Source: an uncultured Bacilli bacterium | GTDB taxonomy: Bacteria > Bacillota_I > Bacilli_A > RF39 > UBA660 | Direction of reading: 5' to 3' | NCBI GenBank assembly: GCA_944358435.1 | Contig: CALVRD010000009.1 | Span: forward strand, 1-34,589 | DNA: 34,589 nt | Part shown: in pieces, positions 1 to 34,589 of the stretch | Position numbering within the stretch: position 1 is the stretch's first letter | How the letters are laid out: every line of letters begins with the position of its first letter | The notes under the pieces: model-generated | The model's database searches: none | Seen by the model: only the letters and a program-made list of their open reading frames with translations | Told to the model about the DNA's origin: nothing | Translations under genes and position numbers: made by a program

Positions 1-11
1 CTTACATATTA

Positions 12-17
12 ATTATA
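12..17 (-). promoter_or_regulatory. Possible -10 element reading out of the window
   Basis: On the minus strand a perfect TATAAT lies just past the end of the phosphohexomutase gene and points toward position 1. No good -35 is seen at 16-18 bp (the best is a T-rich hexamer). It could drive the next minus-strand gene beyond the window edge. The region is very AT-rich, so chance is a real alternative. Confidence 0.25.
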
Positions 18-79
18 CAACAAACTATGTAAAATAAAAAGACTATTAACAAAATTTACTTTGTCAACAGCCTGAAAGA

Positions 80-100
80 AGTAGTTATTCAATAACTACT
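80..100 (-). terminator. Hairpin overlapping the stop codon of the phosphohexomutase
   Basis: A nearly perfect 10-bp inverted repeat (AGTAGTTATT, one base, then its complement) spans the TAG stop at 96-98. On the minus strand it is followed only by TCTTTC, a poor U-tract. It may be a weak terminator or an mRNA 3' stabilising hairpin at the end of the six-gene operon. Confidence 0.4.
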
Positions 101-1460
101 CCTTTATTAAACTTGTAAATTCTTCTTGAAGTTTTTCTAATCTCTCTTTTGTCTTTGCTTCAAACCTAGCTGTTATATTAGGTCCAGTATTAGAAGCTCT
201 AACTAAAGACCAGCCATCATCAAATAATACTTTTACTCCATCGATTGCTAAGAATTTATAATTCTTTTCTTTAGCATAACTAGCTACCTTATCAACTATT
301 TGGAACTTCTCTGTGTCAGGGCAAGCAAACTTTAACTCTTCTGTTGAATAATACTCATTTATTCCCTCTAATAATTCATCAACATTTTTATCAGTATAAG
401 ATAAAATTTCAAGTAAACGAAGGCCAGCATATAATCCACTATCAAATCCTGGCCATCTGTCTCTAAAATAAACATGTCCCGATAATTCTCCACCAAATGG
501 TAAGTCTGCATCTCTTACCATTGCTTTAGTGTATGAATTACCTGTACGGTAACAAATCCCCCTTCCTCCAAGCTTTTCTATTTCATCACTTAATGACTTA
601 GAACATTTAACATCATATAAGAATTCTTTTTTAGAAACTTTATTAATAATATTTCTAATAATAATAATCATATATTTATCTGTTGCAATATAATTACCAT
701 TATTAGATACTACTCCTATCCGATCACCATCTCCATCAAAAGCTAAACCAATATCAGCATTTACTTCTTTTACCTTAGCTTTTAATTGCTCAAGATTAGC
801 TTCAACACAAGGATCTGGATGATGATTTGGAAAAGTCCCATCACTTACTCCATTAATTACTTCTATATCAATTGGAAACATTTTATATAATTCTTCGGCA
901 ATTATACTTGTCGTACCATTTCCCGGATCAATTACGGCTTTTATTCTTCTTGGACCAAAACTTAAACTATTTTTAAATAAATCCAAATAATCTTCTCTAA
1001 TATCATAATGTTCTATTTTACCTTGTCCAGCTTCAAAAACACCTCTTTTAATAAAAGCTAAAAAATCTTGTATTTCCTGCCCTTTACAATTACCACTCTC
1101 ATCAAAGGCAAATTTAAATCCATTATCATCTTTTGGATTATGTGAAGCAGTAATCATAATACCACTATAAGTATTTAATTTAATACAAGCATAATAATAC
1201 ATTGGTGTAGTACATAAACCTAATGAAATAATATTAATCCCTGTCTCTACTATTCCCGTAGTTAAAGCTTTATAAAGATTTAGACTACTTATCCTATTAT
1301 CATAACCAATCACACAAGTAGTTTTACCTAAACTTTTAATATAACTGCCAAAACCTAAACCAATTGTATAAGCTGTATCTTCATCTAACTCTATTGGATA
1401 AATTCCTCTTATATCATATCCTCTAAAGATATTTTCATTTATATTCTCTTTTATTTTCAT
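96..1460 (-). CDS. Phosphomannomutase/phosphoglucomutase family phosphohexomutase
   Basis: This cytoplasmic alpha-D-phosphohexomutase interconverts hexose 6-phosphate and 1-phosphate and feeds nucleotide-sugar synthesis for envelope glycans. All four family signatures are present: FRGYDIRG near residue 12, the phosphoserine loop TASHNP near 104-109, the metal-binding DGDGDR at 242-247, and the sugar-specificity loop GGELSGH at 323-329. The C-terminal phosphate-binding RASNTGP is at 421-427. The length of 454 residues is normal for the ManB/AlgC branch. The start ATG has GGAGAG six bases upstream. It is the last gene of a minus-strand run. A TATAAT at 1480-1485 may give it a second promoter. 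Phosphomannomutase and phosphoglucomutase activity cannot be told apart from sequence alone. Confidence 0.93.
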   Translation of the reverse strand: MKIKENINENIFRGYDIRGIYPIELDEDTAYTIGLGFGSYIKSLGKTTCVIGYDNRISSLNLYKALTTGIVETGINIISLGLCTTPMYYYACIKLNTYSGIMITASHNPKDDNGFKFAFDESGNCKGQEIQDFLAFIKRGVFEAGQGKIEHYDIREDYLDLFKNSLSFGPRRIKAVIDPGNGTTSIIAEELYKMFPIDIEVINGVSDGTFPNHHPDPCVEANLEQLKAKVKEVNADIGLAFDGDGDRIGVVSNNGNYIATDKYMIIIIRNIINKVSKKEFLYDVKCSKSLSDEIEKLGGRGICYRTGNSYTKAMVRDADLPFGGELSGHVYFRDRWPGFDSGLYAGLRLLEILSYTDKNVDELLEGINEYYSTEELKFACPDTEKFQIVDKVASYAKEKNYKFLAIDGVKVLFDDGWSLVRASNTGPNITARFEAKTKERLEKLQEEFTSLIKE

Positions 1461-1479
1461 ATTACTCTCCTACATTTTC

Positions 1480-1485
1480 ATTATA
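1480..1485 (-). promoter_or_regulatory. Possible internal promoter for the phosphohexomutase gene
   Basis: A perfect TATAAT preceded by TGTG lies 20 bases before the phosphohexomutase ATG. The -35 region is only T-rich. It sits just after an AT-rich hairpin at the end of the upstream gene, so the mutase may be transcribed partly on its own. Confidence 0.35.
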
Positions 1486-1504
1486 CACAAAATTTTTCCA
1501 AAAT

Positions 1505-1533
1505 AAAAGAATACTATTTCATATTCTTTTGTT
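1505..1533 (-). terminator. AT-rich hairpin at the end of the CmpB-type gene
   Basis: On the minus strand, AAAAGAATA and TATTCTTTT form a stem around the stop codon region, followed by ATTTTGG. The stem contains almost no G or C, so it is at best a partial terminator inside the operon. Confidence 0.3.
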
Positions 1534-2227
1534 TAAACTTCAATTTCTTATAAAATTGTTCTCTTAATTTTCTATACTCATTAAATTTATCTCTTGCATT
1601 AGGAAAGGCTTTTAATAATCTCTTAATAAAGAATGAATTTTTACTCAACTCTTCTAATACTTTAGCTTTTACTTCAGCAGTAGAATCTTTTGTATATCTA
1701 GTAAAATTTGTTCTAAACTTAATAACTGTTTTAGCAGATATAGCAAAATCAATTAAAATTATTATAGTTAATACTATAGCTGTTATTAATAAAGCCCTAC
1801 TAGATATCATCTTAAATAGTTTTAAAATAAAGGGATTAATAAATTTAATAACAAATATTCCTGCTACTCCAAACATTATCCCTGTTTCTAAACAAATACG
1901 ACCATTTAAATTAAATTTCTTTTCTGAATAATCCCACCAACGTAATTTAAATAGTTTTTCTAAAATAAAACTTGATAAATACTCTAAAACCATACAACTA
2001 GCCATACTCATAATAAATAAAGCAACTATATCATTACTATATTTATCTAGCATCACAACCATAATCAAGCCACCAAACCCAAAGATTGGTAAATATGGTC
2101 CAATTAAAAATCCTCTATTATAAACCACTTCTTTTTTTACTAAACTAACACATATCGATTCAACAATATATCCAAGTATTGAATATATAAAAAAGACTAA
2201 AAATAATGTTGAATAATTAAATCTCAT
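1514..2227 (-). CDS. CmpB-type putative ABC transporter permease (DUF1113, PF06541-like) membrane protein
   Basis: This is an integral membrane protein of 237 residues with about five hydrophobic segments (roughly 7-28, 43-60, 65-90, 112-135, 140-165) and a basic C-terminal tail. The motif NRGFLIGPYLPIFG near residues 37-50 and the later RWWDYSEKKFNLNGRI are characteristic of the PF06541 group, which is annotated as a putative ABC transporter subunit. No ATPase partner is adjacent and the biochemical role of the family is not established. Its GGAGC ribosome binding site begins right after the stop of the ZIP gene (9-base gap), so the two are translationally close. Family assignment is fairly sure; transport function is only inherited annotation. 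Confidence 0.8.
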   Translation of the reverse strand: MRFNYSTLFLVFFIYSILGYIVESICVSLVKKEVVYNRGFLIGPYLPIFGFGGLIMVVMLDKYSNDIVALFIMSMASCMVLEYLSSFILEKLFKLRWWDYSEKKFNLNGRICLETGIMFGVAGIFVIKFINPFILKLFKMISSRALLITAIVLTIIILIDFAISAKTVIKFRTNFTRYTKDSTAEVKAKVLEELSKNSFFIKRLLKAFPNARDKFNEYRKLREQFYKKLKFKQKNMK

Positions 2228-2236
2228 ATTAGCTCC

Positions 2237-2998
2237 TTATAATAGTGATGATATAAGTAATATCATAATACCTATAGTCATACCAATATAACTAATTTTT
2301 CTATCCTTACTTTCTCTAATTCTTGGAACTAATTCACTAAATGTAATAAATAAAATCATCCCTAATGTTATTGATAATAATGTACCTAATAAGATTGAAT
2401 TAATTACACTTAAGTTTAAGAAAAACATAATTAATCCTCCTAAGAAAGTCGATAAAGCAACAGCACTAATTATAGATAATGTCTTCCAAAAATTCTCATT
2501 ACTTTGATAAAATGTCGCAGCAATTACCATACCTAATGGAATATTATGAAAACCAATTCCTAAAGTTACTGCTAAACCTAATTTTGTATCGCTAAGAATT
2601 GTTCCATAAACAGCCATTCCTTCAATTATATTATGTAAAACTAAAGCAAGAGAAGTTACTACTCCAATATGAATTAAATTTTCTCTTAATTCAGGCTTGC
2701 TTAGATTAGCTTCCTCATTATGATCATGATCAGGAATAAACTTATCTAATAATTTCAAAATAACATATCCAACAATAGAACCTATAATAAATATATAAAT
2801 ATATTTTAATCCTAAATGTTCAATTATTTCTGGTAATAAATCTAAAATACTTAGCATTATCATTACACCTAAAGCTAGTCCTATTGAAAAATCAACTACT
2901 TTTTGCTTTTTCTTTAAAGCAAAGGCAAGTAGTGCTCCAATTAAAATAAATAGTCCAAGTAGTAATGTCGTTAATAATCCAATCTTTGCATTATCCAT
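2237..2998 (-). CDS. ZIP-family divalent metal transporter
   Basis: This 253-residue polytopic protein (about eight membrane segments) has the ZIP signatures HNIIEG (about residues 122-127, TM4) and HNIPLG (about 151-156, TM5). A His/Asp-rich cytoplasmic loop, DHDHNEE, lies near residue 90. It should move Zn, Mn or Fe into the cytoplasm. The TM5 motif is normally HNIPEG; here the metal-binding Glu is Leu, which may alter the binuclear site. The ATG at 2998 is chosen over an in-frame GTG nine bases upstream because GAGGTG is well spaced for the ATG. The uppP stop lies 5 bases upstream. Metal supply in an operon with a Mn-dependent pyrophosphatase is a plausible link, not shown. Confidence 0.88.
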   Translation of the reverse strand: MDNAKIGLLTTLLLGLFILIGALLAFALKKKQKVVDFSIGLALGVMIMLSILDLLPEIIEHLGLKYIYIFIIGSIVGYVILKLLDKFIPDHDHNEEANLSKPELRENLIHIGVVTSLALVLHNIIEGMAVYGTILSDTKLGLAVTLGIGFHNIPLGMVIAATFYQSNENFWKTLSIISAVALSTFLGGLIMFFLNLSVINSILLGTLLSITLGMILFITFSELVPRIRESKDRKISYIGMTIGIMILLISSLL

Positions 2999-3003
2999 TC
3001 TTA

Positions 3004-3819
3004 TCACCTCAAAAATAATACTAAAATAATTATAGCCGCTAAAAGTATACGATAAATCATAAATATTTTAAAATTATGTTTCTGTAAATATTTTAACAAG
3101 AACTTAATACATAGTAAACCAGTTACAAAAGAAATTACAATTCCTAAAATAAATACTTGAATATTTGCAAATATTAATGTCCAAACTGTACTATCTAATA
3201 ATTCTAATAATAAAGCACCGCAAACTACAGGAGCACTTAAATAGAACGAAAATTTAGCTGCATCTTCTCTATTTATTCCTAATAATCTTCCAGCCGCTAT
3301 TGTTGTACCACTACGAGAAAATCCTGGTATAAGAGCAAATACTTGACTACATCCTATTAAGAAAGCATCTTTTATACTCATATCTTTTATACTCTTTTTA
3401 CTCTTACTATAACGATCTGCTAAATAAATAATTATCCCCATTACAGTAAGTGCTAAAGCTATTATTATAAAATTACTACGAATGGCCTTTTCTATTACAT
3501 CTTCAAATAAAACCCCAGCAATCCCAGCAGGAATTGTTGCTAGTACTAAATACCAAAGTATCTTTCCTTGATCATCTTTAACGCCCTTAGTAAAACCTTT
3601 AGTAATCATATCAATAAAGTCTTTAAAGAAAAATACAGCAATTGATAATAAAGTTCCAAAATGTAGTGCTAAATCAAATGTTAAATTTAAATTTTCACTT
3701 AAGCCAGTTCCCATTCCAAATAAATCTCTAAAAATAATTAAATGCGCTGATGAAGATATTGGTAAGAACTCAGCTATACCTTGAATAATTCCTAAAATAA
3801 TAATTGATAATGTTTTCAT
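3004..3819 (-). CDS. uppP: Undecaprenyl-diphosphatase UppP (BacA)
   Basis: UppP is an integral membrane phosphatase that removes a phosphate from undecaprenyl diphosphate on the outer face of the membrane. It regenerates the C55-P carrier used for peptidoglycan and other envelope polymers and often confers bacitracin tolerance. The catalytic motifs are clear: GIAEFLPISSSAH at about 14-26 (Glu17, His26) and PGFSRSGTT at about 165-173 (Ser and Arg). The 271-residue length and about eight membrane segments are normal. The ATG directly abuts the TAG stop of the DUF368 gene, with GGAG inside that gene's end. This zero-base junction implies translational coupling with the putative C55-P flippase. 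Confidence 0.95.
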   Translation of the reverse strand: MKTLSIIILGIIQGIAEFLPISSSAHLIIFRDLFGMGTGLSENLNLTFDLALHFGTLLSIAVFFFKDFIDMITKGFTKGVKDDQGKILWYLVLATIPAGIAGVLFEDVIEKAIRSNFIIIALALTVMGIIIYLADRYSKSKKSIKDMSIKDAFLIGCSQVFALIPGFSRSGTTIAAGRLLGINREDAAKFSFYLSAPVVCGALLLELLDSTVWTLIFANIQVFILGIVISFVTGLLCIKFLLKYLQKHNFKIFMIYRILLAAIIILVLFLR

Positions 3820-4659
3820 CTAATCATCTCCTAACTTATATCCTATAAATGATCCAACAAATAATGTTACTACTCCACCAATAACATGAACAACTGCTAA
3901 CTTAACTGTTGCAACACTCATTATAAGAGCTAAAATACTAGCAAGTACAAATCCAAGTATTGCATAATATGTCGGAATCTCATATTTTGAAAATAAATAT
4001 TCAATAAGCTTTGCTATAAGAAGAATTCCAATTACAATCCCTATTCCAAATGGAACAAGAATAGAAATATTATGACCTAAATTAGAAAAATTAGTTAAAT
4101 CACTTACTGTATTTACTATTGGTTTATAATAACCAATCAACATTAAAACAAATGAACCACTAATTCCTGGAATAACCATTGTAGCAGCTGCAACCATTCC
4201 AACTAATAAAAGTATAAAATAAGTTAAAATAGATGGATTAGCTAAACTTATTTCACTACTTCCACTCTTCATAAAATTCATAATTACTACAATCGCAAAA
4301 GTTAAGATAAATAAACCTATGTTCAAAGGCTTAACTTTTTTCTTTTTTATCTTTTTCGTTAGAAGTGGAACTCCACCTAAAATAAGTCCTACAAAAAATA
4401 ATGTTGTTGGAAATGGAAATTTATTAAGACAAAGACTAATTAGTTTACTCATTAAAAGTATTGATAGTCCTGCTCCTATTAAAAAAGGCATAATAAATAT
4501 TAAACTTTTTTTAGGATCTTTAAAGAAATGACTAATTGAATAAATTAAATCTTCATAAACTCCCATTGTTAAAGCAATTGTTCCACCACTTACTCCTGGT
4601 ATTATATTAGCTATACCAAAAACAACTCCCTTTAACATTAAAATTAAATTTTTTTTCAT
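3820..4659 (-). CDS. popT: DUF368 membrane protein, probable undecaprenyl-phosphate translocase
   Basis: This 279-residue polytopic membrane protein carries the DUF368 signature GIANIIPGVSGGT near the N-terminus and a second inverted-type copy, VIPGISGSFVLM, in the middle. DUF368 proteins (PopT) are reported to return undecaprenyl phosphate from the outer to the inner leaflet. That fits its position immediately before uppP, whose product is the same lipid. The start at 4659 is preferred because AAGGAG lies nine bases upstream. An upstream in-frame TTG at 4680 would put this site inside the gene. The gap to the pyrophosphatase gene is ten bases. Family assignment is strong; substrate is inferred from the family and the neighbour. 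Confidence 0.88.
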   Translation of the reverse strand: MKKNLILMLKGVVFGIANIIPGVSGGTIALTMGVYEDLIYSISHFFKDPKKSLIFIMPFLIGAGLSILLMSKLISLCLNKFPFPTTLFFVGLILGGVPLLTKKIKKKKVKPLNIGLFILTFAIVVIMNFMKSGSSEISLANPSILTYFILLLVGMVAAATMVIPGISGSFVLMLIGYYKPIVNTVSDLTNFSNLGHNISILVPFGIGIVIGILLIAKLIEYLFSKYEIPTYYAILGFVLASILALIMSVATVKLAVVHVIGGVVTLFVGSFIGYKLGDD

Positions 4660-4669
4660 ACTATTCTCC

Positions 4670-6289
4670 TTAATTTTCAAAAATTGGCATAATCATAGGT
4701 ACAACATGTTTTTTACGGGAAACACATCCTGGTAAGAAATACCCTTGTGGAATATTATTAACTCCATAAGCAAGTTCCATTGTATCTTTTCCTCTTGTAT
4801 TAAAGATTACATAACTACCATTTCTAATTATATCAGTAACAAATAGTGCCACTAAATTATAATTATTAGATTCAGATACTCCATCTAAAACATGTACATA
4901 TTCATCCATATCTTGAGCAATTTCTTCAAAATTCATTGTAAAGAATTGTCCTATCGCAAAGTTTTTATCTTCAACTGTATATATTTTAAAGTCATTATAT
5001 AAAACATCCTCTTTAGTCATACCTTCTAATGAAGTTCCTGCTTTCAATAAACTCATCCCATATTTACGATAATCTACTCCTGCTATACTAGCAAGTTCAT
5101 TAACTGCTTCAACATCCCTAGTAGTCGCTGTTGGGCTTTTTAAAATTAATGTATCTGATAAAATTCCTGATAAAAGAGCCCCTGCTATACTTGGAGGAAT
5201 TTCTACTTTTCTTTCTTTATACAATGTATAAACAATTGTACAAGTTGAACCAACTGCCATATTTCTAAAATTAATAGGACTAGTTGTAGTAATACTACCT
5301 AAATTATGATGATCAATAATTTCTAATATATTAGCTTCTTCAATCCCTTCAACACTTTGTAGTTTTTCATTATGATCAACTAAAATTACTTTTTTAGGAT
5401 GTTTTTCAGATAAATCAGTTATTTTTAATAAACCCAAACATTTATTATGACGATCTACAATAGGATAATTTGTATGTTTTAATCTATTATTTATATCAAT
5501 TACATTTGCAACAAATTCTGTATTTTCAAATTTAGTTGGATTATAACTTCTAATCATTGTTTTAATATAGTTTGCTAGACTTACTAATCTTGTAATATGA
5601 TATGTTGTATATGGTGTTCTTATAATATTTACACCATTTTTTCTAGCTATCTCAATATGTTTTTCTTTAATCTCAGAATCTCCTGATAAAATAATTAATT
5701 TTACTCCTGACTCTACGGCATATTCAATAATACTATGACGATCTCCAACTATTAGAATTGTCTCTTTTTTTAGTTTTACATTTTGTAAAAATGTTGTACT
5801 ACGGTAGGCTGCCACTAAAATTTGTCCTAAAATTTCTTCATCAATTCGCAGAATTTCTTCTCCTTTTAAGACATGTAATAAATTATTATAAGATGTATAT
5901 AATGCTTCAGCATTTTCATTAACAATAACATGAGATAAGTCTTTAATTGTAATAAGTCCGACAAAATAGCCTTTCTCATCAACTACTGGTATACCAGTTA
6001 AACCACTTTCTAACATTTTTTGATAACCATTATATATAGAATCATTTTCTTTAATTAAAAAATTCTTATGATAATCAATATCTTTTATTTGTAGTTTTAC
6101 ATCATTTAAATATTCCGGAGTCTTAAGATTAAAATAATCTAAAGCATATTGTGTTTCTTTATTAATATCTCCCAATACTTTAGGAACAGTATTTTCTCCT
6201 AATTTATTTTTTAAATAAGATAATCCAATAGCTGACATTACTGAATCAGAATCTGGTTTCTTATGTCCAAATATATATGTTTTACTCAT
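4670..6289 (-). CDS. Family II manganese-dependent inorganic pyrophosphatase with CBS and DRTGG regulatory domains
   Basis: This soluble enzyme hydrolyses PPi to two Pi. The N-terminal DHH domain starts with GHKKPDSDS (about 8-16). It is split by a regulatory insert of CBS1 (about 70-125), a DRTGG-like region (about 140-250) and CBS2 (about 255-295). The catalytic part resumes with LVDHNE (about 303-308), the DHH triad (326-328) and SDT, and ends in a DHHA2 domain with SRKK before the C-terminus. The 539-residue length matches the CBS-containing subgroup, in which adenine nucleotides bound to the CBS pair tune activity. It is first in the operon, behind the promoter at 6313-6340. PPi is released by polyprenyl and nucleotide-sugar synthesis, which fits the downstream genes. 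Confidence 0.93.
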   Translation of the reverse strand: MSKTYIFGHKKPDSDSVMSAIGLSYLKNKLGENTVPKVLGDINKETQYALDYFNLKTPEYLNDVKLQIKDIDYHKNFLIKENDSIYNGYQKMLESGLTGIPVVDEKGYFVGLITIKDLSHVIVNENAEALYTSYNNLLHVLKGEEILRIDEEILGQILVAAYRSTTFLQNVKLKKETILIVGDRHSIIEYAVESGVKLIILSGDSEIKEKHIEIARKNGVNIIRTPYTTYHITRLVSLANYIKTMIRSYNPTKFENTEFVANVIDINNRLKHTNYPIVDRHNKCLGLLKITDLSEKHPKKVILVDHNEKLQSVEGIEEANILEIIDHHNLGSITTTSPINFRNMAVGSTCTIVYTLYKERKVEIPPSIAGALLSGILSDTLILKSPTATTRDVEAVNELASIAGVDYRKYGMSLLKAGTSLEGMTKEDVLYNDFKIYTVEDKNFAIGQFFTMNFEEIAQDMDEYVHVLDGVSESNNYNLVALFVTDIIRNGSYVIFNTRGKDTMELAYGVNNIPQGYFLPGCVSRKKHVVPMIMPIFEN

Positions 6290-6312
6290 TCTACCACTTC
6301 TTTCTTTTTATG

Positions 6313-6340
6313 ATTTTATCACAAATAGGAAAAATGACAA
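6313..6340 (-). promoter_or_regulatory. Promoter of the pyrophosphatase-DUF368-uppP operon
   Basis: On the minus strand a -35 TTGTCA (6335-6340) is followed after 16 bases by an extended -10, TGA-TAAAAT (6313-6321). The start codon lies about 23 bases downstream. This is the only strong promoter ahead of the six-gene run. Confidence 0.7.
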
Positions 6341-6356
6341 AATAAAATTTTATTTT
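6339..6356. repeat. 18-bp A/T-only palindrome
   Basis: A perfect palindrome made only of A and T (AAAATAAAATTTTATTTT) lies between the HD-domain gene and the promoter of the pyrophosphatase operon, and it abuts the -35 box. It could be a weak terminator for the HD gene or an UP-like element. Composition alone could also produce it. Confidence 0.4.
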
Positions 6357-6370
6357 TTTTATTTATTCTC

Positions 6371-6859
6371 TTAATACATAAAGAATAACATATATAAAGA
6401 TATTAGTGCTGTCTTACAATACCTTGGAATACATTTTCCTCTTTCATAAATAGATGCTACATCATCAACAATATCTACTATCCAACTTTCTAAATACTTT
6501 GGTGGTGTAAATGTAATAGGAAACATATGTGTCTTAATAATATCTATTTGTTTCTCACTTAAATGTATAATTTTACTTGCATTTTCTACTGCTCTTTCTG
6601 GATGTTGTCTAAGTTTCGCAATTGGATTTTTATTATCTACTTCATTACTAAAGAAATCATGTAATAAAGCAGCCTCAGTTGTCTCTTTATAATCTAATTT
6701 TAAAACTTTAGTTATTATATATGAATAATATGCCACTCTTAATGAATGTTCATATCTTGTAATACCATGATGTTTTATTTCTTTTAACTTTTGATATTCA
6801 TCACATGACATAATAAAATTTACTAACTTACAAAATTCTCGGTTATTGAAATTAGCCAT
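6371..6859 (-). CDS. HD-domain phosphohydrolase
   Basis: This small cytoplasmic protein of 162 residues has an HD metal-binding fold: His38 in RYEHS, His67-Asp68 in LLHDFF, His111 in KTHMFP, and downstream Asp residues in IVDIVDD (about 128-133). The stretch around GITRYEHSLRVAYYSY and the HPE..VENA region resemble a conserved Firmicutes group of stand-alone HD hydrolases. Members of the wider family act on phosphomonoesters or nucleotides, but the substrate here is unknown. An AGAGGTG site precedes the ATG. It follows dnaB with a 127-base gap that contains its own extended -10, so it may be expressed separately. Confidence 0.8.
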   Translation of the reverse strand: MANFNNREFCKLVNFIMSCDEYQKLKEIKHHGITRYEHSLRVAYYSYIITKVLKLDYKETTEAALLHDFFSNEVDNKNPIAKLRQHPERAVENASKIIHLSEKQIDIIKTHMFPITFTPPKYLESWIVDIVDDVASIYERGKCIPRYCKTALISLYMLFFMY

Positions 6860-6890
6860 ACTTCACCTCTTATTCTTATCACACTATTCA

Positions 6891-6899
6891 ATATTAACA
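6891..6899 (-). promoter_or_regulatory. Extended -10 promoter of the HD-domain gene
   Basis: TGT-TAATAT lies about 32 bases before the HD-domain ATG on the minus strand. The -35 is weak (T-rich), so the extended TG would carry recognition. Moderately supported. Confidence 0.4.
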
Positions 6900-6986
6900 T
6901 ACTTTTTTATTATTAAAAAGAGTATTTATTTATTTTTAGCAGTTTGACAATTCTAAATAGTAATAATTTATTTATAATGTCAATTA

Positions 6987-8303
6987 TTAAACAAGACCCG
7001 CTAAAATTTCTTCCATTTCCTTAGTCTCTTCTTCCGTAGCATCTTCTGCATCCGGATCCATATTAAACCATGATGGTAGTTTGGAATCATCTTTCTTAGG
7101 AGTTTGTGTTTTTACATGTTCTTTAGCTTTCTTTGTCTCCATTAACTTCTTTAATTTCTTATGTTCTTTTTCAGTTATTTTCATAGCTTCTTCTACTGTC
7201 TCAATATTAAGTCTTTTCCATTGACCAGCAATAGCTTCAACATACCCTTTTGTTAATTGTTCATTATTTATCTTTAAAACGTATGATATCAAAACATTAA
7301 CAACTCCAGGGTTCAATTTTTGATCAACTAACAGATTTTCAATTAATCTCTTATCTCTATCAGTTGGCTCTGCCCCCTTATATCTAGCCCTTAACAATTG
7401 ATAAGGATTAATATTTTCAAAAGTATAAACCATTTTTGCCCATTTAGAATTATCTCCCAGTGGTTTCTTCAAATAATCAGGCTGTTTATTATAAATTAAA
7501 GTTGGAAGAGCCCCATTATTATCAAATTGATAATAATCTCTACAGCTCTTACGTAATAGCATTTTATCAATCATTCCTTTTTCATTTAAAGCATTTCTAA
7601 CTAATCCTTGCATATCTAAGGTATTTAAATTATATGCAAAACTTAAAGCATTAATTAAGTCTTTTGTTTCATTTGAAAAACATTTCTCATTTAATTGCTC
7701 TTTTGGGAGACTCTCAATTAGTAGATTAAAATCTATTCCCTTATTAATTAATATGTTATTAGAATCTCTCTTAGTAATATCTCCTTCTATTTCTAATATT
7801 GATCCTTTTACAGATGTAAACACTTCATTAAAACTACAAGTTACATCTTCGTAATCTTTTAAGTTAATCCGGGGTATTTTATAGTAATTAAGAATTTTTT
7901 CGTATTCTTTTTTTCCTAAATTATTATACAAAACTACATTTAAAATTGGATGATTAAAAAACTCATTTGCTGAAAGCGGTGAATATATTAAGTAAGCATA
8001 ATGATTTACACTTCCCTTTTTTATATAGCTTTTAAGTAATCCAGCAGCTTCTAATTTTTCTCTCGCAATAACAATATCTTCTAGCTTCAACTGCATTGTT
8101 GCCATTAAATGATGATGCGTAAGCTCTTCACTCATTAATTCTAATTTATCTAAATCATCTAATAAAGTTAGATACAATGAAACAGCTGTATAACCAATTA
8201 TTGGTTGATACAATCGACTAATTAATTTACTATCACTATCACTTAAAATTGTCTTATTTATAACCGTATAAGTATCAGCTGGTAAAATTGTTAAATTCTT
8301 CAT
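6987..8303 (-). CDS. dnaB: Firmicutes-type replication initiation and membrane attachment protein DnaB
   Basis: This is the helicase-loading protein DnaB of Bacilli, not the replicative helicase. With DnaD and DnaI it places the replicative helicase on DnaA-opened origins or on stalled forks. The N-terminal domain begins with LPADTYTV and continues with LISRLYQPIIGYTAVSLYL, a family hallmark. The C-terminal third (YTFENINPYQLLRARYKG onward) is a DnaD/DnaB DNA-binding domain, followed by a Lys-rich linker and an acidic tail (DPDAEDATEEE). The length of about 438 residues is normal. The ATG at 8303 fits the AGGTG site best; an ATG two codons earlier is possible. The usual partner dnaI does not follow; an HD-domain gene occupies that place. 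Confidence 0.88.
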   Translation of the reverse strand: MKNLTILPADTYTVINKTILSDSDSKLISRLYQPIIGYTAVSLYLTLLDDLDKLELMSEELTHHHLMATMQLKLEDIVIAREKLEAAGLLKSYIKKGSVNHYAYLIYSPLSANEFFNHPILNVVLYNNLGKKEYEKILNYYKIPRINLKDYEDVTCSFNEVFTSVKGSILEIEGDITKRDSNNILINKGIDFNLLIESLPKEQLNEKCFSNETKDLINALSFAYNLNTLDMQGLVRNALNEKGMIDKMLLRKSCRDYYQFDNNGALPTLIYNKQPDYLKKPLGDNSKWAKMVYTFENINPYQLLRARYKGAEPTDRDKRLIENLLVDQKLNPGVVNVLISYVLKINNEQLTKGYVEAIAGQWKRLNIETVEEAMKITEKEHKKLKKLMETKKAKEHVKTQTPKKDDSKLPSWFNMDPDAEDATEEETKEMEEILAGLV

Positions 8304-8401
8304 AAACATCACCTACAACTATAAGAAATTATTAATTTTTATAGTCAAATATTCTACTTAAATTTTCTCTTCTAATGACACTTTTCTAAATATTCATTAC
8401 T

Positions 8402-8430
8402 ATTCTAACCGGATTACTAATATCCGTCAA
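8402..8430 (-). promoter_or_regulatory. Promoter of dnaB
   Basis: On the minus strand TTGACG (8425-8430) and TAGAAT (8402-8407) are separated by exactly 17 bases. The spacer holds a short GGAT/ATCC inverted repeat that could be an operator. The leader to the dnaB start is about 90 bases with no recognised element. Confidence 0.7.
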
Positions 8431-8447
8431 TAGTTCAAACTACAAAA

Positions 8448-8468
8448 TAAAAAGAAGTTAATCTTTCT
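8448..8468 (-). terminator. Weak terminator after the prepilin peptidase gene
   Basis: On the minus strand a short bulged stem (AGAAAG with CTTCT) overlaps the TAG stop and is followed by TTTTTATTTTG. The U-tract is good and the stem is weak. Confidence 0.4.
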
Positions 8469-9228
8469 ATAAACCTAATAATTTCATTAATCCTTCTGGA
8501 GTAATCTTTGTAAAATAAATAAAGACAAAAGCTATTAATAAAAATGGTCCAAATGGAATAACTTTCTCATTATTTCTTTTCATTAAATATAAAGACATAG
8601 GTAGTGCAAATAAACTTCCTAAAAAAATAGATAATGTTCCAAGGAGTGGATCAAGTATTAGTCCAAAAACAAACATCATTTTAATATCTCCTCCACCAAG
8701 ACTTTCTTTCTTTAAAACTTTATTTCCTATTAACATAACAGTATACATTACAATAAATAAAAATACACCACTAAGTATTTGATTAAATACCCCTTTTAAA
8801 CCTAAATCTAAAAACTGAATAATTATAAAATAAATAGCTGTAATAATAAGAATTTCATCAGGAATAATTAGATAAGTTAAGTCACTCACAACTACCGTCA
8901 TAAGTAATGAAATCATTCCTAGAGCTATAAGTAATTGATAACTAAATCCAAAACTATAATAAGCTACTGTAAAAAGTAATCCTGTAAAAAATTCCATATA
9001 AGGAAATAAAATATCTATTTTTCCACGACAATATTTGCATCGTCCTCTATTTATAATATATGAAACTAATGGTATTAAATCTATAAAAGATAAATCATGA
9101 TTACATCTTTTACATTCTCTCTTGGCAAATATTTTTTCATTATTAGGTAATCTTAAGCCAATAATTGTATATATTGTTCCTAATATTGTACCTAAAATAA
9201 AAAAGATAATTAAGTATAGTATTTCCAT
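8467..9228 (-). CDS. Type IV prepilin peptidase / N-methyltransferase (A24 family)
   Basis: This polytopic membrane aspartic protease cleaves prepilin leader peptides and usually N-methylates the new N-terminus. The cytoplasmic Zn-binding loop has two CxxC pairs (Cys39/42 and Cys64/67). The catalytic aspartates are Asp116 in VSDLTY and Asp181 in GGGDIK. The 253-residue length matches PilD/ComC proteins. AAGGAGG lies upstream of the ATG. It follows the GspF-type gene by 22 bases, so the two form a short pilus or competence operon. No prepilin or ATPase gene lies in the window, so those partners must be elsewhere. Confidence 0.92.
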   Translation of the reverse strand: MEILYLIIFFILGTILGTIYTIIGLRLPNNEKIFAKRECKRCNHDLSFIDLIPLVSYIINRGRCKYCRGKIDILFPYMEFFTGLLFTVAYYSFGFSYQLLIALGMISLLMTVVVSDLTYLIIPDEILIITAIYFIIIQFLDLGLKGVFNQILSGVFLFIVMYTVMLIGNKVLKKESLGGGDIKMMFVFGLILDPLLGTLSIFLGSLFALPMSLYLMKRNNEKVIPFGPFLLIAFVFIYFTKITPEGLMKLLGL

Positions 9229-9251
9229 AATAATTATCCTCCTTATATTTA

Positions 9252-10820
9252 TTATTCAATTTGATTATACATACTAAACATTGGTGTAACAATGGATAGT
9301 AATATAATCGCAACTATACCAGCTAAAACTATCATCATTAAAGGTTCCATTAAACTTTTCATTTGATCAATAACATTTTTATGCATTGTTTGAAAATGAT
9401 TTGCTACTTTTTCCATCATAAGTCCTAATTGTCCCGTATTTTCACCTGTAACAATCATTTCATAAGCAACAACTGGAATTGCCCATTGTCCTCTAAAAGA
9501 TGCTGAAACAGTGTCACCTTTTGATAAGTTCTGCATAGTATTATTAATTATTTTTTTATAAACTTCATTATTAGTTATTTTTGATAGAATTTCAATACAA
9601 TCAGTAATAAATACCCCGTGATTTACTAATGATGCAAATGTCTTAGTAAAATTAGCTATTTCATTATAAATGATAACATTACTAATTACAGGAAGTTTCA
9701 TAAGAATTGTCTGAATAACAGTTCGAAAACTAACCACTTTTTTATATAAATACATAAATAGCAAAACAAAAGAAACCAATCCAATAATTAACCAAAGCCA
9801 ATATGATTTGACGAAATCACTTGCTCCTAATACCCCCAAAGTAATCGCTGGTAATTTAGCATCATTTTGCTCAAACATACTTGTAAACTGTGGAACTAGA
9901 TATACAAGCATAAATATTAATACGCCAAAGCAAAGTGTTAAAATTACAATCGGATAAGTCATAGCACTTTTCATTTGTTTTCTTGTAGCATTCATAGATG
10001 TATAATAATCTGCCATATCATCCAATATAGCTGGTAAATCTCCTGTCATTTCTGAAGTCTTTACCATGTTTACTAATAATTTAGGGAAAACTTTGCCTTG
10101 TTTTTCAAGAGCTATTGAAAAGCTTTCTCCATGTAACAATTCGTATACTACTTGCCCCCAAATTTTCTTTTGAGCAGGTTTACTAGCCTGCTTAGCTAAA
10201 ATTTTAACAGAATCAATTAATGGAATACCAGCTTTAATATAGGTTGATAACTGAGTTAAAGAAAATGATAAGTTTTCTGGCGATAGTTTTGGTGGACCAC
10301 CAATATCTATATCACCAGCACTACGTGGTTTTAATTCTAAAACTTTATAATCTTGTGATTCAAGATAACTACGTACCTCTTCAATATCTTCTGCATCAAA
10401 AGTACCAGTCTCTTTTTTATTAACTGCATTAACTACTGTAAAACGAAAAGACTTTAATTTAACATTATGTTTTGCTTCTGATAATTTACCACCAGTTGGC
10501 CGAGCTTCTACTCCAGTTGGTAATGCATTAGTATTATTTTGTGCACCTTGAGGTGCTACTCCAGGTGTAACAGGTACAGTTTGTGAAACAGCACTATTTC
10601 CAGGCACCACAGACTGTAAAGATGTACCTGCTACTTGAGCATTAGGTTGAACCGTATTATTCTGTTGAACTGTAGACATTTGCTGAGGAACACCTTGAAC
10701 TATTGTTGACTGAACAATCATTTGATCATTAGATGCTAATGGAGCACCAGTAATTGAGTGTGATTCCGTATTAATTTGTGGTGCTTCTTTTTCTTTATTT
10801 AATCCTTTTAGTTTCATCAT
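9252..10820 (-). CDS. Type II secretion/type IV pilus inner-membrane platform protein (GspF/PilC/ComGB family) with low-complexity N-terminus
   Basis: This is the inner-membrane platform protein on which an assembly ATPase acts during pseudopilus or pilus assembly. Two GspF domains are visible: about 175-295, beginning LSFSLTQLSTYIKAGIPL, and about 375-495, beginning IANFTKTFASLVNHGV. Membrane segments lie near 285-310, 337-360 and 490-515. The protein has 522 residues, against about 400 usual. The excess is an N-terminal stretch of about 115 residues rich in Gln, Asn, Val, Thr and Pro, followed by a small conserved domain (SFRFTVVNAVNKKETGTF) typical of PilC. The ATG at 10820 fits AGGAAGGTGG better than the upstream in-frame GTG. 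Confidence 0.9.
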   Translation of the reverse strand: MMKLKGLNKEKEAPQINTESHSITGAPLASNDQMIVQSTIVQGVPQQMSTVQQNNTVQPNAQVAGTSLQSVVPGNSAVSQTVPVTPGVAPQGAQNNTNALPTGVEARPTGGKLSEAKHNVKLKSFRFTVVNAVNKKETGTFDAEDIEEVRSYLESQDYKVLELKPRSAGDIDIGGPPKLSPENLSFSLTQLSTYIKAGIPLIDSVKILAKQASKPAQKKIWGQVVYELLHGESFSIALEKQGKVFPKLLVNMVKTSEMTGDLPAILDDMADYYTSMNATRKQMKSAMTYPIVILTLCFGVLIFMLVYLVPQFTSMFEQNDAKLPAITLGVLGASDFVKSYWLWLIIGLVSFVLLFMYLYKKVVSFRTVIQTILMKLPVISNVIIYNEIANFTKTFASLVNHGVFITDCIEILSKITNNEVYKKIINNTMQNLSKGDTVSASFRGQWAIPVVAYEMIVTGENTGQLGLMMEKVANHFQTMHKNVIDQMKSLMEPLMMIVLAGIVAIILLSIVTPMFSMYNQIE

Positions 10821-10883
10821 TAAAGCCACCTTCCTTTCCTATCTGCTAAAAATATATCATATTATTACTATCATACTGTATCG

Positions 10884-10912
10884 ATTGTACCACAGCTTTC
10901 TAATTTTGAAAA
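10884..10912 (-). promoter_or_regulatory. Promoter of the GspF-prepilin peptidase operon
   Basis: On the minus strand TTTTCA (10907-10912) and TACAAT (10884-10889) are 17 bases apart, with TGG directly before the -10 (extended -10). It is about 65 bases before the start codon. Confidence 0.5.
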
Positions 10913-10968
10913 TATTATAATTAACTTTTTAATTACTTTGACATATATTATTTTAGAAGAGGTGGACT

Positions 10969-11239
10969 ATGTATAATTCTCCATATATTAGGCCTAATTT
11001 GCTAGAAAAAGCAACTACTGCTGCAAAATCATTTAACTTTAGTAACTTTTTAGATGGTACTCAAAAAACTTTAGGTGTTATTAATCAGGCCATCCCCATT
11101 GTATATCAAGTAAAACCTATCTTTCAAAATGCTAAAACTATGTTTAGAATAGCAGATGAAATAAGAAAGCCAACTGTAACACCTAGTACCAATAATAAAC
11201 CTATAGTTGAAAATAAAAATAAGCCTATTTTCTATATTT

Positions 11240-11241
<2 letters not shown>
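10969..11241 (+). CDS. Small protein, possibly YqfQ/VrrA-like
   Basis: This is a 90-residue plus-strand protein with a strong AGAGGTGG site before ATG. It has no clear membrane segment or signal peptide. The central part (FLDGTQKTLGVINQAIPIVYQ, then KPIFQNAKTMFRIADEIRKP) resembles the conserved core of the small YqfQ/VrrA proteins of Bacilli as I remember it (a TQK...Q..P..Q...P...N....W/F pattern). The C-terminus is low complexity, rich in Asn, Lys and Pro. The function of that family is unknown. It is one of two intact plus-strand genes in the window, is divergent from the GspF operon, and ends in a strong terminator. Coding status is well supported; family assignment is tentative. Confidence 0.6.
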
Positions 11242-13444
<2,203 letters not shown>

Positions 13445-13454
13445 TTTCCACTCC

Positions 13455-14456
13455 TTAATTTTTTCTTTCAATGCCAAGAACTTCATATGCTTTATCAGTT
13501 ACCATTCTGCCCCGTGAAGTTCTTTTTAATAATCCTGTCTGTAATAAATAAGGCTCATAGACATCTTCAATTGTCGTTGCCTCTTCACCTATTGAACTAC
13601 TTAAAGCTTCTAGTCCTACTGGACCACCATTAAATTTATTAATTATTGCTAAAAGCATTTCATGGTCAGTATTATCTAACCCCATTTTATCAATTTGTAA
13701 TCTTTCTAAAGCTTGATTAGTTATATCTAAATTAATAGATCCAGATCCTTTAACTAAAGCAAAATCACGAACACGTTTAAATAGCCTATTCGCAATACGT
13801 GGTGTTCCTCTACTTCTCTTAGCTAATTCTAGTGCAGCATCTTCATCTATATTCATATTTAAAACTCTAGCTGTACGCTTTACTATATCACACAATTCCT
13901 CAGTTGTATAGAATTGAAGTTTAGAAATAATTCCAAAACGATCACGAAGTGGAGCTGATAAATCACCTGCTCTAGTTGTTGCTCCAACTAATGTAAACGG
14001 TGGCAAGTCAATTTTAATATTTCTACTATTGCCTTCGCTACCTACAATAATATCTAAAGAAAAATCCTCCATTGCTGGATAAAGCATTTCTTCAATATAA
14101 CGTGGCATACGATGAATTTCATCAACAAATAAAACATCTCCCGGTTCTAGTGAAGATAAAACAGCCGCCAAATCACCACTTTTTTCAATACTTGGTCCAC
14201 TAACTGTTTTAATATGAGTTCCCATTTCATGAGCAATAATAAATGCTAACGTTGTTTTTCCTAATCCGGGAGGTCCATATAATAAAACATGATCCAAAGC
14301 CTCATTACGCATTTTAGCCGCTTCAACAAAAACTTTAATATTTTCTTTAACATCTTTTTGCCCAATGTATTCACTTATAGACTCTGGTCTAATTGTATTA
14401 TCAATTGTATGATCATCATCTAATGAATATTGTTTTATAATGTTTTCATCTTTCAT
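13455..14456 (-). CDS. ruvB: Holliday junction branch migration ATPase RuvB
   Basis: RuvB is the AAA+ hexameric motor that, with RuvA, drives branch migration of Holliday junctions during recombinational repair. It has Walker A GPPGLGKT (61-68), Walker [10 protein letters not shown] (about 108-116), the GATTRAG sensor and arginine-finger region with LRDRFG, and a C-terminal winged helix. The 333 residues are normal for the family. An AGGAGG site precedes the ATG. It follows ruvA by nine bases. Transcription starts upstream of ruvA, where an SOS-box-like site is present. Confidence 0.98.
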
Positions 14457-14465
14457 AGAAACCTC

Positions 14466-15029
14466 CTATTTCAATAATAGTTTTAACGCATCCTTTACCT
14501 GATCTTCAATTGATAACGATGTATCAACTCTAGCAATTACTGGCTTTAATTCTTTCTCTTTATAGCCAAGACCAATTAATACTTCTTTTAATTCATTTTC
14601 TGTTGTAACTTGATCATCTGAAATTCCAACTCCAATAAATTCTAACTTTCCCTTCAAGTCTAAAACAATTTGTTTAGCTAGTTTATCACCAATCTTTGGA
14701 AATTTCTTCAAATATAAAATATTTTCTCTTTCAATTGCATCCATAATACCATTAATTGAGCCAACTGCTAATATTGGTAAAGCCATCTTACATCCTAATC
14801 CCTTAACACTAATTAGTTTTAAGAACAATTCTTTTTCTTCAACAGCTTTAAAACCATATATACAATTTTCATCCTCGCGTATTTGCTGATAAACATATAC
14901 TTTATAATCTTTACCAGTCTCAAATGAATATGGGTTTGATACATAAATTAAATATCCAATCCCATTATTATCTAATACTATAGCATTATTTTTTAAATAT
15001 GTTACTGTTCCTTTTATATAATCGTACAT
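14466..15029 (-). CDS. ruvA: Holliday junction DNA-binding subunit RuvA
   Basis: RuvA binds four-way junctions as tetramers and loads RuvB. It has the N-terminal OB-fold (MYDYIKGTVTYL... NNGIGYLIYV), the central helix-hairpin-helix region (LISVKGLGCKMALPIL and FPKIGDKLAKQIVLDLKGK), and the short C-terminal RuvB-contacting domain (ELKEVLIGLGYKEKEL). The 187 residues are slightly shorter than E. coli RuvA and normal for Bacilli. GGAG precedes the ATG. It is the first gene of ruvAB-queA-tgt and has two tandem promoters. Confidence 0.97.
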   Translation of the reverse strand: MYDYIKGTVTYLKNNAIVLDNNGIGYLIYVSNPYSFETGKDYKVYVYQQIREDENCIYGFKAVEEKELFLKLISVKGLGCKMALPILAVGSINGIMDAIERENILYLKKFPKIGDKLAKQIVLDLKGKLEFIGVGISDDQVTTENELKEVLIGLGYKEKELKPVIARVDTSLSIEDQVKDALKLLLK

Positions 15030-15047
15030 CTAATCACTCCACTAAAT

Positions 15048-15076
15048 ATTATAAACTAAATATCTTTTAGTTTCAA
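15048..15076 (-). promoter_or_regulatory. ruvA promoter, proximal
   Basis: On the minus strand TTGAAA (15071-15076) and a perfect TATAAT (15048-15053) are separated by exactly 17 bases, about 20 bases before the ruvA ATG. Confidence 0.75.
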
Positions 15077-15086
15077 ATTAATATTA

Positions 15087-15115
15087 ATTATATATTGCGA
15101 ACACTTGTTTTTCAA
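15087..15115 (-). promoter_or_regulatory. ruvA promoter, distal, containing an SOS-box-like spacer
   Basis: On the minus strand a second TTGAAA (15110-15115) and TATAAT (15087-15092), again exactly 17 bases apart, lie 39 bases upstream of the proximal promoter with identical hexamers. Its spacer contains the LexA/DinR-like site listed separately. Confidence 0.75.
15098..15111. promoter_or_regulatory. Probable LexA/DinR (SOS) operator in the ruvA promoter
   Basis: The plus strand reads CGAACACTTGTTTT. Against the Bacillus SOS consensus CGAAC-RNRY-GTTYG it matches 11 of 13 specified positions, and it keeps the GAAC-N4-GTTY core. It lies between the -35 and -10 of the distal ruvA promoter, where a repressor would block RNA polymerase. 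ruvAB is a known SOS regulon member in Bacillus subtilis. The site was found by eye; a lexA gene is not in the window. Confidence 0.6.
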
Positions 15116-15140
15116 TTTATAAAATCTAAATTTTTTTCAA

Positions 15141-15165
15141 CAAAAAAAGCCGTCAAAGGCTTAAT
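15141..15165 (-). terminator. Terminator of the yebC operon
   Basis: On the minus strand a compact stem AAGCC-TTTGAC-GGCTT is followed by a run of T (complement of 15142-15148). It lies just past the stop of the 15174-15704 gene and ahead of the ruvA promoters. Confidence 0.85.
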
Positions 15166-15173
15166 TTAACATC

Positions 15174-15704
15174 TTATTTTTTAAATTTTCTTTTTAAATA
15201 GTTTTTAGCTTGTTCAAAACGATTTGCTATTCCAAGACTTGGAATTAACCAAGAAGATACAAATATAATTAACCATATACATTGAAAAAAATCTCCCAGA
15301 AGAAATACTTTAATTGTATATATTAATAATACTATAAATACAATAATAATTAATAGTATTATAAAAAGATTAACTATATTATTAAAATCATTCTTTGAAT
15401 AATAATTTACTTCTTTTTTCTTTAATATTTTATCTGCTTTTTCTTTAAATAAATTGTATTTTTCTTCTAATTCTTCAAACGAAGTAACTTTAGAAGTTGA
15501 CTCATATTTATCACCACGCATGATAATGTCTCCTTCTTCAGTTAGTTCAACATAAATATTAGCAAAATTTTCTAATGGTAAATCAACAGAAAAAGTATTT
15601 CCTAATAATTTTAATATTTTATTACGGCAACCATTAGAAATAAATTTTGCTTCATTAATATAGCCTTTTATTTCATCATTGATTTTTTTTAAATCTTTTT
15701 CCAT
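15174..15704 (-). CDS. Unknown membrane protein with N-terminal coiled-coil-like region
   Basis: I do not recognise this 176-residue protein. Residues 1-105 are charged and helical-looking (MEKDLKKINDEIKGYINEA; later SFEELEEKYNLFKEKADKILKKKE), with a short beta-like part in between. Two hydrophobic segments follow, near residues 108-132 and 136-158, and then a very basic C-terminus (YLKRKFKK). The topology suggests a cytoplasmic N-terminal domain with a membrane hairpin. GGAGATG precedes the ATG. It lies 17 bases after yebC and is the last gene before a terminator, so it is co-transcribed with yebC. No function can be assigned. Confidence 0.75.
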   Translation of the reverse strand: MEKDLKKINDEIKGYINEAKFISNGCRNKILKLLGNTFSVDLPLENFANIYVELTEEGDIIMRGDKYESTSKVTSFEELEEKYNLFKEKADKILKKKEVNYYSKNDFNNIVNLFIILLIIIVFIVLLIYTIKVFLLGDFFQCIWLIIFVSSWLIPSLGIANRFEQAKNYLKRKFKK

Positions 15705-15721
15705 TAATTCATCTCCATTTA

Positions 15722-16444
15722 TTAATCTTCTTTTAAATTATAATATACGTCTTGAACATCATCTAAGTCTTCAAGATTAGCAACTAAATTTTGAATTTTT
15801 TCTTGTCCTTCTTCATCTAACTCAACTTCCATATTTGGAACAAATGTTAGTTCACACACTTCAAATTCTTTTACATTGTTTTTCTCTAAAGCCTCTTTTA
15901 CTTGACTAAATGTCTCAGCTGAAGTAGTAATAACGTAATTATTTTCAACTTTTTCAAAATCAAGTGCCCCAGCATCAAGGGATGCCATCATCATTGTATC
16001 TTCATCATAATCAGCTGGAATAACGATAGAACCACGACGCTCAAATATATAACTTACAGAACCATCCGTTCCTAAATTACCACCAGCTTTAGTAAATGTA
16101 CTTCTTACTTGTGAAGCAGTTCTATTACGATTATCAGTTAAACAATCAACCATAACCGCAACTCCACCATGACCATATCCTTCATAACGAACACTTTCAT
16201 AATTAGCTGAATCAGATGCCCCACTTGCTTTTTCTATTGCTTTTTGGATATTTTCTTTTGGCATATTTTGTGCTTTAGCCTTATCAACAGCTAATCTTAA
16301 TGCCGCATTTTGATTAGGATCAGGATTTCCTGATTTAGCAGCTACCATAATTTCTTTAGCAAGCTTTTGAAATACCTTTCCTCTTGCAGCATCTAATAAT
16401 CCTTTTTTACGATGTATTGTTGCCCATTTTGAATGTCCACTCAT
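15722..16444 (-). CDS. yebC: YebC/PmpR/TACO1 family protein
   Basis: The N-terminus MSGHSKWATIHRKKGLLDAARGK and the central motifs NMPKENIQKAIEKA and YEGYGHGGVAVMVDCLTDN are unmistakable for this family. The length of 240 residues is normal. Members were long annotated as transcription regulators; more recent work links YebC/TACO1 to relief of ribosome stalling on difficult (polyproline-like) sequences. The position next to ruvAB is widespread in bacteria. GGGAGG precedes the ATG. An extended -10 lies about 30 bases upstream. The operon includes an unknown membrane protein downstream. Confidence 0.95.
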   Translation of the reverse strand: MSGHSKWATIHRKKGLLDAARGKVFQKLAKEIMVAAKSGNPDPNQNAALRLAVDKAKAQNMPKENIQKAIEKASGASDSANYESVRYEGYGHGGVAVMVDCLTDNRNRTASQVRSTFTKAGGNLGTDGSVSYIFERRGSIVIPADYDEDTMMMASLDAGALDFEKVENNYVITTSAETFSQVKEALEKNNVKEFEVCELTFVPNMEVELDEEGQEKIQNLVANLEDLDDVQDVYYNLKED

Positions 16445-16472
16445 TTTAAATACCTCCCTTTGTTTCTATATA

Positions 16473-16481
16473 ATAATAGCA
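16473..16481 (-). promoter_or_regulatory. Extended -10 promoter of yebC
   Basis: On the minus strand TGC-TATTAT lies about 30 bases ahead of the yebC ATG. The -35 is weak. It is back-to-back with the plus-strand promoter at 16506-16535. Confidence 0.45.
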
Positions 16482-16505
16482 TAATTTTTAAGAATATAAA
16501 AGTTT

Positions 16506-16535
16506 TTGCATGATAATTTTTCAGTATGATATAAT
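16506..16535 (+). promoter_or_regulatory. Promoter of the DUF192-like gene
   Basis: The plus strand has TTGCAT (16506-16511), an 18-base spacer, and an extended -10 TGA-TATAAT (16527-16535), 23 bases before the proposed TTG start. Confidence 0.65.
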
Positions 16536-16558
16536 ATTCCTATCTGGTGGTGATTATA

Positions 16559-16900
16559 TTGTATTTAAAAATCAGCAATAAAAAGAAAATTGATATCATA
16601 ATATTAAAAAGTTTTTGGGAAAAACTAAAAGGATTAAAATTTAATTTTGATAAGCTCAATTATGGAATAAAATTTCCAAACAAAAAACTTATCTCGACCG
16701 TTTTCCTATGCCAAAGAGTTGATATTATTATGACAGACAAAAACAATAAAATTCTCTATTTATATAGTAATGTAAAATCAGAAAAGTATTTTCTCCCAAA
16801 ATTTAAAGTTAAAGACATCTATTTATTTCCTCTAGAAACTGCTAAAGAATTTAAAGTTGGAGACATCCTACCAATCGAAAAAAAGAAAGGATCCAAATAA
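16559..16900 (+). CDS. Small DUF192-like protein
   Basis: This plus-strand gene encodes about 113 residues. The order of features resembles DUF192: an early EKLKGL turn, a central VDIIMTDKNNKILY strand pair corresponding to the usual LDILFLD..G.I, and a C-terminal LPLETAKEF-like KVGDILPI. It lacks the signal peptide that many DUF192 proteins carry and looks cytoplasmic. DUF192 has no firm biochemical function. The start is placed at the TTG at 16559 because GGTGGTGA is correctly spaced upstream; the two in-frame GTG codons at 16547 and 16550 form part of that site. Assignment to the family is tentative. Confidence 0.6.
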   Translation: MYLKISNKKKIDIIILKSFWEKLKGLKFNFDKLNYGIKFPNKKLISTVFLCQRVDIIMTDKNNKILYLYSNVKSEKYFLPKFKVKDIYLFPLETAKEFKVGDILPIEKKKGSK

Positions 16901-16911
16901 TTCTTTCTTTT
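16881..16911. terminator. Bidirectional terminator between the DUF192-like gene and the Hpt-REC gene
   Basis: A 12-bp stem (AAAAGAAAGGAT at 16881-16892, with its complement, one G-U pair, at 16900-16911) encloses a 7-base loop and covers the ends of both convergent genes. Both arms end in A/T tracts. Confidence 0.7.
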
Positions 16912-17734
16912 AATTTAACTCTTTAAAATATAAAGTTCTTTCAACAACACGTTTTACATCAATTTCATTAAATGGCTTTCCTAACATATCAACAATTTGA
17001 TAAGTAAAAGCTCGATCAATTGTCTCCTTAGAAGAATCTCCCGAAATAATTGATACTGGCATTTTTAAAAATAACCCATTATTTTTCATAAAGTCTAAAA
17101 CTGCAAAACCATCTACTTTTGGCATATTTAAATCAAGCAATATAGCAACTATATTTTCATTATCTTTATTAGCATTAATAATACCAATAGCCTCTTCACC
17201 ATTTTCAGCTACTCCTACATTATACGTTTCATTAAAAATTCTTTTTACAAAGTTTCTAACTATATTAGAATCATCAACGACAAGAATTGTCTTTTTATCA
17301 TATGCTGTTCCAACCGGTACTGTTGACATTGTAGGATTATTTTGAGCAATAGAAGCAACTACTTGTGGTCTGTAATTTGAATCAGTATATTGCTTTACAA
17401 TATTTGTTGCCTTTGTTACTTCATTTATTAATTCTGGATAGTGTTCATAAATATATAGAACATCTCCTGCTTTACTTTTTAATTCTTGATCATAAGCTAG
17501 TTCTGCTAATCTAGTAAAACCAAAATATTTAGCATCACTTTTTAAAGAATGAACATAAATTGCATAATTATTCATATCTTTTTCATTCTTATAAAATTCT
17601 AACTTAGCTAATTTTTCTTTAATACTAATTAAAAATTCTCCTATATTTTCATTATATGTTTCCATATCTCCAAATATTTCTAAACTTTTATTAATATCTA
17701 CTCCATTTGCAATTAAGAAATTAATATCATACAT
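16910..17734 (-). CDS. Histidine phosphotransfer (Hpt) plus response-regulator receiver protein
   Basis: This 274-residue two-domain signalling protein has an N-terminal Hpt-like helical domain with phosphorylatable His62 in YVHSLKSDAKYFG. A linker of about 30 residues (rich in Val, Thr and Pro) leads to a C-terminal receiver domain with Asp154-Asp155 (VVDDSN), phospho-acceptor Asp201 (LLDLNMPKVDG) and Lys253 (GKPFN). There is no DNA-binding or other output domain and no kinase gene nearby. It may shuttle phosphate within one chain or act by protein contact. The start at 17734 has GAGGGTG upstream; an earlier in-frame start has no such site. It has its own promoter and is monocistronic. Confidence 0.88.
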   Translation of the reverse strand: MYDINFLIANGVDINKSLEIFGDMETYNENIGEFLISIKEKLAKLEFYKNEKDMNNYAIYVHSLKSDAKYFGFTRLAELAYDQELKSKAGDVLYIYEHYPELINEVTKATNIVKQYTDSNYRPQVVASIAQNNPTMSTVPVGTAYDKKTILVVDDSNIVRNFVKRIFNETYNVGVAENGEEAIGIINANKDNENIVAILLDLNMPKVDGFAVLDFMKNNGLFLKMPVSIISGDSSKETIDRAFTYQIVDMLGKPFNEIDVKRVVERTLYFKELN

Positions 17735-17765
17735 ACTTTCACCCTCGTTATCATAATCTATCATG

Positions 17766-17793
17766 ATTATAACATAATTTTATTTTTAGACAA
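17766..17793 (-). promoter_or_regulatory. Promoter of the Hpt-REC gene
   Basis: On the minus strand TTGTCT (17788-17793) is followed after 16 bases by TGT-TATAAT (-10 at 17766-17771). An imperfect inverted repeat, ATAATC/GATTAT, overlaps and follows the -10 and might be an operator. Confidence 0.7.
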
Positions 17794-17796
17794 GAA

Positions 17797-17829
17797 AAAA
17801 AGTGAAAATTAAATTAAAGTTCACTTTTT
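17797..17829 (-). terminator. Terminator of the methyltransferase-like gene
   Basis: On the minus strand AAAAAGTGAA and its complement form a 10-bp stem with a 13-base loop; the 3' arm ends in a run of T followed by TTC. It lies directly after the stop codon at 17831. Confidence 0.75.
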
Positions 17830-17830
17830 A

Positions 17831-18532
17831 TTATTTTCTTTTATTATAAATAACTGGATAATGATAATCAAATTTTTCTAAGCTTTCTACTTCTAAACTT
17901 CCCATTTCTTTTTTTCTTATACCTCGTGATGCTAAATGCTTTACATAAGATAACCATTCATCATCAGTTTCAAGCCATTCATATCCTTTTCTAACACCGC
18001 CTTCACATAATGCTATCATAAAATCTATATTATTATGACAAGCAGATTCAATTATAGGAATAGCTGCATCGCATGGCATAAATCCTAATAATATATCCGG
18101 TGAAGATATTGGCGTATCTTTGGAAAAACGCTGTCTTTTTAAAATTAAATTGGTTGGTTTATTCGTTGGAACAATTACTCTTGGATCATAAACTGTTATC
18201 GTACCACTTTTTTGACGTAGAGCTATTTTTGTTGCTAAGGAAGGGATGATGCCTCCAGCTACTTCGATTATATCACTGTCAAGTGCGAAGTGTTTTTCGA
18301 TTAATTCAATAAAACCTAAATATATATTTTCATTATCTGGTATTAGACCAATTGCATCGTATATTTGTCTTAATATTGATGACCCATAATTTTTTTTACC
18401 TGGACGAGTTATTAAAGCTGCATTGTTCATTATATAATGCTTTTCTCTTTCTGTGTAATCTTCACTATGTTCTATTAAAAACTTCTCTATACGCTGACAG
18501 CATTCTTGGGGAGTTATATCTAACATATACAA
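17831..18532 (-). CDS. Unknown protein with SAM-methyltransferase-like Rossmann features
   Basis: I do not recognise the family. The 233 residues comprise an N-terminal helical part (about 1-80, with CCQRIEKFL and KHYIMNNAAL) and a Rossmann-like core. In the core, DSDIIEVAGGIIPSLA looks like motif I of a methyltransferase, TITVYDPRV like the acidic motif II strand, and PDILLGFMPCDAAIPII like the motif IV strand. A CEGGV turn follows. No membrane segment or signal is seen. The start may be TTG at 18532 (GAAAGGA six bases away) or ATG at 18526. It has a strong promoter with a leader of about 100 bases and its own terminator. Enzymatic role and substrate are unknown. Confidence 0.7.
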   Translation of the reverse strand: MYMLDITPQECCQRIEKFLIEHSEDYTEREKHYIMNNAALITRPGKKNYGSSILRQIYDAIGLIPDNENIYLGFIELIEKHFALDSDIIEVAGGIIPSLATKIALRQKSGTITVYDPRVIVPTNKPTNLILKRQRFSKDTPISSPDILLGFMPCDAAIPIIESACHNNIDFMIALCEGGVRKGYEWLETDDEWLSYVKHLASRGIRKKEMGSLEVESLEKFDYHYPVIYNKRK

Positions 18533-18637
18533 ATTAATCCTTTCTTAGTAACAAACTTATTAAAAATTAATTTTTATATTTTTGCTTATTAAATCGTATA
18601 TTATATATTTATTTATATAATTCAAAAAATTAGCTTT

Positions 18638-18666
18638 ATTATATCAGTATTTTGCTTTTTTTGCAA
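18638..18666 (-). promoter_or_regulatory. Promoter of the methyltransferase-like gene
   Basis: On the minus strand TTGCAA (18661-18666), a 17-base spacer, and an extended -10 TGA-TATAAT (18638-18646). It is among the best promoters in the window. The leader to the gene is about 100 bases, AT-rich, with no recognised structure. Confidence 0.75.
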
Positions 18667-18757
18667 ATATATTTTAAAAATTATTAATTAGTAAATTAAT
18701 TTTTTACCAATTATACTGTTGTATATACTTTACAATATAAAATAATTACATACTAGT

Positions 18758-19369
18758 TTATACGTGCTTAGAGATATTTTCTGAAGTACTATATTTATAA
18801 TTTCTTTCAATAATACCAAATAGTGATTCTATTTGCGGAACAAATTGAGTATTACCATAAGCCTTATATGTTGCTAACATATCTTTCATCGCATCAAACT
18901 CTGTTGCATTATCATATTGATAATCCGGTTCATTTCTATGTACTTGCCAAATGTAAAATGGTACACTCATACTTTTACACAATAATTCTTTTTTTATTTT
19001 TTTCATTGCAATATCTTTTGGAACATCATAACTCATAAAAATTAAACTTTTCTTTACCTCACAATATAAGGCATTAACTTCTGGGATTTGAAAAAATAGA
19101 TGATTTTCTGTATCACGTAATGTGTCCATTTCTACTAATTCAAAATAACATGGTTCTATTTCTTTATGTTTTGCTGAGGTGCTTTGTAAATCTTGAGCTC
19201 CATCTACCTTAGCATACTCGCTTAACATTTCTGCTAAGCTAACATTACAATCCATAATTTCATAAACATTAGGATCTATTACATTAGGATTATCTTTAAT
19301 CCACTCATTAATTCTTCCTATTTTTTTTGTTAAATCTTGAGTTTCATTTTTTATTTCTTCTATTTCCAT
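18758..19369 (-). CDS. Unknown cytoplasmic protein downstream of obg
   Basis: I do not recognise this 203-residue protein. It starts with a charged helix (MEIEEIKNETQDLTKKIGRINEWI). The middle contains PCYFELVEMDTLRDTENHLFF and SLIFMSYDVPKDIAMKKIKKELL, and the C-terminal part is FYIWQVHRNEPDYQYDNATEFDAM. There is no signal peptide, membrane segment or known catalytic motif. AAGGAG precedes the ATG. It begins 32 bases after the obg stop with no terminator between, so it is probably co-transcribed with obg. No clear terminator follows it either. Coding status is supported by the ribosome binding site and codon use; no function is proposed. Confidence 0.7.
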   Translation of the reverse strand: MEIEEIKNETQDLTKKIGRINEWIKDNPNVIDPNVYEIMDCNVSLAEMLSEYAKVDGAQDLQSTSAKHKEIEPCYFELVEMDTLRDTENHLFFQIPEVNALYCEVKKSLIFMSYDVPKDIAMKKIKKELLCKSMSVPFYIWQVHRNEPDYQYDNATEFDAMKDMLATYKAYGNTQFVPQIESLFGIIERNYKYSTSENISKHV

Positions 19370-19401
19370 ATTTTTCTCCTTTTTAAATATTCTTAAGATT
19401 C

Positions 19402-20673
19402 TTATTTTCTATAATCAAAATAAAAATCTAGTATTCTTACTTGGTCTCCTTCTTCAGCACCTAATTCTTCTAATTTGTCATCAATTCCCATACGACGTAA
19501 TTTCTTTGCAAAACGGTAAATTGCTTCTTCACTGCTAAATTTAGTCATTTTAAATATACGTTCAACTTCTTTTCCTGATACCACCCATACATCATCTTCT
19601 TTTTCAATCGTAAATGGTTCTTCTTTCTTAAACTTATATAAAATATGACTTTCTATTTGACTATCATCATATAGAGGATTAACTGGTAAAGTATCTAGTA
19701 AATCAGCTAATCTGTCTACTACTTTTTGAAGTCCAAAATTAGTAGCAGCACTTACTTCGAATACTTCACAATCAACCTGTTCTTTAAATTTTTCTAAATT
19801 TTCCTTAGCTCCAGGTAAGTCCATTTTATTAGCAATAATAATTTGTGGTTTTTCCAAAAGCTTAGGATTAAATTCCTTTAATTCTTTATTAATTAATACA
19901 TAATCTTCATACGGTTCGCGCATCTCACTTCCACTCATATCAATAACATGAGCAATTATTCTAGTTCTTTCAATATGACGTAAGAATTTATCTCCAAGTC
20001 CTTCGCCTTCACTAGCTCCTTCAATCAAACCTGGAAGATCAGCAACTACAAAGCTGCGACCATCACTTGCTTTAGTAACTCCTAAATTAGGTGTTAAAGT
20101 AGTAAAATGATAAGCCGCTATTTTAGGCTTTGATTTAGAAATCATTGAAATTATTGTACTTTTCCCAACGCTTGGCAAACCAACTAAACCAACATCAGCT
20201 AGCATCTTAACTTCTATTTTTAAGGTCTTTCTTTCTCCCTCTTCGCCACGTTCAGAATAATCAGGTGCTGTATTTGTTTGTGTTTTAAAAGCTGTATTAC
20301 CACGACCACCACGTCCACCTTTAGCAATTATTTCCTGCTGATCTTTTCTTGACAAATCAGCAATAATTAAGCCTGTATCTAAATCAGTAACAACAGTTCC
20401 TTGTGGTACCTTTACTATTAAAGGTTCAGCACCTTTACCATGTTGATTCTTTCCTCTACCATTTTCTCCCTTATCACCTTTAATAATTTTTTGATAACGA
20501 AGATCAAGTAAAGTATGAAGCCCTTCATCAACTTTAAAAATGATATCTGCTCCATGTCCCCCATTGCCACCATATGGGCCACCCATCTCTATAAATTTTT
20601 CACGACGGAAAGCAGTACATCCATCACCACCATTGCCAGCTTCTACTTTTATTACAACCTCATCTACGAACAT
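19402..20673 (-). CDS. obg: GTPase Obg (ObgE/CgtA)
   Basis: Obg is an essential ribosome-associated GTPase involved in 50S maturation and stress response. The Gly-rich Obg fold occupies about residues 1-155 (AGNGGDGCTAFRREKF; GGPYGGNGGHGADI). The G domain follows, with G1 GLPSVGKST (165-173), G3 DLPGLIEGASEGEGLGDKFL, G4 NKMD and G5 SAA. A C-terminal OCT domain (about 345-423) completes it. The length of 423 residues is normal. The ATG at 20673 is the standard Obg start (MFVDEVVIKVEAG); an in-frame upstream start would add six residues. GAAAGGGG precedes it. A strong dedicated promoter lies at 20701-20729. Confidence 0.97.
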   Translation of the reverse strand: MFVDEVVIKVEAGNGGDGCTAFRREKFIEMGGPYGGNGGHGADIIFKVDEGLHTLLDLRYQKIIKGDKGENGRGKNQHGKGAEPLIVKVPQGTVVTDLDTGLIIADLSRKDQQEIIAKGGRGGRGNTAFKTQTNTAPDYSERGEEGERKTLKIEVKMLADVGLVGLPSVGKSTIISMISKSKPKIAAYHFTTLTPNLGVTKASDGRSFVVADLPGLIEGASEGEGLGDKFLRHIERTRIIAHVIDMSGSEMREPYEDYVLINKELKEFNPKLLEKPQIIIANKMDLPGAKENLEKFKEQVDCEVFEVSAATNFGLQKVVDRLADLLDTLPVNPLYDDSQIESHILYKFKKEEPFTIEKEDDVWVVSGKEVERIFKMTKFSSEEAIYRFAKKLRRMGIDDKLEELGAEEGDQVRILDFYFDYRK

Positions 20674-20700
20674 ATAACCAGCCCCTTTCAAAGTCCCTTT

Positions 20701-20729
20701 ATTATATCAAATATCTATTTATTTGTCTA
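20701..20729 (-). promoter_or_regulatory. Promoter of obg
   Basis: On the minus strand TAGACA (20724-20729), a 17-base spacer and extended -10 TGA-TATAAT (20701-20709), about 30 bases before the obg start. Confidence 0.75.
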
Positions 20730-20742
20730 TAACGTTTCACCA

Positions 20743-20779
20743 AATAAAATTAAAAGCACCCAATCTATAGATTGAATGC
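20743..20779 (-). terminator. Terminator of the tandem-paralogue operon
   Basis: A 12-bp stem spanning 20756-20779, built around a perfect 14-bp palindrome (CAATCTATAGATTG) with two G-U pairs further out, is followed on the minus strand by TTTTAATTTTATTT. It ends the two-gene unit just ahead of the obg promoter. Confidence 0.85.
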
Positions 20780-20783
20780 CATT

Positions 20784-21407
20784 CTAATCTAAATTAGTCT
20801 CATTTTTCACAGTAATAGTCTTCTGAAAAGTTTTATTTCTCTTATCAGAATCAATTGTTTTACCAGACACCTTCTCAATTTTAGGAGAATAAATCTCATA
20901 TCCAAGATTAAGATGATGACTAAGAGCAATACTAATACTTTCTTCATCTGTAAAACCATTCCTTAAACAACCAGATAAATCTCTAGTAACGTTTTTTAAA
21001 TCTGGACGATCACCAAAACCACGTACTGGAATAGTAATATTATAACCCAAAAAATTTCTAACAATAACATGATCAATAATAATACAAGCATCTGGTAAAT
21101 AATAAGCAGCATTCTGATATTCTTTAAATAAATCAAAAACTTCAATCGAATCTTTTGGTAAATACTTAACAACATGCCTGTAATATATAAAACTATCATC
21201 CTGTATATTTACATCATAAGTGACATAATATTCATTAAAATTACCAGCAATATAGATTGAACAATCATTTTTAGATATAAATAAATCTACGATTTTTCCA
21301 ATCTGCTTAAGTTCTTCAAGAGATTCAAAATGTCCTAAATCAAACATAAATGGTTTAGTCTCATCACAACAATCAGAACTAGGTATTAATCCTTCCATTT
21401 TTTCCAT
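20784..21407 (-). CDS. Unknown protein, downstream member of a tandem paralogous pair
   Basis: I do not recognise the family. The 207-residue soluble protein shares a conserved core with its upstream neighbour: a SLEEL...IGK/RM opening, a strand-rich middle with several Tyr (YYVTYDVNIQDDSFIYYRHVVKY), then VRNFLGYNITIPVRG, CLRNGFTDEESI and YSPKIEKV. The C-terminus is charged. No membrane segment, signal or catalytic triad is evident. The ATG at 21407 is nine bases after GGAG; a longer frame starting at a TTG is less likely. It lies 34 bases after the first paralogue, with a strong terminator behind it. The pair sits between rpmF and obg. Confidence 0.75.
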   Translation of the reverse strand: MEKMEGLIPSSDCCDETKPFMFDLGHFESLEELKQIGKIVDLFISKNDCSIYIAGNFNEYYVTYDVNIQDDSFIYYRHVVKYLPKDSIEVFDLFKEYQNAAYYLPDACIIIDHVIVRNFLGYNITIPVRGFGDRPDLKNVTRDLSGCLRNGFTDEESISIALSHHLNLGYEIYSPKIEKVSGKTIDSDKRNKTFQKTITVKNETNLD

Positions 21408-21441
21408 TAAAAACAACTCCTAATTTCATATTACAAATTAT

Positions 21442-22044
21442 TTATCTCTTTATCAATAGTTTTTTTAAAGACTTGTTCCTATTATCATAATCTAAATCTT
21501 CTACTTTTTCAACTTCTGGACTATATATTACATAAGTTGGTTCAACATAATCAAATGCTTTCTTTATACTTTCACTATCTGTAAAACCATTTATTAAACA
21601 TCTAGATAAAATACCAGCATATATATCAATATTTGGATTGTTTGCTATCATACCTACATCTCTAACTGGAATAGTAACATTATACCCTAAAAAATTTCTC
21701 GCTACAATTTTCAAATCAATAGAAGTTTTTTCATTACCCATAAGGAATATATATTGATTATCTTTTAAAGATATAGTTGATATATCAGGATTTCTCTGAT
21801 AGGTTCTTCTTTCATATATAACACCATTACCATATACTTGTCCAACATAAGTTAAATAGTGCTTATCCGTTTTATAATGAAAATAGAAATGTCCATTATT
21901 ATCTATCCATCTTCTCCCTGACATTCTACCAATCTTAACAATTTCTTCCAAAGATTCTATATACTCTGTATTAAATTCAAAAGAAAGCAACTGATCTTCT
22001 GAAAAATTATCAGAACTTTCTTTTAATATATCCTGTATATTCAT
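21442..22044 (-). CDS. Unknown protein, upstream member of a tandem paralogous pair
   Basis: This 200-residue soluble protein is homologous to the next gene: ARNFLGYNVTIPVRD, CLINGFTDSESI, YSPEVEKVEDL and an RNKSLKK tail are shared, as is the SLEEIVKIGRMSG opening. The middle has alternating short strands rich in Tyr, His and Asn (GHFYFHYKTDKHYLTYVGQVY). The divergence is considerable, so the duplication is old or evolving fast. A very strong GGGGG ribosome binding site and a promoter at 22075-22103 precede it. No relation to a named domain was recognised; immunity-type, regulatory or structural roles are all open. Confidence 0.75.
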   Translation of the reverse strand: MNIQDILKESSDNFSEDQLLSFEFNTEYIESLEEIVKIGRMSGRRWIDNNGHFYFHYKTDKHYLTYVGQVYGNGVIYERRTYQRNPDISTISLKDNQYIFLMGNEKTSIDLKIVARNFLGYNVTIPVRDVGMIANNPNIDIYAGILSRCLINGFTDSESIKKAFDYVEPTYVIYSPEVEKVEDLDYDNRNKSLKKLLIKR

Positions 22045-22074
22045 TAAATTTATCCCCCTACCTTGTATAATTTC

Positions 22075-22103
22075 ATTATATCATTTTTTTCGGATATAAA
22101 CAA
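22075..22103 (-). promoter_or_regulatory. Promoter of the tandem-paralogue operon
   Basis: On the minus strand a strong extended -10, TGA-TATAAT (22075-22083), has a 17-base spacer to TTGTTT (22098-22103). Confidence 0.6.
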
Positions 22104-22137
22104 AATATTTATGAATATTCCAGAAAAACAGCAAAAA

Positions 22138-22159
22138 TAAAAGAAACTTATTCAGCTTC
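22138..22159 (-). terminator. Weak terminator after rpmF
   Basis: On the minus strand GAAGC and GTTTC (22155-22159 and 22143-22147, one G-U pair) frame the rpmF stop in a 7-base loop and are followed by TTTTATTTTTG. The stem is short, so it is only moderately supported. Confidence 0.4.
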
Positions 22160-22357
22160 TTTAACTTCTACTACTTTATTTCCTTTGTAATTACCACATT
22201 TAGGACAAACTCTATGTGGTTTAATCATTTCACCACAATTTGGACATTTTGTCATACCAGGAACTTCCATAGCATTGTGACTTCTTCTCATTCTCTTTCT
22301 TGTTTTTGAAACTTTACGGAAAGGAACAGCAAACATTTGAATGTCTAACTTCATCAT
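22148..22357 (-). CDS. rpmF: 50S ribosomal protein L32 with short N-terminal extension
   Basis: L32 is a small zinc-ribbon protein of the large ribosomal subunit. The core [18 protein letters not shown] and the Zn ribbon CPNC...CPKC are intact, so this is the C+ (zinc-binding) form. Most L32 proteins start at MAVP. Here the strong GAGGAG site places the start at MM or MKLDIQMF, giving about 8-9 extra residues before AVPFRK. The only other Met near the usual start is followed by Phe (MFAVP) and has no ribosome binding site. It follows the DUF177 gene by four bases, the classical pairing. Confidence 0.95.
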
Positions 22358-22361
22358 ATTA

Positions 22362-22850
22362 TCACTCCTCTTTGTAATCTTTTAATAACTCACTAAACGG
22401 ATTATTATCAGCTTTATTTAGCTCTTCTTCACTAATTAATCTCCATCCGTCCCCGTGAAATTTACTGAGATCTTCGACCTTAGTAAACTGTAAGGGGATC
22501 TCCAGTACAATATTTTCCCATAAAAACTGAAATATATCAAGTGTATTTTCATTTTTTTTGCAATTTTCTTCTAAAATATCATCATATTCTACTGATATTG
22601 GATATTCTAATGGTTCAAGCGAGATTGAATCTTCTAAAATTAACGTGCCACTTATTGTTGCTTTTATATAATCAACCATCTCATCTAAATCATCAACCGC
22701 TTCTCCCATATATACTTTTCCCGTTACTTGCAAATTTTCTACCTTTAAAACAGATGCTTCAGTCAAATACTCTTTTGGCAATGTATAAATACCATCAATA
22801 CTTATTTCATCTACTGTTTGACTATGTAGTAAACTTAAATCAATATTCAT
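22362..22850 (-). CDS. DUF177 (YceD-like) protein
   Basis: This 162-residue soluble protein has the DUF177 pattern: an N-terminal strand region, a VTGKVYM...ISGTLILED central part corresponding to the usual v.G.l...C.RCL region but without the Cys pair, and [15 protein letters not shown] followed by NPFSELLK at the C-terminus. DUF177 genes are almost always directly upstream of rpmF, as here. In plants and some bacteria the family is linked to 23S rRNA accumulation or processing, so a role in large-subunit assembly is likely. The ATG is preceded by AGGTG. It starts eight bases after an unknown exported-protein gene. Confidence 0.88.
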
Positions 22851-22857
22851 AATTCAC

Positions 22858-23433
22858 CTACCTAATAGCTAATTTATCATTATCTTCAACAATTTCAATT
22901 ATACCATGATAATGTAGATCATTTCCAATACTCATAGTCGGTGAATTATTTAACCAAAGACGTATAGAATAATTCTTCTCCTCTAACGCACCAATTATGT
23001 CATTTTCTAAAACACCATTTTCTAAATCTGATAGTGTATATACACTATTTTTTCCATTACCAACTTTAATTGAAACTCTTAATAATTCTTTTGGAATTTG
23101 TTGTTCTGTACATAAATCTTTAATTATAGCATCAGCATCATCAACTAATTTAACCTTGTATTCAACAGGCTCAGTCAAATTATTCTTTACAGTAAATGTA
23201 TAAGCAGCTGATGAAAGACCAACCGAATCAGAAACTGGGACTGCTTTAACTAACGTTACTTTAGAACCATTTTGTTCATGGAAAGTAATATCTAATGATT
23301 CTGAACTATATTCAATATCAGTTGCTCTACTAAAATGATAGTATATATTATAGGTTGCAACAACAGCAAGTATTAAAATTGCTAGAATAAAAATCGTGTT
23401 CTTAATAATTGCTCTTTTACGATTGTAATACAT
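22858..23433 (-). CDS. Unknown membrane-anchored exported protein
   Basis: This 191-residue protein begins with a basic stretch (MYYNRKRAIIK) and one hydrophobic helix (about residues 13-31), followed by an extracytoplasmic beta-rich domain. The sequence AAYTFTVKNNLTEPVEYKVKLVDD is the pattern of an Ig/TasA-like beta sandwich, and SIRLWLNNSP recurs in similar exported proteins. I cannot name the family. The ATG at 23433 is eight bases after GAGGTG; an earlier in-frame start is less likely. It is first in an operon with DUF177 and rpmF, behind an extended -10 at 23500. A surface-type protein leading a ribosomal operon is unusual. Confidence 0.7.
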   Translation of the reverse strand: MYYNRKRAIIKNTIFILAILILAVVATYNIYYHFSRATDIEYSSESLDITFHEQNGSKVTLVKAVPVSDSVGLSSAAYTFTVKNNLTEPVEYKVKLVDDADAIIKDLCTEQQIPKELLRVSIKVGNGKNSVYTLSDLENGVLENDIIGALEEKNYSIRLWLNNSPTMSIGNDLHYHGIIEIVEDNDKLAIR

Positions 23434-23499
23434 ATAACACCTCATCTAAATAATGCTTTTTTAATAAAGCTAGTATTAAATACCAACTTGACATTTTAC

Positions 23500-23508
23500 A
23501 TTATAGCA
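23500..23508 (-). promoter_or_regulatory. Promoter of the exported protein-DUF177-rpmF operon
   Basis: On the minus strand an extended -10 TGC-TATAAT with a weak -35 (TTTCAA at 17 bases). The leader of about 65 bases contains a small hairpin (GCTTT with AAAGC) of unknown significance. Confidence 0.55.
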
Positions 23509-23519
23509 TACTTTTTTAA

Positions 23520-25112
23520 CTATTGAAATGTTTTATATTTTTTACTTATAAATTCTGCTACTTTAATACCATCCATAGCCGCCGTTGTTATCCCTCCAGC
23601 ATAACCAGATCCTTCTCCACATGGAAATAATCCTTTAATACTAGACTCGCCAAAATCATCTCTTGGTATTCTAATTGGAGAAGAAGTTCTACTTTCGATA
23701 GCACTCAAAACTGCATCATCAAAAGCATAACCAGCTATCTTTTTATCAAACACTAAAATTGCTTCATTTAAGGCTTCTATAATATAAGAAGGTAACACTT
23801 CATTTAAATTACCAAAAGTATATTTTCCTTTCATATTAGGCATAATGCTACCAAATTTAGAACTTACTTTATTATCTTTAAAATCTTTATATAGTTGAAC
23901 TGGAATATTACCTTTTCCTTGCTTATAGGCAGCTTCTTCTAACTTTCTTTGATATCTTATTCCAGCTAATGGATCATTTCCAAAATCATTTGGAGATATA
24001 GTAACAACTAAAGCACTATTCGCATTTTTTTCATCTCTTTTATAATTACTCATACCATTAATAGCTAAACGTCCAACCTCAGACGAAGCATTAACTACAA
24101 ATCCACCCGGACACATACAAAATGAATAAACTCCCCTATTTTTAGACGTTGTATAAGTTAATTTATAATTAGCTGGTGGTAACAATTTACTAAGTTCTTT
24201 ACCATATTGTGCTTCATTAATTACCTCTTGAGGATGTTCAATACGAACCCCTATTGCAAATGGTTTAGCTTGTAGATTTAAATTGAATTTATTTAACATT
24301 TCAAAAGTATCTCTAGCACTATGTCCTATTGCTAAAACCAAACTATTACAATTAATTATCTCATTATTATTAACTTCTATTCCTTTAATTTCATTATCTT
24401 TTACTATCAAATCAGTAAGACAAGTATAATATCTAAACTCTCCACCCATACTAATAATTTTCTGACGAATATTTTTTATAACAGTTCTTAAAATATCAGT
24501 TCCAATATGAGGATGACTTAAATACTTTATCGCATCAGGTGCCCCATTTTCAACAAAGATGTCAAAAACTTTCTTCCCACGATTTAATCTATCTTTTACA
24601 AGAGTATTTAACTTACCATCCGAAAAAGTACCAGCTCCACCTTCTCCAAATTGAACATTAGTATTTACATCTAACTTACCAGTCCGCCAAAACTCCTCAA
24701 TTACTTTTACCCGCTCATCAACTGGAGCCCCTCTTTCAATAATTATCGGTCTATAATTATTCTCTGCCAAAATATAAGCACAAAATAAACCAGCTGGACC
24801 GCTACCAACAATTATTGGTCTTTCTGTTAATACATCAGTTCCAGTTATTTCAAATAAATATTCTTCATTAGGCGTAACAATTATATCTAAAGATTTATTT
24901 TGTTTTAATATCTTATTTTCATTTATCAAAGAAACATCTACTTCATAAACATAATGAACATTATTTTTCTTTCTTGCATCAAGAGATCTTTTTACAATAG
25001 AATACTCAAGTATATCACTTCTTTTAATTCTTAAAGAACTAGCAACAGTAGTAATTAAATAGTCCCTATTATCTTTATCAATAGGAACTTTTACCTGTCT
25101 AATACGTAACAT
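23520..25112 (-). CDS. FAD-dependent oxidoreductase (COG2509-like uncharacterised dehydrogenase)
   Basis: This 530-residue flavoprotein has an N-terminal domain of about 95 residues (MLRIRQVKVPIDKDN... SLRIKRSDI) before the dinucleotide-binding GSGPAG (103-108) and the following IIERG. It continues with QFGEGGAGTFSDGKLNT and ends with PCGEGSGYAGGITTAAMDG, which closes the FAD site. This layout is that of the widespread uncharacterised FAD-dependent dehydrogenase group. The substrate is unknown. AGGAGG precedes the ATG. It follows the next oxidoreductase gene by three bases, so the two flavoproteins are co-transcribed. Confidence 0.88.
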   Translation of the reverse strand: MLRIRQVKVPIDKDNRDYLITTVASSLRIKRSDILEYSIVKRSLDARKKNNVHYVYEVDVSLINENKILKQNKSLDIIVTPNEEYLFEITGTDVLTERPIIVGSGPAGLFCAYILAENNYRPIIIERGAPVDERVKVIEEFWRTGKLDVNTNVQFGEGGAGTFSDGKLNTLVKDRLNRGKKVFDIFVENGAPDAIKYLSHPHIGTDILRTVIKNIRQKIISMGGEFRYYTCLTDLIVKDNEIKGIEVNNNEIINCNSLVLAIGHSARDTFEMLNKFNLNLQAKPFAIGVRIEHPQEVINEAQYGKELSKLLPPANYKLTYTTSKNRGVYSFCMCPGGFVVNASSEVGRLAINGMSNYKRDEKNANSALVVTISPNDFGNDPLAGIRYQRKLEEAAYKQGKGNIPVQLYKDFKDNKVSSKFGSIMPNMKGKYTFGNLNEVLPSYIIEALNEAILVFDKKIAGYAFDDAVLSAIESRTSSPIRIPRDDFGESSIKGLFPCGEGSGYAGGITTAAMDGIKVAEFISKKYKTFQ

Positions 25113-25115
25113 AAC

Positions 25116-26330
25116 TCACCTCCTACTACTTATTCCCGCTAACATTCCACTTATCCAGGCAAAACTTAAGTTATAGCCACCACATTCACCATCAACATCT
25201 AATAACTCACCAATAATATATAAATTATCTTGAATAAGTGACTCCATTGTTTCTAAATTTACCTCTGTTAATGGCACTCCCCCACTACATACTTGGGCCA
25301 TATCAAATGAATTAGTACCTACTATATCAACTCTAAAATTAATTAGCTTTGTAATTAATAATTTCTTTTCTTCTAAAGATAAACTAGACAATTTTCTAGT
25401 ATCTGAAATATTACAAATATTTAAAATTACTTTTACTAATTTATTATTTAAAAGTCCCTCTAACAGCTCAGAAACACTGCGATCTTTAACTAACTTATTT
25501 CTTTCTTCCAACCAAGCTAAAGGATCACCTATTACAAAAGGCAAAAAATTTATAAGGACATAATCTTTTTTATTTTCATTTAAATCTCTACTAATAAAAC
25601 GACTTAAATTAAAAGTACAAATACCACTAATACCATATTCAGTTAACTGAATTTCTCCTGTTTCTTCTTTTATTACTTCATTATCAGAAATTAAAGTTAA
25701 TTTAACATCACTTCTAATACCATTCCAATCTTTAAAATATTTTTCTTTTCCTCTTAATTGAACTAAAGCTGGAAGTACTTCAATAATTGAATGACCAAAA
25801 CGTTTTACTAAATTATAACCATTACCATCAGATCCACTCTTAGGAAAAGCTTTTGATCCTGTTGCGATAATTAAAGCATCAGCCTTAATTGTTTCCTTGT
25901 TGTAATGAATAATAAAAAAATTATCTTTTCTATAAACTTCATCAATATAAATATCATTTCTTATTTCTACTCCTACTCTTTTAGCCTCAGTTACTAAAGC
26001 ATTTCTAACACTAACAGCTTGATTAGAATATGGATAATAATAGCCATTCTTTATTTTAGGAACAATACCTATTCTATTAAAAAAATCCATTATTTCTTGT
26101 TCGTTTTTAGAAGTAATTATTGAATCTAAACATTCTCTATTACTACTATTATAATGCCTTAAATCTTGATCAGAATTAAAGTAATTACATCTTCCATTAC
26201 CAGTAGCCAATATTTTTTTACCACAAACTGAATTTCTTTCAAATAAAATAACTTTATTATAATCTGTTTTAGCATAAATAGAAGCAACTAATCCTGATGC
26301 TCCTCCCCCAATAATAACAATTGTTTTCAT
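25116..26330 (-). CDS. HI0933-family (YhiN/YtfP) FAD/NAD(P)-binding oxidoreductase
   Basis: This 404-residue flavoprotein has GGGASG (8-13), CGKKILATGNGRCNY (about 39-53), a central substrate-domain insert, and the C-terminal signature LYIIGELLDVDGECGGYNLSFAWISG that completes the FAD pocket. It belongs to the HI0933 family, whose cellular substrates are generally unknown; some gut relatives act in bile-acid reduction (BaiN), so a reductase activity is possible but not shown. GGTGATATT precedes the ATG. An extended -10 (TGG-TATACT) lies immediately upstream. It leads a two-gene operon. Confidence 0.9.
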   Translation of the reverse strand: MKTIVIIGGGASGLVASIYAKTDYNKVILFERNSVCGKKILATGNGRCNYFNSDQDLRHYNSSNRECLDSIITSKNEQEIMDFFNRIGIVPKIKNGYYYPYSNQAVSVRNALVTEAKRVGVEIRNDIYIDEVYRKDNFFIIHYNKETIKADALIIATGSKAFPKSGSDGNGYNLVKRFGHSIIEVLPALVQLRGKEKYFKDWNGIRSDVKLTLISDNEVIKEETGEIQLTEYGISGICTFNLSRFISRDLNENKKDYVLINFLPFVIGDPLAWLEERNKLVKDRSVSELLEGLLNNKLVKVILNICNISDTRKLSSLSLEEKKLLITKLINFRVDIVGTNSFDMAQVCSGGVPLTEVNLETMESLIQDNLYIIGELLDVDGECGGYNLSFAWISGMLAGISSRR

Positions 26331-26345
26331 AATATCACCGCTTTC

Positions 26346-26354
26346 AGTATACCA
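26346..26354 (-). promoter_or_regulatory. Promoter of the two-flavoprotein operon
   Basis: On the minus strand TGG-TATACT lies about 16 bases before the ATG, leaving a very short leader. The -35 is weak. Confidence 0.4.
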
Positions 26355-26390
26355 TGTATAATTCTAAACATAAAGATTTTCCCAAAGGAA

Positions 26391-26418
26391 AAATAAAAGA
26401 GAATACTACTCTATCCCC
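26391..26418 (-). terminator. Terminator after the M13 peptidase gene
   Basis: On the minus strand AGAG and CTCT (stem 26398-26401 with 26409-26412), possibly extended by AAAG/CTTT pairing, are followed by TTTTATTTTT. It ends the ABC transporter-peptidase operon. Confidence 0.55.
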
Positions 26419-26439
26419 TTTTACTATTAATAATTATTT

Positions 26440-28368
26440 CTACCATATTTTTAATCTATCATTTTTATCAACAAACATTGGATTATTTTTAGAAACATTA
26501 TATACTTCATAAAATTTATCAGTTGATGCTAAAGTAGCATTTACTCTATATTTACCAGGTGAATGTGTATCTGCAAGTAATAACATCTTTGTATACTCAT
26601 CAGTTGACTTTTCAATAAATAACCTAGCAAAACTCTCATACATAGATTTAAATTCTTCTTTTGATGCTTTCTTTCTAGTCGCAATATCACTAATACATGA
26701 TATAGCCCCTAAGTCAGCAATATTTTCATCTACTGTTAATTTTCCATTTAAATAGTTCCCAGAAATAACTTCATATTTATCATAATAATCGATTACTTTT
26801 TTCTGAAGTCTCTCATAATTTTTAATATCTTCTTTAGTCCACCAATTAACCAAATTACCCTTCTCATCAAATTTAGCCCCATTTGAATCAAATGCATGAG
26901 TAATTTCATGAGCTATTATCATACCAACAGTTCCTAAATTTTCATAATAGTCTTTGTCAAAATCAACTAAATTAATCATTGCCGCTGGAAAGTTAATTGA
27001 ATTATCTTGTGGATTATAGTAAGCATTAACAATAGTCTCTCTCAATCCAAAAGACGATTCATTACTTTGTAATCTTTGATATTCATAATCAGATCTTGCC
27101 TTTAATATAGCTAAAATATTTTCTATTAATGTATTACTATTAGATAAATTATAATTATCTGAATATCTAGGATAATTAGAATCAAGTCCAATATTTACCT
27201 TAATATTTTTAGCCTTAGTAATGGCTTTTTCTCTAGTAGATTTACTTAACCAATCTAAATTTTTAAGACTATTTTCATAATAATTTAAAATATCATTAAT
27301 CATCTCTTCAATATAACTTTTAGCCTCAGTACTTAAATATTTTTGATCATACTGATAATCGATATCATATTGAAATAAATTTAAAACTATATTTCTTGCT
27401 AACTCCTCAGTAGAAGTTTGACCAACTATTCCTAATTGTTCATTTTCTAAGTCATTAGCAATTTTAGCATAATCATCAGTTAAATACTGACAATATGTTT
27501 GAAGTATCTTTAATTTTACACTTTCTTTTAAAACATCTAAATTATCATTAGTTAAAGAAGCATTAATTGCCTCATAATTACCTCTATCTAAAATACTTAT
27601 TTTTACATTATCAGGAATTATATCAAAATAAGTTGAATCTAAATTACTATATATTTTTTTTAGTTCATCTTTAGTAACTATATTATACATATTTTCAACA
27701 TCATTAAAGTAATCAGACATCTTAGATTCTTTAGCAATACTAGTATAATAATCCATTATCTTTTGAGATACATCTCTAGCTTTCTCTTTATCATAACCAT
27801 ATAATTTTAATAACTTTATTCCATATTGTTTAACAAGTGCTCTAGGATATAAGTAATCATTATCTACATAGTAATCACTAGGAGAAGAAAAATCAAACTT
27901 AACTGGATATAAATAAATCATATTTTTAGATGTATCTTTAAAATCAGCAGCAACTGTCATAGATGTAAACACCGATACTCCTAAATCGTTTTCTACAATA
28001 ATTGCTTTACTTATAAAATCTTTAATGTTAGAAGATCCATCAATTAAATTTAAATAATAAGTTAAAGTTGATAATCCACTATTATTTCTAGTCGTCGTAT
28101 TAATTACTTGATTATATAAAATTGTCATATTAGGATTAGCATTTGTCTTAATTAAATCTGAAATTATTGCCTTTACCTGATCATCTACTTTATCTTGACT
28201 ATCTTTAAAAAATCCCCAATAATATTCATCATCATTTAATTCATATTTTGAAATAATATCTTCATTAATGTAACTATAATAATCATCAGTTAATTTATTA
28301 TTTGCTAAAGAGCAACCAGTTAATAATATAATTAGTAAGGCTATTAATATCTCCTTTATATATTTCAT
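26440..28368 (-). CDS. M13-family (neprilysin/PepO-like) metallopeptidase, predicted lipoprotein
   Basis: This 642-residue zinc endopeptidase is predicted to be anchored to the outer face of the membrane. The N-terminal signal ends in a lipobox, LLTGC, with Cys19. The long helical M13_N part follows. The catalytic domain has NAYYNP (about 448-453), HEITH (about 487-491), the third ligand region ENIAD (about 548-552), and a C-terminal GKYRVNATL with a closing RLKIW; many relatives end in CxVW, so the ending is variant. The ATG at 28368 uses GGGGC overlapping the upstream stop codon; the gap to the ABC permease gene is one base. Coupling to an exporter suggests joint handling of a peptide. That is inference. 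Confidence 0.93.
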   Translation of the reverse strand: MKYIKEILIALLIILLTGCSLANNKLTDDYYSYINEDIISKYELNDDEYYWGFFKDSQDKVDDQVKAIISDLIKTNANPNMTILYNQVINTTTRNNSGLSTLTYYLNLIDGSSNIKDFISKAIIVENDLGVSVFTSMTVAADFKDTSKNMIYLYPVKFDFSSPSDYYVDNDYLYPRALVKQYGIKLLKLYGYDKEKARDVSQKIMDYYTSIAKESKMSDYFNDVENMYNIVTKDELKKIYSNLDSTYFDIIPDNVKISILDRGNYEAINASLTNDNLDVLKESVKLKILQTYCQYLTDDYAKIANDLENEQLGIVGQTSTEELARNIVLNLFQYDIDYQYDQKYLSTEAKSYIEEMINDILNYYENSLKNLDWLSKSTREKAITKAKNIKVNIGLDSNYPRYSDNYNLSNSNTLIENILAILKARSDYEYQRLQSNESSFGLRETIVNAYYNPQDNSINFPAAMINLVDFDKDYYENLGTVGMIIAHEITHAFDSNGAKFDEKGNLVNWWTKEDIKNYERLQKKVIDYYDKYEVISGNYLNGKLTVDENIADLGAISCISDIATRKKASKEEFKSMYESFARLFIEKSTDEYTKMLLLADTHSPGKYRVNATLASTDKFYEVYNVSKNNPMFVDKNDRLKIW

Positions 28369-28369
28369 A

Positions 28370-29533
28370 TTAAGCCCCAAATAAAACCTTTTCAGATTTA
28401 AATTTCTTAATTAAAAAATATAACATAATAACTATATATACTAAAGTTGATCCAATAGTAAGAAATAGATTTAAATAGTTTATATTTCCAGAATATAAAT
28501 CCATTAAAATAGTTGTATGACTAAGTATTGGTATTAAGTAAAATGCTATTGTCGAAGAAATATTTATGTATGATAGTATCATTGGTGCAATACAAACTAT
28601 TTGAAGAATTTGACCAGCAGCCTGTGCTTCTTTATAAGTCTTTGCAGAAGATGTTAACACAATTGCAATTGCCCCAATTAAGAAAGAAGCAACAATACAA
28701 ATTATTATTCCAAAGAATATTGCCCCAAAAGTAATACTAAATCCTTCATAAACTTCATACATATTTCTAGCAATAGAAAAACTTATTAAAGTTAGAATAA
28801 AACCAATTATTGAAGAAAAGATACCAATTATTACAGTTGCTATATACTTTCCTGTTATAAGTTCAGATGTTGTTATTGGTAAAGTTAAGATCGTCTCTAA
28901 AGTACCATTTTCTTTTTCTGTTGCAATAGCAGAAGTTGCCATATTAACTGCTGCCATCGCAATCGCCATAATAATATATGTAAATGAAATATCCATAACC
29001 ATATCAATCATCATACCATCAGTAGATATTTCTTCTCCATCAGGTGTTTTCATTTCATAAGTTATCTTACCATAAACGATCTCCGGATCAATATCTTCAC
29101 CTTTTAAATATAAATCACCTAAATATTTATTATAGGCATCTAAATAGGAAATTGCATAACTTCCAGCAGGAGAAGCCATAATATCATCACTAGAATATAT
29201 TATATATATGTTTTTTTCTTGATTAAAATCAATATAAGTTTCAATTTCCCCCTTATTATAAGCCTCCTTCATCTCACTAATATTTTTATAATAAGTTGGT
29301 ACAAGACGATATTCATTCAGAATACTTTTTTCAGTACTATTAAGTTCATAATTAACTCCAATATTATATTTAACACTTTCACTACCAACCATAGAATCTT
29401 CCATTTGTCCAAATAAGAAAATAAAAAAGGCAATTATAAAAGGAAATCCAAAAATTATAAAAATTGTTTTTTTATCCCTAAAAATAGAACGCAATTCTTT
29501 TTTTATAGTTATTATTATATTACTTTTCTTCAT
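28370..29533 (-). CDS. ABC-2 type exporter permease (NatB-like)
   Basis: This 387-residue membrane permease has one N-terminal segment (about 24-42), an extracytoplasmic loop of about 130 residues, and about five C-terminal segments from residue 180 on. It starts KKELRSIFRDKKTIFIIFGFPF, typical of NatB/ABC-2 permeases, and has the conserved ATEKENGTLETILTLPI coupling helix. NatAB exports Na+ in Bacillus subtilis, but relatives export other substrates. The gene overlaps its ATPase partner by 14 bases, with the ribosome binding site GGAGG inside that gene. Confidence 0.9.
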   Translation of the reverse strand: MKKSNIIITIKKELRSIFRDKKTIFIIFGFPFIIAFFIFLFGQMEDSMVGSESVKYNIGVNYELNSTEKSILNEYRLVPTYYKNISEMKEAYNKGEIETYIDFNQEKNIYIIYSSDDIMASPAGSYAISYLDAYNKYLGDLYLKGEDIDPEIVYGKITYEMKTPDGEEISTDGMMIDMVMDISFTYIIMAIAMAAVNMATSAIATEKENGTLETILTLPITTSELITGKYIATVIIGIFSSIIGFILTLISFSIARNMYEVYEGFSITFGAIFFGIIICIVASFLIGAIAIVLTSSAKTYKEAQAAGQILQIVCIAPMILSYINISSTIAFYLIPILSHTTILMDLYSGNINYLNLFLTIGSTLVYIVIMLYFLIKKFKSEKVLFGA

Positions 29534-30278
29534 AACTACCTCCTATTAAAGCAAAAAAACCATCTCTTAAATTAGTTGTATTAGTTTGTTTTCTAATCTC
29601 TTCTGGTGTTCCTATCGCAATAACACTGCCCTTATTAATCATGACAATCTTATCACAAATATTTTCTGCTTCTTCCATATAATGTGTTGAATACAAAATA
29701 CACTTATTATTCTTTTTCTCTTCTTTTACAAAATCTAAAATTACTTTACTAGATATAACATCAAGACCACTTGTTGGTTCATCTAAAATATAATATTTAG
29801 GATTATGAACTAAGCATCTAGAAATACCAGTTCTTTGATACTGTCCAGTTGAAAGTGTCTCAATACGTTGATGTTTAAAACTCTCCATTCCAAAACGTTT
29901 AATAATAGCATTTATCCTATCATCTAACTTATTTTTTGGAATATCATAATATTCACCACACATTTTAAGCAATTCATATGGAGAAATATCTTTATATAAT
30001 TTTGTATTTCCAGTTAAAAAAGCAATTTTTTTCTTTATCGCTATTTCATTTGTTTTATAATTTTCTCCATCTATTATTATTTCTCCCTCAGTTGGTGTCA
30101 TTATTCCTGCTATCATACGCAACAAAGTTGTTTTACCAGCTCCATTTGGTCCAATTATCCCAACAATTTCCCCTTCTTTAGCCGTAAAAGAAATATTATT
30201 ATCAGCCAAAAAAGAAGCTGTTTCTTTTTGATTAATTTTCTTTTGAAATTGCTTAGAAACATTTTTTACTTCTAACAT
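29520..30278 (-). CDS. ABC transporter ATP-binding protein (NatA-like)
   Basis: This 252-residue ATPase subunit has Walker A GPNGAGKTT (about 43-51), the signature LSTGQYQRTGISR (about 141-153, with Thr-Gly in place of the usual Ser-Gly-Gly-Gln order), Walker B YYILDEP, and the H-loop STHYMEE. It pairs with the downstream permease. The start ATG at 30278 is chosen because GAGGAG lies eight bases upstream; two earlier in-frame ATGs would sit on or before that site. It leads the operon with the permease and the M13 peptidase. Confidence 0.93.
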   Translation of the reverse strand: MLEVKNVSKQFQKKINQKETASFLADNNISFTAKEGEIVGIIGPNGAGKTTLLRMIAGIMTPTEGEIIIDGENYKTNEIAIKKKIAFLTGNTKLYKDISPYELLKMCGEYYDIPKNKLDDRINAIIKRFGMESFKHQRIETLSTGQYQRTGISRCLVHNPKYYILDEPTSGLDVISSKVILDFVKEEKKNNKCILYSTHYMEEAENICDKIVMINKGSVIAIGTPEEIRKQTNTTNLRDGFFALIGGSYEEK

Positions 30279-30309
30279 TTTCATTCTCCTCATCTTTATC
30301 TTTTTCTTT

Positions 30310-30318
30310 ATAATAACA
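30310..30318 (-). promoter_or_regulatory. Possible promoter of the ABC transporter-M13 operon
   Basis: On the minus strand an extended -10 TGT-TATTAT about 32 bases before the ATPase start; the -35 is only A/T-rich. Confidence 0.4.
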
Positions 30319-30368
30319 TTTTTCTAATATTATTAAAATATTTTAAAAAAAATTTATATAATTTTACC

Positions 30369-30400
30369 TAAAAAAATCATTTCTCAATCTAAGAAATGAT
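30369..30400 (-). terminator. Terminator of alr
   Basis: A perfect 9-bp stem (ATCATTTCT at 30376-30384 with its complement at 30392-30400) and a 7-base loop are followed on the minus strand by TTTTTT. It lies just after the alr stop. Confidence 0.9.
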
Positions 30401-30417
30401 CTATATTGTTAATATTA

Positions 30418-31500
30418 TCAAATAAAAACTCTTGGTACTCTATTAGATATTGTACTTAATATTTCATAATTAATGGTATGACATTGTTCCGCAATTTCTT
30501 CTAATGTAACATTTTTATTATCCCAAATATATACATCATCACCTACTTTAATATTAGCTATATCTGTTACATCAGCCATAAAACTGTCCATGCAAATATT
30601 TCCAATTATCCTACATTTTTGATTATTTATAACAACATAGCCACAATTTGAAAGATTTCGTCTTAAACCATCAGCATATCCAACAGGAATAGTTGCAACT
30701 TTAGTCTTTTTAGTTGTAATATATGTTTTAGAATAACTTACTGCTATATTTTCCGGCAATTCTTTTAAAAATACAATTTTTGATTTTAGTTTACAAATTG
30801 GCTTTAAGTTTATTTTATTATTTACATCTTTTGTTGGTTCATATCCATAAAGAATAATGCCTGGTCGCACCAAGTTTGTTGAATCAGATAAATAGCTTAA
30901 AATTCCTGTAGAAGCTAATGCATGAATATATTTTATATTATCTATTTTTTTCTTAATAATCTTTATCGCTGAATCAAATATTTTTAATTGTTTATTAGTA
31001 AACTTTTTATCACTGTCTGCTGAAGAAAGATGCGTATAAATCCCTTCTACTTGAATACATTTATTTTTTATAATTTTATCAAGAAAATCTAGTAAATCTT
31101 CTAAAAAAATACCAGTTCTAGACATACCTGTTTCTATTTCAAGATGAACTTTTATCTTTTCTTTTCTATTTATTAATTCATTTAAAAACTCAATAGAACT
31201 TAAGCCAATAGCAATATCATATGTAACTATTTTATCTATCTCAGAAATTGCCGGTTGATTCAAAACAAATATTTCATTTTTAAATCCTAGCTTTCTTAAA
31301 TCTACCCCCTCATCAACAGTGGCAACTCCAACAATAGTAAAATCTTTTATAACAGTTAAACATTTATTAATATATGTTCCATAGGCATTAGCTTTAATTA
31401 TTGGCATTATCTCCTTATTACCTATATATTTTTTTATTTCATTAACATTATCTTTAAAAGCATTTAAATCAACTTCTAAAACAGTTGATCTTGTAATCAT
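30418..31500 (-). CDS. alr: Alanine racemase
   Basis: Alanine racemase makes D-alanine for peptidoglycan. The PLP lysine is Lys36 in IIKANAYGTY. THLSSAD, VRPGIILYGYEP, the SYSKTY region carrying the catalytic Tyr, and NICMDSFMADVTD are typical. The length of 360 residues is normal. GAGGAG precedes the ATG. It is a single-gene unit between a terminator downstream and a hairpin upstream. Together with uppP it shows the organism makes peptidoglycan. A weak AT-rich promoter (TGA-TATATA about 35 bases upstream) is possible. Confidence 0.96.
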   Translation of the reverse strand: MITRSTVLEVDLNAFKDNVNEIKKYIGNKEIMPIIKANAYGTYINKCLTVIKDFTIVGVATVDEGVDLRKLGFKNEIFVLNQPAISEIDKIVTYDIAIGLSSIEFLNELINRKEKIKVHLEIETGMSRTGIFLEDLLDFLDKIIKNKCIQVEGIYTHLSSADSDKKFTNKQLKIFDSAIKIIKKKIDNIKYIHALASTGILSYLSDSTNLVRPGIILYGYEPTKDVNNKINLKPICKLKSKIVFLKELPENIAVSYSKTYITTKKTKVATIPVGYADGLRRNLSNCGYVVINNQKCRIIGNICMDSFMADVTDIANIKVGDDVYIWDNKNVTLEEIAEQCHTINYEILSTISNRVPRVFI

Positions 31501-31586
31501 AAAAATCTCCTCTTAAATAAATTTTATATATCATTTAATTTTTATGATTACTTAATACTAATTATTCAAAAAAATATATTAATTAA

Positions 31587-31622
31587 AAAAAGATTGAAAA
31601 AATTACTTATCTCAATCTTTTT
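31587..31622. terminator. Strong hairpin between alr and the decayed IS
   Basis: An 11-bp stem (AAAAAGATTGA at 31587-31597 with its complement at 31612-31622) has a 14-base loop and A/T tracts on both sides, so it can act in either direction. It ends ten bases before the left end of the IS remnant and may be the former terminator of whatever lay upstream of alr. Confidence 0.65.
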
Positions 31623-31631
31623 AATTTTTAA

Positions 31632-32287
31632 TGTAAGACTTTTATATATAATAAAAAGACAATAAGTCTAGTAAAATGTAATTATCCAAAAAACATTTTT
31701 ATTAGAAAGGACTTATTACTATGACAAGTATATCACATTATCAACATAGTTTAAATACTAAATATTATGCTGCTTTATTATATAGAAACGGAAATCGTTT
31801 GTAAGAGATATAAATGCCCTAAAGCATCTCTTATGCGTTAGAATAAAAGGTTTGATAAAACTAAGAACTTATTAATCGATAAATCTCATAAACTTCTATC
31901 AAAAAATCCTAACACTTATAAAAACTGATAATGATCAAGAATTTACTTACACTATGAAAACAGATAAAACACATTCTTGAGATAACCTTTTAAATAAATT
32001 AGGTATAACTGCTTAAACCCAGAGCTCCTAGACATAATAATAAAGTAAAAAGAAGTCATAAAAATGATCAACAAATATTCTATTAATATCTTAAATTCTA
32101 TTCTTATGATGATTTATTAAAACAAATGAACACATATCTTAAACGTTCCAACAATATTCCTATGCAATCATTGAATTGGCTTTCTCCACTTGAGATGAGA
32201 CAAAAATTATAAAAAAAAACAATATTCAATAATTACTAATTAACTATATAATATCGCTTTTATTTTTTATATAAATTTTGTCTAACA
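31632..32287 (+). mobile_element. Decayed, internally deleted IS481-type insertion sequence
   Basis: The segment contains a broken IS481-like transposase and is bounded by sequences that look like imperfect terminal inverted repeats. The left end begins TGTAAGACTTTTATATA at 31632. The complement of the right end, at 32287, begins TGTTAGACAAAATTTATATA. Both then continue into ATAAAAAG/ATAAAAG. About 656 bp remain, against roughly 1.1 kb for an intact element. No convincing target duplication flanks it. The transposase part is convincing; the exact ends are tentative. Confidence 0.65.
31721..32212 (+). pseudogene. IS481-family transposase remnant
   Basis: An ATG with an AAAGG site starts MTSISHYQHSLNTKYYAALL and stops after 27 codons. 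Shifting frame recovers CPKASLMR, stop, NKRFDKTKNLLIDKSHK, then KNPNTYKN. It next jumps to TDNDQEF (the second catalytic Asp region of the DDE domain). The last part is PRAPRHNNKVKRSHKNDQQIFY, stop, then KRSNNIPMQSLNWLSPLEM, the typical IS481 C-terminus. There are at least four in-frame stops and one or two frameshifts. The part between the N-terminal helix-turn-helix and the DDE core is deleted. The gene is certainly dead. Confidence 0.85.
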
Positions 32288-32309
32288 TCATTTACAATTA
32301 TACAATGAA

Positions 32310-32340
32310 AAAAGAAACAATGACTTTTATTGTTTCTTTT
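32310..32340 (-). terminator. Terminator of the HEXXH repeat protein gene
   Basis: A perfect 12-bp stem (AAAAGAAACAAT at 32310-32321 with its complement at 32329-32340) with a 7-base loop covers the stop codon. On the minus strand the 3' arm ends in a run of six T. Confidence 0.85.
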
Positions 32341-34174
32341 ATTTACTTTTACTTTCATGTTCCAGTTGCATATTTGTAATAATATCATCTTGTTTCATAC
32401 TAATAAGTTCTGCATTTATACCTTTTGCTTCTAAATAATTTTGTAATTTTTCCATGACTATTTCTGATTTTGCTATTTGTTCATTAATTGACATATATTC
32501 TACTTTATATGAATCAAAGTCACGAATTAATTCTTCAGCCTCTTCTTTTGTTCCGTAAATACCAGCTAGGGTTTCTTTTAGGCTAGAAATATCCCCTGTA
32601 TCATGAACTTTTTTAAATTCATCTGGACCAATAACTTTCATTAATGAACTGCCTAACAGTCCATCTAGTGTTGCCGGATTATAATCAAAATAATATTTAT
32701 GCATTAATGATAATAGATTATCGCCAATTTCTTCATTGGATACTCCAACTGTAGAACTTGGAATACATTCTAAAACATCATTATAATCATGACTATGAGC
32801 GCCATATTCACCATCTTTTATATAACTATATTGGATTGGATAATCTTTAGTTATTTGGCTTTTGTCTGAATAGTACTTTCTTACAATTTTCATTTCTAAT
32901 CTTGTGTCATGTGCAATTTCAATTTTAGGTGTAACTGTTGATTCATAGTTTCCTTCAGCTAAATAAGCTTGAATTAGTATATTTTCAGACATTGGTTTAT
33001 CATATTTAGCTTCATAATATTTTTCTAACATTTCTTTTATTTTAGGATTTACTTCTTTACGATTTATATCACTTTTTTCATCCAGATAATTTTCAACTTG
33101 TAAATCTATTAGTGAAATTAGTCTTATAGCATCATCTTCTGTTCCATAAATTTCTGCAAGAGCTTTAATAATAGGAGAAATATCGCCATTAAAATATGAA
33201 CTAATCATTTTCTCTGCACCTAATATTTCAATAAGAATTTTTGTAGCTATAACTGTATCGTTATATGCGACGCCTGCTGAAGGAGGATAATATTCTTGGG
33301 TTAATAGTTCAGTCATTCCCTCTTGATAGCGATAGCCAAGAGATGAATCTACTGGTATACAAAGTGAATGAGTTATTTCATGTAGTAAAATATATTCATA
33401 TGAGTTATGTATTACGTTTTCATAACAGGCATCAGGTTTTTCTAGGTTATCATTCATCTTAATTGTTGAACTTTGAAAATTCCAAGTACCACTATATTTT
33501 TTTGCTCCTGTTGTAATTTTTAAGTGACCATTTGAATATTTAATCCAATCTTTATTGATATATTTTCCTTGATCTTCTATTAAAGCATCAGCAACTTTTA
33601 AAACAAGAGCTTTATCTAAATCTGATAAATTAGCATTACTATCAATAATAGTACTATAGTCTTCAAGGGTAGTTGCTGAAAAGTTTTCTCTTGCTTCAGT
33701 ACAATAATTCATCACTGCATATGTATTTTGTATAGAATTTACATTTAACATTGTCATAAACATATTGATAGAGACAATTCCTGCAGCAAGAAGTCTCATA
33801 ATTCTAGTTTGTTTTAGATCACTATCTTCAATTCTATAAAAATAGCTTGTAGAATTATCATTATATCTAGCTAAGAGACTACTAATATTTTCATTATTTA
33901 CAAATTTTCCATTTTGTTTAAAGAACTTTAAACGAGATACTTTGTCAAAATATAATTGATACTTTTCATCGTTTATATCAACATCAGTTATATAAACATG
34001 ATTTATAGCATCTTTTGAAATCATTATGTATCTTGAAATATCATTCATAAGTGCTTTTTCTTCGTCTGTTAAGAAATATTCTTTATTATCATAGATCTTT
34101 TTATATTCTAATTGACCATTATTAAGAATATACTTATATAATATATCATTCAAAGTAAAACTTGCTATTTCCAT
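32339..34174 (-). CDS. Unknown membrane-anchored protein with HEXXH metallopeptidase signature and internal repeat
   Basis: I do not recognise this 611-residue protein as a named family. Residues 1-125 are predicted cytoplasmic. A single hydrophobic segment lies near 127-147 (LLAAGIVSINMFMTMLN). The rest should be outside. HEITH at 265-269 is followed by EGMTELL, with Glu289 exactly 20 residues after the second His, which is the gluzincin (thermolysin-like) spacing. A motif recurs: GDISPIIKALAEIYGTEDDA (about 330-349) and GDISSLKETLAGIYGTKEEA (about 527-546). Each is preceded by an ILGAEK/VIGPDE stretch. The second copy has no HEXXH. AGAGGTG precedes the ATG and a strong terminator follows. 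It is monocistronic and lies beside a dead IS. Confidence 0.7.
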   Translation of the reverse strand: MEIASFTLNDILYKYILNNGQLEYKKIYDNKEYFLTDEEKALMNDISRYIMISKDAINHVYITDVDINDEKYQLYFDKVSRLKFFKQNGKFVNNENISSLLARYNDNSTSYFYRIEDSDLKQTRIMRLLAAGIVSINMFMTMLNVNSIQNTYAVMNYCTEARENFSATTLEDYSTIIDSNANLSDLDKALVLKVADALIEDQGKYINKDWIKYSNGHLKITTGAKKYSGTWNFQSSTIKMNDNLEKPDACYENVIHNSYEYILLHEITHSLCIPVDSSLGYRYQEGMTELLTQEYYPPSAGVAYNDTVIATKILIEILGAEKMISSYFNGDISPIIKALAEIYGTEDDAIRLISLIDLQVENYLDEKSDINRKEVNPKIKEMLEKYYEAKYDKPMSENILIQAYLAEGNYESTVTPKIEIAHDTRLEMKIVRKYYSDKSQITKDYPIQYSYIKDGEYGAHSHDYNDVLECIPSSTVGVSNEEIGDNLLSLMHKYYFDYNPATLDGLLGSSLMKVIGPDEFKKVHDTGDISSLKETLAGIYGTKEEAEELIRDFDSYKVEYMSINEQIAKSEIVMEKLQNYLEAKGINAELISMKQDDIITNMQLEHESKSK

Positions 34175-34193
34175 AATACACCTCTTTATTTTT

Positions 34194-34202
34194 AGAATAT
34201 CA
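34194..34202 (-). promoter_or_regulatory. Possible promoter of the HEXXH protein gene
   Basis: On the minus strand TGA-TATTCT lies about 20 bases before the ATG with a T-rich -35. Weak evidence in very AT-rich DNA. Confidence 0.3.
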
Positions 34203-34286
34203 TAAAAATAAATAAGAATAAAAAATAATTACAGTATTTTACATTTTTTATATAAAAAAATAATAGTTAAAGATATATTTATATTT

Positions 34287-34332
34287 GATGATTAGCTATA
34301 ATTATAATAGATGATTAGCTATAATTATAATA
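34287..34332. repeat. Perfect 23-bp tandem repeat, two copies
   Basis: Two identical, directly abutting 23-bp units lie at 34287-34309 and 34310-34332. Each begins GATGATTAGC and contains the palindrome TATAATTATA, so both strands carry TATAAT in each copy. It lies about 110 bases upstream of the HEXXH gene on the promoter side. It could be a duplicated regulatory site or a simple slippage duplication. Confidence 0.9.
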
Positions 34333-34382
34333 ATAATATAAATCTAATTAATACTTGGCAATTTTGGATTATTTTATATTTA

Positions 34383-34523
34383 ATGGCGAAAGTTATATTT
34401 GCTTACAATTTTAAAAAAGCAAATAAAAATATGAAAAATGCTGGTTCTCTTACTATTTTATTATAATTATATACTGGTATTTTATCTTTATTAATGACAC
34501 CTATATTTGAATTTAAATTATAA
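34383..34523 (+). pseudogene. Broken small membrane-protein ORF
   Basis: A plus-strand frame starts MAKVIFAYNFKKANKNMKN, has a hydrophobic run, meets TAA at 34464, and continues in the same frame as LYTGILSLLMTPIFEFKL before a second TAA. One substitution would rejoin the halves into about 46 residues with one membrane segment. There is no clear ribosome binding site. A hairpin follows at once, which supports a former plus-strand transcript. It may be chance. Confidence 0.3.
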
Positions 34524-34577
34524 AACCCCAATTGAGTATAGAACTCAACTAGGGTTTAAATAAATCTTTTTAAGTGT
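34523..34577. terminator. Hairpin with U-tracts on both strands
   Basis: AAACCC (34523-34528) and TTGAGT (34532-34537) pair with ACTCAA (34543-34548) and GGGTTT (34552-34557), with a small internal loop. The minus strand continues TTATAATTT, and the plus strand reaches a run of five T at 34567-34571. It can terminate a minus-strand gene entering from beyond the window or the broken plus-strand ORF. Confidence 0.65.
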
Positions 34578-34589
34578 CTACTTTTTATT

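Follow-up and report, generated by a model that had tools for sequence, protein, structure and literature searches.

The protein encoded between 32339 and 34174 on the reverse strand of this stretch combines an HEXXH motif with a predicted membrane span and an internal repeat, which raises the question of what kind of enzyme, if any, such an arrangement represents, and on which side of the membrane it would act. In what follows, the window is the whole 34,589-nucleotide stretch of DNA that was analysed. The features referred to in the text are these:

32339–34174, minus strand: whole gene, 611 residues from an ATG start, with a predicted cytosolic N-terminal part, a membrane span, a gluzincin domain and a putative dead half-copy
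34007–34174, minus strand: residues 1–56, first half of the predicted cytosolic N-terminal part, common to L088, L092, L097, L100, L132 and L054
33803–34006, minus strand: residues 57–124, conserved module, predicted cytosolic, directly before the span (profile A4)
33746–33802, minus strand: residues 125–143, predicted single membrane span, N-terminus in and C-terminus out, from hydropathy and charge bias
33074–33610, minus strand: residues 189–367, gluzincin-type catalytic domain, from profile matches and conservation
33368–33382, minus strand: HEITH, residues 265–269, predicted to supply two His ligands and the catalytic Glu (97–99% conserved, n = 78)
33320–33322, minus strand: Glu285, likely third zinc ligand, in QEGMTELL (95% conserved)
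33308–33310, minus strand: Glu289, the residue named in the initial annotation and not the conserved one
33080–33262, minus strand: residues 305–365, helical half of the catalytic domain, which is repeat copy 1, in all homologues
32423–32767, minus strand: residues 470–584 (about), repeat copy 2, a half-domain that lacks both HEXXH and the EG motif, from alignment and profile
31660–32240, strand (.): decayed insertion sequence, a neighbour and not part of the protein, with stop-ridden frames
34311–34519, plus strand: truncated EamA-like transporter pseudogene, divergent from the protease gene

The catalytic domain carries a gluzincin signature

The catalytic domain of the 611-residue protein matched the family profile at E = 2.4e-50, and a profile built without this protein and its orthologue still matched it at an E-value of about 5e-29. 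Across 78 distinct family cores the zinc signature is strongly conserved (His265 99%, Glu266 97%, His269 97%, Glu285 95%), HEXXH being kept in 76 of the 78 collected members. Tyr304 (95%) and Gly319 (92%) are also conserved, and position 231, which is Tyr in 88% of the cores, is Trp in the 611-residue protein. Both the HEXXH motif and the conserved downstream third-ligand Glu that characterize gluzincins (clan MA) were thus found. The initial annotation had proposed a gluzincin-type site on the outer face with Glu289 as the ligand. Conservation and topology (see below) bear out the site and its placement, but the choice of ligand has to be revised. Because Glu285 is 95% conserved whereas position 289 is Glu in only 51% of the 78 members and otherwise Gln, Ser or Asp, Glu285 is most likely the third ligand, the signature almost certainly reading HEXXH-x15-E with the glutamate in an (N/Q/D)EG(Y/M) motif. 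Glu285 lies 20 residues past His265 and 16 past His269, and Glu289 lies 20 past His269. Between HEXXH and this conserved Glu, members of the clade that includes the 611-residue protein have a median of 15 residues, those of the sister clade 31, and the family as a whole ranges from x11 to x38.

A direct PDB sequence search with the 611-residue protein returned no relative at a meaningful E-value, and PDB profile matches were weak, with aminopeptidase N (M1 gluzincins) aligned over the HEXXH-to-Glu stretch at E = 0.04. Relatives gave PHROGs matches to ‘metallo-protease’ (1.6e-4) and ‘peptidase’ (8.6e-4), together with sub-threshold Pfam matches that include M48, M78, SprT-like, DUF2268 and DUF6782. 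AlphaFold2 models, built from two-sequence alignments, reached a mean pLDDT of 33 for the full protein and 46 for residues 178–400. In these low-confidence models the elements follow the order helix, three strands, helix, helix, as expected for a zincin fold, and a Foldseek search of the PDB with the 178–400 model gave no meaningful match. Since AlphaFold2 had only two usable sequences, we make the gluzincin claim at the level of the signature.

The family is uncatalogued and essentially restricted to one lineage

In Pfam and NCBIfam searches of the 611-residue protein no family passed the cut-off, none in the PADLOC defence library or PHROG claimed it, and literature searches found no description of the protease family. 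The earlier remark that no family is known with this layout therefore holds for curated libraries but not as a statement of uniqueness, since at least 24 divergent homologues from the same bacterial family share the layout. Sub-threshold matches to DUF7336 and Peripla_BP_2 lie over the helical repeat and were put down to chance. NCBIfam Hvo_1808 was matched by six relatives (best 4.2e-5), and none of 10 proteins that were rechecked showed such a match.

Profile A2, built from nine cores, matched 176 of the 291 genomes from the same GTDB family, mostly one to four times per genome. In the order sample 91 of 146 genomes matched, and all matching genomes listed belong to that GTDB family. The class and phylum samples gave 13 of 149 and 14 of 392 matching genomes, respectively, in each case with only one genome outside the GTDB family, and that by a weak match. 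No member was found in a third genome of the genus. Besides the orthologue, other sequence matches cover only the stretch around HEXXH, at 25–37% identity. At the profile sensitivity used, the protease family is, as far as sequence comparison can tell, large, very divergent and essentially lineage-restricted. Judged in the same way, it is an uncatalogued family of a known kind, the gluzincins, with a conserved module predicted to lie inside and, in this orthologue pair, a dead half-domain. It occurs in about 60% of the sampled genomes of one uncultured small-genome Bacilli family and hardly occurs elsewhere in the phylum sample.

Several known systems resemble the protein in part. M1 peptidases (aminopeptidase N), to which the weak profile alignment noted above points, share the HEXXH motif and, after it, a helix that bears a third-ligand motif of Glu-Gly type, but their spacing is HEXXH-x18-E, against x15 in the 611-residue protein. 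The Pfam family Peptidase_M1 matched neither this protein nor any of 75 members among their listed matches. In M13 peptidases (neprilysin type) the spacing from HEXXH to Glu is longer and the domain around the site differs; Peptidase_M13 does not match the 611-residue protein but does match, at 4e-47, the M13 protein encoded elsewhere in the window. The likeness to M13 lies in the type II layout, a cytosolic N-terminus and one span with the gluzincin outside, which an account of neprilysin describes (PMC2948513). Variable spacing to Glu and the presence of copies with a decayed motif recall the M60-like/PF13402 mucin-active gluzincins, which are surface or secreted proteins of gut microbes with HEXXH-x(8,28)-E and some decayed motifs (PMC3267712). 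PF13402 and PF03272 matched neither the 611-residue protein nor, among the listed matches, any of 75 members. BlaR1/MecR1 (M56) are membrane proteins that also join a gluzincin domain to a domain across the membrane; BlaR1, as one source describes it, has its sensor outside and its protease on the cytosolic side (PMC9834060), whereas the 611-residue protein has the reversed order, one span and no repressor neighbour. The sub-threshold Pfam matches of some relatives suggest likeness to M78 (ImmA/IrrE), M48, SprT-like, DUF2268 and DUF6782, but none passes the cut-off and none matches the 611-residue protein itself.

A conserved module precedes a single predicted span

The 611-residue protein has a single clear hydrophobic segment, at residues 125–143, of moderate hydrophobicity only (Kyte-Doolittle 1.75; 2.02 in the orthologue). 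The succession of cytosolic module, span and gluzincin core was found in at least 24 divergent members, and K+R content is higher before the span than after it in 21 of 24 layout members. A relative, L098 (1842–3662, minus strand), has an SLH domain above the Pfam cut-off at residues 157–196, between the hydrophobic segment and HEXXH, and the N-terminus of L062 is a lipoprotein-type signal. On account of the charge bias and of the SLH domain past the membrane segment in L098, we infer that the catalytic domain is placed outside. This agrees with the outer-face topology first suggested for the protein, and with the view that some 125 N-terminal residues lie inside and are joined to an outside protease. 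In a tree of the family, one half unites the module-bearing members with others that are anchored or exported, and the other half (sister group B) consists mostly of members without any span or signal peptide; support for the deep nodes is modest. Since most sister-group relatives have no membrane span, the core does not seem to be an intrinsically exported enzyme.

The module at residues 57–124 has a consensus of roughly IxYNNKxFQxFxD...FFYE.... Its profile, A4, gave 15 matches in 145 genomes; among those with a readable ORF, a short zinc-ribbon-like one is the sole exception to the presence of core and HEXXH. The cytosolic unit is present once or twice per protein, always just before the span. 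A weak profile-profile match (P = 0.0036) hints that residues 1–56 and 57–124 are possibly diverged repeats of each other. The same layout is found in a paralogue in the same genome, a 575-residue protein with HEFCH on contig 21 (G000:C21; L054, 3648–5372, minus strand).

The repeat is a second half-copy of the catalytic domain

The GDIS motif is present twice, at residues 330 and 527, as had been noticed at the outset, and the internal repeat scored 112 in local alignment against a shuffle mean of 38 (SD 6.4), with none of 2000 shuffles reaching 112. The family profile made without the 611-residue protein and its orthologue independently matched copy 2 at residues 510–561 (28.4 bits, E = 3e-7; best of 5000 shuffled controls, 11.5 bits), and pairwise alignment gives an extent of about 470–584. 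Counterparts of Tyr304, Gly319 and Asp357 are retained in copy 2 as Tyr498, Gly516 and Asp554. The initial annotation had taken the repeat for a non-catalytic module separate from the protease. This interpretation fails because copy 1 is the gluzincin domain's own helical half, present in all relatives. Copy 2 is, on alignment and profile evidence, a second half-copy of the gluzincin domain in which the helices have been kept and the zinc ligands lost. Among the members collected, this half-copy is seen only in the 611-residue protein and its orthologue. A homologous instance of duplication followed by decay is L055 (3828–5651, minus strand), a relative with two complete gluzincin cores of which the second is without HEXXH, and HEXXH has been lost in L009 and L073.

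The gene has recently been exchanged between congeners

A full-length orthologue with 93% amino acid identity is present in one other genome of the genus (L012). The block 32291–34519 is 93.8% identical to L012, the adjoining alr is 74.6% identical, and exact shared runs reach 323 bp, over copy 2. Because the gene is about 94% identical while other window genes are 73–84% identical between the same two congeneric genomes, recent horizontal exchange between congeners is the simplest reading, perhaps in more than one event. The exchanged block includes the 5′ end of the EamA-type gene, which is intact and divergent in L012 (1844–2731) and is the truncated pseudogene here. Synonymous divergence of the orthologue pair, 0.10 for the whole gene, falls from 0.25 in the N-terminus to 0.05 in copy 2. 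The overall dN/dS is 0.34, a figure underlain by few changes in a recently exchanged pair. Residues 421–560 carry four synonymous and no nonsynonymous changes, all 140 residues being identical in the orthologue. These substitutions indicate constraint on the gene in the orthologue pair, and the half-domain duplication offers an example of an inactive protease piece that is retained, apparently under constraint.

Recent exchange and patchy presence support the accessory character originally attributed to the gene, and the ‘dead IS’ reported beside it is indeed a decayed insertion sequence remnant. The first 25 bp of this element recur on four other contigs of the genome, three times inside the opening 31 bases of the contig, a pattern that assembly breaks at intact copies would be expected to produce. 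A phage or plasmid origin was rejected, as the viral contigs, phages and plasmids searched gave no match to the protein, and a defence system was rejected for want of a PADLOC match. Layout members have a mixture of neighbours, most of them housekeeping genes, among which only rmuC recurs, in one closely related subgroup. Elsewhere in the window, the M13 (neprilysin-type) peptidase at 26440–28380 has a lipoprotein-like N-terminus and lies beside an ABC transporter gene pair (28370–30293).

A surface peptidase is the favoured role

Taken together, the protein is probably an ectopeptidase with type II membrane topology that belongs to a new gluzincin family specific to this lineage, with a zinc protease outside and one span. 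About 120 N-terminal residues would stay in the cytosol and one span would cross the membrane. The outside domain is predicted to bind zinc via His265, His269 and Glu285, with Glu266 as the general base, so that proteins or peptides would be cleaved at the cell surface. The half-copy (about 470–584) would most likely sit next to the active site as an appendage for positioning the substrate or for shielding. From divergence, tandem copies, patchy presence and exchange we infer an accessory, environment-facing role rather than a housekeeping one, most likely the processing of surface or environmental peptides in a small-genome Bacilli cell. If active, the anchored members probably work at the cell surface, where such bacteria come into contact with their environment.

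Conservation of the cytosolic module, its link with the gluzincin core in this lineage and its occurrence as one or two units always just before the span would also suit a transmembrane receptor or regulator whose outside gluzincin senses or cleaves a ligand or itself while the module relays the signal, as in BlaR1 or anti-sigma receptors. However, layout members have neither a sigma factor or repressor gene nor any other recurring partner beside them, the module matches no known signalling domain, and a simple anchor or insertion signal would be conserved too; we consider such a receptor unlikely. Equally doubtful is an elaboration in which these proteins form a new class of single-span regulators, which would have spread and diversified in one uncultured Bacilli family, and whose outside gluzincin is tuned by the zinc-less half-copy and controls a dedicated cytosolic module that is seen almost only with this core. 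Dead copies occur in the family, namely the second domain of L055, the HEXXH-less L009 and L073, and copy 2 here, and no other part of the protein is as conserved between the two orthologues as copy 2. These observations could point instead to a surface protein, such as an adhesin, an immunity protein or a decoy, that binds zinc or peptides and has kept the fold but cleaves little. Copy 1 nevertheless has the full HEXXH and Glu signature, and almost all members keep HEXXH, so this seems quite improbable.

That sister group B is mostly without span or signal peptide would be in line with a protease facing the cytosol, the hydrophobic segment serving as an anchor and the catalytic domain lying inside as in the span-less relatives. 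The positive-inside bias and the SLH and lipoprotein-type relatives make this very improbable. Recent congener exchange, patchy presence, tandem paralogues and extreme divergence could also be signs of a mobile protein that acts in competition or immunity, such as a protease destroying bacteriocins or rival surface proteins. Such a role is compatible with the ectopeptidase reading, but with no match in phage or plasmid records or the defence library, and no toxin or immunity neighbours seen, it appears distinctly unlikely.

Next to the orthologue in L012, a neighbouring gene (4769–6475) encodes a protein that joins BspA-type leucine-rich repeats to an N-terminus resembling a type IV prepilin, and similar prepilin-like proteins are also encoded near several other family members.
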